DNA of 64,000 nt, from NCBI GenBank assembly GCA_019459285.1, contig JAIBEL010000007.1, positions 1-64,000 of the forward strand. Reading direction: 5' to 3'. Each line of letters begins with the position of its first letter. The stretch's first letter is position 1. This DNA comes from Rhizobium sp. (lineage in GTDB: Bacteria; Pseudomonadota; Gammaproteobacteria; Burkholderiales; Thiobacillaceae). The position numbers were made by a program, and so were the translations under genes. A model generated the notes under the pieces. The model worked only from the letters and a program-made list of their open reading frames with translations. It searched no databases and had not been told where the DNA came from. Below are positions 1 to 64,000 of the stretch, piece after piece.

Positions 1-490
1 TTGCTTCGCAAAAATAAATTAACAAAAGAAAACGCGACCCCACATCGCTGCCCTTCGGGTCCCCGATTTGGCGCTTGCGGCCGGGCGCTCCACCAACTCG
101 CCCTGGCAAGGCACACAAAACGTGCCCTGCTGCGGAACTCGAACACGGTTCCGCTCTTTTCCCGTCTGCAAGCGCCAAATCGGCAGCGCTGAAGGGGGGT
201 AACCCCCGGTACCGTCCATGCGTAATGCCATTTCATCACCAAGCACTAGCGCATGCCTGGGAGCCCCTTGTGTGTCGCCGAGAAGCGCAGCCAGACGGGG
301 GAAAAAGGCGCGGGGTGTCTGAGCCCGCCAGGGCGAGTTCCCGCACCGCCCCGGCTGGCGAGCATCGCAGGGGAGCCGAAGGCCGACACACCAGGGGTGG
401 CCTTTTCTTTGGTTACTTTCTTTTGGCCACGCAAAAGAAAGTGACTCGCCCGCAGGCGAAAAGCGAAGCCGTAGTGAGGACACGTTAACC
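1..490. repeat. Non-coding block rich in inverted repeats
   Basis: No convincing gene lies in this stretch; the reading frames in it overlap each other and look like chance GC-rich frames. It holds a perfect 16-bp inverted repeat (63-78 with 168-183, CCGATTTGGCGCTTGC) enclosing two smaller hairpins (110-114/122-126 and 132-138/148-154), so a single strand could fold into a branched structure. Its left edge (about 1-48) and right edge (about 395-455) are inverted, diverged copies of the same repeat that recurs at 34767-34825. It directly precedes the GspF-like gene, so it may have inserted into the pilus operon; that is inference. Confidence 0.6.
395..455 (-). repeat. Dispersed hairpin repeat, copy A
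   Basis: The core is a near-perfect hairpin, TTACTTTCTTTTGG followed by CAAAAGAAAGTGAC, flanked by CCTTTTCTTTGG. Read on the minus strand it aligns over about 50 bases with 34767-34825, with only a few differences. Its GC-poor core stands out from the surroundings. I recall near-identical sequences scattered through many beta- and gammaproteobacterial genomes, but could not check this. Confidence 0.65.
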
Positions 491-1696
491 ATGCCCTTCT
501 TCGACTACCGCGCCATCGATCAGACCGGCCGCAGCGTCAGGGGCACGCTGTCGGCCGTCAACGACGTCGATCTCGAACTGCGCCTGAAGCGCATGGGGCT
601 CGATCTCGTCACCCTGGTCGAACTGTCGCGTCAGTACGCCCCAACCGGCCGAGAACGGGTGACGCGGCGCGATCTGGTGACGTTCTGCATCCATATGCGT
701 TACATCACCCGCGCGGGCATTCCCCTGCTCGAAGGCTTGCGCGATCTGCGCGACACCATGGAGAAGCGCGGATTTCGCGATGTGCTGACCGCGGTGCTGG
801 AAGACCTAGAAGGCGGCAAGGTGCTGTCGCAGGCACTGGCGGCGCATCCGGCGGTATTCGGCGCCGTATTCGTGCACAGCGTCAAGGCGGGCGAGCAGAC
901 GGGTTTGCTGGATACGGTGTTCGAGCGGCTGGGCGAGTCGCTCAAATGGCAGGAGGAGGTCGCCGCCAAGGCCAAGCGGCTGATGATCTACCCCGCGATG
1001 GTGCTGGTCGTCGTCGGCGCGGCCATCCTGTTTCTGCTGATCTATCTGGTGCCGCAGGTGCTGGGGCTGGTCAAGACCATGGGCGTTCCGCTGCCGCTGC
1101 CGACGCTGATCCTGATGGCGGTGTCGAATGCGCTGCGCTCGTACTGGCTGATCGGCCTGGTCCTTGCACTGGCAGTGGGTATCGGGCTGCCTTTATGGGT
1201 ACGCAAGAGCGAAGCCGGACGCGAATGGTGGGACCGCACGCAACTGCGATTGCCGATCATCGGACCGATCGTGCAGAAAATCGTGCTGTCGCGCTTCACC
1301 AACACGCTAGCAATGATGTACCGCTCGGGCGTTACCGTGCTCGACGCCCTGCGTGCCGGCGAGATGATCGCCGGCAACCGCGTGATTGCCGATGGCATTC
1401 GCCGCGCCGCCCAGCAGATTGCCGACGGGCGCGGGTTGTCGGAAAGCTTCCAGTCGCTGGCATTGTTTCCACCGCTGGTGATCCGCATGCTTCGCGTGGG
1501 CGAAAGCACCGGTGCGCTCGACGAAGCCCTGGACAACGTGACGTTTTTCTACAACCGTGAAGTTCTCGACTCGATCGAGAATGGGCTCCGGGTTCTGGAG
1601 CCGCTGCTCACGGCCATTCTGGGCCTGCTGCTCGGCGGCATCCTGGTGTCGGTGCTGTTGCCGATTTACGACCTGATCGGGCATCTGCCGCTGTGA
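491..1696 (+). CDS. Type II secretion / type IV pilus inner-membrane platform protein, GspF/PilC family
   Basis: A 401-residue polytopic protein of the GspF/PilC/MshG family, the inner-membrane platform that couples the assembly ATPase to pseudopilus or pilus growth. It has the two repeated family domains (about 65-195 and 265-395). Hydrophobic segments lie near 165-195 (LMIYPAMVLVVVGAAILFLL), 218-240 and 372-396. The repeated glycine/glutamate-rich signature VKAGEQTGLL is mirrored in the second half as LRVGESTGALDEAL, as expected for the duplicated fold. Length is normal. It heads the MshI/J/K-like genes and prepilin downstream. No GspE/PilB ATPase is present; it may lie upstream of the window. 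It could serve an MSHA-type pilus or a secretion pseudopilus. Confidence 0.9.
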   Translation: MPFFDYRAIDQTGRSVRGTLSAVNDVDLELRLKRMGLDLVTLVELSRQYAPTGRERVTRRDLVTFCIHMRYITRAGIPLLEGLRDLRDTMEKRGFRDVLTAVLEDLEGGKVLSQALAAHPAVFGAVFVHSVKAGEQTGLLDTVFERLGESLKWQEEVAAKAKRLMIYPAMVLVVVGAAILFLLIYLVPQVLGLVKTMGVPLPLPTLILMAVSNALRSYWLIGLVLALAVGIGLPLWVRKSEAGREWWDRTQLRLPIIGPIVQKIVLSRFTNTLAMMYRSGVTVLDALRAGEMIAGNRVIADGIRRAAQQIADGRGLSESFQSLALFPPLVIRMLRVGESTGALDEALDNVTFFYNREVLDSIENGLRVLEPLLTAILGLLLGGILVSVLLPIYDLIGHLPL

Positions 1697-1935
1697 TCAT
1701 GGAAACCACAGTTGAACGCGTTCGATGGTGCGGATGGGCGAGTGACTGCCGCGAAGCGAAGAGACAGCAGGCCGTTGCCTGCAACGACGAGCGACGAAGG
1801 CAGGCGCATGACCAGTCGTACCAGCGGATGCGTAGCGGATTCAATTTCCCGGTACACGTCGTCGAAGGCAGGGAAATCAATTTCCGTGCGGTACTTCCGA
1901 CATTTATGAGCGGTCTACTGCGGTTTTCATGATCA
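1694..1935. mobile_element. 242-bp element with 26-bp imperfect terminal inverted repeats
   Basis: Bases 1694-1719 and the reverse complement of 1910-1935 match at 22 of 26 positions. Both begin TGATCATG and continue (G/A)AAACC(A/G)CAGT. The left end contains the TGA stop of the GspF-like gene and the right end contains the ATG of the next gene. It sits in the only large gap of an otherwise overlapping operon. No transposase is encoded, so a MITE-like non-autonomous element is one reading; a structured intercistronic RNA is another. No clear target-site duplication was seen beyond the shared TGATCATG ends. Confidence 0.55.
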
Positions 1936-3431
1936 TGTTCGACCATCGCCTGCTTCTCTTTGCCACGCCCCGCCAGATCGGCGTCCTCGACTGGCGACCC
2001 GGACATATGCACTGGCTGGGCGAGTTTTCTGCCGATGCAGAAGGCTTGGCGGCATTCCGCAAAATCGTGATCAAGCATGCGCACCTGCCTGTACTGCTGG
2101 TGGCCGACACCGTCGACGAGGATTACCGCAGCGAAATTCTGCCGCATGTGCAGGGACGCGCACGCGGCGAACTGCTGGCGCGCAAGCTCAAGCAGGTATT
2201 CCGCAACACGCGCTTTACCGGCGCATGGCGGCAGGCACGCGAAACGACCGGACGCCGCGACGACCGCTATCTGCTGGCGGCCTTGCCCGACGCCGAGTGG
2301 CTGACCCCCTGGCTCAGCGTGCTGCACCGCGAACACGTGCCGCTGGCGGGCATCACACCGCTGGCGGTGGCCTACCAGCATCTGCTGGAAAAATTGCGGG
2401 AACAGTCGGCGCATACCTTGCTGGCATGCCGTCTCAACAACAGCCTGCGGCTTTCCTATTACCACAACGGCCTGCTGCGTTTTTCACGCCTGATCGGCGG
2501 CGACACGCCCGCGCAACTGCCCGGCAACGCCGCGGACGAAATCGCGAAAACGCAGCTTTACCTCAGCGGACAGCGCATCCTGCCGCGCGAAGCCCGGCTG
2601 CATGTGCTGCTGCTCGATCCCAGCGGCCAGCTCGACAGCGCGCAAGCACAATTGAACGCCGATCCGGCGTTCAGCACGCGGCTGATCGACATGTCCACGC
2701 TTGCACGCGCATTGCGCATTCCGGACGACTTTCTGGCCGCCACGCCGGAAGTCGCGCCCCTGGCCGCCATCGCGGGCGAAACACTGAAACTCAATCTGGC
2801 GCCGCCCGAATTATTGCAGCATCACATCGAATTCCGCTGGCGTCGCGGCCTGCACGCGGCTGCCGGCATCGTCGCAGTGCTGGGCCTGGGTATCACGGCC
2901 GCCTATTGGCTGCATGCCCGGGACCTGGACGATCAGGCACGCCAGCTGGCCCAGCAGTACCAGCAATTCGATGCCCGCTACCAGGCCATTGCGCGGACGT
3001 TTCCCACCCAGCTCATGGCTCCCGAGCAACTCGTCCAGACGGTCAACCTGGCGCGCCAACTTGACCAGGCGCAGACCGATGCGTCCGCACTCTTCACGGC
3101 GGTCGGACAGAGCCTGCTGGCCACGCCCGATGTTGCGCTGGACAGCCTGGGCTGGACCGATGAACCGCCGGCAGCGAACGGCGGGGTCCAGGTCAACCTC
3201 GATGCCGGATTAAGCCCGTTCGACGGCAATTACCGGGCTGCCATGCGACGTATCGAAGAATTCATGCAGACGCTGCAGGCGATGCCGGGCGTACACGACG
3301 TGACCATGCGCAGCAGCCCCGTGAATGCCGACTCCAGCAGCACGCTGTCCGGCAAGACACTCAACGCCGATGCAAGCGCCCCGGCAGCGCGTTTCAGCCT
3401 CAGCCTCCTTTTTCGCGAGGCCCGGCCATGA
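1929..3431 (+). CDS. MshI-like pilus biogenesis protein (PilM/GspL-type actin-fold plus PilN-like part)
   Basis: A 500-residue bitopic protein. The N-terminal ~290 residues look like the cytoplasmic actin-like domain seen in MshI, PilM and GspL. A single membrane segment follows near 312-332 (AAAGIVAVLGLGITAAYWLH), then a coiled-coil stretch rich in Gln and Arg and a periplasmic PilN-like domain. This arrangement bridges the cytoplasmic motor to the periplasmic alignment complex. ATG codons at 1929 and 1935 are both possible starts; both lie in the right terminal repeat of the 242-bp element. The stop overlaps the next gene by 4 bases (ATGA), implying translational coupling. Identification rests on domain order and gene context more than on strong motifs. 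Confidence 0.75.
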   Translation: MIMFDHRLLLFATPRQIGVLDWRPGHMHWLGEFSADAEGLAAFRKIVIKHAHLPVLLVADTVDEDYRSEILPHVQGRARGELLARKLKQVFRNTRFTGAWRQARETTGRRDDRYLLAALPDAEWLTPWLSVLHREHVPLAGITPLAVAYQHLLEKLREQSAHTLLACRLNNSLRLSYYHNGLLRFSRLIGGDTPAQLPGNAADEIAKTQLYLSGQRILPREARLHVLLLDPSGQLDSAQAQLNADPAFSTRLIDMSTLARALRIPDDFLAATPEVAPLAAIAGETLKLNLAPPELLQHHIEFRWRRGLHAAAGIVAVLGLGITAAYWLHARDLDDQARQLAQQYQQFDARYQAIARTFPTQLMAPEQLVQTVNLARQLDQAQTDASALFTAVGQSLLATPDVALDSLGWTDEPPAANGGVQVNLDAGLSPFDGNYRAAMRRIEEFMQTLQAMPGVHDVTMRSSPVNADSSSTLSGKTLNADASAPAARFSLSLLFREARP

Positions 3432-4030
3432 CCCGCCCGCCCTTCTCCATCCTCAAACTGCCCCTGCTGATGCTGGTGGCCGCGCTGCTGCTGACAACCG
3501 GCGGCATCCTGTGGGGACAACGTCAGGCACACAATGCCGAAGCGGCTTTGCAACAGCAGCACACGGCGCTCAACCAGGCACGCCAGCAGCTCGATCGCAG
3601 CCGTCAGCAGCAGCGACTCATCGCCACTCATCTGGTGGATTACCAGGCGTTGGTGGCACGCGGATTCGTGGGGACGGAAGACCGCCTGGCCTGGATCGAG
3701 GCCGTGCAACTGGCCAACCGCGATGCCGGCCTGTATGGGTTGAGTTACCGCCTGATGCCCCGCGCGGCTTCGCCGCCCTCGCTGGCGCAGGGCCTGCCGC
3801 TGGGGCAAACCCGCATGACCCTCACCTTCCCGCTGCTGGTGGAAACCGATCTCCCGCGTTTCCTCGACGCGCTCAAGGCGCGCGCGTCCGGGGTGTACCA
3901 CGTTCAGGGATGCCGCCTGTCGCGCCCGGACAATACGCCATTCGAAGCCGCCAATCGCCCGCATTTGCAGGCCGAATGCGATCTGCTGTGGTTTACCGTG
4001 GCAACGACAACGGAGAACCGCCATGAATAA
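3428..4030 (+). CDS. MshJ/PilO/GspM-like pilus alignment protein
   Basis: A 200-residue bitopic protein with a short cytoplasmic tail, one membrane helix near residues 9-29 (LPLLMLVAALLLTTGGILWG), a Gln/Arg-rich coiled coil at about 32-66 and a C-terminal ferredoxin-like region. This is the PilO/GspM/MshJ architecture, which pairs with the PilN-like half of the preceding protein. It overlaps both neighbours by a few bases. It contains two cysteines near the C-terminus (VQGCRLSRP and QAECDLLW) that could form a periplasmic disulfide; that is inferred from position only. Confidence 0.7.
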   Translation: MTRPPFSILKLPLLMLVAALLLTTGGILWGQRQAHNAEAALQQQHTALNQARQQLDRSRQQQRLIATHLVDYQALVARGFVGTEDRLAWIEAVQLANRDAGLYGLSYRLMPRAASPPSLAQGLPLGQTRMTLTFPLLVETDLPRFLDALKARASGVYHVQGCRLSRPDNTPFEAANRPHLQAECDLLWFTVATTTENRHE

Positions 4031-4472
4031 CCGGCTTCTCCGACCCGGCCATCGCACGCGCGCAATACACAGGTGGCACATGCTCCCTGGTGCCTGGATG
4101 CTGGCGCTGTATCTGGGCGGCATCGGAACCGGCATCGCGGCCCCGACCGATCCGGGTCGCCTGTTTTTCACACCGGCGCAGCGCGCCCAGCTTGAGGCCG
4201 CGCGCGCGCGCAACGCCACCTCCTCGGGTCCGGGCCACCCGCTGTCGACCGACAGCGCCCCCGCACCGCTACGCTACGATGGCGTGGTCATCCGCTCCGA
4301 CGGCAGTACCACGCGCTGGGTCGACGGCAAGGCACAGCGCGACGGCTCGGCCGTATCGGGCCTGAAACCCGGCCAAATCCGCGCCAACGGCCGGGTATAT
4401 GAGCCCTATCAGGTTCTGCACCCCCGCCCTCCCGAACCGGCCAGCCCGAACACGAAGGACTCCGCACCATGA
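4023..4472 (+). CDS. MshK/PilP-like exported pilus protein
   Basis: A 149-residue protein with an N-terminal signal-type hydrophobic segment (LPGAWMLALYLGGIGTGIAA) ending in an AxA-like site before APTDPGRLFFTPAQRAQLEAAR. The mature part is Pro/Ala-rich, with a central YDGVVIRSDGSTTRWVDGK strip that resembles the small beta domain of PilP, GspC or MshK. The position directly after the PilO-like gene and before a prepilin supports a periplasmic coupling role. It overlaps the previous gene by 8 bases and the next by 4. Sequence similarity to the named families is weak, so the call leans on context. Confidence 0.6.
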   Translation: MNNRLLRPGHRTRAIHRWHMLPGAWMLALYLGGIGTGIAAPTDPGRLFFTPAQRAQLEAARARNATSSGPGHPLSTDSAPAPLRYDGVVIRSDGSTTRWVDGKAQRDGSAVSGLKPGQIRANGRVYEPYQVLHPRPPEPASPNTKDSAP

Positions 4473-5197
4473 CACGCTCGCGCGGTTTCACCCTGATCGA
4501 GATGGCCATCGTGCTGGTCATCATCACGATTTTGATTGGCGGACTGGCCATGCCGCTGTCGGCGCAAATCCAAGCGCGGCGGATCACCGAGACCAAGACG
4601 ACGCTCGAAAACGCACGTCAGGCGCTCATCGGCTATGCCATGACGCATAACGCGACCAACGTACCCACACATCATTATCTGCCTTGCCCCGACACCAACG
4701 CTGATGGACGCGAAGACAGGGTATCCGACACACAATGCGCGGCTTACCGTGGTTTGTTACCGTGGGTCGATCTGGGCGTCGCCCCACAGGACGCCTGGGG
4801 CAATCGTTTGCGGTATGCGGTTGTCACGCAATTCATTGACAAGTTCAATGGATTTTCCGCCAGCACCCCGGCGGCCTCGGGGCCTCCATCATATGGGTTC
4901 GACCCAATCAAGATATGTAGCACACATACCTGCTCTAGCCCCGATGTCGCAGACAACGTCGTGTTCGTTCTGGTTTCCCTAGGCCCCAATGGGTGGGGAG
5001 CGCAAAACATCAATGGCACCACCCTCGCGGCACCGACAGGCCCGGACGAAGCAGACAACCTCGACGGAAACCCTATCTACATCAGCCGATCCCCCACTAC
5101 GGCAGACGCAGCCAGTGGAGAATTTGATGACCTGACTATCTGGGTTTCGCAGCCGGCGTTGATCGCCAGCGTATGCCCTACGGGTTGCCTGCCGTAG
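4469..5197 (+). CDS. Type IV prepilin-like protein
   Basis: A 242-residue protein with a class-III signal, RSRGFTLIEMAIVLVIITIL: a short basic leader, the Gly-Phe cleavage site for prepilin peptidase and Glu at mature position 5. The N-terminal helix would anchor it in the membrane before assembly. The body has the LPCPDTNADG..C...GLLPWVDLGV..DAWGNRLRY pattern I associate with a family of large minor pilins, with several cysteines. It is last in the overlapping pilus operon, and its 3' end overlaps the convergent sensor kinase by 20 bases. Its second half is slightly more AT-rich than its neighbours. Confidence 0.85.
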   Translation: MTRSRGFTLIEMAIVLVIITILIGGLAMPLSAQIQARRITETKTTLENARQALIGYAMTHNATNVPTHHYLPCPDTNADGREDRVSDTQCAAYRGLLPWVDLGVAPQDAWGNRLRYAVVTQFIDKFNGFSASTPAASGPPSYGFDPIKICSTHTCSSPDVADNVVFVLVSLGPNGWGAQNINGTTLAAPTGPDEADNLDGNPIYISRSPTTADAASGEFDDLTIWVSQPALIASVCPTGCLP

Positions 5198-6908
5198 CCT
5201 GCAGGCGGAACGTCACCCGCCCGGCTTGGTTGTCTGGCAGTTCCAATCGATACCCCGAACGCGCCGCCTGCCGCGCAGCCTGATACAGACCCACGCCCAG
5301 TCCGAAATCCGACGCCACCGGACTGAGGAATAAGTTGCGGGCCACGTGCTCGGGGGCAGCACTGCCACTATCGGTCACCGTCAAGCTGACCAGCGGATGC
5401 AGCGTCAGGCGGATTTCCACCGCCACATTCGCTTGGTTCTGTCGTTTGCGCAAGGCGTTGGTCAACAGATTGTCGACCACGCTGTCGAACAGATCCTGCG
5501 GCAAAGGAGTGTCGTCGAGCACCTCGGCGAAAAACTGCACGTCGTCGTGCTCATAGCGTGTCTGCAATGCAGCCCACCACGTGTGTGCAGCCACATGGGC
5601 GGCATCCATTTCCGCCGGCTGCTTGAGCTTGTCGACGGTTTGCGAGAGACGCGCCGCCAGTTGCGGCAGCTGACGTTTCATCAGCGCCAGCAGACGTTCG
5701 CTGTCTTCCGGGGTGGACATATCGGCGGCGGCAAGCAGGGTCTTCAACGACTGCAGGATGTTCTTCACGTCGTGCGTCAGGCGCGCCCCGGTATCGTGGA
5801 TGGCCTGGCTGTAGGCCTGCTCGCGCAGGGTCTGCTCGCGTACCTTGGCGGCATAGAAATAGCCCAGCAATTGCGACAGCAGGCGAACATGCAGCGCCAG
5901 CGCCGGCGTGAGCGGACGCGCCGACTGCCAGGTCAGGGTCAGGCCGTGAAAGGTATGGCTCACGGCGTGTTCGGCCGGCTCGCCGAAACTGCCTTCGCCG
6001 CGCGCCGCCTGCCAGCGGCCGCCGCGTATCCAGGTCAGCTCGTGCAAGTCGGACAGCGCATCGCGCACGAAGGATTCCGGATCGCGCTCGCGCTCGGCCA
6101 GGGTGGCGAGCCGCTGCGCCCAGCCCTCGAACGGCAGCCCCACCGACAGCAGATAGCGCGAGGTCACCTGTCCCAGCCCGGCGAAGCCGGCGCGCGGATT
6201 CCACAGCCACGACAAGGCCAGCAGCAGCGCCGCCATGCCCAGCAGGGTCTGCACAAGCGCCCAGGCATAGCTCACCTTGGCTACTGCCACCACGGCGAAC
6301 ACACCGAGCGCCATCACCATGATGAGCAGCGACAGCATCAGGCCGTAAATGAAATCGAGCGTCGACGAAGTACTGCGTTGACGCGTGGCGGGCAGAAACA
6401 GGATCGCAAGCGGCAGCAACGGCAGGCCATAGCGCACCGCGACACGCAATTCATCGGGTAGCGAGGTGCCGCCCAGACTTTGCGGCAACACCCAGCCCAG
6501 CAGCAAGGCAAGCAAATAAGCCAGCGCAAAGAGGTAGGCCAGTCGCGGCCCGCGTTCGTTTTGCGAAGTCGCGACCGCCCCCACCAGCCCCGCGAGGATC
6601 GCCAGCCACAAGGCCATCACCCAGGTACTGTCGACCAGGACCAGCAATGCGGCCATGGCAAATACAGGGAATGCCAGGCGCGGCTCGATCCGCGCTTCGC
6701 TACGCACCAGCGGCTGCCACAACAAAAACAGGCCGTAATGCGCCAGCAGGAAGGCCCGCGTCACCGTCGCGTCGGCATCGAATACCACGGCCACGTGCAG
6801 AGCCAGCAGCATCGACCCGAGCCAGCGTCCCGGCGCCACACGGGTGAAGCGCGTAGCGAGCGAGGTCAGCCAGGCCAGAGGGGATGCAGTTTCAGCGCGT
6901 TCGCTCAT
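5178..6908 (-). CDS. Orphan membrane sensor histidine kinase
   Basis: A 576-residue kinase starting at MSERAETASP. The N-terminal ~300 residues contain roughly eight hydrophobic segments. A linker follows, then the phosphoacceptor helix LTHDVKNILQSLKTLL with His at about 379. The ATPase domain has an N box (VVDNLLTNALRKRQ), a D-box remnant (TDSGSA) and a G box (FGLGVGLYQAARQAARSGYRLEL). The membrane-plus-HDxKN arrangement recalls PrsK-type and PilS-type kinases that feed sigma-54 activators. No response regulator lies next to it. It is divergent from a prepilin gene with a sigma-54 promoter, so control of that gene is plausible but unproven. The longer reading frame up to 7049 would cover the shared regulatory region and is unlikely. 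Confidence 0.85.
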   Translation of the reverse strand: MSERAETASPLAWLTSLATRFTRVAPGRWLGSMLLALHVAVVFDADATVTRAFLLAHYGLFLLWQPLVRSEARIEPRLAFPVFAMAALLVLVDSTWVMALWLAILAGLVGAVATSQNERGPRLAYLFALAYLLALLLGWVLPQSLGGTSLPDELRVAVRYGLPLLPLAILFLPATRQRSTSSTLDFIYGLMLSLLIMVMALGVFAVVAVAKVSYAWALVQTLLGMAALLLALSWLWNPRAGFAGLGQVTSRYLLSVGLPFEGWAQRLATLAERERDPESFVRDALSDLHELTWIRGGRWQAARGEGSFGEPAEHAVSHTFHGLTLTWQSARPLTPALALHVRLLSQLLGYFYAAKVREQTLREQAYSQAIHDTGARLTHDVKNILQSLKTLLAAADMSTPEDSERLLALMKRQLPQLAARLSQTVDKLKQPAEMDAAHVAAHTWWAALQTRYEHDDVQFFAEVLDDTPLPQDLFDSVVDNLLTNALRKRQNQANVAVEIRLTLHPLVSLTVTDSGSAAPEHVARNLFLSPVASDFGLGVGLYQAARQAARSGYRLELPDNQAGRVTFRLQATAGNP

Positions 6909-7012
6909 GAATGGGGAATCGGAGGGGAATACAGGACGATCAGCATGCCCATGGTATCGGCATTCCGCCCCGGAAATGGAGAGGGTACCGATGTTAGGCC
7001 ATACACAAAGCC

Positions 7013-7048
7013 TGACGGAAACCCAGCATCGGCGTTGTATTTTCGTCA
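7013..7048. promoter_or_regulatory. Candidate enhancer-binding site upstream of pilin
   Basis: The inverted repeat TGACGGAAA (7013-7021) and TTTTCGTCA (7040-7048) matches at 8 of 9 positions, with an 18-base spacer. It lies 75-110 bases upstream of the sigma-54 promoter, the usual distance for an activator of the NtrC family. Function is inferred from position and symmetry only. Confidence 0.35.
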
Positions 7049-7121
7049 AAATCGGGGCAAACGCGATGCACTTGATGGATTTTTTCCCTTTTAAATCATT
7101 ACATTATTGCAACCAAAACCA

Positions 7122-7137
7122 TGGCACGCATTTTGCA
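7122..7137 (+). promoter_or_regulatory. Sigma-54 (RpoN) promoter
   Basis: TGGCACG-CATT-TTGCA matches the RpoN -24/-12 consensus (TGGCACG, 4 bases, TTGCW) at every defined position. The predicted transcript start near 7148 leaves a short leader before the ATG at 7176. RpoN itself is encoded at 13356-14789. Confidence 0.85.
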
Positions 7138-7175
7138 GGTTGGCCCTCAGGAGAAAACCACTGGAGAGCCTCACC

Positions 7176-7817
7176 ATGCCGCACCCCAACATCGCGCGAC
7201 GCCAGTCGGGCTTCACCCTGATCGAGATCGCTATTGTGCTGGTCATTATCGGGCTGTTGCTTGGCGGCATTCTCAAGGGCCAGGAACTCATTACGCAAGC
7301 TCGCATTCGCAACGTTGCCAACGACTTCCAATCGATGACGGCCGCCATCAATTTGTATCAGGATCGATATCGGGCATTGCCAGGGGATGATGCGGGCGCA
7401 GCGGCACGCTGGACCATCACTGCGCCGACGCCAAGCTCGGGAACAGTGGGCGATGGAATTATTGCGGGTGATTACAACACGGCCACAGCTTCCGATGAAT
7501 CCCGTCAGTTCTGGTTGCATTTACGTCGGGCTGGTTTGGTTGGAGGGGCTGTCACAGATGACACCAACCCGCCCAATGCTGCGTCAGGCGTGACTGGCGT
7601 GCAGAATGGCGCCTTCAACATTCCGGGCATTGTTATTTGTTCCAATAATCTGCCAGCCAAAATCGCACAAGCCATCGATACCCAATTTGACGACGGCAAA
7701 TCGGACACCGGCACGGTGCGCGCCGCAGCGGGAACGACAGCTGGTGCAGCTGCATCCCCTGACGCCAATTACGTGGACGATGGCACCAAGTTTTACGTTG
7801 TCTGCAAAGCACCCTAA
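7176..7817 (+). CDS. Type IV prepilin-like protein, RpoN-controlled
   Basis: A 213-residue pilin-type protein. The start at 7176 is chosen for the GGAGAG ribosome site nine bases upstream and because it gives a short basic leader, RRQSGFTLIEIAIVLVIIGL. Gly-Phe is the cleavage site and Glu is at mature position 5. The body contains LYQDRYRALPGDD, typical of a family of minor pilins or pseudopilins, and a C-terminal region with two cysteines (VICSNN and YVVCKAP) that could form the pilin D-loop. It stands alone, separated from the main pilus operon by the opposing kinase, and has its own sigma-54 promoter. Its end overlaps the convergent antiporter gene by 4 bases. Confidence 0.85.
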   Translation: MPHPNIARRQSGFTLIEIAIVLVIIGLLLGGILKGQELITQARIRNVANDFQSMTAAINLYQDRYRALPGDDAGAAARWTITAPTPSSGTVGDGIIAGDYNTATASDESRQFWLHLRRAGLVGGAVTDDTNPPNAASGVTGVQNGAFNIPGIVICSNNLPAKIAQAIDTQFDDGKSDTGTVRAAAGTTAGAAASPDANYVDDGTKFYVVCKAP

Positions 7818-9784
7818 CCCTGCAACACCCTGAACTCCGCCGCCGCCAGCCCATCGGCGGCGCCGCGCAGCACCAGCACATCCCCCACCTGGATGCGAGT
7901 GTCGGGCTGGGGATCGACGCCCTTGATCCCCTGACGACGGATTGCCACCACCTCCACGAGTAGTTCGGTCAGCCGCAGTTCCTCCAGGCTATGTCCCGCC
8001 GCCACGGCGCCCTGCGTGACCAGTACGGTATGCAGACGGGGCTGGGCATGCTGGTCGAGCTCGTCGTCGGCATCGCTGGCGCCGCGAAAGAAACCGCGCA
8101 TCATGGCGTAGCGCGTTTCGCGCACTTCGCGGATCCGTTTCAGCACCTGGCTCAAGGGCACGCCGAGCAGCATCAGCGCATGCGAAGCCAGCATCAGCGA
8201 TCCTTCCATCACTTCGGACACCACTTCGGCCGCACCGGCCGCTTTCAAGGCATCGATGTGGGTGTCGTCGATGGTGCGCACCACGACCGGCAGATCGGGC
8301 CGCAACTCGCGGACGTGACGCAGGATGGCCATGCTGGAGTGCAGGTCGGAATACGTCACCACGATGGCCTGCGCACGGCTGAGGCCGGCGGCGACCAGCA
8401 CTTCGCGCCGGCTGGCATCGCCGTAGACGACGCTGACGCCGGATGCCGCCACCGCACGGATCCGCTCGGGGTCGGCGTCGAGCGCGATGAATGTGATGCC
8501 CTCCACTTCCAGCAGACGGGCCAGATTCTGTCCGCTGCGGCCGTAGCCGCAAACGATCACGTGCTGGGCCTTGCCGAAGGTCTTGACCGCAATGTCGTGC
8601 ACTTCCTTGGCGCGACCGGCCCATTCGCTGCCCGCGATCAGCCGGGTCAGCACATCCATGCGATTGATCAGGAGCGGGGCGATCAGCATCGACAGCACCA
8701 TCGCCGCCAGCACGGGTTGAGTAATCGGAGCACCCAGCAATCGCAGATCGGCTGCCTGGGCCAGCAATACGAAGCCGAATTCGCCTGCCTGCGCCAGTCC
8801 CAGCGCAGTCCGTACCGAGGTGGGGCGGGTGTTGCCGAAGGCCAGGGCCAGGCCGCCGACCATCAGCCCCTTGCCGACGACGATCGCCACGACCAGCAGC
8901 AATACGTCGCCCCAGTTCAGCATGACCTGCATCAGGTCGAGCCGCATCCCGATCGTGACGAAAAACAATCCCAGCAACACATCGCGGAAAGGCTTGATGT
9001 CGTCTTCCACCTGGTAGCGGTATTCGGTTTCTGAAATCAACATGCCGGCCAGGAACGCACCGAGCGCCAGCGACAAGCCGACACTCTCGGTCAGGAACGC
9101 CAGCCCCAGCGTGAACAGCAGCAGGTTGAGCGTGAAGAGTTCGGGCGACTTGCGGCCCGCCACCCACTGGAACCACGGACGCATGATGCGCTGCCCGACG
9201 AACAGCAGAAATCCCAGCACCACGATCGCCTTGAACACGGCCAGCCCCAGGGTGATGGCCATGGTGTCGGATTCTTTCGCAAACGCAGGAATCAAAATCA
9301 GCAGCGGCACCACCGCCAGATCCTGGAACAGCAATGCACCGAAAATCTGGCGGCCGTGCGGCGTCTGGATTTCCAGGCGTTCGGCCAGCAGCTTGGATAC
9401 GATGGCTGTGGACGACATCGACATGATGCCGCCCAGCGCCAGCGCCGCGAGCAACGGCAAATGCAGCAGCCAAGCGATCACTGCGGTCAGCGCGATGGTC
9501 AGCCCGACCTGCGCGCCGCCAAAACCGAACACCGTCATGCGCATGGTCATCAGGCGCGCCAGGCTGAATTCCAGTCCGATCGAGAACATCAGGAACACCA
9601 CGCCGAATTCGGCCAGGTAACGTGCTTCTTCACTGTCTGGAATCCAGCCCAGGGCAAACGGGCCGATGGCAATGCCGGTCACCAGATAACCGAGCATGGT
9701 GGGCAGGCGCAAGGCACGCGCAGCCGCTGCCACCAGCACGGCGACCGCAAGTAGAATCAGGACAAGCTGGAGGCTGCTGTGCAT
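7814..9784 (-). CDS. Kef/YbaL-type cation:proton antiporter with RCK domain
   Basis: A 656-residue transporter. The first ~390 residues form about twelve membrane helices of the CPA2 monovalent cation/proton exchanger family. A TrkA-N (RCK) domain follows at about 415-530, with the nucleotide-binding glycines in VIVCGYGRSGQNLARLL, and a TrkA-C domain covers about 575-655. This resembles KefB/YbaL, which move K+ or Na+ against protons under control of bound nucleotide. No KefF/KefG-like partner is adjacent. It is convergent with the prepilin and divergent from kdsD. The transported ion cannot be read from sequence. Confidence 0.9.
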   Translation of the reverse strand: MHSSLQLVLILLAVAVLVAAAARALRLPTMLGYLVTGIAIGPFALGWIPDSEEARYLAEFGVVFLMFSIGLEFSLARLMTMRMTVFGFGGAQVGLTIALTAVIAWLLHLPLLAALALGGIMSMSSTAIVSKLLAERLEIQTPHGRQIFGALLFQDLAVVPLLILIPAFAKESDTMAITLGLAVFKAIVVLGFLLFVGQRIMRPWFQWVAGRKSPELFTLNLLLFTLGLAFLTESVGLSLALGAFLAGMLISETEYRYQVEDDIKPFRDVLLGLFFVTIGMRLDLMQVMLNWGDVLLLVVAIVVGKGLMVGGLALAFGNTRPTSVRTALGLAQAGEFGFVLLAQAADLRLLGAPITQPVLAAMVLSMLIAPLLINRMDVLTRLIAGSEWAGRAKEVHDIAVKTFGKAQHVIVCGYGRSGQNLARLLEVEGITFIALDADPERIRAVAASGVSVVYGDASRREVLVAAGLSRAQAIVVTYSDLHSSMAILRHVRELRPDLPVVVRTIDDTHIDALKAAGAAEVVSEVMEGSLMLASHALMLLGVPLSQVLKRIREVRETRYAMMRGFFRGASDADDELDQHAQPRLHTVLVTQGAVAAGHSLEELRLTELLVEVVAIRRQGIKGVDPQPDTRIQVGDVLVLRGAADGLAAAEFRVLQG

Positions 9785-9887
9785 AGGTATTTCATAGGCT
9801 TCAGCCCATATTTTCTGTCGGGGTCAACCTGCCGAAACCGCAGTAAAAACGCGGTCGGACAGGCAGGCTTTAGTATACTTGCCGACC

Positions 9888-10874
9888 ATGCGACCCCAAC
9901 CCATCTCCACCGAACATTTGCTCGCACTTGCGCGTCAGGTGCTCGATATCGAAGCCGATGCCCTGCGCGCCCTGTCGACCCGACTCGACGCCGGTTTTGC
10001 GGATGCCGTGCAGCTGATCCTGGCATGCCGCGGCCGCGTGGTGGTGTCGGGAATGGGCAAGTCCGGCCACGTCGGGAGCAAGATCGCCGCCACCCTGGCC
10101 TCCACCGGCACCCCGGCTTTTTTCATGCACCCAGGCGAAGCCAGCCACGGCGACCTCGGCATGATTGCACCCGATGACGTCGTGCTGGCCCTGTCGAACT
10201 CGGGCGAGAGCAACGAGATCGTCAGCATCGTGCCGCTCATCAAGCGGCGCGGCGCCAAGCTCATCGCGATGACCGGCAATCCCAACTCGACCATGGCGCG
10301 GGAAGCCGACGTGCATCTCAATGCTGCTGTCGACAAGGAAGCCTGCCCGCTCAACCTGGCCCCCACTGCGAGCACCACTGCGGCACTCGCGCTGGGCGAC
10401 GCCTTGGCAGTGGCGCTGCTGGATGCGCGTGGCTTTTCGGCCGACGACTTTGCCCGCACCCATCCTGGCGGCAGCCTCGGGCGGCGCCTGCTCATTCATG
10501 TGCGCGACGTCATGCATGCCGGCGAAGATCTGCCGAAGGTCGGCCGCGACGCCACGCTCAAGGCCGCCCTGTTCGAAATGACGAAGAAGGGCCTCGGCAT
10601 GACTGCCGTGGTCGATGCCGCCGGCAAGGTAGCCGGCCTCTTCACCGACGGCGACCTGCGGCGCGCCCTGGAGCACACGATCGATCTGCAACAGGCCAAG
10701 ATTGCCGACCTGATGACCCGAAACCCGAAGACGATCCGCGCGGACGAACTCGCCGTAGCGGCAGTGGAAAAAATGGACACACTGAAAATCAATGGCCTGC
10801 TGGTGGTCGACACCGACCATATCCTGGTCGGGGCACTCAACATGCACGACCTGCTGAAAGCGGGAGTGGTGTGA
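9888..10874 (+). CDS. kdsD: D-arabinose 5-phosphate isomerase
   Basis: A 328-residue enzyme converting ribulose 5-phosphate to arabinose 5-phosphate, the first step toward Kdo for lipopolysaccharide. An N-terminal SIS domain (about 25-180) includes GMGKSGHVGSKIAATLASTG and the ALSNSGESNE strand. Two CBS motifs follow (about 205-325). Length equals that of the E. coli enzyme. ATG at 9888 is preferred over an in-frame TTG at 9879. It opens the conserved kdsD-kdsC-lptCAB-rpoN run, and its stop overlaps the next start by one base. Confidence 0.95.
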   Translation: MRPQPISTEHLLALARQVLDIEADALRALSTRLDAGFADAVQLILACRGRVVVSGMGKSGHVGSKIAATLASTGTPAFFMHPGEASHGDLGMIAPDDVVLALSNSGESNEIVSIVPLIKRRGAKLIAMTGNPNSTMAREADVHLNAAVDKEACPLNLAPTASTTAALALGDALAVALLDARGFSADDFARTHPGGSLGRRLLIHVRDVMHAGEDLPKVGRDATLKAALFEMTKKGLGMTAVVDAAGKVAGLFTDGDLRRALEHTIDLQQAKIADLMTRNPKTIRADELAVAAVEKMDTLKINGLLVVDTDHILVGALNMHDLLKAGVV

Positions 10875-11401
10875 TGACGGACGATCTGATTGCGCGCGCA
10901 CAGAAAATCAAGCTGGTCGCATTCGACGTCGATGGCGTGATGACCGACGGCACCCTGTTCCTGGCGGACGATGGCCAGGAATACAAGGGCTTCAATTCGC
11001 TAGACGGGCATGGCCTGAAAATGCTCAAAGGCAGCGGGGTCGAACTGGCCATCATCACCGGACGCGATTCGCGGGTGGTGGAACATCGGGCACGGAACCT
11101 CGGCATCGAGATCGTGCATCAGGGCGCGCACGACAAGCTGGTCGTGTACGAAGCCTTGTGCCGCGAGTTGAACCTCGATTGCGAAGCCACCGCTTACATG
11201 GGCGACGACGTGGTCGACCTGCCCGTGATGCGGCGTGCCGGCCTGGCCATCACCGTGCCGGCCGCCCCCGAACTGGTGAAAGCCTACAGCCATTACACCA
11301 CCACGCGCGAAGCGGGCCACGGCGCAGTGCGCGAGGCCTGCGAGTTCCTGATGCGCGCGCAGGGCACGCTGGACGCGGCGCTGGCGCCGTACCTGAGATG
11401 A
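10874..11401 (+). CDS. kdsC: 3-deoxy-D-manno-octulosonate 8-phosphate phosphatase
   Basis: A 175-residue HAD-superfamily phosphatase that removes phosphate from Kdo-8-P. The nucleophile motif DVDGVMTDG is at about 18-26, the second motif is ITGRDSR, and the acidic GDDVVDLPVM motif lies at about 110. Lacking a cap domain, KdsC works as a tetramer. Start ATG overlaps the kdsD stop (TGATG), so the two Kdo enzymes are probably translationally coupled. Confidence 0.95.
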   Translation: MTDDLIARAQKIKLVAFDVDGVMTDGTLFLADDGQEYKGFNSLDGHGLKMLKGSGVELAIITGRDSRVVEHRARNLGIEIVHQGAHDKLVVYEALCRELNLDCEATAYMGDDVVDLPVMRRAGLAITVPAAPELVKAYSHYTTTREAGHGAVREACEFLMRAQGTLDAALAPYLR

Positions 11402-11427
11402 CAGGCTGCATACGCTGTGCCCTGAAC

Positions 11428-11447
11428 GCCGTCCGTCCGGGGACGGC
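11428..11447 (+). promoter_or_regulatory. Hairpin covering the lptC ribosome-binding site
   Basis: GCCGTCC (11428-11434) pairs perfectly with GGACGGC (11441-11447), directly abutting the ATG at 11448. The only purine-rich candidate ribosome site, GGGGA (11439-11443), lies partly in the loop and partly in the 3' arm. Formation of the hairpin would hinder initiation. Regulation is inferred. Confidence 0.35.
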
Positions 11448-12023
11448 ATGATCTCACGCGGATCATTGTGGCTGCCGCTGGCCATCCTGCTGCTGCTGGC
11501 TGCGCTCAGCTTCTGGATCGAACGCATGGTGGAGGTCCCGGCCAACGGCGGCGCGTCGCCTACCCGCACCGATCCCGAAGGCATCATGGAGAACTTCAAT
11601 GCGATGCGCACCGACCTGGATGGCAGACCGCAGTACCGGCTGTCCGCCAGGAAATTGAAGCATTACTCGGACAGCAAGTTCACCGAGTTGGAACTGCCCC
11701 ACTTCACCCAACTGGACGAACAATCAGGCGACGTGAGCGCAGTGTCGAAACAGGCGACCGTGTCTCCCGACGGCCATGAGGTCGACCTGCGCGACGACGT
11801 TCTCGTGGAACGTGCCGCACATGCAGGACAATCGCTCATGACCATGCGTTCGGCGCGACTGCTGGTTTTTCCAGAACGCAACCAGATGCGCTCCCCCGGC
11901 CCGGTGGTGATCCATGACGCCACCCTGGATCTGCGCGCAGACGCGATGGAGTACGACGCCAAGCAACGTATTCTCAAACTGACAGGACGGGTGCATGCCC
12001 GTTATATTTCCGGAAAAGGCTAG
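11448..12023 (+). CDS. lptC: LPS export system inner-membrane protein LptC
   Basis: A 191-residue bitopic protein with one N-terminal membrane helix (SLWLPLAILLLLAALSFWI) and a periplasmic beta-jellyroll that receives lipopolysaccharide from LptBFG and hands it to LptA. The DPEGIMENFNAMRTDLDGRPQYRLSA strip matches the start of the LptC domain. Its gene lies between kdsC and lptA, the canonical position. A hairpin occludes the region just before its start codon. Confidence 0.92.
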   Translation: MISRGSLWLPLAILLLLAALSFWIERMVEVPANGGASPTRTDPEGIMENFNAMRTDLDGRPQYRLSARKLKHYSDSKFTELELPHFTQLDEQSGDVSAVSKQATVSPDGHEVDLRDDVLVERAAHAGQSLMTMRSARLLVFPERNQMRSPGPVVIHDATLDLRADAMEYDAKQRILKLTGRVHARYISGKG

Positions 12024-12027
12024 CGCC

Positions 12028-12560
12028 ATGAATAAATTGAATACCAGGCTTTACGCGGTGCTGTGCGCCGCCTTGCTGGCCACCTCCGCCCACGCGGAAA
12101 AGGCCGACCGCGATAAACCGGTCAACCTTGAGGCGGACACCGTCACCCTCGACGACATCAAGAAAATCAGCGTCTACCAGGGCAATGTCGTATTGAGCCA
12201 AGGCACGCTGATGTTGCGCGCCGATCGCATACAGGTGACCCAGAATGCGGACGGGCTCGACAAGGTCAGTGCGATCGGCCGCCCCGTGGCGTTCCGCCAG
12301 AAAACCGACAGCGGCGATGAATTCATCGAGGGCTTTGCCGATCGCATCGAATATGACGGCGTCACCAGCCAGCTCGAACTGATTGGCCAGGCGCGACTGC
12401 GGCGCGGCAGCGACGAACTGCACGGCGCGCAGATTTCCTACAACGCCAACACCGGGTTCTATAAGGTCGTCGGCCAGCCCAACGCCCAGACCCCGAGCGG
12501 GCGCGTGCGCGCCGTCATCCGCCCGAAACCGCGCACCCCCGAACAACCTGCAGCCAAACC

Positions 12561-12564
<4 letters not shown>
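12028..12564 (+). CDS. lptA: LPS transport periplasmic protein LptA
   Basis: A 178-residue periplasmic protein with signal peptide MNKLNTRLYAVLCAALLATSAHA. The OstA-like domain starts DRDKPVNLEADTVTLDD and forms the beta-jellyroll bridge that carries LPS across the periplasm. An upstream in-frame start at 11995 would overlap lptC and spoil the signal peptide, so 12028 is preferred. Its stop overlaps lptB by 4 bases. Confidence 0.95.
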
Positions 12565-13283
<719 letters not shown>

Positions 13284-13326
13284 CAACCGCCATCCCCTGG
13301 CGAATCGCGTTAAACTGGTCTCAAGC

Positions 13327-13342
13327 CGGCACGCTTTTTGCC
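13327..13342 (+). promoter_or_regulatory. Sigma-54-like site just upstream of rpoN
   Basis: CGGCACG-CTTT-TTGCC resembles the RpoN consensus, differing only at the first and last positions. A start from it would fall only about three bases before the rpoN ATG, so it is more likely a binding or autorepression site, or chance. Confidence 0.25.
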
Positions 13343-13355
13343 GTAGTCAAGATTC

Positions 13356-14789
13356 ATGAAACACAGCCTTCAACTCAAGCTCGGTCAACACCTCACGCTG
13401 ACACCCCAACTGCAACAGTCGATCCGACTGCTGCAGCTGTCGACGTTGGAATTGAACCAGGAACTGGAGCAGATGCTGCAGGACAACCCCCTGTTGGAGC
13501 GCGAGGAAGAGGACGAAGCCAGCTATACGACGGCGGAGGCACCGGCGCATACGGCCGAGGCCGAGGCACAAAGCACGGAAACGGTGCTGCCCGACCATCC
13601 CGACTCGGAACCTGTCACCGCGCTGGATGACTCCGACTGGAATGACTACAGCGTGGCCAGCGGCGATGACGAGGACAACGATTACACCCAGGGCTCGATA
13701 TCGGGTGCGACCCTGCGCGAACATCTGCTGAACCAGTTGATCGTCAGTCCGCTGACCTTGCGCGACCGCACCCTGGTCGCCGCGCTGATCGACGACCTGG
13801 ACGATTCGGGTTTCCTCACCCAGCCGCTGGAAGACATCACCGCCAGCCTGCAAACCGAACTCGAGGAACTCGAGCCCGAGGAACTGGACACCGCGCTCAA
13901 GCATCTGCAGAACATGGACCCGACCGGGGTCGGCGCACGCAACCTGGCGGAATGTCTGACCCTGCAACTGCGCGCGCTGCCGCCGGACACCCCCGCGCGC
14001 GACGCCGCCATGCGGCTCACCACGCATTATCTGGATCTGCTTGCCGCACGCGATGTCGGCAAGCTGAAGAAAATGCTCGGCATCGACGATGCCGCGCTGC
14101 GTACCGCGCGTGCCCTGATCCTGTCCCTGAACCCGCGTCCGGGTGCGGTCTTCGGGGCGGACGACACCCACTACGTGATTCCCGACGTCTATGTGCGCAA
14201 GGTCAAGGGCATGTGGATCGCCAGCCTCAATGCCGATGCCATGCCCAAGCTGCGCGTCAACCGCGTCTATGCCGACATCCTGGCGCGCCACCGCGAAAGC
14301 GGCGGCAGCCAGCTTGCCAGCCAGCTGCAGGAAGCCCGCTGGCTGATCAAGAACGTGCAGCAGCGCTTCGATACCATCCTGCGCGTCTCGCAGGCCATCG
14401 TCGACCGCCAGAAACAGTTCTTCGAACATGGCGAGGTGGCGATGCGCCCCTTGGTACTGCGCGAAATCGCCGATGCCGTGGAACTGCACGAATCGACCAT
14501 TTCGCGCGTGACCACGCAAAAGTACATGATGACGCCGCGCGGCTTGTACGAACTGAAGTATTTCTTCGGTAGCCACGTCTCCACCGACAGTGGCGGCGCC
14601 TGCTCCTCGACCGCCATTCGTGCCCTCATCAAACAGCTGGTTGCCGCCGAAAGCACCAAAAAACCGCTGTCGGATGGCCAATTGGCGGAAGTCCTGGGCC
14701 AGCAGGGTATCGTGGTGGCCCGCCGCACGGTCGCCAAATATCGCGAATCACTGCAAATCCCACCCGCCAACATGCGCCGCGCGCTTTGA
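13356..14789 (+). CDS. rpoN: RNA polymerase sigma-54 factor
   Basis: A 477-residue sigma factor. The N-terminal Gln/Leu-rich activator-interacting region begins MKHSLQLKLGQHLTLTPQLQQSIRLLQLSTLEL. An acidic linker covers about 45-115. The core-binding domain follows, then the helix-turn-helix region (LRAIADA-like VLREIADAVELHESTISRV) and the C-terminal RpoN box ARRTVAKYRE at about 456-465. All parts are intact. It directs transcription from -24/-12 promoters such as the one at 7122. It lies in the usual lptB-rpoN-hpf order. Confidence 0.97.
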   Translation: MKHSLQLKLGQHLTLTPQLQQSIRLLQLSTLELNQELEQMLQDNPLLEREEEDEASYTTAEAPAHTAEAEAQSTETVLPDHPDSEPVTALDDSDWNDYSVASGDDEDNDYTQGSISGATLREHLLNQLIVSPLTLRDRTLVAALIDDLDDSGFLTQPLEDITASLQTELEELEPEELDTALKHLQNMDPTGVGARNLAECLTLQLRALPPDTPARDAAMRLTTHYLDLLAARDVGKLKKMLGIDDAALRTARALILSLNPRPGAVFGADDTHYVIPDVYVRKVKGMWIASLNADAMPKLRVNRVYADILARHRESGGSQLASQLQEARWLIKNVQQRFDTILRVSQAIVDRQKQFFEHGEVAMRPLVLREIADAVELHESTISRVTTQKYMMTPRGLYELKYFFGSHVSTDSGGACSSTAIRALIKQLVAAESTKKPLSDGQLAEVLGQQGIVVARRTVAKYRESLQIPPANMRRAL

Positions 14790-14946
14790 TCGCAAAGGCT
14801 TTTCCTGCACAGTCCGCTTGACAATCCGTGCCGTGCTTGAATGTACCTGGCTTTCGTCCCACAATGAAATCGAGCACAACAGATCGCTCCTGGAAGGTTG
14901 GCAGCATGCCGGCTTCCAGTTATGTTCAGCAGACTTAGGAGGCTTT

Positions 14947-15282
14947 ATGAATTTGACGATTTCCGGTCATCACCTGGAAGTGACCCCAGCCATCCGCGAC
15001 TACGTTTCCGAGAAACTCGACCGCGTCAAACGCCATTTTGACCACGTCATCAACGTGACGGTCATCATGCAGGTGGAAAAACTGGTGCACAAGGTGGAAG
15101 CCACGCTTCATGTGAAAGGCCATGATTTCCACGCCCACAGCGAGGACGGCAACATGTACGCCGCAATCGACCTTCTGGCGGACAAACTGGATCGCCAGAT
15201 CGTCAAGCACAAGGAAAAAACCTCGGACGTCCATCAAGGCGGGGGCGGACTGAAGCATCAACCGACCGAAAGCCCAGCCTGA
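14947..15282 (+). CDS. hpf: Ribosome hibernation promoting factor (short form)
   Basis: A 111-residue HPF/RaiA-family protein that binds the small ribosomal subunit and favours dimerised, inactive ribosomes. The start is supported by a strong AGGAGG five bases upstream. Family features include the opening MNLTISGHHLEVTPAIRDYV, the helix KLDRVKRHFDHV and the motif EDGNMYAAIDLLADKLDRQI. It lacks the C-terminal dimerisation domain of long HPF. The 157-base gap after rpoN shows no gene. Confidence 0.95.
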   Translation: MNLTISGHHLEVTPAIRDYVSEKLDRVKRHFDHVINVTVIMQVEKLVHKVEATLHVKGHDFHAHSEDGNMYAAIDLLADKLDRQIVKHKEKTSDVHQGGGGLKHQPTESPA

Positions 15283-15296
15283 CACCGTAATCCCCC

Positions 15297-15330
15297 GCCC
15301 GGAGGCCCAAATAGCCTTCGGGCGTATAAT
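15297..15330 (+). promoter_or_regulatory. Hairpin and -10 box between hpf and ptsN
   Basis: GCCCGGAGGC (15297-15306) and GCCTTCGGGC (15314-15323) form a hairpin with one wobble, followed at once by TATAAT (15325-15330). The TATAAT is a good -10 hexamer for ptsN, though no -35 match is seen. The hairpin may end the hpf transcript but has no U tract. Confidence 0.35.
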
Positions 15331-15372
15331 CTGCAGATGCCGGACAACCTCTTCCCCCGGCTGTGCAAAGGC

Positions 15373-15828
15373 ATGAACCTAATCGCCCCCCTCATCACCC
15401 CCGACACCACCTTGCTGGACATCAGCTTCACCAGCAAGAAAAAACTGTTCGAACATGCAGCCGACCTGTTCGCTCAGGCCCGCGGTCTCAAGGCCTCCGA
15501 CATCTTCACCAGCCTGTTCGAACGCGAACGCCTGGGCTCGACCGCGCTCGGCCATGGGATCGCCATCCCGCACGGGCGCATCAAGGGGCTGAAGGATGCA
15601 TGCGGCGCATTCTATCGCCTGAAGAGTCCGCTCGAATTCGATGCGCCGGACAACCAGCCGGTGACGCTGTGCTTCATTTTGCTGGTTCCCAAGGACGCCA
15701 ACGAACGGCATCTGCAAATCCTGGGCGAGCTTGCACAACTGTTCGGCGACGAGACCATGCGCACGCAGATGCTGGATGCCGCCACCCCGCCCGATTTGAT
15801 GGGACGGCTCGAGTCATGGTCAAGCTGA
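15373..15828 (+). CDS. ptsN: PTS IIA-like nitrogen-regulatory protein
   Basis: A 151-residue EIIA-Ntr protein. The phosphorylatable His lies in GIAIPHGRIKGLKDA (about residue 66), as in the mannitol/fructose EIIA family. It is the end acceptor of the nitrogen phosphotransferase relay and regulates K+ transport and other targets. An upstream start at 15337 would add 12 residues before MNLIAPLITPDTTLLD; 15373 is preferred. The genes for EI-Ntr and NPr are not in this window. It is followed by hprK. Confidence 0.95.
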   Translation: MNLIAPLITPDTTLLDISFTSKKKLFEHAADLFAQARGLKASDIFTSLFERERLGSTALGHGIAIPHGRIKGLKDACGAFYRLKSPLEFDAPDNQPVTLCFILLVPKDANERHLQILGELAQLFGDETMRTQMLDAATPPDLMGRLESWSS

Positions 15829-15844
15829 GTGCGCAGGCCGGCGC

Positions 15845-16798
15845 ATGGATGGTGAACTAAGCCACGTTTCGGTTGAAACCCTGTTCCGCGACCTGGCGGA
15901 ACAGCTCGGCCTGCAATGGGTAGCCGGACGCACCGGCGGCGATCGCACCCTATCCTCCGAAACCATCCAGAAACCGACCCTGGCACTCATTGGACATCTG
16001 AATTTCGTCCATCCCAACCGGGTACAGGTCCTGGGCTGCGCCGAAATGGACTATCTGCGCGGTTTGTCCGCGCCCAGTCTGCAGGAGGCGATCGACCACC
16101 TGTTTTCGAACGAGCTCGCGGCCATCGTCATTTCCAATGGGGAAGCCGTCCCGCCGGTCCTGCGCGAGACCGCCGAGCGCACCGGCACGCCCTTGTTCTC
16201 CTCGACGCTGGCCAGCCCGATCCTGATGTCCTATCTGGGCCATTACCTGACGCAAAGCCTGGCCGAAATGACCTCGCAGCACGGCGTGTTCCTCGAAGTG
16301 CTGGGCATGGGCGTCCTCATCAAGGGCGATGCCGGCGTCGGCAAAAGCGAGCTGGCGCTGGAATTGGTCACGCGCGGCCACCGGCTGGTGGCCGACGACG
16401 TCGTCGAACTCAAGCACGTCGCACCGGAAACCCTCGAGGGCAACTGTCCCGCGTTGATCCGCGACTTTCTCGAAGTACGCGGTCTCGGCATCCTCAACAT
16501 CCGCTTCCTGTTCGGCGAGACTGCGGTCAAGCTGCAAAAGAACCTCAGGCTGATCGTCGAACTGGTTCATCCGGAGGAAATCGGCGAAGTCGGGCTCAAC
16601 CGGCTCGACATGGTCGCCTCGACCGAGAATATCCTCGGCGTCGCCATTCCCAAGGTGCGCATTCCGGTTGCAGCCGGCCGCAACCTTGCGGTGCTGGTCG
16701 AGGTGGCCGTGCGCAACCACATCCTCAAGAGCCGCGGCATCAATCCGGTCGAACAGTTCATCAAGCGCCAGCAGGCCGCCATCGACGGAGACGATTGA
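15845..16798 (+). CDS. hprK: HPr kinase/phosphorylase
   Basis: A 317-residue bifunctional enzyme that phosphorylates HPr on a serine and removes the phosphate. The P-loop GDAGVGKSELALEL is at about 160-173, and the family signature LEVRGLGILNIRFLFG is near 208-223. The N-terminal domain (about 1-130) is intact. It sits between ptsN and rapZ as in other betaproteobacteria. The stop abuts the next start. Its HPr partner is not in this window. Confidence 0.95.
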   Translation: MDGELSHVSVETLFRDLAEQLGLQWVAGRTGGDRTLSSETIQKPTLALIGHLNFVHPNRVQVLGCAEMDYLRGLSAPSLQEAIDHLFSNELAAIVISNGEAVPPVLRETAERTGTPLFSSTLASPILMSYLGHYLTQSLAEMTSQHGVFLEVLGMGVLIKGDAGVGKSELALELVTRGHRLVADDVVELKHVAPETLEGNCPALIRDFLEVRGLGILNIRFLFGETAVKLQKNLRLIVELVHPEEIGEVGLNRLDMVASTENILGVAIPKVRIPVAAGRNLAVLVEVAVRNHILKSRGINPVEQFIKRQQAAIDGDD

Positions 16799-17635
16799 AT
16801 GCAAGTCGTACTGGTATCGGGATTATCGGGCTCGGGAAAAAGCATCGCCATCGCGGTACTGGAGGACGTCGGCTATTACTGCGTCGACAACCTGCCCCTG
16901 GCGATGCTGCAGCCCCTGGTCGACTATCTGAAGCACGAGGGGCATGAACGCATCGCCATCGCCATCGACGCCCGCAGCAGCGCAAGCTTTACGCAACTGC
17001 CGCAGATCGCGGACGCGCTGCGCAATCAGGGTGCCGACCTGCGGGTCATCTTTCTCGAGGCCAAGACCCTGACGCTGGTCCAGCGCTTTTCCGAAACGCG
17101 ACGCCGCCACCCGCTCTCCAGCGACACGGTCTCGCTGCAGGAAGCCATCCAGCTCGAACGCGAGATGCTGGCCGACATCGCGCCGCTGGCGCACCGCATC
17201 GACACCAGCGATCTCTCCGCCGCCGCCTTGCGCCTGTGGATCAAGGATCTGGTCGGGCAGGACCGCTCGCGCATCACGCTGCTGTTCGAATCCTTTGGCT
17301 TCAAGCACGGCATTCCGCTCGACGCCGACCTGGTATTCGACGTGCGCTGCCTGCCCAATCCGCACTACGTGGCGGAGCTGCGCCCGCTCACCGGGCGCGA
17401 CCAGCCGGTCAAGGATTTTCTCGAGGACAGCCCCAACGCCATGGCGCTGCTGGCCGATATCCGTGGCTTCGTGGAGAACTGGCTACCCTGTTTCATTCGC
17501 GACCACCGTGCCTATCTGACGGTCGCCATCGGCTGCACCGGCGGTCAGCACCGCAGCGTGTATTTCGCGGAAACGCTGGCCGCCGCCTTCCGCGAACGCG
17601 AGCAGGTGCTGGTGCGGCACCGCGAACTCAGCTGA
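16799..17635 (+). CDS. rapZ: RNase adapter protein RapZ
   Basis: A 278-residue P-loop protein. Walker A is GLSGSGKS (about 8-15), and the C-terminal domain carries the highly conserved [21 protein letters not shown] and [14 protein letters not shown] motifs. In enteric bacteria it guides small-RNA turnover controlling glucosamine 6-phosphate synthase; its role in betaproteobacteria is less clear. It starts one base after hprK ends and overlaps the next start (TGATG). Confidence 0.95.
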
Positions 17636-18000
17636 TGACGACCCTGCGCGCCGGCGATCTGGGCGTGCTGCTGACAAGCGGCAGCTTCGTCGTCGCGTTG
17701 ACGATATGGGCCTGGGGCGGCGACCGCGGCGACACGGTCGTCATCCGCGCTGCCGGCCAGGTGGTGGAAACCGCTTCACTCGCACAAGCGCGGACCTTTG
17801 CCGTCGCCGGACCGCTCGGCACGACACATATCGAGATCGAACCCGGCCGCGCGCGCATTGCACGCGATCCGTCGCCGCGCCAGCTATGCGTCAAGCAAGG
17901 CTGGCTGACGCAATCCGGGCAGGCGGCGCTGTGCCTCCCCAATCAGGTCAGCCTCGAAATCCGCGGCCGGACCAAAGCCTATGACACGCTCGGTTATTGA
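17635..18000 (+). CDS. NusG domain II-containing membrane-anchored protein
   Basis: A 121-residue protein with an N-terminal membrane helix (LGVLLTSGSFVVALTIWAWG) and a small beta-rich domain of the NusG-II/DUF1312 type, containing ARDPSPRQLCVKQGWLTQSGQAALCLPN with the paired cysteines usual in this family. These proteins are commonly found beside Gx-transporter genes and are thought to be extracytoplasmic, linked to flavin or cofactor systems; that role is inference. It overlaps its neighbours on both sides, so it is co-translated with the next gene. Confidence 0.85.
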   Translation: MTTLRAGDLGVLLTSGSFVVALTIWAWGGDRGDTVVIRAAGQVVETASLAQARTFAVAGPLGTTHIEIEPGRARIARDPSPRQLCVKQGWLTQSGQAALCLPNQVSLEIRGRTKAYDTLGY

Positions 18001-18544
18001 ACTGCCGGTCCATGCGGACGACCGCCGCATCGCGCGGTTGGCGGCGCTGGCAATCGGCCTCACGCTCGCGGAAGCCGCACTGCCGAGCCCGGTTCCCGGC
18101 GTGAAGCCGGGACTCGCCAACATCGTCATCCTGCTGGTGCTGCTGCAATACGGCTGGCGTGCCGCCGCCTGGGTGTCGGGTCTGCGCGTACTGGCCGGCG
18201 GCCTGCTGCTGGGCAGCCTGTTTGCGCCCGGTTTCTGGCTGTCAGCCGCCGGCGCGCTCGTCAGCCTCTCGGTGCTGGCGCTGGCGCGTTACCTGCCCAG
18301 CCGCCATTTCGGCCCGGTCAGCCTGTCGGTGCTGGCGGCATTCGGCCACATCGGCGGACAGCTCGCACTGGTGGGCATCTGGTTGCTGCCGGCCGCTGCG
18401 CTGATCAAGCTGCTGCCCGTGTTCGCCACCGCTGCGCTGGTTTTTGGCACGGTTAACGGGCTGATCGTGATGCGCATGCTTGCCACCTCGACACCGGAAC
18501 CGGACATGTCGCCCGATATCCTGGCAGGCACTCGCAAGGGATAG
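17981..18544 (+). CDS. Gx transporter family membrane protein
   Basis: A 187-residue protein with five or six hydrophobic segments (for example LANIVILLVLLQYGWRAAAWV and LRVLAGGLLLGSLFAPGFWL). It belongs to the family often mislabelled heptaprenyl diphosphate synthase component I, which resembles the substrate-binding subunits of ECF transporters. The LPSPVPGVKPGLANIV loop is characteristic. It overlaps the NusG-II gene by 20 bases, the usual pairing. Substrate unknown. Confidence 0.8.
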   Translation: MTRSVIELPVHADDRRIARLAALAIGLTLAEAALPSPVPGVKPGLANIVILLVLLQYGWRAAAWVSGLRVLAGGLLLGSLFAPGFWLSAAGALVSLSVLALARYLPSRHFGPVSLSVLAAFGHIGGQLALVGIWLLPAAALIKLLPVFATAALVFGTVNGLIVMRMLATSTPEPDMSPDILAGTRKG

Positions 18545-18671
18545 GCCGAACTGGGCGGACGATGTCGAGAGCGGGCATTCCGTCCGTCCGCGGACAATTT
18601 CACGCGCCGCCCGAGCGCCAATCGCAGTCGCATAGTGGATTATTGGCGGCATCCGGGCGACAATCCGCGCC

Positions 18672-19289
18672 ATGCACCCTACCCTGAATACCGTTACCCT
18701 TGCCCTCTCGGGCGCCTCCGGCATGGCCTACGGCCTGCGTCTGCTCGAATGTCTGCTGGCCGCCGATCTGCAGGTCTATCTGCTGGTGTCGCAGGCGGCG
18801 CACATCGTTGCCAAGCAGGAACTCGGCGTGGCACTGCCTGCACGCGCCAGCGATCTTGAGCGCCAGTTGTCGGAAAGCCTGAATACACGCGACGGCCAGC
18901 TGCGCGTGTTCGGCCGCGAGGACTGGAATGCGCCGGTCGCATCCGGTTCCAATCCGGCCGATGCCATGGTGGTCTGCCCGTGTTCGATGGGCACGCTCGC
19001 CGCCATTGCCCACGGCCTGTCCGACAACCTGATCGAACGCGCCGCCGACGTGATGCTGAAAGAACAGCGAAAGCTCATCCTCGTTCCCCGCGAGGCGCCG
19101 TTTTCCACCCTGCACCTGGAAAACATGCTGACGCTGTCGCGGATGAACGCGGTCATCCTGCCGGCCAATCCCGGCTTCTATCATCAGCCGCAGTCGGTTG
19201 CCGACATCGTCGATTTCGTCGTCGCGCGTATTCTCGACCAGCTCGGCGTCCAGCACGAACTCATGGCACGCTGGGGCGACAGCCGGTGA
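18672..19289 (+). CDS. ubiX: Flavin prenyltransferase UbiX
   Basis: A 205-residue enzyme that joins a dimethylallyl group to FMN to make the prenylated flavin used by the UbiD decarboxylase in ubiquinone synthesis. The FMN-binding opening [19 protein letters not shown], the [29 protein letters not shown] core and the [14 protein letters not shown] motif are intact. Its TGA overlaps the GTG start of the next gene. Confidence 0.93.
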
Positions 19290-19882
19290 ACGCCGCCGCC
19301 AAACTGACCAGCCTGCCGCTGTTTCCACTGAACACCGTGGTGTTTCCCGGCGGCCGGATGCCGTTGCGGATTTTCGAACAGCGCTATATCGACATGGTGA
19401 AGCAGGCGATCGCCGACGACAGTCCGTTCGGCATCTGCGCCATCCGGGAAGGGCAGGAAACCGGCACGCCCGCCGTGCCTTATTCGATTGGCACGCGAGT
19501 CCGCATCACCGACTGGGACATGCCCGAAACCGGCATCCTGCACATCGATACCCAGGCCGACACACGATTCGTCATCCGCCACACCCAGGTCGAGCCCAGC
19601 GGACTGCTTATCGGAACGGTTGATGGAGTCAGTGCCGAACCGGCCAGCGCGATCCCTCACGAACTCGAGCTGGCCGTGGAAATCCTGCGCCACATCATCG
19701 ACGAATACGGTCAGGCGCATTTCCCGGCCCCGCATGCATTCGACGATGCCGTATGGGTCGGCTACCGGCTGTCCGAAGTGCTGCCGCTGAAGCTCAGCGT
19801 CAAGCAGAACCTGCTGGAAATGAACGACAGCGTGACGCGCATGCGCATCCTTACCGAATTCCTCAAACGGCAGATCAACTGA
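19286..19882 (+). CDS. LON substrate-binding-domain protein
   Basis: A 198-residue stand-alone version of the N-terminal domain of Lon protease, without ATPase or protease parts. It opens [32 protein letters not shown], the family hallmark, and ends in a helical region. GTG at 19286 is chosen because it precedes the domain and overlaps the ubiX stop (GTGA). Its function is unknown in most bacteria. It overlaps the next gene by ATGA-type coupling. Confidence 0.88.
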
Positions 19883-20433
19883 TGGCGCGCTTCTACCCCG
19901 CCCTCGAAGAAAAACACCGCGCCTTCATCGCCGCGCAGCAGATGTTTTTTACTGCCACCGGCACCGTCACGAGCCGTCTCAACCTGTCGCCCAAGGGCAT
20001 GGACAGCCTGCGTGTATTGTCCGATAACCGCGTCGCCTATCTCGACCTCACCGGCAGTGGTAATGAAACCGCGGCCCATCTCGCCCACGATGGCCGCATG
20101 ACGCTGATGTGGTGCAGTTTCGATGCCGATCCACTGATCCTGCGCCTGTACGGACGTGGACGCATCGTGCGCAGGCAGGACCCGGAGTGGCGCGAACTCC
20201 GTCGCCATTTCCCCGCCCTTCCCGGCGAACGCCAGATCATCGTCCTCGACGTCGAATCGGTGCAGACCTCGTGCGGCTACGCCGTGCCGCGCTACACCTA
20301 TGCGGGTGAGCGCGACACCCTGGCGCGCTGGGCCGAGAAAAAAGGACCGGTCGGCCTGCTCGATTACTGGCGCGAGAAAAACCAGATCAGCATCGACGGT
20401 CTGCCCACCGGATTATTGGAGGATACGAAATGA
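19882..20433 (+). CDS. Pyridoxamine 5'-phosphate oxidase-family flavoprotein
   Basis: A 183-residue split-barrel protein of the PPOX/FMN-binding superfamily. The SRLNLSPKGMDSLRVLSDNRVAYLDLTGSGNETAAHL stretch matches the flavin-binding half-barrel, and CGYAVPRYTYAGERDTL is a conserved C-terminal strip. It is too short and divergent to be a true PdxH. Overlap with both neighbours suggests one polycistronic unit with the LON-domain gene and the lipoprotein. Confidence 0.8.
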   Translation: MARFYPALEEKHRAFIAAQQMFFTATGTVTSRLNLSPKGMDSLRVLSDNRVAYLDLTGSGNETAAHLAHDGRMTLMWCSFDADPLILRLYGRGRIVRRQDPEWRELRRHFPALPGERQIIVLDVESVQTSCGYAVPRYTYAGERDTLARWAEKKGPVGLLDYWREKNQISIDGLPTGLLEDTK

Positions 20434-20633
20434 AAGGACTCCTGATCCCCCTTGTACTGCTCCTGTCGGCCTGCAATCCGACGCCACCCCCGCAACCTAA
20501 AACCGAAGCCAAGCCCAACCCGGTCTTCGACACGCAGATCCAGTCCGTCAGAAACGCCCAGGCCGTGGAAGCTCAGGTCATGGATAACGCCGCCGCGCAG
20601 CGCAAGCAAATCGACGACGCGACGCAGCCATAA
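20430..20633 (+). CDS. Small predicted lipoprotein
   Basis: A 67-residue protein with signal MKGLLIPLVLLLSAC: a short basic start, a hydrophobic core and a lipobox LSAC whose Cys15 would be lipidated. The mature part is a Pro-rich tether (NPTPPPQPKTEAKP) followed by a short Gln/Ala-rich helix. It overlaps the preceding gene by 4 bases. Function unknown. Confidence 0.7.
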   Translation: MKGLLIPLVLLLSACNPTPPPQPKTEAKPNPVFDTQIQSVRNAQAVEAQVMDNAAAQRKQIDDATQP

Positions 20634-20663
20634 GCCCGCACAACCGAACGGTACGCGGTCGCG

Positions 20664-21392
20664 TCAGGGTTCGATCAGGCGCTGCACCACCGCGCCCGCC
20701 AGCATCAGGCCGAACAACGGCGGCATGTAGCTGATGGTGCCATTGACCGCACGGTCACGGCCGCGGCCTTCGACCGGCTGCGGCGGCAAAGGCGGCCGTC
20801 CCGCCTCGTCGGAAAACACGGTGAGCACGCCTTTTGGAATGCCGCGTTTCCTGAGCCGCTTGCGCATCACCGAGGCGAGCGGACACATCTCGGTCTTCGA
20901 AATGTCGGCGATCCGGATTCGGGTGGGGTCGAGCTTGTTGCCGGCCCCCATGCTGGAGGCAACCTTGAGGCCGCGCTCGACGCTGCTGGCAACCAGCGCG
21001 ACCTTGCAATTGAGCGAGTCGATGCAATCGATGACGAAATCGATGTCGGCAGGCACCATGTCGGCCACGGTTTCGGGGATGAGGAACTCGCGAATCACGG
21101 TCAGTTCGCACGTCGGGTTGATGTCGCGGATGCGCACGGCCATCAGCTCGGCTTTCGGCTGCCCCACGGTGGACAGCAAGGCAGGCAGCTGGCGGTTGAT
21201 GTTCGACACGGCGACCACATCGTGGTCGATCAGCGTCAACCGCCCCACCCCGGCGCGCGCCAGCGCCTCGGCGCAATACGAACCGACGCCACCCAGGCCT
21301 GCCACCAGCACGTGTGCCTGCGCAAGTCGCGCCTGTTCGCCGGCATCGAGCAGAATCCGTGTGCGTTCGAATTGCGGCAGGCTTGCGTCCAT
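20664..21392 (-). CDS. tcdA: tRNA threonylcarbamoyladenosine dehydratase
   Basis: A 242-residue E1-like enzyme that activates and cyclises t6A37 on tRNA to ct6A. The ATP-binding motif GLGGVGSYCAEALARAGVGRLTLIDHD is at about 30-56 and IDFVIDCIDSLNCK at about 117-130. Cysteine 182 or nearby (KTEMCPLASVMRKRL) fits the family. It is convergent with the small lipoprotein gene and divergent from the DUF2905 gene, only 16 bases away. Confidence 0.92.
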   Translation of the reverse strand: MDASLPQFERTRILLDAGEQARLAQAHVLVAGLGGVGSYCAEALARAGVGRLTLIDHDVVAVSNINRQLPALLSTVGQPKAELMAVRIRDINPTCELTVIREFLIPETVADMVPADIDFVIDCIDSLNCKVALVASSVERGLKVASSMGAGNKLDPTRIRIADISKTEMCPLASVMRKRLRKRGIPKGVLTVFSDEAGRPPLPPQPVEGRGRDRAVNGTISYMPPLFGLMLAGAVVQRLIEP

Positions 21393-21408
21393 CGGCTAGA
21401 ATCCCCTC

Positions 21409-21609
21409 ATGATGAAATGGCTGGTCACACTCGTTCTGGCGTTGTTGGTATTGGGCCTGCTCACCCCCTGGCTCAATCGGCTGGGCCTGGGCCGGCTGCC
21501 CGGCGACGTTCAGATCCGGCATAAACGAGGCGTATTCTACTTCCCCTTCGCCAGTGTCATTCTCATGTCGCTGGCGCTCTCGCTTCTCGTCCATCTGTTC
21601 GGCCGATGA
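21409..21609 (+). CDS. DUF2905-type small membrane protein
   Basis: A 66-residue protein with two membrane helices flanking the conserved core LGLGRLPGDVQIRHKRGVFYFPFASVILMS, the DUF2905 hallmark. Function unknown. It starts 16 bases from the divergent tcdA start, so the two promoters must overlap. Confidence 0.85.
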   Translation: MMKWLVTLVLALLVLGLLTPWLNRLGLGRLPGDVQIRHKRGVFYFPFASVILMSLALSLLVHLFGR

Positions 21610-21642
21610 ACACGGCCCCGCCCAAAGGATGCTTTCCCCAAA

Positions 21643-22203
21643 ATGAATAAGGCATTCGTCAAGGAAACCGACGCACCGGATGCGGACGAGGACGAGATCG
21701 ATGCGCCCGCGCTCCCTGCCGGGTCGAAGAACTACATGACGCCCGCTGGCTACGCGCAGCTCGACGCCGAATTCAATCAGCTGTGGAAAGTCGAACGGCC
21801 CAAGCTGGTGGAAACCATATCGTGGGCGGCCAGCAACGGCGACCGCTCCGAAAATGGCGACTACATCTACGGCAAGAAGCGTCTGCGCGAAGTCGATCGG
21901 CGCATCCGCTTTTTGTCCAAGCGTCTGGAGCACGCCGATGTCGTCGACCCGGCCACCCGCGAGGACACCGACCAGGTGTTCTTCGGCGCCACCGTCACGA
22001 TCGCGGATGAAGACGGCAGCGAATCCACCTTCGCCATCGTCGGCATCGACGAAGCCGATGCAGGGCGCGGCCGCATCGCCTGGATTTCTCCGATGGCGCG
22101 CGCCCTCCTGAAAGCGCGCGAAGGCGACACCGTCAGCGTGCAGACGCCGGAAGGGCGGCGCGAAGTCGACATCGTCGCGGTACGCTACCAGGCCATCGAT
22201 TGA
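21643..22203 (+). CDS. greB: Transcript cleavage factor GreB
   Basis: A 186-residue elongation factor that rescues backtracked RNA polymerase by stimulating transcript cleavage. The coiled coil carries the acidic tip in ASNGDRSENGDYIYGKKRLREVDRRI, and the C-terminal FKBP-like domain has VTIADEDGSESTFAIVG and ISPMARALLKAREGD. It has an N-terminal acidic extension of about 25 residues before the usual start of the family, NYMTPAGYAQL. Confidence 0.93.
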   Translation: MNKAFVKETDAPDADEDEIDAPALPAGSKNYMTPAGYAQLDAEFNQLWKVERPKLVETISWAASNGDRSENGDYIYGKKRLREVDRRIRFLSKRLEHADVVDPATREDTDQVFFGATVTIADEDGSESTFAIVGIDEADAGRGRIAWISPMARALLKAREGDTVSVQTPEGRREVDIVAVRYQAID

Positions 22204-22285
22204 CCCACCATGATCACAGCCGCCTGTCCGGGCTGCATCACTGCGATACAGCCACCCCTCTGTCCCCTATCGATTTCTTGACGCC

Positions 22286-22678
22286 ATGATGAAACCTGCC
22301 CCGCTTGCCCCCAGTCTCTCCCTGCTCACCGCACTTGTCGCCTGCGGCAAGGACGCGCCTTCCGGCACTGAACGCGCTGCCGCCCCCGCGTCGACCGCCC
22401 CGGGACCTGCCGATATCCTGGCTGCGCTGCCGCACGACACCCGGCCTTACGGACTCGACGTCTACACGGCAAAGTGTGCGAGCTGCCACGGCGACCTCGG
22501 GCAGGGCGTCGCCACGAATCCTGCGCTCAAAGGCATGACGCGCGCCGCGATGTATCAGAAGCTGCTGGACTATCGCGCCGGCAAGGCCCAGGGCGCACAA
22601 CCGGCTGCCATGGCGAAAGCGGTAGCAGGCCTGAGCGACGCCGAACTCGCGGCGGCATCGGTTTACGCGGGGGAATAG
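22286..22678 (+). CDS. Small c-type cytochrome, probable lipoprotein
   Basis: A 130-residue protein with a signal ending in lipobox LVAC (Cys20) and one haem-binding motif CASCHG at about 66-71. A distal Met (for example in MAKAVAGLSD) could be the sixth ligand. The class I cytochrome c fold is suggested by GQGVATNPALKGM and a C-terminal helix LSDAELAAASVYAG. A short Ala/Pro tether follows the lipid site. Electron partner unknown. It stands alone. Confidence 0.85.
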   Translation: MMKPAPLAPSLSLLTALVACGKDAPSGTERAAAPASTAPGPADILAALPHDTRPYGLDVYTAKCASCHGDLGQGVATNPALKGMTRAAMYQKLLDYRAGKAQGAQPAAMAKAVAGLSDAELAAASVYAGE

Positions 22679-22722
22679 CGCACCTGCCTGCATTCACACC
22701 CAGGCGCGAGCAGGGGAACCGC

Positions 22723-23565
22723 TCAGTTCAGCGCGCTGGCCAGCAGGCGCCGGTAACGGCTCACCAGTTCGCCGCCGCCCAGCAAGTTGAAGACCGACAG
22801 CAAGGTCTTGCGGCCGGCGTCGTCCTCGAAGCCGCGATCGCGGCGGACAATTTCCAGCAACTGATCCATACCCGCTTCGTACTGTCCGGCCGCAACCAGC
22901 AGGTTGGCAAGCGTCAGCCGCGCCTCCAGATCGTTTTCGTTCGTTGCCACCCGCGAGCGCAAGGCTGCTTCGTCTTCGCCGGCCACACCCATGAATTGCA
23001 GGCGCGCCTTCAAAGCAGGCACGCGCGGATCTACGTCATCCGGCACGCTTCCGATCAGGCGGCGGGCCTCCTCGGCCTCGTTCAGGTCGAGCATGATTTC
23101 CGCCGCGTCGAGCCGGACACCGAGGTGAGCAGGATCGATTCTCGATGCATCGGCCAGCAATTGCAGCGCGCCGGGCGCATCGCCCGCCAGGCGGGCGTCG
23201 GCCGCCTGGCGGCGCAGTTCGTCCGCCGGGCCGGGAACGAGTCGGTCGAGAAAGGCCCGCACCTCGCCTTCAGGCAACGCACCGGAAAATTCGTCGACCG
23301 GTTCGCCATCGACGAAGGCCTTGACGCTGGGGATACCGCGCACGCCGTAGCGTGCCGCGAGCTCCTGGTTCTCGTCCGAATTGATCTTGGCGAGCAGGAA
23401 CTTGCCGTCGTATTCGGCTGCGAGTTTTTCCAGGATGGGCTTCAGCTGCTTGCACGGGCCGCACCAGGGTGCCCAGAAATCGACCACCACCGGGCGATGC
23501 TTCGATTCTTCGAGGACGCGTTGCGAAAAGTCGGCGAGGCCGACGTCGAGAGCATGTTCGGACAT
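22723..23565 (-). CDS. Thioredoxin-domain chaperone, CnoX/YbbN family
   Basis: A 280-residue cytoplasmic protein. The N-terminal thioredoxin domain (about 1-110) has the intact active site FWAPWCGPCKQLKPIL. A TPR-like helical region follows (about 120-280). This is the YbbN/CnoX architecture, a holdase that protects clients under oxidative stress. Unlike E. coli YbbN, the redox CGPC site is complete, so it may keep thiol-reducing activity. Confidence 0.9.
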   Translation of the reverse strand: MSEHALDVGLADFSQRVLEESKHRPVVVDFWAPWCGPCKQLKPILEKLAAEYDGKFLLAKINSDENQELAARYGVRGIPSVKAFVDGEPVDEFSGALPEGEVRAFLDRLVPGPADELRRQAADARLAGDAPGALQLLADASRIDPAHLGVRLDAAEIMLDLNEAEEARRLIGSVPDDVDPRVPALKARLQFMGVAGEDEAALRSRVATNENDLEARLTLANLLVAAGQYEAGMDQLLEIVRRDRGFEDDAGRKTLLSVFNLLGGGELVSRYRRLLASALN

Positions 23566-23604
23566 GGAACCTCCGCGTGAATCCGTGACGAGGGTCGGCC
23601 GGGC

Positions 23605-25675
<2,071 letters not shown>

Positions 25676-25679
<4 letters not shown>

Positions 25680-26356
25680 AATTTCTGCTGCCCTATCCGC
25701 ACCGTGAGCTTCACCCCGTCGCCCGCCTGCGTGCATGGCACCGGCTGTCGCTTGCGCTGACGCTCGGCGTTCTGGGCGCTGCATCAACGTATGCCGACGT
25801 ATGGGAAACGCGGCTGCTGGCCGGCTGGCTGGCCGGCAGCCTGATGTATCTGGTGCTGGTGTGGTGGGGCGTGGGGCGGCTCGACACCGCCCAGACCCGA
25901 CTGCGCGCTTCCAGCGAAGACCCCGGCGCCGGCGCACTGTATGGGGTGCTGATCGCGGCGTCATGGGTCAGCCTGATTGGCGTGGTCCTGGTCACCGATG
26001 CAGCCAAGACGTCGACGGGAATGGTGCGCGGATTGCACATCGTCCTCGCGCTCGGCACGCTGGCATCGACCTGGCTCTTGATCCAGACCTTGTTCGCGCT
26101 GCGTTATGCGCGTCACTACTACCGGTCGCAGGCGGGCAAAGACACGGGCGGGCTGACCTTTCCCGGCGCGGCGCCCTGCTACGCCGATTTTGGGTACTTC
26201 GCAGCGGTCATCGGCATGACCTCGCAGGTGGCCGACGTCGCGATTACCACGACAGCGATGCGCCGGTTGGTGCTGGTGCACGGCCTGGTGTCGTTCGGCT
26301 TCAATCTGCTGGTGCTGGCGCTGACGATCAACCTCGTCGCCAGCGCGCTGGCGTAG
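25676..26356 (+). CDS. DUF1345-family membrane protein
   Basis: A 226-residue protein with about five hydrophobic segments. The conserved block YADFGYFAAVIGMTSQVADVAITTTAMRRLVLVHGLVSF, at about 164-202, is the DUF1345 hallmark. Function is unknown. ATGA overlap with the DedA gene suggests co-expression. A tandem repeat array begins just after its stop codon. Confidence 0.8.
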
Positions 26357-26374
26357 GTGCGGTCAGACCGTGCG

Positions 26375-26460
26375 CCTGTCGCGCTGTATCAGACGGTTCG
26401 CAGATCGCGCCATATCAAACGGTTCGCCTGTCGCACCATATCAAACCGTACGCCTGTCGC
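26375..26460. repeat. 26-bp tandem repeat, just over three units
   Basis: Units at 26375-26400, 26401-26426 and 26427-26452 share the pattern C(C/A)G(T/A)TCGC(G/A)C, then (C/T)(A/G)TATCA(A/G)AC(G/C)GT(T/A)CG. A partial fourth unit, CCTGTCGC, is at 26453-26460. The array lies between two convergent genes, and unit 3 contains the stop of recR. No spacers separate the units, so it is not CRISPR. Confidence 0.8.
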
Positions 26461-27034
26461 GTACGGCCTGCGCCAGTGTGCCGCTGTCCACGTATTCCAG
26501 CTCGCCGCCCACCGGCACGCCGCGCGCCAGGCGACTGACCTTGAGGCCGCGCGCCTTCAGCAGTTCGCCGATGGTGTGCGCGGTGGCCTCGCCTTCCGGC
26601 GTGAAGTTGGTCGCCAGGATCACTTCCTCGACCACGCCGTCGAGCGCACGGCTGATCAGGCGGTCGAGATGGATTTCGCGCGGGCCGATGCCGTCGAGCG
26701 GAGATAGCCGCCCCATCAGCACGAAATAGAGGCCGCCGTAGCTTTGCGTGGCCTCCATCATGTTGAAGTCGGCCGGCATCTCGACCACCGCCAGCTGCCG
26801 CTTGTCGCGGTTGGGGCTGGCGCAGACCTCGCACACTTCCGCCTCGGAAAAGTTGTTGCACAGACGGCAATGATGCAGATGCGTCAGCGCATGATTGAGC
26901 GCGCCGGCCAGTGCCTCGGCGCCACGGCGGTCGCGCTGCAGCAGGTGGTAGGCCATGCGTGCCGCCGACTTGGGACCGACGCCGGGCAGCACGCGCAGGG
27001 CGGTGATCAGGTTTTCCAGCGCGGCAGGCTGCAC
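26441..27034 (-). CDS. recR: Recombination mediator protein RecR
   Basis: A 197-residue protein that with RecO/RecF loads RecA onto gapped DNA. It has the N-terminal helix-hairpin-helix ([17 protein letters not shown]), the zinc finger [25 protein letters not shown] and a Toprim domain ([19 protein letters not shown]). The last residues, DRRTV, and the stop codon fall inside the 26-bp repeat array, so the C-terminal end may have been remodelled by repeat spread. It is third in the dnaX-ybaB-recR operon. Confidence 0.95.
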
Positions 27035-27051
27035 GACAATGCCTTAAGCGT

Positions 27052-27378
27052 TCAGAACGGCAGCTTCATCCCCGGCGGAATCGGCAGGCCGGCGGTCACG
27101 CTGCCCATCTTTTCCTGCACCGTGGATTCGACCTTGCGCACCGCATCGTTCACCGCCGCGGCCACCAGGTCTTCCAGCATTTCCTTGTCGTCGCCCATCA
27201 GGCTGGGATCGATGGTGACGCGGCGCACGTCGTATTTGCAGGTCATCACCACCTTGACCATGCCGGCGCCGCTCTGTCCCTCGATTTCGATTTCGGCCAG
27301 CTTGGCCTGCATCTTGGCCATGTTCTCCTGCACTTGCTGGACCTGCTTCATCATGTTGCCGATGCCGCCCTTCATCAT
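27052..27378 (-). CDS. YbaB/EbfC nucleoid-associated protein
   Basis: A 108-residue DNA-binding protein of the YbaB/EbfC family. It has an N-terminal helix ([27 protein letters not shown]), a central beta-sheet with [18 protein letters not shown], and a Gly/Met/Pro-rich tail. It lies between dnaX (4-base overlap) and recR, the standard arrangement. Confidence 0.93.
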
Positions 27379-29171
27379 GTCGATTCTCCTAATGGCTGTA
27401 TGGTCGATGCGTCGATCTGGCCGCCAAACTGGTCGACCAGCTCACGCACGAATGGGTCTGATTCGATGGCCGCCACGGCTTCGGCCTGGCGCGCTTCCTT
27501 GATGCGCGTGCGCACCTGCTGCGGGGTCTGCTCGGCCGCTTTGCCGATTTCGAACGTCACCTGGAGCGTCGCACCATGCTTGTCGCGCAACGCGCCTACC
27601 AGCTTGTCCTGATAGGCACGATCGAGCAGATGTTTGTGCGACTCGCCCACGCGCAGCGTCACCGCATCGCCGGCCTGCGCCACCAGTTCGCAGTGATCGG
27701 CCAGCATCTTGGCCATGCCGCCAAGGCGTAGTTCGGCCACCACGGCGAGCCAGTCCCAGGCTCCGCTCGGCCCGGGCTCGCGGGCTGTCAATACGGGTGC
27801 GGATGGCGTGCCCGCTTCAACCGGCGCAATGACTGAGGTGGTTTCATTCGACACGGGATCGCTCGGTGCGGCTTCGGCAACCCGCTCAACTGTCGGTGCG
27901 GGCGATGGAGGTGCGCCGGGCTCGGCTTCGCGGCTGGCGGCACGCATCGGCGGTTCGGCCCGCGTCACAGACTCGGCACGTGCGGCGGGCGCGACGCGCT
28001 CCGCTGCGGACGTTCTGACGGGCGTCGATCCACTACGCACATCAGCACGTACGGAATCGCGTGAACCCGGGGCAAAGGCCAGCATGCGCAGCAATGTCAT
28101 GCAGAACCCGGAAAACTCGTCCGGCGCATACGGCAGATCGCGGCGACCGTTCAACGCGATCTGGTAATACAGCTGCACGGTTTCGGCGTCCAGCTGCGCG
28201 GCACACGCCTGCATGCGCTCGGCATCCAGACTGCTTTCCACCACGCCCGGCGCGTGCAGCAACAGCGCCAGCTGGGTCAGCAGGTTGCCGAGGTCCTGCA
28301 AGGTGGCGTCGAAGGCGATGCCGCGCTCGGCCAGTTGCCGCGCCTGGTCCAGTAGCGCATCGCCGTTGCGTGCCGCCAGAGCGTCGAGCAGGTCGAACAG
28401 ATAATCGCGCCGCACCGTACCGAGCATGGCTTCGACCGCGGCCGCCTCGACCTTGCCGCCGCCGTAGGCAATCGCCTGGTCGGTGAGCGACAGCGCATCG
28501 CGCATGCTGCCGGCCGCCGCGCGCGCCAGCAGGTTCAGCGCGGCCGGTTCGCAGGCGACTTGTTCCTGCTCCAGCACCTCGCCCAGATGCTGCGCCACCA
28601 GCGCGGGGGGCATCGGCTTGAGGTTGAACTGCAGGCAGCGGGAGAGCACCGTCACCGGAATCTTCTGTGGGTCGGTGGTGGCGAGGATGAACTTCACGTG
28701 CGCCGGCGGCTCTTCCAGCGTCTTCAGCATGGAGTTGAATGCCGGCTTCGACAGCATGTGCACTTCGTCGATGATGTAGACCTTGTAGCGGCCCACCGTC
28801 GGCGCGTACTGCGCGTTGTCGAGCACCTCGCGCATGTTGTCGACGCCGGTGTTCGACGCCGCGTCGAGCTCCAGCAGGTCGACGAAGCGGCCGGCGTCGA
28901 TCTGCGTACAGGCCGAGCACACGCCGCACGGCGTGGCCGTGACGCCGGTTTCGCAGTTGAGACATTTGGCGAGAATACGTGCCAGCGTGGTCTTGCCGAC
29001 GCCGCGCGTGCCCGTCAGCAGGTAGGCATGATGTAGCCGGCCTTGCGTCAGCGCATTCGACAAGGCCTGCACGACGTGTTCCTGGCCCTTGAGGTCGACA
29101 AACACGCGCGGCCGCCATTTGCGCGCCAGCGCAAGTGCGGGGGATGCAGAGTCGCCGAAAAGATCAGTCAT
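27375..29171 (-). CDS. dnaX: DNA polymerase III tau/gamma subunit
   Basis: A 598-residue clamp-loader subunit. AAA+ domain: Walker [15 protein letters not shown] (about 45-58), zinc-binding cysteines in CLNCETG..CGVCSAC, Walker [11 protein letters not shown] and the SRC motif LSRCLQFNL. The Ala/Pro/Glu-rich linker at about 365-470 separates the domains, and the C-terminal tau domain spans about 475-598. No obvious A-rich slippery heptamer was seen, so a separate gamma form may not be made by frameshift here. Confidence 0.95.
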
Positions 29172-29178
29172 ATGCTTA

Positions 29179-29275
29179 GGGGGCTAGCATCTAGGGACCA
29201 GGAATTAGGTGAATGCGACGCCAGCATCCGCGGATCAGCCCCCGCACAGACACTCGCCCCTAGTTCCTAGCCCCC
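29179..29275. repeat. Inverted repeat in the dnaX leader
   Basis: GGGGGCTAGCATCTAGGGA (29179-29197) and the reverse complement of 29257-29275 match at 15 or 16 of 19 positions. Both contain CTAG motifs. The arms enclose about 60 bases between the SRP RNA gene and the dnaX start, so the dnaX leader RNA could form a long stem. No dnaX ribosome site is obvious outside it. Confidence 0.5.
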
Positions 29276-29288
29276 AAGGAATATAAGT

Positions 29289-29383
29289 GGCGAGCCAGAG
29301 CCCCGGCACTGGCATCGGTCGCTGTGGCTGCTTCCTTCCGGACCTGACCCGATTCACAACTTAGCCATGCGGGGAGGCCCGCC
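29289..29383 (-). ncRNA. ffs: Signal recognition particle RNA (4.5S, small bacterial type)
   Basis: On the minus strand the invariant apical loop GGTCAGGTCCGGAAGGAAGC is present, and the 5' end GGCGGGCC pairs with the 3' end GGCTCGCC to close the long helix, giving about 95 nt. It binds Ffh to target membrane proteins. It lies immediately upstream of dnaX on the same strand, a location I recall for other betaproteobacteria. Exact ends are estimated from the terminal helix. Confidence 0.95.
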
Positions 29384-29409
29384 GTTTGCATTTTAACCCG
29401 GAAGCGCGT

Positions 29410-30486
29410 CTATTCCTCATCCGCCGGCACGGTCAGCCGGCGTTTTTTCACCGCATCGGCCAGCAGCCGCAGCAGCGGAACGGTGTCGTCCCAGCCGATG
29501 CAGGCGTCGGTGATCGACTTGGCGTATTCCAGCGACTGGCCGGCGACCAGATCCTGGCGCCCCGCGTTCAGGTGGCTTTCGATCATCGCGCCGATGATGC
29601 GGTTGTCGCCGCCGGCCACCTGGGCCGCCACGTCGGCCCCCACGTCCATCTGGCGCTGGAACTGCTTGCTCGAATTGGCGTGCGAGAAATCGATCATCAA
29701 CTGCTGGCGCAAGCCAGCCGACGCCAGTTCGCCGCACGCCAGATGGACGCTGGCCGCATCGTAATTGGGTGTCTTGCCGCCGCGCAGGATCACGTGCGTA
29801 TCCTCGTTGCCGGAGGTGCTGAACACGCCGACATGACCCGACTTGGTGATGGAAATGAAATGGTGGCGCGCCGCCGCTGCCTTGATCGCATCGACCGCGA
29901 TGCGCAAGCTGCCGTCGGTGCCGTTCTTGAAGCCGACCGGGCACGACAGCCCGGACGCCAGCTGGCGGTGAGACTGCGATTCGGTGGTGCGTGCGCCGAT
30001 GGCCCCCCAGCTCACCAGATCGGCGATGTATTGCGGCGAAATCAGGTCGAGGAACTCGGTCGCGCACGGCAGGCCGATCTCGTTGACTTCCAGCAACAGC
30101 TTGCGCGCCAGCCGCAGGCCCTCGTTGATGTCGAAGCTCTCGTCCAGGTGCGGATCGTTGATCAGCCCCTTCCAGCCCACGGTAGTGCGCGGTTTCTCGA
30201 AATACACGCGCATCACGATGATGAGCTCGTGCGCCAGCTCGTCGGCCAGCGGCTTCAGCTTGCGAGCATAATCGAGCGCCGCGGCCGGATCGTGGATGGA
30301 ACAAGGGCCGACGACGATGAACATGCGGTCGTCCGCCCCCCGCAGCACGTCGTGGATGGCACTGCGCGCATGGGCCACGTGGGCCAGAACGGTTTCGTTG
30401 GCGCGCAGTTCGCGCATGACCTGCATCGGGGCGAGCAGTTCGCCGCTTTGCTCGATGCGGGTGTCGTCGGTTCGGGTGGCAGACAT
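29410..30486 (-). CDS. aroG: 3-deoxy-7-phosphoheptulonate (DAHP) synthase, class I
   Basis: A 358-residue enzyme joining phosphoenolpyruvate and erythrose 4-phosphate, the entry to aromatic amino-acid synthesis. Class I motifs are intact: VVGPCSIHDPAAAL, RVYFEKPRTTVGWKGLINDPHLD, GARTTESQSHRQLASGLSCPVGFKNGTDG and the metal-binding end VAGGDNRIIGAMIES. ATG at 30486 gives the usual N-terminus. A Phe/Tyr leader peptide and an intrinsic terminator lie upstream (30529-30648), implying attenuation. Whether the enzyme itself is Phe- or Tyr-inhibited cannot be read with confidence; the symbol aroG is used for the family. Confidence 0.95.
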   Translation of the reverse strand: MSATRTDDTRIEQSGELLAPMQVMRELRANETVLAHVAHARSAIHDVLRGADDRMFIVVGPCSIHDPAAALDYARKLKPLADELAHELIIVMRVYFEKPRTTVGWKGLINDPHLDESFDINEGLRLARKLLLEVNEIGLPCATEFLDLISPQYIADLVSWGAIGARTTESQSHRQLASGLSCPVGFKNGTDGSLRIAVDAIKAAAARHHFISITKSGHVGVFSTSGNEDTHVILRGGKTPNYDAASVHLACGELASAGLRQQLMIDFSHANSSKQFQRQMDVGADVAAQVAGGDNRIIGAMIESHLNAGRQDLVAGQSLEYAKSITDACIGWDDTVPLLRLLADAVKKRRLTVPADEE

Positions 30487-30528
30487 GTTCAGGCTCCGGT
30501 TGGTGTGCTTCGATCGCGGCGGCTTAAA

Positions 30529-30557
30529 CAAAAAAACCGCCAGCGGGCTGGCGGTTT
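30529..30557 (-). terminator. Intrinsic terminator/attenuator ahead of aroG
   Basis: On the minus strand AACCGCCAG-CCCG-CTGGCGGTT is followed by an uninterrupted run of seven T. It lies between the leader peptide stop (30580) and the aroG ATG (30486). A GGCGGT at 30593-30598, inside the leader-peptide coding sequence, duplicates the 3' arm and can pair with ACCGCC of the 5' arm, giving an alternative antiterminator. Confidence 0.85.
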
Positions 30558-30579
30558 CGTCAAGGCGTTGCTGCTCGTC

Positions 30580-30648
30580 TCAGCGCCTCCCGACCGCCTG
30601 CGGCGTGGGATAAAAGCGGCTAAAAAAGAACTTTGCGGCACAATTCAT
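30580..30648 (-). CDS. Phe/Tyr-rich leader peptide of the aroG attenuator
   Basis: A 22-residue open frame containing KFFFSRFYPTP: four Phe and one Tyr codon within eight residues. It ends about 23 bases before the terminator hairpin, and its last codons include the GGCGGT antiterminator arm. A small CGCC-GCA-GGCG hairpin (30595-30605) could act as the protector. A ribosome stalled on the Phe/Tyr codons would cover the CGCC arm, freeing GGCGGT to pair with the terminator. The ribosome-binding site is weak, and translation is inferred. Confidence 0.6.
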   Translation of the reverse strand: MNCAAKFFFSRFYPTPQAVGRR

Positions 30649-30779
30649 GCATGGGAGTCTACCAAAATCAGGCGGAGTCCGCCAAGTGCCTTCCAGCCCG
30701 GCGGGTTCGCCCTGAACTGGACAGCACGACCGGGCCGTTGTATTGAGCAGGTGGGGAAAAATCAAGGGAAAGTGTGGAA

Positions 30780-33700
30780 ATGATGGCTAACGCGACAGAC
30801 AACCAACATACCGGCCAGGAATTGCGGCGCGACCGACGCTTCCAGGTTTCACAGGCCGCCATTATCACGCAACCGGGATACACGGAAATCGCCTGCGAGA
30901 TTCGCGATTTCTGCCAGGGCGGCCTGTTTCTCAAGTTCACCAACCCCGAAGCGGCGATCACCGCGCTGGCCAAGCGCGCCGATGCTGCGGTGGAAATCGT
31001 CTTCACCCCGGTGTCGATCAGTACGTCCCAGACCTTCCGGGTGCCTGCGCAGCTCAAGCGCCTGAGCCCACTCGGGGTCGGAGTTGCGTTTGCCCGCCAG
31101 CCGGTCGACGCGCTGCGTGCACTGCAAAGGCTGCGTATGGCGGGACACCGGCAAAAACTGGCTGCCCTGCCGACCTCCGCTGCACACCCCCATCTGCGCG
31201 AAGCCAGTACCACCCTGCTGAGCGAGACCCTGTTCCAGGTGCACGACCAGATCATGCGTGTACTGGGCGACAAACTGAGCGCCGCAGCCGTGCAGGCATC
31301 CGGCATTGCCGAACACAGCGGCCTGCTGAGCGCCGTGCATGAATTCGCCAATCACGGCCCGGCCGTGCAGACCCGCTTTGTGCAAGGCGTGCTCGATGCA
31401 CTGAAACAGGCACGGCCGGTCCAGACCCAGGCCACCCGCGACACCATGGACGGTGGATTGGCACTGGTCGACGAACTGGATTTCGAAGACTGGCTTGCCA
31501 CTTCGAGCGAGGCCAACAAGCTGGAAGAGCAGTTTCGCGAACAGCTTTCGGACATCGAGCCCCGCATCGGCCAGCTGTTCGGTTTCGCCTGCGATCACAA
31601 CAACAACCCCTTCGGTCCGGCGGTGATCGGTCATGCCTATCGGGGTGCATTGCAGGACGTGTCGGTGCTGGCCAAGGCGCGCCAAGTCGCCTACGTCACA
31701 CTGCGCGATGTGTTGACCGAGTTGCTGGCGCCGTTGTATGCCGAACTGCTGGCCCTGTTGCCCGTTTCGCAGGCCGAGGTCGAGCGCCATAAACCTGCCG
31801 CCGTGTCGCCACAGCATGCCGCCACCCCGGCCAGCGATGAGGCGTCGTCCCCGGCGCAGCCTGAGGGCCTGGCATCGTCGCCTTCCACCCAGCCGCGCGG
31901 CACGCTCAACCGCCTGGCCGGCTCGCTGCTGGACTTTTTCCGCGGCCAGCCGCCTGCGCCTGGTGCCGCACCCCCTACGGACGTAACGGGCACCCCCGCC
32001 GCAGGCGGCGCCATGCCAGGTTATGCCCCGCAATCCCAAGGGATGCCGGCTGCTGCGGGCGCTGGCGGCGGCGCGGCTGGCCAGGCCATGATGCCCGGCG
32101 CACCCGGCATCGCCCACTCACCGGTGCTGCAGCGTCTGGCTGCCGCCGGTGCCCTGCCCCCGGCCGTTACCCATGAAATGCAGCGTTCGGTCGACATGTT
32201 CGGCGCGCTGTTCGACACCATGCATGCCGAGAAATCGGTCAGCGAAGGCATGCGGCCGTTTTTCCAGCAGCTGGAAACCAGCCTCATCAAGCTGGCGATG
32301 GCCGATCCGGAATTCCTCGCCTCGCCTGCCCACCCCGCACACAAGGTACTGAACACCCTCGACCGCATCAGCATGGTGGCCGGCGACGACGGCAAGATCA
32401 CGGATGCACGTCTGCTGCGGCTGATGAGCCGTTGGACCGATCGCATCAACGCCGAGGCCGACAAGAATCCGGGGGTGTTCGAGGAAGCGCGCACCCAGCT
32501 GGAGCGCGTGGTCAAGCCGCTGCTGCATGAGCGTGCCGCGCGCGTGTTCCGCCTGCAGGAAATGTGCGAAGGCCGCCAGCGCGCCGAGGTCGTCAAGCAG
32601 CGCATCCTGCGCGATCTGCTGAAGCGGCTGGAGAACGAGCGGGCGGTGCCGAATGCCGTCATCGAACTGCTGAACGGCGGCTGGCGCAATGTGCTGCTGA
32701 TCGCCGAGATGCGCCACGGCGTCGACAGCGACGAAGCACGCGAGGCCTGGCAGGTGTTGCAGCAGCTGTGTACCTGGCTGGATGCGGACCCGACCGAGCC
32801 GCCCACGACCACCCAGATCCAGGCCCTGCTGCAGCAGATCGACCAGGCCCTGACCCACGTCTGCGCCGACAAATTCGCCCAGGACCGCATCGTCGATCAA
32901 CTTGCCGCCGCCCTGCTCGACGAAGGCAAATCGCAACATCAGCGCACCTCCGTCGCCGCCCGCCTTGACGATGCGGCCAGCGAACCCCTCTCCGAGGCGC
33001 AGGACAACCTGGCCGAACGCCTGCGCGTCGGCGACTGGCTGCAGTTCAAGTCGCTCGAAGCCCCGCTCAACCTGATCTGGATCGGCGACCAGCCGCCGGT
33101 GTATGTCTTCGCCAATTACCGCGGCATCAAGAAGCTCGACCTCAAGCGCCAGGACCTGCTGCAGTCCCTGGAAGGCGGCGAAGCGCAATGGACCGAGGAT
33201 CTGGAACTGCCGCTGATGGATCGTTCCTACAGCGCGATGATCCAGAAAATGCAGCGCGACCTGCTGTGGCAGGCGTCCCACGACCCCGCCACCGGCCTCG
33301 CCAATCGCAAGAGCTTCTTCCGCGCCATCCGCCGCAACTGGCTGCGCAGCCAGGCGGCCGACAGCGGCTACGCCATCGGCGTGATCCAGTTCGACATCAG
33401 CAAGCCCACGGGCGAAACCGCGGGCGTCGAGATCCGCACGCCCATCCTGCGCGATTACGCCCAGATCATGCCCACGCTGTTGCCGCCCAATGCACTGCTT
33501 GCACGCTCCGGCGAATCCGGCATCGCATTCTGGATCGAGGCGGCCGGCCAGGCCTCGGCCCAGGCGCAGACCGAAGCCCTGCTGCACGCTCTGACCGCTC
33601 ACCCCCAGGAAATCAGCGGCACCCGCTACCGCGTGCAGCCTGCGGCCGGCCTGGCCTGGGCGCGCGACTGCATCACTCCCGAGATCTACTACGACAACGC

Positions 33701-34538
33701 CAACGCCGCCTGCGCGCGCGCGCGCGAGTCGGACATGTCCGTCGTCCAGTACGACAGCGAAGCCGACGAGAGCGGCGTGCTGGCGCTGGCCGAATGGGCG
33801 CATGAGCTGACCGCCATCCTCGCCAGCAACCAGCTCAGCCTCAACTGCCAGCCGGTGGCCGCCGCGGCCGATGCCGCACGGACCCCGCTGTATTACGAAG
33901 TCCTGTTGCATCCCACCGCGGAAGGCGAACGCAGCATCGCCACGCGCGACCTGATTGCCGTGGCCGAACGCCTGCAGCGCATCACCGAGATCGACCGCTG
34001 GGTGGTGCGTCATGTCCTGCAGTGGATGCGTGCGCACAGCGACACGCTCGCCCGGATCGGCGGCCTGTCGATCAACCTGTCCGGACAATCGGTCACCAAT
34101 CCGCTGTTCCTGAAATACCTGCAGGCCGAACTGGCGCGCGGCGACCTCCCCGGCAACAAGCTCATCTTCGAGATCAGCGAAGCCGACGCCGTCGAAGGCC
34201 ACGCGCAGACCCAGCTGTTCATGCGCCAGCTGCAACGCCACGGTTGCCGCTTCACGCTGGACGAGTTTGGCGCCGGCAACAGCTCCTACACCAGCCTAAA
34301 GAGCATGAAGCTGGATTACCTGAAGATCGATCGCGCGCTGGTGCGCGAAATCGGCACCAGCATGATCGACGAGGCACTGGTGCGCTCCATCCTGGAAACC
34401 GGGAGTTTCCTTGAGATCAAGACGGTGGCGGGATTTGTCGAGAACGAAGAGGCGTTGGCCAAGCTGGCGGAGATGGGGGTGGATTGTGTGCAGGGGTATT
34501 TGATTGGGGAGCCGAGGGCGCTGGAGAGTTTGGGCTGA
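30780..34538 (+). CDS. Large PilZ-DUF1631-GGDEF-EAL protein with degenerate catalytic motifs
   Basis: About 1250 residues. The N-terminus carries a PilZ-like c-di-GMP motif (LRRDRRFQVSQ, then CEIRDFCQGGLFLKF). The DUF1631 region spans about 130-800 and includes a Pro/Ala/Gly-rich linker near 345-450. A GGDEF-like domain (about 835-1000) has DPATGLANRKSFF but GESGI in place of GGDEF. An EAL-like domain (about 1015-1254) has EVLL instead of EALL and DEFGAG instead of DDFGTG. The protein therefore probably senses c-di-GMP without making or degrading it, perhaps linking it to pili. That is inference from motifs. Starts at GTG 30774 and ATG 30780 or 30783 are all possible. Confidence 0.8.
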   Translation: MMANATDNQHTGQELRRDRRFQVSQAAIITQPGYTEIACEIRDFCQGGLFLKFTNPEAAITALAKRADAAVEIVFTPVSISTSQTFRVPAQLKRLSPLGVGVAFARQPVDALRALQRLRMAGHRQKLAALPTSAAHPHLREASTTLLSETLFQVHDQIMRVLGDKLSAAAVQASGIAEHSGLLSAVHEFANHGPAVQTRFVQGVLDALKQARPVQTQATRDTMDGGLALVDELDFEDWLATSSEANKLEEQFREQLSDIEPRIGQLFGFACDHNNNPFGPAVIGHAYRGALQDVSVLAKARQVAYVTLRDVLTELLAPLYAELLALLPVSQAEVERHKPAAVSPQHAATPASDEASSPAQPEGLASSPSTQPRGTLNRLAGSLLDFFRGQPPAPGAAPPTDVTGTPAAGGAMPGYAPQSQGMPAAAGAGGGAAGQAMMPGAPGIAHSPVLQRLAAAGALPPAVTHEMQRSVDMFGALFDTMHAEKSVSEGMRPFFQQLETSLIKLAMADPEFLASPAHPAHKVLNTLDRISMVAGDDGKITDARLLRLMSRWTDRINAEADKNPGVFEEARTQLERVVKPLLHERAARVFRLQEMCEGRQRAEVVKQRILRDLLKRLENERAVPNAVIELLNGGWRNVLLIAEMRHGVDSDEAREAWQVLQQLCTWLDADPTEPPTTTQIQALLQQIDQALTHVCADKFAQDRIVDQLAAALLDEGKSQHQRTSVAARLDDAASEPLSEAQDNLAERLRVGDWLQFKSLEAPLNLIWIGDQPPVYVFANYRGIKKLDLKRQDLLQSLEGGEAQWTEDLELPLMDRSYSAMIQKMQRDLLWQASHDPATGLANRKSFFRAIRRNWLRSQAADSGYAIGVIQFDISKPTGETAGVEIRTPILRDYAQIMPTLLPPNALLARSGESGIAFWIEAAGQASAQAQTEALLHALTAHPQEISGTRYRVQPAAGLAWARDCITPEIYYDNANAACARARESDMSVVQYDSEADESGVLALAEWAHELTAILASNQLSLNCQPVAAAADAARTPLYYEVLLHPTAEGERSIATRDLIAVAERLQRITEIDRWVVRHVLQWMRAHSDTLARIGGLSINLSGQSVTNPLFLKYLQAELARGDLPGNKLIFEISEADAVEGHAQTQLFMRQLQRHGCRFTLDEFGAGNSSYTSLKSMKLDYLKIDRALVREIGTSMIDEALVRSILETGSFLEIKTVAGFVENEEALAKLAEMGVDCVQGYLIGEPRALESLG

Positions 34539-35058
34539 GGCTTGGTCCGTCATTACGAGCATCCGTAGGGCATAAACTCTGCGAAGCAATCCAGTTGCAT
34601 GCGCTGAGCGGATGCTCGCAAGATGCACCAACTTCAGCCCGTTCGCCCTGAGCTTGTCGAAGGGCATACTCCCCGCACCGTTCGCGCTGAGCCTGTCGAA
34701 GCGCTGTTGGCAGTAGCGGGTTCTTCGCAAGACTGCTGACCCTTGGCCGGGGGTAGCCCGGCAGCTAGTCACTTTCTTTTGTCTCGCCAAAAGAAAGTAA
34801 CCCAAGAAAAGGCGACCCCGACATCCCCGAATTCCCGGAAATCGAGCCCGCCGGACGGGCGGCGAAGAACTCGCCCCGCCTTGCTGTTTTTGATTTGGTT
34901 TTTTGTGGGCGGGACTCAAACACCTTCGCCGCTGATCCGTCCGCCAGGCTCAATTTTCGGCGGGGCTGTAAGGGGAACAAGTCAAAAACAGAATGGCACC
35001 CAGACTGCAAAAACATTGTGCAGATCCTTCTCTGCGTTGCTCCTGTCCGGCTAGCAAT
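34539..35058. repeat. Gene-free stretch of interspersed repeats
   Basis: No gene is credible here. It holds CGTCATTACGAGC (34548-34560) with GCGAAGCAATCCAG (34581-34594), two palindromic units at 34641-34665 and 34680-34704 sharing TTCG(C)CTGAGC(T/C)TGTCGAAG, and dispersed hairpin repeat copy B at 34767-34825. A further inverted-repeat-rich segment (about 34840-35000) resembles the layout inside 1-490. All are of types I recall as common intergenic repeats in Pseudomonadota. Confidence 0.65.
34767..34825 (+). repeat. Dispersed hairpin repeat, copy B
   Basis: AGTCACTTTCTTTTG and CAAAAGAAAGTAACC form a hairpin followed by CAAGAAAAGGCGACCCC. Over about 50 bases it is nearly identical to the reverse complement of 395-455, and its right half also matches 1-48. 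The three copies mark this as a dispersed family. Confidence 0.7.
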
Positions 35059-35649
35059 CTACTGATTCACTGGAACTGGCACGGGCGTCTTCACTATTGA
35101 AGAACGTATTGCCCGGCCAAAGCCTTCATCCTCGGATCTATCTAAGAAATAGATTTTTCCTAAGTCCTTGCTAACAACACCCTCCACGATAGCCAAACCG
35201 AGCGATGCCCCGACAATTGCCCCCCGCAGGCCTCGACAAAATCCGCTCAGCAGTTTGATATTGACTTAAGTAGAGATCGAGACTTTCCGAGGTCTGCGGC
35301 GCCATGTCGAAATACGCATATATCAGCGGTGAAGCGTTCAAGTCGTAAGGCACCCAAACGCCACCCATCCGTGCGGAAACGAAGTTGCCGGTTCTTTCGC
35401 CTGTAACCCAAACCGGGTGCCCGTTGCCACGATAAAAGACACCAGCATCATTCGTTTTCTCCGCCCTATAAATTCCTGGCGCAAGCCCAAAGTTTGCCCT
35501 TTCTGAAATCAAGCCGACCACTTTCGAATAAGAAACAGCCTGAGTCAAAACGACAACTTCATCACGCGAAGCTGGCCTCAGCGCGTCAGGCGCAATTAGT
35601 CCGGACGAGCAACCAGACAGGGGAACTAGCGCAAAAAAGCGACTCTCAT
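35059..35649 (-). pseudogene. Lipoprotein gene broken by two homopolymer indels
   Basis: The central frame (about 35226-35633) encodes LVPLSGCSSGLIAPDALRP onward but has no good start. In a second frame an ATG at 35649 reads MRVAF and then stops. Adding one T to the T6 run (35633-35638) joins them into the lipoprotein signal MRVAFFALVPLSGC. Near the other end, removing one G from the G6 run (35220-35225) replaces a poor tail with GAIVGASLGLAIVEGVVSKDLGKIYFLDR-type sequence, ending at 35059-35061. The two changes cancel, so head and tail share a frame. It is either a decayed gene or one affected by sequencing errors. Function unknown; it is lower in GC than its neighbours. Confidence 0.6.
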
Positions 35650-35724
35650 GAACAATGAACTCACCACGTTTGTAATTTACCGTGCAGGGGCTCAATTTCA
35701 GTTCGGTACCGCATCGCTAAGTAC

Positions 35725-37197
35725 CTACGCCGTCCCGCCAACCGTTAATCCATCAATCCGCAGCGTCGGCTGCCCCACGCCGACCGGCACGCTCTGCCCT
35801 TCCTTGCCGCAGGTGCCCACACCCGAATCCATCTCCATGTCGTTGCCGATCATCGACACGCGGGTCAGCACTTCGGGGCCGTTGCCAATGAGGGTGGCGC
35901 CTTTGACCGGATAGGTGATCTTGCCGTCTTCGATCATGTAGGCCTCGGCGGCGGAGAAGACGAATTTGCCGCTGGTGATGTCGACCTGGCCGCCGCCGAA
36001 GTTGACGGCGTAGAGACCGTTCTTCACCGAGGCGATGATTTCGTGGGGGTCCTTGTCGCCGCCGAGCATGAGGGTGTTGGTCATGCGCGGCATGGTGAGG
36101 TGCGCATACGACTCGCGCCTGGCGTTACCGGTGATGGGCATGCCCATCAATCTCGCGTTCATCATGTCCTGCATGTAGCCGGTGAGGATGCCGTCTTCGA
36201 TCAGCACGGTGCGCTGGGTAGGATTGCCTTCGTCGTCGACGTTCAAGGAACCGCGGCGCAGCGGGATGGTGCCGTCGTCGATGACGGTGACGCCGGGCGC
36301 GGCCACTCTTTCACCAATGCGGCCGGAGAACGCCGAGCTGCCTTTGCGGTTGAAGTCGCCTTCCAACCCATGACCGATCGCTTCGTGCAGCAGGATGCCG
36401 GGCCAGCCGGCGCCGAGGACGACGGTCATGCTGCCGGCGGGCGCGGGACGGGCGTCGAGGTTGACCATGGCCTGGTGCACGGCCTGGCGCGCGTATTTTT
36501 CGAGTAGGTCGGCGGTTAAAAAGCTGTCGCCGAAGCGGCCGCCGCCGCCGCCGGAGCCCTGCTCGCGGCGGCCGTCCTGTTCGGCGATGACCTGCAGCGA
36601 CAGGCGCACCAGCGGACGCACGTCGGCGGCCAGATGGCCGTCGGAACGTGCGATGAAGATGACTTCGTATTCGGAGGCGAGGCTCGCCATCACCTGGATG
36701 ACGCGCGGGTCCATCGCGCGCGCCTTTTTCTCCAGCCGCTCCAGCAGCGCGACCTTGTCGGCGTCGGCCAGCGAGACCAGCGGATCGACCGCGTTGTACA
36801 GCACGCGGCCTTCGCCGCGCTGCACCATGCCGAAGCTGCGGTTCTGCCCTGCGCGCGCAATCGCGCGGGTGGCATCGGCGGCGGCGCCGAGCGCATCGAG
36901 GCTGATGTCGTCGGAATAGGCGAACGCGGTCTTCTCGCCCGAGATCGCGCGCACGCCGACGCCCTGGTCGATGTTGAAGCTGCCGGATTTGACCTGGCCT
37001 TCTTCCAGGCTCCAGCCTTCGGAACGCGAGTACTGGAAATAGAGGTCGGCATAGTCGACGTCGTGCGTCAGCAGGCGGCCGAACACCGGGGCGAGCTTGT
37101 CGGCGTCGAGCCCGTTCGGCGTCAGCAGCGTGGCTTCGGCGGAATGGAACAGCTGCTCGGCGGTCTGGAGGGGTACGAAGGCGTCGGTTGGGTTCAT
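35725..37197 (-). CDS. tldD: Metalloprotease TldD
   Basis: A 490-residue protein that, with TldE/PmbA, degrades unfolded peptides and matures modified peptides such as microcins. The zinc site [11 protein letters not shown] is at about 260-270, and the C-terminal [40 protein letters not shown] signature is intact. ATG at 37197 gives [17 protein letters not shown]; the frame continues upstream but would overlap the next gene. It is transcribed with the nitrilase-family gene, 14 bases after it. Confidence 0.94.
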
Positions 37198-37211
37198 GGC
37201 GATGTCCTGAA

Positions 37212-38177
37212 TTATTTGACGGCGGTCTCGCCCCCGGTCGGGGACACGCGCTTGGCCGGCACCCGGCGTTCCACCACATCGACTTCGATTTTCTGACACT
37301 GGATGAAGCGGTGTTTGAGCGCGGGCAGGCTCTTGCGCAGACTGGCCTGGTAAGCCGGGTTGAGGTTGGCGATGACGACGCCGGAACCGCGCGGCAGGCG
37401 GTCGAGCACCACGCCCCACGGGTCGACGATCATGCTGTCGCCGTGGGTTTCACGGCCCGACAGGTGGTAGCCGCCCTGCGCGGGCGCGATCACGTAGGCG
37501 AGGTTCTCGATCGCGCGTGCGCGGATCAGGGTCTCGAAGTGCGCGCGGCCGGTGGTGGCGGTGAACGCCGACGGCACCACGATGATGTCGACGTCCGGCA
37601 TGGCGCGGTACAGCTCGGGGAAGCGCAGGTCGTAGCAGACCGACAGGCCGATGCGGCCGAACGGGCTGTTGATGACGACGACCTTGTCGCCCGGCTCGAT
37701 CAGCTTGGCTTCCTGGTAGTGTTCGTTGCCGAGGTCGAGGCCGAACAGGTGGATCTTGTCGTAGCGCGCCACCAGCTTGCCGCGTTCGTCGTACACCAGG
37801 CAGCTGTTGCGCACCTTGTTCGCCGTGCTGGCCTCCAGCGGCACCGAACCGCCGACCAGCCAGATATGGTGTTTCTTCGCCGTGCGCGCGAGGAATGCCT
37901 GGATCGGGCCGTGGCCTTCGGCCTCGCGCACCTTCACCACATCGGCGTCCTTCATCCCCATGATGCAGAAAAACTCCGGCAGCACGATCATGCGCGCGCC
38001 CGCCTCGACCGCCAGCTCGATGAGACGTTCGGCTTCGGCCAGATTGGCAGACACATTCGGGCCCGACGCCATCTGGATGGCCGCCACGCGCACGGTGCCC
38101 GCCTGCGGGGCCGGCTTCTTGACTTGCGCCCCACGGGAGCGGGCAACGGTGGTTTTAACGGGTTTTTTTGTTGGCAT
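37212..38177 (-). CDS. Carbon-nitrogen hydrolase, Nit1/nitrilase family
   Basis: A 321-residue enzyme. The catalytic triad is visible: Glu in IVLPEFF, Lys in [11 protein letters not shown] and Cys in [13 protein letters not shown]. The Nit1/Nit2 branch repairs deaminated glutathione or hydrolyses omega-amides. The N-terminal ~25 residues are Lys/Arg-rich and unusual. It lies between the YhdP-like gene and tldD, a linkage I recall in betaproteobacteria. Confidence 0.9.
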
Positions 38178-38192
38178 GGTCGGATTCCACAA

Positions 38193-41100
38193 TCAGGGTT
38201 CAGTCACTTGATTATCAGGTTTGGCCTTCGCTTTGGACAGCCGCTGGACATCGGGGGCCTGCCACGCGCCGGTCACCATGTATTCCTTGCTGATGACTTC
38301 CTCGATCGGATCGCGCAGCAGTTTCTGCGCGGCCAGCGCCCCCACGCCGGCCAGCGGTCCGCCGAGCAGGGCACCGGCCACGGCCACGCCTTCGGACAGC
38401 TTCGGAATCACTTTCACCCGCAACTGCACGGTTTCCTGGTTGAGGTCGGCCAGGCCGGACATGTTGACCTTGGCGGCCGGTCCGCGCATCTTGAAGTCGT
38501 CGCTGTAGACCACGCCGCGCGCAATGCGCAGCGTGGCGCCGATATCGTCGAAGGCATAGCCTTCATTGAAGATATCACGGAAATCGAAGTTCAGCCGGCG
38601 CGGCAGCGATTGCAGGCTCAGCACGCCGAGCAGTTTCCCGGCGCCGGGATCGATCTTGAGGAACTGCCCGCCCTTGGCCTTGAAGTCGAGCTGGCCGGCC
38701 AGCGTGGCCAACGCGAAATCCACCGGCGAGCCTTCCCAGGTGGTGCTGCCCTGGATCTCCGCGGTCCCGCGTTTGAGCGTATCGGGATAGCCGAAACGCG
38801 CGAGCATCTTGCCCGCATCGAACACATTCAGGCTCAGGTCGGCCCGGGTTTCGCCCGGACCGCTGTCGCGCCACAGGCCGCTCATGCGGAACACGCTGTC
38901 GGGGTGCGTCAGTTGCAGGTTGTCGATCACCAGCCCTTGCGGCGTACCGTGCGCCATGGCTTCCAGCCGCCCCAGCGCATGGTCCTGCAAACGGAAATCC
39001 TCCACCGTCAGGTCCAGCACCGGGAAGTCCGACGCCTTCATGTTGTTGCCTGTTTCCGGCCCGCCAGCCGGCAGCCGGGCCGGAATGCTCAACTGCCTGA
39101 ACTGCGCCGAGACCCGCGCGGGTTGATTGCCCGCCGGACGATAGGCCAGTACGCCGCTCAGGCCGGTGCCGCTCACCTGGGCGCGCAACAACCCGCTACG
39201 GTTGCGCCCCTGCAGGCGAACCTCCTGGTAGCGCCGCCCCATCAGGTCGAGCGCGTCGAAACTCAGATCGATCGCCGACAACGACAAGGGTTCGCTGCTT
39301 TCGCCGCCGGGCAGCAGATCCATCCAGCCCGAAATATCCAGGCCGCGTCCGCTGCCCGCCAGGCGCAGCCCCGGCTCGCCGGGCATCACGGCACGTCCGC
39401 CGAAGCGGATCTCGCCCCGGTCGAATTGTCCTTCGGCGGTGCTGCGCCAGACCGCTCCCACGATCCTGCCAAGCTGCACCTCGCGCAATTGGCCGTTGGC
39501 TTGCGGCTGGCTGGTCACCACCAGCGGCAGCGGTTGCGCAGCCGCTTTTTCCAGCGGCGCCGGCAGGCTGCTGCCCAGCCCCGTCAGGTCGGATTCGATA
39601 CGAACGCGCTCGCCCGTCGGCTCCAGGTCGATCTGCCCGCGCCAGGCTGTCTGTCCCGACACCTGGTCCTTCCAGGCCGAGCCCAGCCATGATGTCAGGC
39701 CCGCAGCAGTGGCACGCCCCTGCGCCAGGATCTGGACCTGGCCGGATCGGGTTTGCGTGTCGATGCGCAGCGGGCCGCCGAGAAACTGGGCGATGATGTT
39801 CTTGGCGGCCAGGCTGTCCCCGGTGAAATCGATATCGCCGCGCGTCTGGTCGAGCCGCGGCAGGCCCGGCGGCAACAGCGTATCGCCCAGAAACGACAAG
39901 CGACCGACCAGCGTCGTATCGTGGCTGCGGCGTAGCGGCACCTGCAGGCTCAGGGCGAGTTTCATCGGCCCGCTGCCGTCCAGTGCGGCCGTGAAACCGT
40001 GCAACCGCCCGCCAACCGGACTGGTATTGGCAAAGCGGATGAAATCCTGGATCGGGCCGTTGGCTTGGCCATCGATATGCAATTGCTCGTCGTGATGCAA
40101 CAGGTCCGGGATCACGGCCTTCACCGGCGCCAGGGCCACGCCGTATATCCGCGCCTGGCTCGAGGTGACCTCCATCATCCGGCCCTGGAACAGCAATCGC
40201 CCCTGGATGCCTTCGATACGCGGCCAGCCCGGCACGTAGTCGATCACCGCATCCTTCACCTGTGCGTCGACCCGGAACACGCCATCGCCCGAGTCGAAGG
40301 GGAAATGTGTCAGATCGCCTTTCAGGTCCAGCTGCACGTCATCCGAACGCCCGGCCACGACGCTGCGCTTCACCCATTCGACCGTATGGTCGCCGATGTG
40401 TTTCGGCAGGTATCGATACACCGCCGTACCGTCTGCGCGACTCATATGCACCGTCAGGTCGACGAGGCCGCGCTGCCCGGGGATCAGTTCGTAGTAGCCC
40501 TTCGCCGTCCCGGCCATGTCCGGATTGGCGAAGGCCATGTCGTCCAATGTGAGGCGGCGGCCGTGTGGCGTCTTCTGCCACTTGCCGCGCGCATGCACGC
40601 TGTCGATCGCGAACGAGGGTTCGCGGAAGAGGTCGGGCAGTCCCAGCGTCATCTGCTGCGAATCGATCTCGAACACGCCTGCGCGCGCATCGCCCTCGAT
40701 GCGCCCGCTCAGATTGGACAGGCCCGGCTGGTTGTCGACCGCGGCCACGCCCAGGCCGCTGAAACGGGCGGCAATACTGAAATTGTCCAGCCCCGGCTGC
40801 GCGCCCTTCCAGCCGAACCGCAACAGGTCGAAGCGGCCTTGCGGCTGCAGGGCTTGCAGGCGCGCGCGCAGGGCCGCATCCATCGGCAGACTTGGCAGCA
40901 GCGATTGCCAGCCGCCCAGGCTGAACGCCTGGGCCGTGATTTCGTGCGACGTGCCGCCCCACGACAGGCCCGCATTGAACGGCGCACTGAGGACGGCACC
41001 CGGGCGCGCCACGCGCAGTTTGTCGAAGGCCACGCGATATCCGTCGGGACCGTGCTGCCACTGGGCCTGGCCGCGCACCTGTGCCAGCCGCACCGGCAGC

Positions 41101-41981
41101 AGATCGTCGCCCAGCTTCGCCTCGATATCATGCAGTTCGAGTCCGGCCGTCACGCCGGCAAGCCTGCCGCGTGCCACTTCGAACTGCATGTTCAGTGCGC
41201 CCCGGCCCTGTTGCGGTTGATACGGCAGCGCCAGCCAGGCGGCAAGGCGCGGAAACGACACGCCCGCCACGTTCGCATCGACGGTGCCGTTCCAGCTCTT
41301 GAGATCGTCTACCTGGCGCGCGCGCAGTTTCGCCACGATCTGTACCGGCCGCGCCAGACTGGCCGGGGGAATGGCGCGCAATTGCAGGCGATGCGCCCAG
41401 CGCACATTGGTCAGCGTGAAGTCGACCGCCGTCAGGGTGAGCGGCGGCGCTCCGCGCACTTCGTCGATCCAGGTGAGCGTGGCGCCGCCTGCATGCACCT
41501 GACCTTGCCGCAGCAGCCAGCTGGAAAAGCCGCTGTCCGGCGCGGCCGGGTTGATCGGGATGCCGCCGACGTAGAAATGGCCGTCGCGTGCGCGCCGCAC
41601 CCCGAGTACCAGGCCTTGCAGTTCGATGCGCGTGAAACGCGGCTCCAGGAACAGCAGCGAACGCCAGGCAAACGCGGCTTCGAGTTCGGGCAGGTAGAGC
41701 GCCGGATGGCCCTGCCGGTCGTACAGGCGCACGCCGCGCAGACGGAATTCCGGGCGTGCCTGCTGCCATACGCCCGACACTTCCTCGAGCGTCACCCGCT
41801 GCCCCAGCGCACGCGACATGAGATCGGCGACCGTATCGCGGTGCGCTGCAATGTTCGGCAACACCCAGAAGAACATCAAGGCCACCGCCGTCGCAAAACC
41901 CACGGCGGCCAGCGCCGTCAGCGCTGCCAGCCAGCGCGAAGCGCGGCGCAGGAACAGGGACAAGGCGGGGGAAACGGTCAT
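38193..41981 (-). CDS. YhdP/AsmA-like giant envelope protein (TIGR02099 type)
   Basis: A 1262-residue protein with one N-terminal membrane helix (ALTALAAVGFATAVALMFFWV) and a very long periplasmic body rich in beta strands, ending in the AsmA-like C-terminal region (LSLQSLPRRLNFDFRDIFNEGYAFDDI). YhdP-type proteins are thought to form hydrophobic bridges carrying phospholipids to the outer membrane. Length matches the family. It is followed at once by the nitrilase-family gene and tldD, forming one transcription unit. Confidence 0.9.
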   Translation of the reverse strand: MTVSPALSLFLRRASRWLAALTALAAVGFATAVALMFFWVLPNIAAHRDTVADLMSRALGQRVTLEEVSGVWQQARPEFRLRGVRLYDRQGHPALYLPELEAAFAWRSLLFLEPRFTRIELQGLVLGVRRARDGHFYVGGIPINPAAPDSGFSSWLLRQGQVHAGGATLTWIDEVRGAPPLTLTAVDFTLTNVRWAHRLQLRAIPPASLARPVQIVAKLRARQVDDLKSWNGTVDANVAGVSFPRLAAWLALPYQPQQGRGALNMQFEVARGRLAGVTAGLELHDIEAKLGDDLLPVRLAQVRGQAQWQHGPDGYRVAFDKLRVARPGAVLSAPFNAGLSWGGTSHEITAQAFSLGGWQSLLPSLPMDAALRARLQALQPQGRFDLLRFGWKGAQPGLDNFSIAARFSGLGVAAVDNQPGLSNLSGRIEGDARAGVFEIDSQQMTLGLPDLFREPSFAIDSVHARGKWQKTPHGRRLTLDDMAFANPDMAGTAKGYYELIPGQRGLVDLTVHMSRADGTAVYRYLPKHIGDHTVEWVKRSVVAGRSDDVQLDLKGDLTHFPFDSGDGVFRVDAQVKDAVIDYVPGWPRIEGIQGRLLFQGRMMEVTSSQARIYGVALAPVKAVIPDLLHHDEQLHIDGQANGPIQDFIRFANTSPVGGRLHGFTAALDGSGPMKLALSLQVPLRRSHDTTLVGRLSFLGDTLLPPGLPRLDQTRGDIDFTGDSLAAKNIIAQFLGGPLRIDTQTRSGQVQILAQGRATAAGLTSWLGSAWKDQVSGQTAWRGQIDLEPTGERVRIESDLTGLGSSLPAPLEKAAAQPLPLVVTSQPQANGQLREVQLGRIVGAVWRSTAEGQFDRGEIRFGGRAVMPGEPGLRLAGSGRGLDISGWMDLLPGGESSEPLSLSAIDLSFDALDLMGRRYQEVRLQGRNRSGLLRAQVSGTGLSGVLAYRPAGNQPARVSAQFRQLSIPARLPAGGPETGNNMKASDFPVLDLTVEDFRLQDHALGRLEAMAHGTPQGLVIDNLQLTHPDSVFRMSGLWRDSGPGETRADLSLNVFDAGKMLARFGYPDTLKRGTAEIQGSTTWEGSPVDFALATLAGQLDFKAKGGQFLKIDPGAGKLLGVLSLQSLPRRLNFDFRDIFNEGYAFDDIGATLRIARGVVYSDDFKMRGPAAKVNMSGLADLNQETVQLRVKVIPKLSEGVAVAGALLGGPLAGVGALAAQKLLRDPIEEVISKEYMVTGAWQAPDVQRLSKAKAKPDNQVTEP

Positions 41982-42060
41982 AAAAATACAGTTCTCGGAC
42001 CCGCTGATTCTATGCGCTTAGCTCTGCTTTGCGGCGGCAACATCCCGGTAAATTCCGGGT

Positions 42061-42459
42061 TCATTCGCCCGTGAAGCGATGAATCTGCCGCCGGTCGCGC
42101 TTGGTGGGCCGCCCCTTGATGGCGGCAGCCGGATTAGTCGCCAGCTTGCGGTCGCTGGCTTGCTGCTGACGGCGCGCCAGGCTGGCAGGGTCCTCCTGGT
42201 ACAGCGCCTGCGCCACCGGCGCCGGCCCGCGCTGCATGGCCAGCGCCCGGACCGTCAGCGTCCAGTCGATCTCGCCGAGATGGATATCCAGCCGGTCGCC
42301 GGGTTTGACGTCGCGCGCGGGCTTGACCCGCTCGCCGTTCAATTTCACCCGCCCGTTGTCGATCGCCTGGGTAGCCAGGCTGCGGGTCTTGAAGAAACGC
42401 GCGGCCCACAGCCATTTGTCGAGCCGCATCCTGTCGAGCGGCACCTTCTCAGTCGGCAT
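42061..42459 (-). CDS. hslR: S4-domain heat-shock protein 15 (Hsp15)
   Basis: A 132-residue RNA-binding protein. The S4 domain begins RMRLDKWLWAARFFKTRSLATQAIDNGRVKLNGERVKPARDVKPGD. A basic tail follows (KGRPTKRDRRQIHRFTGE). In E. coli, Hsp15 binds stalled 50S subunits carrying nascent chains. It overlaps the end of the LysR gene on the same strand by 11 bases. Confidence 0.9.
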   Translation of the reverse strand: MPTEKVPLDRMRLDKWLWAARFFKTRSLATQAIDNGRVKLNGERVKPARDVKPGDRLDIHLGEIDWTLTVRALAMQRGPAPVAQALYQEDPASLARRQQQASDRKLATNPAAAIKGRPTKRDRRQIHRFTGE

Positions 42460-43354
42460 CGATCACTCCCGCAAACACCCCGGGCTTCGCCAGCGCTCGC
42501 ATGAACCAGTCGAGCGCCCGCCCGGCCTCGCCGCTGCGCCAGGCCAGGTGCAGGGTCTCGCGCGGATTGCCGCCCTCCCACTCGCAACGCACCAGGCGGC
42601 CGGTCGCCACCTCGCGTTCGGCGAGCCAGCGCGGCAGCGAGCCCACGCCCAGCCCGGCCTGCTGGGCAGCCAGCTTGCCCGGCAGATCGGCCACGGTCAG
42701 ACGCGACTGCTGCGCCAGCCAGCCCGCGCTGCGCAGCGGCAGATTGCGCGCAGTGTCGGCGATCACCACCGCGCGATGCGCCGCGATGTCAGTTTGTGTC
42801 AACGGTTTTCCGAGGCCCGCAAGCGGATGCTGCGGCGCCACGCAGAACACGAATTCGATGCTGCCCAACGAGCGGCTGCGAATGCCGCTGCCGGCAGGCG
42901 CATCGCCGCCCGCGATCGCCAGGTCGGCACAGCCGGATGCAAGCGCATCCCAGCTGCCGGCCAGCACTTCGTGACGCAGCCTGATCTCGGTCGACCGGCC
43001 CTGGCGATAAAATGCATCCAGTACCGGCAGCAGTGGGGCGACGGGGAGGATGCCTTCCACCGCCAGGGTGAACTGCGGCTCCCAGCCGCCCGCCACCTGC
43101 CGCGTCTTGTTCTCCAGTGCATGGGCCGCACCCAGCAGCGCCCGGCCTTCCTCCAGCAAGAGGCGTCCCGCCGGCGTGAAGCGCGCGCGATGACCGGAAC
43201 GGTCGAACAGCAGCGCATCGAGCTCGGCCTCGATCTGCTGCACGGCGTAGGTCAGGGAAGACGGCGCCCGTCCCAGTTCCTCGGCCGCGCGTGCGAATGA
43301 ACCTTTGCGATCGATGGCGTCGAGGATGGACAGCGCCTCCAGGGTCAGCGGCAT
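42449..43354 (-). CDS. LysR-family transcriptional regulator
   Basis: A 301-residue regulator. The N-terminal winged helix covers about 1-60 (LEALSILDAIDRKGSFARAAEELGRAPSSLTYAVQQIEAEL), then the linker helix and a periplasmic-binding-like effector domain from about 90. It is divergent from the pirin gene across a 111-base region with two perfect palindromes, so it probably controls itself and pirin. Effector unknown. Confidence 0.92.
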   Translation of the reverse strand: MPLTLEALSILDAIDRKGSFARAAEELGRAPSSLTYAVQQIEAELDALLFDRSGHRARFTPAGRLLLEEGRALLGAAHALENKTRQVAGGWEPQFTLAVEGILPVAPLLPVLDAFYRQGRSTEIRLRHEVLAGSWDALASGCADLAIAGGDAPAGSGIRSRSLGSIEFVFCVAPQHPLAGLGKPLTQTDIAAHRAVVIADTARNLPLRSAGWLAQQSRLTVADLPGKLAAQQAGLGVGSLPRWLAEREVATGRLVRCEWEGGNPRETLHLAWRSGEAGRALDWFMRALAKPGVFAGVIDAD

Positions 43355-43361
43355 GTTCGAA

Positions 43362-43421
43362 CAATTCGAATGAGTTGATCGAATTGTGCCGGTTTTACTC
43401 GCGTAAAACCACGCCTATAGT
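43362..43421. promoter_or_regulatory. Divergent lysR/pirin control region with two palindromes
   Basis: CAATTCGA (43362-43369) and TCGAATTG (43379-43386) form a perfect inverted repeat with a 9-base spacer, eight bases from the lysR start. GGTTTTAC-TCGC-GTAAAACC (43391-43410) is a second perfect one. TATAGT (43416-43421) is a -10 match for pirin, and its -35 position falls within the second palindrome. Binding of the LysR protein is inferred. Confidence 0.5.
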
Positions 43422-43465
43422 CACCCCATGTCTGAACATCAACCCAACCGACAGGAGCGCGCATC

Positions 43466-44164
43466 ATGCTGACCGTACGCAAATCATCCGAACGCGGCCA
43501 CGCCAATCATGGCTGGCTCGACAGCTTTCACACCTTCTCGTTTTCGAACTATCGCGATCCCAATTGGATGGGATTCGGCCCGCTGCGCGTGATCAACGAC
43601 GACCGCATTGCGCCCGGCGCGGGTTTCCCGACGCACAGCCACCAGGACATGGAAATCGTCACCTGGGTCTTGGCGGGCGCACTCGAACACAAGGACTCGC
43701 TCGGCAACGGCGGCGTGATCCGCCCCGGCGAATTACAGCGCATGCGTGCCGGGCACGGCATCGCCCACAGCGAATACAACGCCTCGGCCAGCGAACCGGT
43801 GCATCTGTTGCAAATCTGGATCGAGCCGGACGCCTACGGCCTGGAGCCGGGCTACGAACAGATCGCCTTTGCCCCCGAAAGCCTGCAGGGCCAGCTCCGC
43901 CTGATCGCCTCGAACGATGGCCGCGACGGCTCGGTGACGATCCATCAGGACGCCGCCCTTCATGCAGGCCGGCTGGCGACGGGCGATCGCGTCACCCTGA
44001 ATGTGGCGGCGGGGCGGCAAGCCTGGTTGCATATCGCAACCGGTCGGGTCAAGGTGCAGGGTTATCCGCTGGAAGCCGGGGATGCGGTGGCGATCCGCTT
44101 CGAATCCGCGGTCGACATCGAGGCGCTGGAACCCAGCGAACTGATCAGCTTCGATCTTCCCTGA
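43466..44164 (+). CDS. Pirin-family bicupin (YhhW type)
   Basis: A 232-residue bicupin. It opens with RGHANHGWLDSFHTFSFSNYRDP, the pirin signature. Metal-ligand histidines and glutamate are seen in FPTHSHQDMEIVTWV and AGHGIAHSEYN. Bacterial members can act as quercetin dioxygenases; others are regulators. An AGGAGCG ribosome site supports the start. It is probably controlled by the divergent LysR gene. Confidence 0.9.
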   Translation: MLTVRKSSERGHANHGWLDSFHTFSFSNYRDPNWMGFGPLRVINDDRIAPGAGFPTHSHQDMEIVTWVLAGALEHKDSLGNGGVIRPGELQRMRAGHGIAHSEYNASASEPVHLLQIWIEPDAYGLEPGYEQIAFAPESLQGQLRLIASNDGRDGSVTIHQDAALHAGRLATGDRVTLNVAAGRQAWLHIATGRVKVQGYPLEAGDAVAIRFESAVDIEALEPSELISFDLP

Positions 44165-44233
44165 CCCCCTCGGGGCTTCGGCCACCTGGCCAGCCCCGAT
44201 ACAATCACTCACTTTTTGATGCAAGGACATGTC

Positions 44234-44815
44234 ATGCCCAAGATTCTCGCTTTTTCCGGCAGCATCCGCCGCGAGTCCTGGAACCGCAAACTCATCCGGG
44301 TTGCGGTGGACGCGACCCGTGCCGCAGGCGGCGACGTCACCCTGATCGACCTGGCCGATTATCCGCTGCCGCTCTATAACGGCGACCTCGAGGAACGCGA
44401 CGGCCTGCCAGACAATGCACAGCGCTTGAAGGCCTTGTTCAAGGAACACGATGCCCTGCTGATCGCGAGCCCGGAATACAACAGTTCGATGCCACCGCTG
44501 CTGAAAAACACGCTCGACTGGGTGTCGCGCGAATGGCAGGGCGAATCGGGCCTGGTGCCCTACCAGAACAAGGTCGCCGCCATCCTGGCCGCCACGCCCG
44601 GCACCTTTGGCGGCATGCGCATGCTGCCGCACCTGCGCCAGGTCCTCAATACGCTGGGCGTGCTGGTGCTGCCCGGCCAGTTCTCGCTGGCCCACGCCGA
44701 CACCGCATTCGACCCCGAGAACGGGGCGCTGAAATCGCCTGCCCGGCTGCACGCACTGGTGGTGGAACTGGTGAAGATCACGACGGCGCTCGCGCGCACG
44801 GCAGACCGCCCATAA
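44234..44815 (+). CDS. NADPH-dependent FMN reductase-like flavoprotein
   Basis: A 193-residue flavodoxin-fold enzyme. FMN-binding elements are AFSGSIRRESWNRKLIRVA (about 5-23) and LLIASPEYNSSMPPLLKNTLDW. It reduces FMN or quinones with NAD(P)H. ATG at 44234 has AAGGA seven bases upstream and is preferred over starts at 44216 or 44219. Its stop codon lies within the A-run of the opposite-strand terminator. Confidence 0.9.
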   Translation: MPKILAFSGSIRRESWNRKLIRVAVDATRAAGGDVTLIDLADYPLPLYNGDLEERDGLPDNAQRLKALFKEHDALLIASPEYNSSMPPLLKNTLDWVSREWQGESGLVPYQNKVAAILAATPGTFGGMRMLPHLRQVLNTLGVLVLPGQFSLAHADTAFDPENGALKSPARLHALVVELVKITTALARTADRP

Positions 44816-44836
44816 AAAAGCGCCCCGAAGGGCGCT
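44814..44836 (-). terminator. Intrinsic terminator with TTCG tetraloop
   Basis: Minus strand AGCGCCC-TTCG-GGGCGCT followed by six T. It is oriented to end the transcript of the small exported-protein gene at 44869-45087. It abuts the 3' end of the plus-strand FMN reductase gene. Confidence 0.9.
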
Positions 44837-44868
44837 GGCTTCTGCAGAGCAAGGCGTATGGCCCGCCG

Positions 44869-45087
44869 TCAGACTCCGGTGACCGGTCCGGCAGGATGAC
44901 CGAGGGCGGGCACGGCGCCGGAACCCCCTGCCTGGAGTGCGTGGGACGGCGCGGCATGGCTGAATCCGGCATAGCATGAGAGGGCGGCCACCACAGCCAG
45001 GCACAGGACGAATCCCGGTGCACTGCCGGTTCGGTAGCAACGGCGATTGTCGGTGGAGCGGACGGGGAACGGGCATTGATGCGACAT
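44869..45087 (-). CDS. Small predicted exported protein
   Basis: A 72-residue frame with an excellent ribosome site (AGGAGG, four bases before the ATG) and its own terminator 33 bases after the stop, so it is probably real. A basic N-terminal segment of about 25 residues precedes a hydrophobic helix (FVLCLAVVAALSCYAGFSHAA) with an AxA-like cleavage site. The rest is a Gly/Ala/Pro-rich tail of about 25 residues. I do not recognise it. Confidence 0.55.
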   Translation of the reverse strand: MSHQCPFPVRSTDNRRCYRTGSAPGFVLCLAVVAALSCYAGFSHAAPSHALQAGGSGAVPALGHPAGPVTGV

Positions 45088-45409
45088 AGGGCCTCCTGGT
45101 TCAACACTGCACCTGAATCGGGGCAACGACGCAGCCATCAACCTGAAATCTGGCAACCCCGCTATCTTGACCCGGATGCAACCCGACCAAGACCGGAAGC
45201 TTTGCGTCCCCGCCTCACGACGGGTTTGCCCTTGTACGACTTATCTACAGTAACGACGAAATATCGGCAGACTTTAGGCTGGGCACCTAAAATAATTTCC
45301 CTATTTATCAACCGGTTGAGAAAAACAGTCGCGCACATCCTGTGCCATGAACTGACGAGGTCCCTTTCGGCGGCCCGGCAACGACGCTGCAAACCGTTTC
45401 CCGACGGCC
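45088..45409. other. Intergenic region, no gene seen
   Basis: 322 bases between two minus-strand genes. Short frames on both strands are unremarkable. It is more AT-rich around 45240-45330 than the flanking genes, consistent with a promoter for the small exported protein, but no clear -35/-10 pair was identified. Confidence 0.4.
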
Positions 45410-45799
45410 TTATTGCGACAGCATCCTGTCCTTGGCCACGAAGTACTTGCGGGCAAAGGCCACGAGCTGGCCGTCGCCGGGATGATCGACGGTTTCGACT
45501 CCCACGACTTTTTTCACGAGGTCATGATCGTGCGCGTGGATGTGCTTGATGAGTTCGAGCTTGGCGTGCCCCGGTCCGACGATCAGGATTTCCGTGGCAC
45601 CGCTCAAGGCCTCCACAACATCGTGGTAGTACTGCTGGTCCTCGGGCTGGCGGCTGCCGCTAACCGAACCGCGCTTGCGCTGCAGATGGCGCGGCGGGTT
45701 GACGGGATGGATCACCGATTTCTCGACATCATCCGGGCTGACGTGCATGACACGCGCCTCGTTGTGATCGAGCCAGACAACTGCATGGTAATGCGACAT
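45410..45799 (-). CDS. Small protein related to the eRF1 domain-3 / translational-machinery family
   Basis: A 129-residue protein opening MSHYHAVVWLDHNEARVMHV. A central ALSGATEILIVGPGHAKLELIKHIHAH strip resembles domain 3 of archaeal/eukaryotic release factor eRF1, as annotated in bacterial 'translational machinery protein' families. A good AAAGGA ribosome site precedes the start. Function unknown; ribosome binding is only suggested by fold. Confidence 0.6.
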   Translation of the reverse strand: MSHYHAVVWLDHNEARVMHVSPDDVEKSVIHPVNPPRHLQRKRGSVSGSRQPEDQQYYHDVVEALSGATEILIVGPGHAKLELIKHIHAHDHDLVKKVVGVETVDHPGDGQLVAFARKYFVAKDRMLSQ

Positions 45800-45874
45800 G
45801 ACATTCCTTTCGGGTTAATCGAATGAACAAATCCTTAATTGAAAAATAGGCCAAGGCTGCGCGACTGCAAGCGG

Positions 45875-45901
45875 CCGGCCCTGCCGACGCGGCAAGGCCG
45901 G
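45875..45901 (-). terminator. GC-rich hairpin after acs
   Basis: CCGGCC-C-TGCCG-ACG-CGGCA-A-GGCCGG forms an almost perfect stem with one mismatch, eight bases beyond the acs stop on the minus strand. No T-run follows directly, so it is a candidate 3' stabiliser or weak terminator. Confidence 0.4.
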
Positions 45902-45908
45902 TGCCCGT

Positions 45909-47876
45909 CTACCTGACCGCTTCCTTCAGCTGATCCAGGATCGCCGGATTCTCCAGGGTGGAGACGTCCTGGGTGATTTCCTCGCCCTTGGCGATCGCGC
46001 GCAGCAGGCGGCGCATGATCTTGCCGGAACGGGTCTTGGGCAGGTTGTCGCCGAAGCGGATTTCGTCGGGCTTGGCGATCGGACCGATTTCCTTGCCCAC
46101 CCAGTCGCGCAGCTCGGCGGCGATCTTCTTCGCTTCCTCGCCGACCGGCCGCGTGCCCTTCAGCACCACGTAGGCCACCACTGCCTCGCCCTTGATGTCG
46201 TGCGGACGGCCGACCACGGCGGCCTCGGCGACGCGCAGGTTGGAGACCAGCGCGGATTCGATTTCCATCGTGCCCAGGCGATGCCCGGACACGTTCAGCA
46301 CGTCGTCGATGCGGCCCATGATCCAGAAATAGCCGTTGACGTCACGGTGCGCCGAATCGCCGGCGAGATAGGTCTTGCCGCCGAGTTCCTCCGGGAAATA
46401 GGTTTTGACGAAGCGGTCCGGATCGCCCCACAGGGTGCGCAGTTGCGACGGGAAGGGGCGCTGGATCACCAGATAGCCGCCCTGCCCTTTTCCGACCGGA
46501 TGGCCGTGTTCGTCGGTGATCGCGGCCATGATGCCAGGCAGCGGCAGGGTGCAGGAACCCGGCTTGGTCGGCACCGCACCGGGCAGCGGCGAAATCATGT
46601 TGGCGCCGGTCTCGGTCTGCCACCTGGTGTCGACGATGGGGCAGCGGCCGCGGCCGATGACCTGGTGATACCACATCCAGGCCTCCGGGTTGATCGGCTC
46701 GCCCACCGTCCCCAGGAGGCGCAGCGATGAGAGGTCGTACTGTGCCGGCAGGTCGGAGCCGAGCTTGATCAGGCTGCGGATCGCGGTCGGCGCGGTGTAG
46801 AAGGTGGTGACCTTGTGTTTCGCGACGGTTTCCCAGAAGCGCCCGGGATGCGGATAGGTGGGAATGCCCTCGAAGATGACCTCGGTCATGCCGAGCGCCA
46901 GCGGGCCGTAGGCGACATAGGTGTGGCCGGTGATCCAGCCGACGTCGGCGGTGCACCAGTAGACGTCGGTTTCGGGCTTGGCGTCGAACACCCACTGCAT
47001 CGACAGGATGGCGCCGAGCAGGTAGCCGCCGGTGGAATGCTGCACGCCCTTGGGCTTGCCGGTCGAGCCGGAGGTATAGAGGATGAACAGCGGATGCTCG
47101 GCGGACACCCACACCGGCTCGCAGGTCTCGGCCTGGGTCTGGGTCAGTTCGTGCCACCACAGGTCGCGCGTGCCCCAGTTGACTGCGCCGCCGGAGCGGC
47201 GGTACACCACCACGCGCTCGACGCAGGAGGTGTCACCCATCGCCAGCGCCTCGTCGACCGCACGCTTCAGCGGCACCGCTTTGCCGCCGCGCAGCGATTC
47301 ATCGGCCGTCACGATCAGCTTAGCCTTGGCGTCCTCGATGCGCTCGAACAGGCTCTTGGCGGAAAAGCCGCCGAACACCACCGAATGGATCGCCCCGATG
47401 CGCGCGCACGCCTGCATCGCCACCACCGCTTCGATGCTCATCGGCATGTAGACGATCACACGGTCGCCCTTTTCCACACCGAGCGACTTCAGTCCGTTGG
47501 CGAACTGGCACACACGGGCATGCAGTTCCGTGTAGGTGACCTTCGTCACGCTGCCATCGTCGGCCTCGAAAATCAGCGCGGTCTTGCCGCCTCGGGTCGC
47601 CAGATGGCGATCGAGGCAGTTGTAGGACACGTTCAGTTCACCGTCGTCGAACCATTTGTAGAACGGTGCCTTCGACTCGTCGAGCACGTGGGTGAACGGC
47701 GTTTTCCAGGCAATGTGCTGGCGCGCCAGATCGGCCCAGAACCCCTCGTAGTCGTTTTCTGCCTGGCGACACAACGCCTCGTAGGCGGCCATGCCGGATA
47801 CATTCGCCTGCTTGACGAACGCATCCGCTGGCGGGAAAACACGGGTTTCGGTCAAAATCGACTCGATGGCTGCCAT
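45909..47876 (-). CDS. acs: Acetyl-CoA synthetase
   Basis: A 655-residue AMP-forming acetate:CoA ligase. The adenylation motif [11 protein letters not shown] is at about 266-276, DTRWQTETG and [36 protein letters not shown] are intact, and the C-terminal [14 protein letters not shown] carries the lysine that is acetylated for control in other bacteria. ATG at 47876 gives the normal start; the longer frame would run into the divergent glnE promoter. Confidence 0.96.
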
Positions 47877-47929
47877 ACAGTCTCTCCACTGATAAAGTGT
47901 TGCGATAAGCCCAGATTCTAATCCAAGCC

Positions 47930-50623
47930 ATGAGCCATCCCGCACTTGAACGCGTTGCCCGCTGTTCACGTTATGGTCGTCGCCTGCTGACGGCACAACC
48001 GAACCTGGCAGAAACCGTGGCCGGCCAGCTGGGCCAGGCCTTCGGCCGGGCGGCCATGCGGGCCTTTCTCGCCGAGCCCGCCTGTACCGACGAAGCCGTC
48101 CTGCACCAGCGCCTGCGGCAATTGCGCCAGCGGGTGTGGCTGATCGTCACCGCGCGCGATCTGGCGGGCCAGGCCGATCTCGCCGAGGTGATGGCCACCT
48201 ACAGCACTCTGGCCGAGGTTTGCATTGCCGCCGCGCTCGACTTCCATCACGCCGAACTGGCCGCGCGCCACGGCGAGCCGCGCGACGAAAACGGTTCGCC
48301 GCAGCGTATGGTCGTGGTCGGCATGGGCAAGCTCGGCGGCTTTGAGCTCAACGTGTCGTCCGACATCGACCTCATCTACCTCTATCCCGAGGAAGGCGAG
48401 ACGGCGGCCGACGATCCGTCCGCCTCGATCCGTCCGCTTTCCAACCACGAATTCTTCATCCGCCTGGGGCGCAAGCTCGCCGCCGCGCTGGGAGAGAACA
48501 CCGCCGACGGCTACGTCTTCCGCGTCGACCTGCGGCTACGCCCGTGGGGCGAATCCGGCCCGTTCGCGATGGGCTATGCGATGCTGGAAGACTATCTGGT
48601 GGCCCAGGGGCGGCCGTGGGAGCGTTACGCCTGGATCAAGGCGCGCCCGCTCACCGGCAGCCGACACGACGAACTGATGCAGATCGTGCGGCCCTTCGTG
48701 TTCCGCAAATATCTCGATTTCGGCGCCTTCGCCGCGATCCGCGACCTGCACGTGCAGATCCGCCGCGAGGTCGCGCGTCGCGAAATGGCGCACAACGTCA
48801 AGCTGGGGCCGGGCGGCATCCGCGAGATCGAATTCACCGCGCAGGTGTTCCAGCTCATCCGTGGCGGCCAGATCGCCGCCCTGCAGCAGCAACCGACATT
48901 GGTCGTGCTGGACGCGCTGGTGAAGACAGGCCTCATGACTGCCGACGCGCAGCAGGAACTCGCGGCCGCCTACGATTTCCTGCGCCGGCTGGAACACCGC
49001 ATCCAGTACCTGGACGACGCGCAGACCCAGCTCCTGCCGGACGATGCCGAATCGCAGACCATGCTCGCCGAGGCGATGGGCTTCCCCGACTACGCCGCCA
49101 TGCTGACGGCGCTCGACCGCCATCGGAATAAAGTCACGCGTCATTTCGAGCAGGTGTTCGCTGCGCCGCAGACCGACCAGAACAGCCATCCACTGACTGC
49201 CGTGTGCTGCGGCACCGCAGACGCCGACGCCACCCAGGCGCTGCTGGAAAACGCCGGCTATGACGACCCGCCGCGCGTACTGGCGACGCTCGACGCCTTG
49301 CGCCAGAACACCGCGCGCCTCCCCGAATCGACGCAGCTCCGGCTCAACGCACTGCTGCCGCCTGCGCTCGAAGTCATCGGCGGCCAGACCGACCCGGCGG
49401 TCACGCTGGAGCGCTTCGCCGCGCTCATCCAGTCCGTTTCCCGGCGCGCCACCTATCTCGCGCTGCTGGCCGAATATCCCGCAGCGCTGCGCCAACTGGT
49501 ACGCCTGCTGGCGGCAAGCCCATGGGCCGCGCAGATGATCACACGGCAGCCGCAACTGCTGGACGAACTGATCGCGCCGCAACACCTGATGAGTACGCCC
49601 GACTGGACGCAGCTCGCCGCCCAGCTGCACGAGGAGCTGGATGCCCACCCTGGCGACACCGAAGCGCAGATGGATGCGCTGCGCCGCTTCAAGCAGGTGC
49701 AGACGCTGCACCTGCTCGCACAGGATGTGGCGGGGCGGCTGACACTGGAAGCGCTCTCCGACCACCTCTCCTATCTTGCCGACACGCTGTTGAACGAAAC
49801 CCTGGCACGCTGCTGGGCCGGCCTGAAGACGCGCCACCGCGACAAGCCGCGCTTCGCCATCGTCGGCTACGGCAAGCTCGGCGGCAAGGAACTCGGCTAC
49901 GCCTCCGACCTCGACCTGGTGTTCCTCTATGACGACGCCGACGAACGCGCGCAGGAAATCTACGCGCGGCTGGCGCAGCGCATCAACACCTGGCTCGGCA
50001 CGCTCACTTCGACCGGGATGCTGTATGAAACCGACCTGCGCCTGCGCCCGGACGGCGCCTCCGGCCTGCTGGTCAGCTCGACCGAGGCCTTCCGCGACTA
50101 CCAGTTGCACCACGCCTGGGTGTGGGAACACCAGGCGCTGACGCGCGCCCGTTTCGTGTGCGGCGACGCGGCAATCGGCGCACGCTTCGAGGCCCTGCGC
50201 CGCGAAGTGCTGAGCGCCCCGCGCGATGCCGCCAAACTGCGCGAGGACGTGCTGTCCATGCGCGAGAAAATGCGCGCCGGCCACGTCAACGACACCGACC
50301 TGTTCGACCTCAAGCACGACCGCGACGGCATCGTCGACGTCGAATTCTGCGTGCAGTATCTGGTGCTGCGGCATTGCGCCGGCCACCCCGAGCTCGCCGA
50401 CAACGTCGGCAATATCGCGTTGCTGCAGCGTGCGGGAACGGCCGGCCTGCTCCCGCCCGACCTTGCCCAGGCCGCCGCCGACGCCTACCGTGAATTGCGC
50501 CGCCAGCAACATGTGATCAAGCTCAGCGGGGCGGAATACGCCCGCGTGCCGCCCCATGCACTGGAAAGCGTACGCAATGCGGTCAACGGCTTATGGACGC
50601 AGGTCATGGATACGGCCGCCTGA
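47930..50623 (+). CDS. glnE: Bifunctional glutamine synthetase adenylyltransferase/deadenylylase
   Basis: An 897-residue enzyme that switches glutamine synthetase off and on in response to PII. Two nucleotidyltransferase domains are visible: [23 protein letters not shown] near 128-150 (deadenylylase) and [24 protein letters not shown] near 644-667 (adenylylase), each followed by a helical bundle. It is divergent from acs across 53 bases. Confidence 0.96.
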
Positions 50624-50633
50624 CATTCCTGCC

Positions 50634-50644
50634 ATGATTATCAT
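50634..50644. promoter_or_regulatory. Palindrome upstream of marR gene
   Basis: ATGATTATCAT is a perfect 5+1+5 inverted repeat 25 bases before the TTG start of the MarR gene. It could be an autorepression operator, or part of a Fur-like site; both are inferred. Confidence 0.3.
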
Positions 50645-50668
50645 TTTTCCGTACCCGGAGATCGCATC

Positions 50669-51142
50669 TTGAACCCCAACGCCCTCGCCGCCAGGGAAGC
50701 CCTGCGCCAGTTCCGCGTGATTTTCGGCGCCGTGCGCCAGCATTTCCAGGCGGTTGAAAAAGCCTGCGGCGTCAGCGGAGCACAGATATGGGCCATGGCC
50801 GCGCTGCGACAGACGCCCGGCATGAAGGTGTCCGAACTGGCGCAGACCTTGTCGATCCATGCCTCCACCGCCAGCAATCTGCTCGACAAGATCGAGAAAT
50901 CAGGATTGATCCGGCGCGAACGCAATAGTGTGGACCAGCGCGTCGTGCGCCTGTATCTCACCGATGCCGGGGAAAAAGCACTGGGGAAGGCGCCGCAGCC
51001 GCTGACCGGCATCCTGACGCACGCCTTGGGACAGTTGCCGGATGAAGCCTTGTCCCGCCTCAACCAGGATCTGGCGACGCTGATCGCGCACATGGGCGAA
51101 GTCAACACGCAATACGCGCAAAAGCCCTTGTCGGAACTCTGA
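50669..51142 (+). CDS. MarR-family transcriptional regulator
   Basis: A 157-residue winged-helix regulator. The recognition region MKVSELAQTLSIHASTASNLLDKIEKSGLIRRERNSVDQRVVRLYLTDAGEKAL is complete. TTG start at 50669 has CGGAG eight bases upstream. It is convergent with the P-type ATPase gene, nine bases away. Ligand and targets unknown. Confidence 0.9.
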   Translation: MNPNALAAREALRQFRVIFGAVRQHFQAVEKACGVSGAQIWAMAALRQTPGMKVSELAQTLSIHASTASNLLDKIEKSGLIRRERNSVDQRVVRLYLTDAGEKALGKAPQPLTGILTHALGQLPDEALSRLNQDLATLIAHMGEVNTQYAQKPLSEL

Positions 51143-51150
51143 GCCCTCGA

Positions 51151-53793
51151 TTACTGGCTGGCGTACAGCCAGCCACGCCGCACCAGCGCCTTCTCGATCT
51201 CTACCCCGACGAACACCACCGATGACAGGGCCAGGCACGCGCCCAGCTCGCCCAGGCTCAGCGGCTCGGTCTTGAAGATGGGATTGAGCCAGGGCACATA
51301 GAGCACGGCCATCTGCAGGGCGAGCGTCAGCAGCAGGGCACCCGTCAACGCCGCGTTGGAGAGGACGCCCTGGGTAAACAGCGATTCGCGCTCGGAGCGG
51401 ATCGCCAGCACATGGCCCAGCTGCGACAGCGTGAGCACGGTGAACACCATGCTCTGCCAATGCGCCGAGCCGACGTGGATCGTCCAGGCCTGCGTCAGCA
51501 GCGACACGCCGCCCATCAGCAGCCCCACCCACAGGATGTGCTGCCACATGCCGTGCGCGAAGATGCTCTCCTTCGGCGGCCGCGGCGGGCGCTGCATGAC
51601 GTTGCGCTCGGCGCGCTCATTGGCGAGCGCCAGCCCCGGCAGGCCGTCGGTGACGAGGTTGATCCACAGGATGTGAATCGGCAGCAGCGGGATCGGCAGG
51701 CCCATGAAGGGCGCGAGGAAGATGGTCCAGATCTCGCCCGAGTTGCTCGTCATGGTGTATTTGACGAACTTGCGGATGTTGTCGAAGATGCGGCGGCCTT
51801 CGCGCACCGCATGCACGATGGTGGCGAAGTTGTCGTCGAGCAGCGTCATGTGGGCCGCCTCGCGCGCCACGTCGGTGCCACCCTTGCCCATGGCGACGCC
51901 GATGTCGGCCATTTTCAATGCGGGCGCGTCGTTCACCCCGTCGCCGGTCATGGCGACGAACTCGCCCTTGTCCTGCAGCGCCTGCACGATCTTGATCTTC
52001 TGTTCCGGGTTGATGCGGGCGTAGACCCGCACCGACTCCACCTCGCGCTCGAATTCCGCCAGCGACAACTGCGCCAGCTTGCTGCCGGTGAGCACCTTGC
52101 CACCGTCGCCGACGATGCCGAGCCTGCTTGCAATGGCGCGTGCGGTGGCCGGATGGTCGCCGGTGATCATCACCGGGATGATGCCCGCGGCCTTGCAGGC
52201 GGCCACCGCATCGGCCGCTTCCGGCCGCGGCGGGTCGATCAGGCCGGCCAGGCCGATGAAAGTGAGATCGGTTTCCAGCGTGGCCGCGTCGAGTGCCTCC
52301 GGCACGCGCGGCAGCCGCTTCAGGGCGAAGGCCAGTACGCGAAGTCCCTGCGCAGCCAGTTGTTCGGCTTCGTTGTGCAGCGCGATCCGATCGATGGCCG
52401 TCGTTCCGTTTCCGCCCAGCTGATCGCCGCACAGCGCCAGCACGCTCTCGGGCGCGCCCTTCACCAGCATGAGTACGGTATCGCCCTCGCGATGCAGCGT
52501 GCTCATGCGCGCGCGCTCGGAATCGAAGGGAAGCTCCGCCAGTCGCGGCAGCGTTTCCTGCCATTCATGCTTACTGAATCCGGCTGTCAGCGCAGCTTCG
52601 AGCAGCGCAGTCTCGGTGGGGTCGCCGGTCAATTTTCCGTCGACGTCGGCCATGGCGTCGTTGCACAGCGCCATGGCGAGCCCCAGTTCGTACCATGGCG
52701 ACGACTCGCCGCCGGGCAAGCCCGGACGGGTTTCGCCGGCGGCGAGTACGCAATCGACCTGCATGCGGTTCTGTGTCAGCGTGCCGGTCTTGTCAGAGCA
52801 GATGTAGGTGACCGAGCCGAGCGTCTCCACTGCGGGAAGTCGGCGGATCAGCGCGTTCTGCCGGACCAGGCGCGCCGCCCCCAGCGCGAGCGAAATGGTG
52901 ACCACAGCCGGCAGCGCCTCGGGAATGGCGGCAACCGCCAGGCTGACGGCGGTGAGCAGCATCACCAGCGGCGCTTCGCCGCGCAGCCAGCCGGCCACGA
53001 AGATGATGGCGCAGATCGCCAGCACCACCCATGCCAGATGCTGACCGAAACGTGCCAGGCGTTTTTGCAGCGGCGTCTTGCCGGATTCACCAGACAACAA
53101 CGCAGCGATTTTCCCCAGTTCGGTCTGCATGCCGGTGGCCACCACCAGACCGCGGGCGCGGCCGTAGGTGGCGATCGTGCCCTTGTACCCCAGATTGAGG
53201 CGATCGCCGAGCGGCAGCCCGGTTTCATGCAGCGGTACGAGTCGTTTGTCGACCGGCTGCGACTCGCCGGTGAGCGCGGACTCGTCGACCTTGAACGAGG
53301 CCAGTTCGGTCAGGCGCAGGTCGGCAGGCAGGATGTTGCCGGCCTCCAGTTCCACCAGATCGCCGGGCACCAGTTCCGTCGCATCAATCAGCGCGGGACG
53401 CCCATCACGGATCACGCGGGCCTGCGGACTGGCCATTTTCTTCAGCGCTGCCATGGCACGTTCGGCGCGGTATTCCTGGACGAAGCCGATGATGCCGTTG
53501 AGGAACACGATGACCACGATGGCGATAGCATCCTGCGGCTCGCCGATGACGCCGGCGATGACCGCGGCGGCGATCAGCACCAAAATCATGAAATCGGTGA
53601 ACTGCGACGCCAGCATGGCAAGCGGATGGCGGCGGCCGGTCTCGTGCAGGGTGTTGGGGCCTACCCGGCCAAGCTGCGATGCGGCGGCTTCGGCCGTCAA
53701 TCCCGCGTCCAGGTCGCTGTCGAGATGTGCGGCGACAGCCTCGCTGTCGAGGCAATGCCAGTGCCGGACCGGTTTGCCGCGATCAGTCGCCAT
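51151..53793 (-). CDS. Cation-transporting P-type ATPase (P2-type, probable Ca2+)
   Basis: An 880-residue pump. All P-type motifs are present: [10 protein letters not shown] (actuator), [13 protein letters not shown] with the phosphorylated Asp at about 330, [17 protein letters not shown] and [21 protein letters not shown]4 has IPEALP, as in Ca2+-type pumps, and the C-terminal cation-ATPase domain has four helices. The substrate is probably Ca2+ but could be Mg2+ or Na+. Its start overlaps the stop of the upstream small membrane protein by 11 bases. Confidence 0.92.
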
Positions 53794-54100
53794 GCAAATA
53801 AAGGAAAAGCGTGTTCAACAGATAAATGACCAGCAACAGCAGGCTGATCCAGCTGACCGTGCGAAACACGCGCGAAGCGGGCCGCAACACCAGCCCAACC
53901 ACGGCCAGCCCGCTCATCATCATGGCGGAGAAGGCCGAGGCGGCATGGGTAAGGGACACATCGGCGAGCAGCGGGCCTGGCAGGTAGGCCAGGTCGTCGA
54001 TGGCGAGGATGTCGCCATAGCGCGAAAGCCTGACGCCCGCCACGCCGATCACGGCGAGGCAGGCGAAAAACGAAGCCCAGATGAATGCGATTTCCTGCAT
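53783..54100 (-). CDS. Small membrane protein coupled to the P-type ATPase
   Basis: A 105-residue protein with three hydrophobic segments: IAFIWASFFACLAVIGVAGV, HAASAFSAMMMSGLAVVGLVL and VSWISLLLLVIYLLNTLFLYL. I do not recognise it. It ends inside the start of the ATPase gene, so the two are probably translated together, and it may be an accessory subunit. Upstream start codons would give a basic, unlikely N-terminus. Confidence 0.65.
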   Translation of the reverse strand: MQEIAFIWASFFACLAVIGVAGVRLSRYGDILAIDDLAYLPGPLLADVSLTHAASAFSAMMMSGLAVVGLVLRPASRVFRTVSWISLLLLVIYLLNTLFLYLHGD

Positions 54101-54262
54101 AGCGCTTTTGATGCAGCCTCGAATCTGGCGACACCTCGAAACGAATACTCGGATTGCCTGGCGGTAACGGGTCAGGGCAATACCGGATATCCCGTGCCAC
54201 AACATACCTGCTACCGAATCCGCAGGGCATAGGACGCTTACAGCCGAAGGGTAGCATGATGG

Positions 54263-54706
54263 TTGCCTGCAATCGTCGATACATCGGGCATCGCCCGGAA
54301 CGCCGCGCAATATGGGCTCCCATTGCCGGAAAGCGAAGGAAGGATTCACGCTGCCGCACACGAAGCGATGGAGGCTTTCATCGGTACGTTGCGGGTGCCG
54401 GCCCGGCAGCTGACACCTCAATTCGTGCATGGCGCCGCCACACTACGCATTCTGGAACACGAGCAAACGATGGATGCCGACCTGATCGTGATGGGCAAGC
54501 ATGGGCAATCGGTGATGGAAGAACTGCTGCTCGGCAGCGTCACCCAGCACGTGCTGAAGCATTCCAGCAGCGACGTGCTGATGCAGGCCATACCGGCTAG
54601 GCAAAACCACACGGTGGCCCGTTTCGCGCCTCAGGACATTGCTTCCGACACTTCCTGCAGAAGCCGCAGCGGCGGTGCACTGCCGTCCTTGTGCTGCCCG
54701 GCATAG
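54263..54706 (+). pseudogene. Truncated universal stress protein (UspA family)
   Basis: The C-terminal half of a UspA domain is clear: DADLIVMGKHGQSVMEELLLGSVTQHVLKHSSSDVLM holds the GxxG-x9-G(S/T) nucleotide-binding motif. The first ~45 residues, with the ILVPxD strand, are missing, and nothing upstream restores them. After about 54606 the frame runs some 33 residues past the normal domain end and overlaps the convergent mscS-like gene, suggesting a lost stop. Probably a decayed copy. Confidence 0.65.
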
Positions 54707-55545
54707 ACGGTGAGATGCGGAAAGGGAATCTCGATGTCGGCGGCGTCGAATGCCTTCTTCAGGCGGTACAGGAATTCGCGCCGCACGCCCCACTGCTCCA
54801 GCGGCATCACCTTGAAGCGGCAGCGGATTACCACGGCCGAATCCGCCCATTGGTCGACGCCGGCGATTTCCAGGTCGTCGACAATCTTGCCGCCCAGTTC
54901 CGGATCGGCGCGCAAACCGGTCGCCACCTCGCGCATCAGGTCATAGACCTCATCGACGTCCTCGCGGTAGGCGACGCCGACGTCGATCACGGCATAGGCG
55001 AATCCGCGGCTGCGGTTGGTCACGGTATCGACGTGACCATTCGGGATGTAGTGCACACTGCCCTCGTAATCGCGCAAACGGATGTAGCGCAGGGTCATCT
55101 CCTCGACCAGCCCGCCCTTGCCGGCCACTTCCACTACGTCGCCCTGGCGGATCTGGTTTTCCAGCAGCAGGAACAGGCCGGTGAAATAATCCTTGACCAG
55201 GCTTTGCGCGCCGAAGCCGATGGCGATGCCCAGCACGCCGGCGGCAGCCAGGATGGGCGCGATCGAGATGCCGACCTCGCTCAGGACCAGCATGGCGGCG
55301 ACCAGTGTGACGACCACCAGGATGATGTAGCGAAACACCTGCTCCAGCGTATTGAGCCGCTTGATCCGCTCGGGGTCGCCGACATCGTGCTGCATGCGTC
55401 GCCGCAACCGTGCCACGGCCTTGCGCGCGACGCACAGGACCAGCCATGACAGCCCCAGGATGAGGAGGACATGCAGGGCGGTCACGACCAGTTCGCGCCA
55501 TTCCCCGAGATAGCCTACTGCCGTGTTCAGATAATCCGTAGGCAT
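54631..55545 (-). CDS. MscS-family mechanosensitive channel
   Basis: A 304-residue channel. Three N-terminal membrane segments end in the pore-lining LAAAGVLGIAIGFGAQSLVKDYFTGLFLLLENQIRQGDVVEV, the MscS signature. The beta domain and C-terminal alpha/beta domain are complete (FPHLTVYAG). It opens under membrane tension to release solutes. It starts five bases after the sucrose synthase stop, as the last gene of the sucrose operon, which makes it a plausible release valve for the solute the operon makes. Confidence 0.92.
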   Translation of the reverse strand: MPTDYLNTAVGYLGEWRELVVTALHVLLILGLSWLVLCVARKAVARLRRRMQHDVGDPERIKRLNTLEQVFRYIILVVVTLVAAMLVLSEVGISIAPILAAAGVLGIAIGFGAQSLVKDYFTGLFLLLENQIRQGDVVEVAGKGGLVEEMTLRYIRLRDYEGSVHYIPNGHVDTVTNRSRGFAYAVIDVGVAYREDVDEVYDLMREVATGLRADPELGGKIVDDLEIAGVDQWADSAVVIRCRFKVMPLEQWGVRREFLYRLKKAFDAADIEIPFPHLTVYAGQHKDGSAPPLRLLQEVSEAMS

Positions 55546-55550
55546 GAAAT

Positions 55551-57938
55551 TCAGTCTTTTCCTACTGCGCGCGCCAGCGGGCGAAACTGCAAATGGTGGA
55601 ACAGTTGCAGATAGCGACTGACCTCCCCGCGTTCCAGATTGCTGACGAATTTCCAGAAACCATAGATGCGCGACAGCGTCATCATGCGTTCGGCGTACAA
55701 CTGCCAGGTGTAGCGGGCGGCCACGCGCGCCAGCGATCCCTCGGAGATGCGCTGCCAGCGTGGCGGATCAACCGCGCACTGCTGCAGGAAATCGGCGATT
55801 GCCTCAGCGGCGGCCGCGCCCTCGTTGGGGTCGATGTGGAAACCCGACACGCCGTGCTGGATGATCTCGAGCGGCCCGCCGTAGCGCGTGGCGAACACCG
55901 GCAGGCCGGAGGCCATCGCCTCGATCAGGGTAAGACCGAAGGCTTCGAACAATGCGGGTTGGACGAATACGCCGCGCCGGTCGGCGACATGGCGATAGAG
56001 TTCGCCGGCCAGGTTCTTGTCGAGGCGGGTGCCCAGCCAGCGCATCCGTCCATCCAGCTGGTACTGGTCCATCAGTGCGTGCATGCGCGCGATCTCGGCC
56101 TTCTCCTCCTCGTCGGTCGAGGCCGCCGCATCGATGTAGCCGCCGACCACCAGCAGATTGGCGGCTTCGGCCAGACGCTCGCAGGCGCCGAACCACTCGC
56201 TCAGGCCGGTCAGGTTCTTGATGCGGTCGAGTCGCGCCATGGTGAAGATCAGGGGCCTGTCGGGGTCGGCGAACTGGCCGCGATATGGCACGCCGGGGTC
56301 AGGCGCATAGAGCAGGCGATCGATCTCGGGCATCAGCGAATGCAGACGCCGCGACGTGTCGGTGTAAGGGAAATAGATGTCGGCATCGGCACCCGGCGAC
56401 ACGATGTTGAACTTGGGATCGAACAGGTCGATGCCGTTGACCACGCGGTACAGCCCCGGCAGGGTATACGCACGGTAGCTTTCGTACTGCCCGATGCTGT
56501 GCGCCGTGCCGGCGATTTCCTGATAGGTGCTGGTGATGATGAAGTCGGCGTGGTTCATGCCGATCAGGTCCGCTGTGTACTGGCAGGCGAAATGGTAAGC
56601 CGCATCATTGTCTTCCCAGTACAGCGCCGAGTGCAGGTACTTGGTCTGTTCCAGCGCATGGGCAATGTTGCACTGGGTCACGCCGAGACGTTCCGACAGC
56701 AGGCTGGCGACCAGGTTACCGTCGGAGTAGTTGCCGATGATGAGGTCCGGGCGTCCGCCGAGCTGCGCGAGCGCTTCGCGTTCGACATGAACCGAAAAGG
56801 CTTCCAGATACGGCCAGATTTCAAAGCGCGACACCCATTGCCGCACGATCTCGCCGTTGGGATGGTGGAACGGTACCCGCACGATCCAGGCATGGTCCGT
56901 GCCCTGAATCTTTTCCAGCGGCATATTGCAGGTGGTGCCGTCCGATTCGGGAATCAGACGGGTCACGACGACGATCTTCGGATCGACCTGCACGCCCTGG
57001 ATCGCCATGCGGTCGCGCATCTCGTGCTCGAGCGCGCGCACCTGATCGAGGATATAGACCACCTGGCCCCCGGTGTCGGGACGCCCCAATACATTGTCCT
57101 GGCCGAAATAGCCATGCGGCGACAAAATCAGCAGACGCGAGATCATCGGGATGCGTGCCAGGAACGCTTCCAGCGCGGTGGGCGATGGAGCCTCCAGGAT
57201 ATCGACCAGCAGGCCCATGGTTTCGCTGGTCCGTGCCGCCGTGGCGCCCCAGCCAGGTTCGAAGCCCAGCCGGCCGAGCGCGGCCGCCAGATCGGCCCAC
57301 GGCGTGTCGGGGTCGCGCGCTTCGAGCTGCTGCAAGGCCGCACGCAAGGCAGCACGCAAGGCAGCCACGTCGCCGAGGTGGGGCGCCAGCATCAGCTGCT
57401 GGCCGTCGATCGAGTGCATGCGCAGGAAATTCAGCATCCGCGCGTGCCCCACCTCGGGCCGGGTGAACATCGCGCTCGCCAGATGCCGGTTGAGATGCAG
57501 CACGCCCTGCCCGATCGAACGCGTTTCCTGCAGCCGCGGCACATGGCGGCCAAAGGGTTCAAAGTCGATTTCCAGCACGCTGTCACCGTCGTTCGGCGGT
57601 TTCACGAACAGCTCCTTGGACGCGAGGAATTCGCTCACCGACACGCTTTCCGGCACCAGCTGTTCCTGATGCATGCGCAGGTAACGCCAGCGCCCGGCCC
57701 CTTCGCGCAATGCGAAATAGGCCCAGGGATGCTGGAACACACCCTCCTGGAAATGGCGCACGGCCTGTTGCAGCGGCGTGCCGTCGAGCGAACTGGCGGA
57801 TTCCGTCGCCAGGGTGTCGAGCACGTGACACAGGTCGCTTTGCAGCAACAGCACGCGGTTCTCGGCAAAGCAGCGGCGCAGGAAGGCATCCACCGGATCT
57901 CGGTGATCCGTCGTCCAGGTTTTCAATGCGTCGATCAT
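55551..57938 (-). CDS. Sucrose synthase
   Basis: A 795-residue GT-B glycosyltransferase that reversibly makes sucrose and UDP from UDP-glucose and fructose. The N-terminal ~250 residues are the sucrose-synthase regulatory region, then [32 protein letters not shown] (substrate loop), [15 protein letters not shown] and TSTYQEIAG. The donor-site glutamates lie in [28 protein letters not shown]. Length matches plant and cyanobacterial SuSy. ATG at 57938 has AGGAGG just upstream and overlaps the preceding gene by 4 bases. Confidence 0.93.
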
Positions 57939-60097
57939 GCCGCCTCCTGCTGTAAAGTCGGCGCCGGGCTGCAGGCAAACCCGTAATGCGCCATGCCTTC
58001 GAGAATGCCGGATGCGCTGGGCGTCCCGGCGAAATAGATCTGTTCCAGCCCGCGCAGCTTTTCCAGTTCGGGACTGTGGTTGGACACCACCACGGCCTGC
58101 GTGTCCCCGACCAGCATTTCCAGGTCGTTGCCGGAGTCGCCCGCCACCAGGAAGGCGCGCAGCGGCAATCCCCATTTATAGGCCAGATAGCGGATGGCCT
58201 GCCCCTTGGATGCGCGGACCGGCAACACGTCGAGGAAGACATCGTGCGAATGGATCAGGTTGGCATGCAGCCCTGCCTGGCGTAGCAGCGCCTTGAGTTC
58301 GCGCAAGGTCGGTGCCGTGTCCGGGTCGGCGTTGAAGCTCAGTTTGAAATCGCTTTGCTGATCGTCGGATTGCGGGGTCAGCCCGGGCAGGCCCGTGAAC
58401 AGCGAAGCCACGGCATCGCGCCGCCACAGATGCTGGATGTGGCGGCGCCATCCGCTATCGGGACGGATCTCGGGACCGTAATGGATTTCACTGCCGACCG
58501 CGGTGATCAGCACATCGGGTAGCGGGACACGCGACTGCCGCAACACCTCGATCGCGCTCGACAGGTGGCGCCCGGTCGCCACGCCGAAACCAAAGCCGCG
58601 CGGCTGCGTGCGAAGTACGCGAATCAGGGCGTCGAGGCCGGCACGGTCGCCCAGCAAGGTGTTATCGATGTCGCTCACCAGCATGCGCCGCACATAGGGC
58701 ATGAGACGGGCCGCCGGACGGTGCACTGCGCGTTCGCGCCGCACCTGTTTGCGACTGCGGCGGATCACCCGGTCGATCGCCTTGAGGTATTTCTCGACAT
58801 GGGCATTCCATGTGTAGTGACGTGCCACGCCGCTGATGCCACGCCGCGCATAGCGCTGCCAGGTACGGACATCCGACATCACTTCGAGCAGGCCGCGCGC
58901 GATGTCCGTACTGTCGAGAGGATCGACCAGCACGCCGTTTTCGCAATGCGCAATGATGTCCGGTGGGCCGCCATCGCGGGTGGCGACCACCGGCAGGCCG
59001 CTCGCTGCCGCTTCGATCAGGGTCAGGCCGAAGGGCTCGGTCAACGCCGGATTGACGAACACGCCACGGCGTTGTGCCGCCAACCGGTAGAGCGCAGGAA
59101 TATCGTCCGACTGATGCTGTTTGGGCAGCGCCACGCTGCCCCACAGGTCGTATCGGTCGACATCGAGCAACAGATCCTTCAGTACGTCCGCCTGGGCTTC
59201 ATCCAGATTGCGAATGTCGTCACGATTGCCGGCCACGATGGCGAGATTGGCACGTGTGCGCAATTCGGGCGATTCGCCATAGGCCGCCACCAGCCGCTGC
59301 AGGTTCTTGCGCATTTCGGGCCGACAGATGGCGAGGATGAGCGGTTTCTTCGGCTGCGTGAAAAAACGGTCGACCAGCGCCGGCACCTGCAAGGGAATCG
59401 GCTCGCGGCCAGGCGGTGCGAAACGCGACGTATCGGTGCCGGGCGGAATCACCGCCATCCGTGCCGGGTGGTGGTTTTCATACAATCCATACTGCTCGCT
59501 GCTTTCCTGCGCGGTACTGGTGACCACCAGGGCGGCATGTTCGAGCACCTCCTCTTCCGCAGCAATGCGGCGGCCGAAGTTGAACTGGCGGTCGATTGTC
59601 TGCGCCTTGCGGCCATGGTCGAGCAGGCGCTGGCGCTTGCAGCGTCCGAGCGAATGGCCGGTGTGCACCAGCGGGATGCCCAGCAGCTGCGACAGATGCA
59701 CGCCGACGTAGCCGGCGTCGGCGTAATGGCTGTGGATGACATCGGGCAGGCGTGGCTGCTGGCGCAGATAGCTGAGGGTGCGGTCGACGAGCTGATCGAG
59801 GTGGTTCCACAAGCTTTCCTTGCGCAGATAGCGTCTCGGCCCGCAGGGCAGCCGCACCAGTCGCGCACACTCGCCCAGCGCTTCGCCCGGCACGGCATAG
59901 TCCGGCGACACCGTGGCATCGTCGACCAGACGCGTGACCACGTCGACCTGTTCGATCCGGGGATGGCGCCCCAGCGCCCGCGCGAGCTCGATCACGTACA
60001 GGGTCTGGCCGCCGGTATCGGCGTCGCGCCCCAGTTCCAGGTCATGCCCGCGCATCAGCCCATGCACGCTCACCATCAGGACATACAGATCACGCAC
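57935..60097 (-). CDS. Sucrose-phosphate synthase/phosphatase (bifunctional)
   Basis: A 720-residue fusion. The GT-B domain (about 1-460) opens [35 protein letters not shown] and has the donor-site [27 protein letters not shown]. The C-terminal HAD phosphatase (about 475-715) has nucleophile [10 protein letters not shown] and [10 protein letters not shown]. It makes sucrose 6-phosphate and then sucrose. GTG start follows GGAGGTGAT and overlaps the fructokinase stop by 8 bases. Gene order with fructokinase and sucrose synthase supports one operon. Confidence 0.92.
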
Positions 60098-61055
60098 GCA
60101 TCACCTCCGTTTGAATTTTCCAGTCGCGTATGAACGGACGGTAGAAATCCTGCGAGGCCGGCACCGCGCCACGTATGCCACACAAGGCGCGGGCGAAGGC
60201 ATCGGCGCGCGCCAGCTGGTCGGCCAGTGACCAACCTTGCAGCATGCCCAGCATGAACACGGCGGAGAAGCCATCGCCCGCCCCGACGGTGTCGACCACC
60301 TGCTCCAGCGGCATGCCGTCCACCGATTCGATACGTCCGGCCGCATCGAGCGTCCAGGCACCCGCCGGACCGCGCGTCACCACCACCCGCTGCAGGTCGA
60401 AGCCAGACAGCAGCACGGCGGCCCGGGCCTGCGGCGTGGCGCCGTCGAGCGCGAAGAGATGGCCGATGCGATCCAGCTCGTCCTCGTTGAGCTTGGCCAC
60501 ACGAGCCTGCTGCAGTGACCAGCGCAAGGTATCGGCGTCTACCCAGGGATCGCGCAGATTGACGTCCAGAAACGCGCACGCGTCCACCGTGCCGAGCAAT
60601 TCGCGCAACGCGCGGCGCGAATCGCCCCGCTGCGACAGTGTGCCGAAATAGACCATCTGCGGATGTAAGGACAGGCCTACCATCCGTGCCAGACTGGCGT
60701 GGATGTGGTCGTAGGCCTGGTCGGACAGAATGTCGAATGCATGGCCGCGGACAGTCTCGGTCACCTTGACCCGTCCGGTCGGACGCGCCGGGTCGCGCTG
60801 CACGCCGCGCAGGTCGAGGCCGCGTTCGCTCATCGCCTGCACCAGCTGATCGCCCAGCGCGTCCTTGCCGGCCCGCGTCACCAGTACCGGATGCGCGCCC
60901 AGCGCGCCGAGATGGCACGCCACGTTGAATGGCGCGCCACCCAGCACGTTGCGGTCGCGAAACTGGTCGACCAGGGTTTCGCCAAAGGCAATCACAGTCT
61001 GGTTGTCCGGCTGGACCGCGGCGTGGAGCGCAGTCGCGTCATTGGGTGTCGTCAT
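60090..61055 (-). CDS. PfkB-family carbohydrate kinase, probable fructokinase
   Basis: A 321-residue ribokinase-fold sugar kinase. It has the N-terminal GGAPFNVACHLGALGAHPVLVTRAGKDALG and the anion-hole signature DTVGAGDGFSAVF with the catalytic Asp. Fructose is the likely substrate, from its position first in the sucrose operon, feeding or draining fructose for sucrose synthase. GTG at 61064 is an alternative start. A TTGCACAA palindrome lies 21 bases upstream of ATG 61055. Confidence 0.88.
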   Translation of the reverse strand: MTTPNDATALHAAVQPDNQTVIAFGETLVDQFRDRNVLGGAPFNVACHLGALGAHPVLVTRAGKDALGDQLVQAMSERGLDLRGVQRDPARPTGRVKVTETVRGHAFDILSDQAYDHIHASLARMVGLSLHPQMVYFGTLSQRGDSRRALRELLGTVDACAFLDVNLRDPWVDADTLRWSLQQARVAKLNEDELDRIGHLFALDGATPQARAAVLLSGFDLQRVVVTRGPAGAWTLDAAGRIESVDGMPLEQVVDTVGAGDGFSAVFMLGMLQGWSLADQLARADAFARALCGIRGAVPASQDFYRPFIRDWKIQTEVMRA

Positions 61056-61075
61056 GTTGAACACTCACATAAAAC

Positions 61076-61089
61076 ATATTGCACAATAT
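61076..61089. promoter_or_regulatory. Palindrome upstream of the sucrose operon
   Basis: ATATTG-CA-CAATAT contains the core TTGCACAA, which recurs at 62316-62323 in front of the DUF481 and antiporter genes with similar A/T flanks. It is a candidate operator shared by neighbouring units; the regulator is unknown. Confidence 0.35.
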
Positions 61090-61127
61090 TTTTAGTTGAC
61101 CTGCTAGCCCACCGAAGATTCCTCAGG

Positions 61128-62138
61128 CTAGATCGTGTAATCCAGTTTGAACAGTAAGGCCGTGTCGGCACTGCCCTTGCCCGCGGCGGGTACGGCGTCG
61201 TAATCGAAATTCACCTGGGTCCCGAGGCTGAACCCGTTGCCCATCGGCACCCGGAACCCGGTGCGGCTCTGGTAGAGATAATCATCCAGCGACTCCAGGC
61301 TCAACAGCAGGTCGCTGTTGTGAAACAGCGTCAGGCGCCCCTGCCAGATAGCCTGCTCATAGCGGGCGCCGAATCGTGCACCGGGAAACCGTGTGTCGGC
61401 CGCGTGGGCGTAGTCCTCGTTCACCAGGCTCGGGCCACCTTCCAGCGACAGCTTGAGATCGTCGCGCTCGAATAACTGACGGCCGGCCCCTACGCCCAGC
61501 GTGCTCCGCAGATCGAGCCCGGCCTGCCCGTCATGGTCGAAGCGGGTGTTGGCATAGAAATAGGTGTGCTCGCTGGCGAAATGGTCGTATTTCATCCCCA
61601 GCCGCCAGTTCGACGCAGTATCCACGCCATCCTGCCCTGCCTCGTTGAGTTCTCCGTCGAGCGTCACGCGCTGGCTGGCGTTGCGCGCGACCAGCTCGCC
61701 GTCCAGATGCAGGGTCTGCGCATCGGTATTGCCACGCGTAAGGTTGCCCCCCAGGGATGCGCGTCCACTCAACACGGTCCGGTCGCCCTGCTGCGGCGGA
61801 TTGATGGCGTCGATGCGGTCGAGTGCCAATGGAGCGGTCTCGGCCAGGCTGCCGATCCGGATGCGCACTTGGCGTGCGCGGTCGGCCTGCAATTGGCCGT
61901 CCAGTTCGGTGCCGTCTGCCAGCCGCACCCTGACCGGTGCGTCGGTGTCGACCTGGCCCACCTGGGTCCAGGGCAATTTGAGCGTGCCGGCATAAGTGGT
62001 TTCCAGCCACAGGGTATGGGCCTTCAGGCGCACGAGGGTGCCGCTCAAGCGGTCGCCATTGAGGAGCGTGACCGTGTCGGCCAGGGCGGTGGACGTGAAC
62101 AGGCAGCCTGCCGCCACAATTTTCCAGTCGTGTTTCAA
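61128..62138 (-). CDS. DUF481-family outer-membrane protein
   Basis: A 336-residue exported protein. A TTG start at 62138 with GGAAAGGAA upstream gives the signal peptide LKHDWKIVAAGCLFTSTALA. The N-terminal ~90 residues form a small domain (DTVTLLNGDRLSGTLVRLKAHTLWLETTYAGTLKLPWTQV), then the DUF481 beta-barrel (LSGRASLGGNLTRGNTDAQTLHLDGELVARNASQRVTLDGE onward). The C-terminal LLFKLDYTI ends with an aromatic-containing strand. Function unknown. It precedes the sucrose operon on the same strand by about 70 bases. Confidence 0.85.
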   Translation of the reverse strand: MKHDWKIVAAGCLFTSTALADTVTLLNGDRLSGTLVRLKAHTLWLETTYAGTLKLPWTQVGQVDTDAPVRVRLADGTELDGQLQADRARQVRIRIGSLAETAPLALDRIDAINPPQQGDRTVLSGRASLGGNLTRGNTDAQTLHLDGELVARNASQRVTLDGELNEAGQDGVDTASNWRLGMKYDHFASEHTYFYANTRFDHDGQAGLDLRSTLGVGAGRQLFERDDLKLSLEGGPSLVNEDYAHAADTRFPGARFGARYEQAIWQGRLTLFHNSDLLLSLESLDDYLYQSRTGFRVPMGNGFSLGTQVNFDYDAVPAAGKGSADTALLFKLDYTI

Positions 62139-62458
62139 CGTATTCCTTTCCCAGGCCAAATCGATGAGGTCAGCCCTATCGGCAGAGCACACTCGAACCG
62201 GATACGCTGCAAGGAAGATCGGATGCGCGGTTGTCGGCAAGCCGGGCCGCAGGATGATGCGCGTGTCGCATGACACCCTTGGCCAGAAACTATAGCGGGC
62301 AACTGCCTTTTATGTTTGCACAAAATTATTTACATGTGCAAGCCCAATTCACCCTTCACCTGCCATGCACGTTAAGATAATCCGGCTGCGCGTTGCCCCG
62401 CGTTCCCACAACAACAAACCTGGCGCCAGCTGTAATTCTTACCCGACAGGACATCCCC
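62139..62458. other. Divergent promoter region between DUF481 and antiporter genes
   Basis: 320 bases without a gene. It holds TTGCACAA (62316-62323) with A/T-rich flanks matching the sucrose-operon palindrome, and a TATAGC hexamer at about 62291. An in-frame start at 62393 for the antiporter is less likely than 62459. No hairpin terminator was seen. Confidence 0.4.
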
Positions 62459-63691
62459 ATGGAACTCCACCAATTCTTCCTATACCTCGCCGTCATCCTG
62501 ATCGCCGCGCGCCTGTTTTCCGAGATCGCGGGACGCCACGGCATCCCGTCGGTGATCGGCGAGCTGCTGGCCGGTCTGTTGATCGGTCCATCGCTGCTGG
62601 GCTGGATCTCGCCCGACGACACCATGAAGCTGCTGGCGGAGATCGGCATCATCCTGCTGCTGTTCGAGGTCGGCATGGATACCGACCTGTTCCGCCTGGC
62701 CAAGTCCGGCATCAAGCCCATCGTGGTGGCGGTCATCGGCTTCGTCCTGCCCTTCGCGCTCGGCTATGCCATCTGCCGCTGGGGCTTCGGTCTCGACAAT
62801 CTGGTGGCGCTGTTCATCGGCGGCACCCTTACCGCAACCAGCATCGGCATCACGGTGCGGGTGCTCGACGACCTCGGCAAACGTCATTCGGACGAGGCGC
62901 AGATCGTGATCGGTGCGGCGGTGCTGGACGATATTCTCGGCGTGCTGGCGCTGGCCTTCCTGTATCAATTCGCGGAACAGCGCGAAGTCTCGCTGACGGC
63001 CACCGGCACCGTCGCGCTGTTCATCGTGCTGTTCATGCTGCTCTCTCCGCTGGTTGCCAAGCTGGCCGGCGGCATCATCGACCATTACGACCAGCGCGCG
63101 GCCACGCCCGGGCTCCTCATCACCATGGCGCTCGCACTGATCCTGCTGTTTTCCTGGCTGGCGCATGCGGTCGGCGCACCGCTCATCATGGGCGGCTTCG
63201 CCGCAGGCATCGCGCTGTCGCAACACTTCCGTTTCGACGTGATGAGCCGGCTCGGCCTGCCCGCGCTCGACCGCTGGTTCACACCCAGCCCGCAACTGGC
63301 GCACCGGCTGGAAGAACAGATGCGGCCGCTGATCCACACCTTCGCCCCGCTGTTCTTCGTAATGGTCGGCGTATCACTCAACCTCAACACGGTGGACTGG
63401 GGCTCGCCCCGGGTCTGGCAACTGGGCGGCGCCCTGATCGTGGTGGCCCTCATCGGCAAGCTTGCCGCCGGGTTTTTCATCCGCGAATCGCGCTTCCGCC
63501 AGATCGCCATCGGCCTGGCGATGATTCCACGCGGCGAGGTCGGCCTGATCTTCGCGCAACTGGGGCTGAACCAGGGCATCCTCGATGCAGAAACCTACGC
63601 TGCGCTCCTGATCGTCATCGCGCTCACCACCGTTGCGCCGCCGTTCATGCTGAAGGCCTTCTACGGGCGGCAGGCCGCGGTCGCGTCGTGA
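62459..63691 (+). CDS. CPA2-family cation:proton antiporter
   Basis: A 410-residue membrane protein with about twelve hydrophobic helices and the CPA2 motifs GRHGIPSVIGELLAGLLIGPSLLGW, GGTLTATSIGITVRVLDDLGK, AAVLDDILGVLALAFL (conserved adjacent Asp pair) and MIPRGEVGLIFAQLGL. No RCK domain is attached, unlike the 7814-9784 protein. It probably exchanges Na+ or K+ for protons. ATG at 62459 has AGGA upstream. Confidence 0.9.
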   Translation: MELHQFFLYLAVILIAARLFSEIAGRHGIPSVIGELLAGLLIGPSLLGWISPDDTMKLLAEIGIILLLFEVGMDTDLFRLAKSGIKPIVVAVIGFVLPFALGYAICRWGFGLDNLVALFIGGTLTATSIGITVRVLDDLGKRHSDEAQIVIGAAVLDDILGVLALAFLYQFAEQREVSLTATGTVALFIVLFMLLSPLVAKLAGGIIDHYDQRAATPGLLITMALALILLFSWLAHAVGAPLIMGGFAAGIALSQHFRFDVMSRLGLPALDRWFTPSPQLAHRLEEQMRPLIHTFAPLFFVMVGVSLNLNTVDWGSPRVWQLGGALIVVALIGKLAAGFFIRESRFRQIAIGLAMIPRGEVGLIFAQLGLNQGILDAETYAALLIVIALTTVAPPFMLKAFYGRQAAVAS

Positions 63692-63755
63692 GCTGGCTAT
63701 CGCCGTCCCGCCACATCTGCAAAAATGCAGCTTTTGCCGCTGAAAGCCCTTTTAC

Positions 63756-64000
63756 ATGACCCTGCGCGCCGTCTCCCTCCTGCCGGAACCCGCTTGCCTG
63801 CGCCCGGACACGTCCCTGCTGGAGGCCTTGCGCCTGATGCTGGACAAAGGCGTCAACCACCTGCCCGTCTGCAATGGGGACGAATGGGCGGGGCTGGTGG
63901 ACATCAACGATATCCTGGGTGAATTGCTGCCGAGCAGCGCGCGCGGCGAGCACGGCCTGAAGGATCTGCGCTTCGTCGGCGACGGAATCGTACTGATCGC
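63756..64000 (+). CDS. CBS-domain protein (truncated by window end)
   Basis: The first 81 residues are visible: PEPACLRPDTSLLEALRLMLDKGVNHLPVCNGDEWAGLVDINDIL is a CBS motif of the type that binds adenine nucleotides, and a second one may follow beyond the window. It lies 64 bases after the antiporter on the same strand, so it may regulate or accompany it. The start codon is the first good ATG; no strong ribosome site is seen. Confidence 0.75.
   Translation, partial: MTLRAVSLLPEPACLRPDTSLLEALRLMLDKGVNHLPVCNGDEWAGLVDINDILGELLPSSARGEHGLKDLRFVGDGIVLI

Follow-up and report, generated by a model that had tools for sequence, protein, structure and literature searches.

On the minus strand of the window (the whole stretch of 64,000 nucleotides analyzed here), aroG is preceded by a short leader frame rich in aromatic codons and by an intrinsic terminator, which together very likely constitute a ribosome-mediated transcription attenuator of this gene. 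Very probably, the leader monitors the aromatic amino acids specified by its codons and has transcription terminated when they are abundant. The proposal is built on features established here by sequence comparison: the leader frame, the terminator, an invariant complementarity between both, the spacing of the codons, the link to aroG and a wide conservation. What appears to be the same switch recurs before aroG in many proteobacteria.

The leader locus and the aroG gene

Upon re-reading the sequence, the 22-codon Phe/Tyr frame, the perfect terminator with its seven T and the aroG gene downstream were each found where the first-pass annotation had placed them (Table 1). Four bases ahead of the leader ATG lies a second one (30652), with which an overlapping frame of 10 codons begins, read by eye as MHELCRKVLF (30652-30620, minus strand). 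The conserved aromatic frame is that starting at 30648 only, and not the overlapping one.

Table 1. Elements of the leader-aroG locus, in window coordinates.
Feature	Position	Strand	Evidence and remarks
-35-like box TTGGCG	30680..30685	-	sequence; a TTG is similarly placed in many relatives, by eye
-10-like box TAGACT	30656..30661	-	ends 7 nt before the leader ATG; position statistics of TAnnnT
Leader ORF MNCAAKFFFSRFYPTPQAVGRR	30580..30648	-	22 codons plus TGA (30582-30580), ATG at 30648; without Shine-Dalgarno
Control codons FFFSRFY	30610..30630	-	F30630, F30627, F30624, F30615, Y30612
Region 1 CCCACGCC	30602..30609	-	pairing partner of region 2 (protector) in the window's MFE fold; includes CGCC 30605-30602
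Region 2 GGCGGTCGGG	30589..30598	-	antiterminator 5′ arm, within the leader ORF; GGCGG 30598-30594, GGCGGT 30598-30593
Intrinsic terminator GAAACCGCCAG-CCCG-CTGGCGGTTTT (regions 3 and 4)	30533..30558	-	scan; 11 pairs, 4-nt loop; covariation
Seven-T run	30530..30536	-	sequence
aroG Shine-Dalgarno GGAG	30494..30497	-	sequence
aroG, 3-deoxy-7-phosphoheptulonate (DAHP) synthase, type I	29410..30486	-	ATG at 30486; TIGR00034; PDB matches

The AroG product scores 532.7 bits against TIGR00034 (cut-off 173.2), and its best PDB matches are DAHP synthases, the top three being E. coli-type Phe-regulated entries. No type II DAHP synthase was found in the genome. One further PF00793 match exists besides AroG; it is flanked by ORFs that, on inspection, resemble CTP synthase and enolase. 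It was read as KdsA, and a second DAHP synthase in the genome was rejected.

The upstream neighbor of the leader (ORF 30774-34538, plus strand) runs divergently. As a consequence of this orientation, the terminator ends no upstream message, and its assignment to a neighboring gene was ruled out. Immediately 3′ of aroG, and before dnaX-type and ybaB-type genes, lies a bacterial small SRP RNA (RF00169, 70 bits; 29286-29383, minus strand). The stretch between the SRP RNA and dnaX (29165-29285, minus strand) contains an imperfect inverted repeat seen by eye, GGGGGCTAGGAACTAGGG ... CCTAGATGCTAGCCCCC, and has no second genomic copy at E <= 0.001.

Comparison with control terminators

The strict test for an attenuator demanded that the reverse complement of the terminator left arm lie within a short ORF that has four or more F/Y/W codons and a stop ahead of the terminator. 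With criteria fixed after some of the same sequences had been viewed, 30 of the 40 terminators found upstream of aroG in 80 named relatives passed, against none of 168 control terminators taken from the rest of the same loci and from the window (986,792 bases over both strands). When all upstream regions were considered, 111 of 187 passed with at least four F/Y/W codons, distributed as 30/80 named loci, 47/48 loci of the genus, 34/55 loci of other genera of the family and 0/4 paralogue loci. Folding of the 146-nt sequence by itself gave an ordinary energy (z -0.45; 69 of 200 shuffles at least as good). As the single-sequence fold is not unusually stable, the case for the attenuator is comparative and not thermodynamic.

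Distribution of the element

A covariance model (R1) was built from an alignment of 52 leaders (A1); the leaders used for the build, which account for 24 of the 80 named loci and 28 of the 103 family loci, match it by construction. When searched against the window's own genome, R1 gave one match of 108 bits, the other eight being of 24.4 bits or less and two of these nominally full-length at 15 bits or less. R1 matched 100 of the 103 orthologue loci read from the Thiobacillaceae family, or 72 of 75 when those of the build are left aside: all 48 loci of the genus and 52 of the 55 from other genera of the family, one of the latter matches being cut by a contig end. Four loci encoding a second DAHP synthase, which shares 61-63% identity with that of the window, gave no R1 match. 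The comparison of orthologues that the first-pass annotation had suggested hence finds the leader frame and its aromatic codons kept together with the terminator, in other families as well as in this one. The opposite outcome it had envisaged, a terminator retained without the leader, is not the pattern of the set overall and occurs at one locus, L156.

The three family loci outside the full matches are L172 and L181, with no R1 match, and L156, which retains the 3′ part only. Loci lacking the element are L172, the similar sequence L006 and L181, to which L156 adds a terminator without aromatic leader; all of them should be useful for comparing control of aroG with and without the element. At L085 the usual leader frame stops after FFF and the remainder lies in another frame; this may be genuine or a misassembly within the T run.

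Among the named loci, 34 of 80 have a full-length R1 match of at least 42 bits (24 used in the build and 10 not), in records that include Burkholderia, Caballeronia, Paraburkholderia, Cupriavidus, Bordetella, Janthinobacterium, Massilia and Bradyrhizobium. A strong R1 match is absent at 46 of the 80, including Thauera, Azoarcus, Chromobacterium, Methylotenera, enterobacterial and Vibrio records. A survey of 300 genomes of the order, which may include species close to the leaders of the build, gave some R1 match at E <= 0.01 in 142, many of the terminator part only, and a full-length match at E <= 3.1e-6 in 73, with no genome matched twice. All of these 73 strong matches except that of G086 were fetched (30 as loci and 42 by region), and 72 of 72 have AroG in the stretch; of 11 weaker matches fetched, four have AroG and seven have none.

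At the level of the phylum, 47 of 398 genomes gave an R1 match at E <= 1e-5: 22 belong to the same order, 6 to another order of the class and 19 lie elsewhere. One of the 22 same-order matches, G159, shows no AroG in the 1.4 kb read, and the 11 newly fetched phylum loci (10 of them among the 25 outside the order) all combine an AroG, 62-64% identical, with an aromatic leader. The leader MNAAPTSFYWYYFPKPLAEEGLRSP and similar ones come from the other order of the class, MITVATSYFWYFSYDSSLAAGGSRSI and similar ones from a group with a leader matching the one at the named Bradyrhizobium locus L082, and MIHLTASFWYFYSSSLAAGGLRSI from a further group. Outside the window's family, 58 of 69 loci pass a test for leader, GGCGG and terminator, and 11 fail. 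In L082 and L278-L283, located outside the class, the same unit of leader and aroG is found, with an AroG 63% identical to the window's, a value within the range of beta-relatives; either horizontal transfer or deep ancestry may explain this.

These data bear on the simplest alternative, a plain constitutive terminator or transcription insulator next to which the small aromatic ORF is incidental. It would fit the strength of the intrinsic terminator, the unremarkable single-sequence fold and the relative L156. We nevertheless consider it most unlikely, since the aromatic ORF, its spacing to GGCGG and the repeated GGCGG are all kept with the terminator in many genera, and since the divergent upstream gene leaves no same-strand upstream transcript to be ended.

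Alternative pairings and selection on the leader

Three mutually exclusive pairings had been proposed in the first-pass annotation, and they do not fare equally. The terminator is borne out by covariation: 97.1% of cells are paired, four pairs have changed on both sides, and no shuffle out of 500 scored as high. For the antiterminator core GGCGG:CCGCC, complementarity holds in 51 or 52 of the 52 aligned sequences at each of its five pairs. As this core is invariant, covariation is silent on it; the antiterminator fold over the 52 sequences is modestly better than that of shuffles (mean z -1.05, 23/52 below -1). In the window's MFE fold the protector CCC-CGCC:GGCG-GGG is good, but it is not conserved across the set: 77.1% of cells are paired, 470 of 500 shuffles being as high, and the fold gives a mean z of -0.57 with 13/52 below -1. 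A universal protector hairpin is thus unsupported across the 52 sequences, and a strong general fold signal, whether in the single sequence or over the set, where it is modest, is absent. In several lineages, inspection by eye also suggests a plausible further helix on the inner side.

In 29 distinct leaders of the genus, the four codons of region 2 are invariant. TTT and TTC interchange at codons +30 and +27 of these leaders, while +18 and +12 are fixed and +15 is nearly so. As codons +18, +15 and +12 hardly vary, even synonymously, selection at the peptide level and at the RNA level is not cleanly separable within the genus.

Spacing between the last aromatic codon and GGCGG

Each distance given here runs from the first base of the last aromatic codon to the start of GGCGG; for permutations the residues before GGCGG were shuffled. 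In the window, GGCGG begins at nucleotide 15 from Tyr 30612. Within the family (71 distinct leaders), the distance is 15 in 60 and between 11 and 18 in 69, the permutation mean for 11-18 being 15.5. Leaders from outside the family (80 distinct) have a distance of 15 in 29 cases and of 11-18 in 66 (permutation mean for 11-18, 12.4). The last aromatic codon lies less than 11 nt from GGCGG in 1/71 family leaders and 1/80 others, with permutation means of 51.8 and 65.7, respectively. In the 58 passing loci outside the family, GGCGG occurs in all three phases of the leader frame (43/10/5), and the last aromatic codon precedes it by 11-16 nt in 50 of them. Such phase shifts of GGCGG with respect to the leader frame favor translation of the leader.

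A ribosome usually covers about 12-13 nt from the first base of the codon in its A site. With this footprint, a ribosome stalled at the last aromatic codon would cover region 1 and stop just short of GGCGG, and one held up at the early FFF would not cover region 1. The suggestion of the first-pass annotation that the Phe/Tyr codons are placed to mask the first arm can consequently be kept for the last ones (Phe 30615 and Tyr 30612), from which CCCACGCC would be covered, and has to be dropped for FFF, too far upstream by the same footprint.

As for the stop codon, GGCGG starts 21 nt or less before its end in 80/81 family leaders and in 14/28 others, and in 25/58 of the outside-family passing set. 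A ribosome at the stop would mask GGCGG where this start lies within about 21 nt of the stop end; outside the family it is often too far. In these cases, release of the ribosome, or masking of the inner helix, would have to serve.

Two other types of control have to be considered. In a metabolite-binding riboswitch, or in an attenuator controlled by a protein, translation of the ORF would be irrelevant. The invariance of region 2 at the RNA level and the fact that GGCGG/CCGCC is the most conserved part of alignment A1 are in keeping with this, yet no conserved stretch beyond terminator and GGCGG stands out in A1, and the aromatic codons persist while the phase of GGCGG changes. Furthermore, Rfam 15 gave no match at gathering score in 13 diverse relatives, and in E-value mode none over threshold in the window's leader, where one match lies far below the gathering score; the model Trp_leader (RF00513) was over its cut-off in 0 of 10 genomes. 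We therefore hold control by a metabolite or a protein to be very unlikely. For the same lack of Rfam 15 matches in the window's leader and its relatives, an Rfam-listed amino-acid leader was discarded.

In nascent-chain arrest peptides such as TnaC and SecM, a ligand arrests the ribosome at a peptide motif, for which PTPQAVG would be the candidate here. The segment following the aromatic run is in fact conserved within the genus (PTPQAVGRR), but it differs elsewhere (LRPLADREG, SNSNPKAVE, FLKPLAEEG, SSPAEER, DSSLAAGG) with a constant GGCGG. Since the residues after the aromatic codons vary while GGCGG does not, conservation is at the RNA and not at the peptide level, and there is very little to recommend an arrest peptide over attenuation by a ribosome stalled at aromatic codons.

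Start of the leader

In 29 of 51 leaders, where shuffles would give 2.9, a TAnnnT box ends 5-8 nt ahead of the start codon. The boxes are distributed as 26/30 in the family and 3/22 in the others, one of which was too short to test, and their commonest distance to the ATG is 7 (23 boxes). In the outside-family passing set, 24/58 leaders have the box, with 3.6 expected. A strict sigma-70 scan called no promoter at the window's leader, the -10-like box of which rests on these position statistics. Motifs resembling a Shine-Dalgarno sequence precede 2/52 leader starts, and 1/58 in the outside-family passing set; a Shine-Dalgarno-bearing start was found for aroG in 49/52, in a search that favored aroG by taking the best candidate. 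These observations suggest that many leaders have leaderless or nearly leaderless transcripts. In loci of the Burkholderia and Oxalobacteraceae types, a TATA-like box is seen by eye further upstream; therefore, the leaderless reading fails for them.

Proposed mechanism and amino acids probably sensed

From the sequence features described above we infer the transcription start, translation of the leader, stalling, termination and the response to amino acids as follows. RNA polymerase would start at or near the leader AUG, and a ribosome would translate the leader immediately. With an ample supply of charged tRNA-Phe and tRNA-Tyr (and, in many relatives, of tRNA-Trp), the ribosome would reach the stop codon, located in the window 16 nt past the start of GGCGG, and would mask GGCGG. 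The terminator CCGCC...GGCGG-U7 would then form and transcription would end at about 30530. With one such tRNA uncharged, the ribosome would stall on the last aromatic codons, masking region 1 and leaving GGCGG just free; free GGCGG would capture CCGCC, no terminator would form and aroG would be made.

The family leaders (71 distinct) contain codons for Phe and Tyr in 58 cases, for Phe only in 9 and for all three aromatic amino acids in 4. Among the 80 distinct leaders from outside the family, in which F, Y and W make up about 32% of the residues, codons for all three occur in 41, for Phe and Tyr in 35, for Phe alone in 3 and for Phe with Trp in 1. As Trp codons are common outside the family, the wider family looks like a sensor of aromatic amino acids and not of Phe and Tyr only. 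The signal in the window should be Phe and Tyr, and in many relatives any aromatic amino acid.

A more far-reaching proposal, which we put forward tentatively and rate at somewhat less than an even chance, is that a single RNA family, present in betaproteobacteria and parts of the alpha- and gammaproteobacteria and tied to one gene, gauges Phe, Tyr and Trp by means of often leaderless leaders. Their interleaved codons would operate as an OR gate, so that shortage of any one amino acid would release DAHP synthase, and this would replace the enteric control by TyrR/TrpR. The constant element would be an RNA ruler, from the last aromatic codon to GGCGG and mostly of 15 nt, and not the peptide.

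The shikimate pathway begins with DAHP synthase, and a widespread attenuator of aroG would explain, in a way open to experiment, how aromatic flux is matched to tRNA charging in these bacteria. The aroG leader might moreover serve as a ready-made sensor of aromatic amino acids, and the naturally occurring leaders, which differ in codon type, frame and spacing, could be used to test how the position of the ribosome picks between two RNA folds.

Comparison with known systems

The leaders of the enterobacterial ilvGMEDA and thr operons likewise combine codons for several end products of one pathway; these belong to the branched-chain and threonine pathways, whereas the aroG leaders belong to the aromatic one. 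The E. coli pheA and pheST attenuators comprise a Phe-rich leader ORF, a terminator and competing structures, and differ from the aroG leaders in their target genes. The attenuator of aroR-aroF from Corynebacterium glutamicum was reportedly first described by Neshat et al. in 2014.

In the portions of the sources consulted, aroR-aroF of C. glutamicum is an instance of ribosome-mediated attenuation of a DAHP synthase gene, with a Phe-Tyr-Phe leader that responds to Phe and not to Tyr (PMC11802643, PMC4046766). Phe counts there and Tyr does not, though codons for both are present; the presence of a codon is hence no proof of a response. The likeness to the element described here, a leader-attenuated DAHP synthase gene, is an analogy at the level of function only: that case is actinobacterial, and the proteobacterial leaders counted here have at least three or four aromatic codons, depending on the test, often with Trp. 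The same portion of PMC11802643 names the attenuators of E. coli pheA (pheL) and pheST and has aroF and aroH of E. coli controlled by TyrR/TrpR.

A predicted attenuator before a proteobacterial DAHP synthase gene is also on record: the accessible part of PMC1173090 tabulates predictions for the DAHP synthase-tyrA operons (aroA-I-alpha(Y)-tyrA) of two Vibrio species, and its table of tyrA operons also includes a Bordetella parapertussis supraoperon, without aroG in it. The Vibrio prediction comes from a database of terminator/antiterminator folds, and no leader peptide is mentioned in that part of the text (PMC1173090). The Vibrio locus among our named relatives (L079) has no R1 match; the Vibrio aroA-tyrA operons themselves did not enter the comparison. 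The novelty remark of the first-pass annotation, that such control is not known to have been described for a betaproteobacterial aroG, must accordingly be corrected: a DAHP synthase gene attenuated by Phe has been described in C. glutamicum (PMC11802643, PMC4046766), and attenuators are predicted before the Vibrio operons (PMC1173090); for the proteobacterial aroG family none was found in the literature searched.

The part of the literature that was searched yielded no description of a beta- or alphaproteobacterial aroG leader, nor of how these bacteria control aroG. A bare earlier prediction of this attenuator is possible (Vitreschak 2004; the database behind PMC1173090). The main text of PMC2965389 does not contain aroG or DAHP. 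According to the sections available, a survey of RNA motifs from 2013 includes leaders for His, Trp, Thr and Leu and states that Phe and Ile/Val attenuators were absent from Rfam (PMC3766115), and a motif list of 2010 holds a Leu/phe leader from Lactococcus as well as a pheA motif of actinobacteria (PMC2864571).

The leaderless start proposed for many aroG leaders has a counterpart in the Sinorhizobium meliloti trpL leader (rnTrpL), which, in the parts of the reports consulted, is a leaderless ORF whose attenuator transcript starts at the leader AUG (PMC7298713, PMC10117765). It differs in being Trp-specific and in preceding trpE(G). The often leaderless starts and the three-way aromatic codon content are features of the aroG leaders worth testing. 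The predicted mechanism itself is classical, as in pheA and in aroR-aroF of C. glutamicum, and what appears to be new is a widespread proteobacterial family of such leaders in front of aroG.
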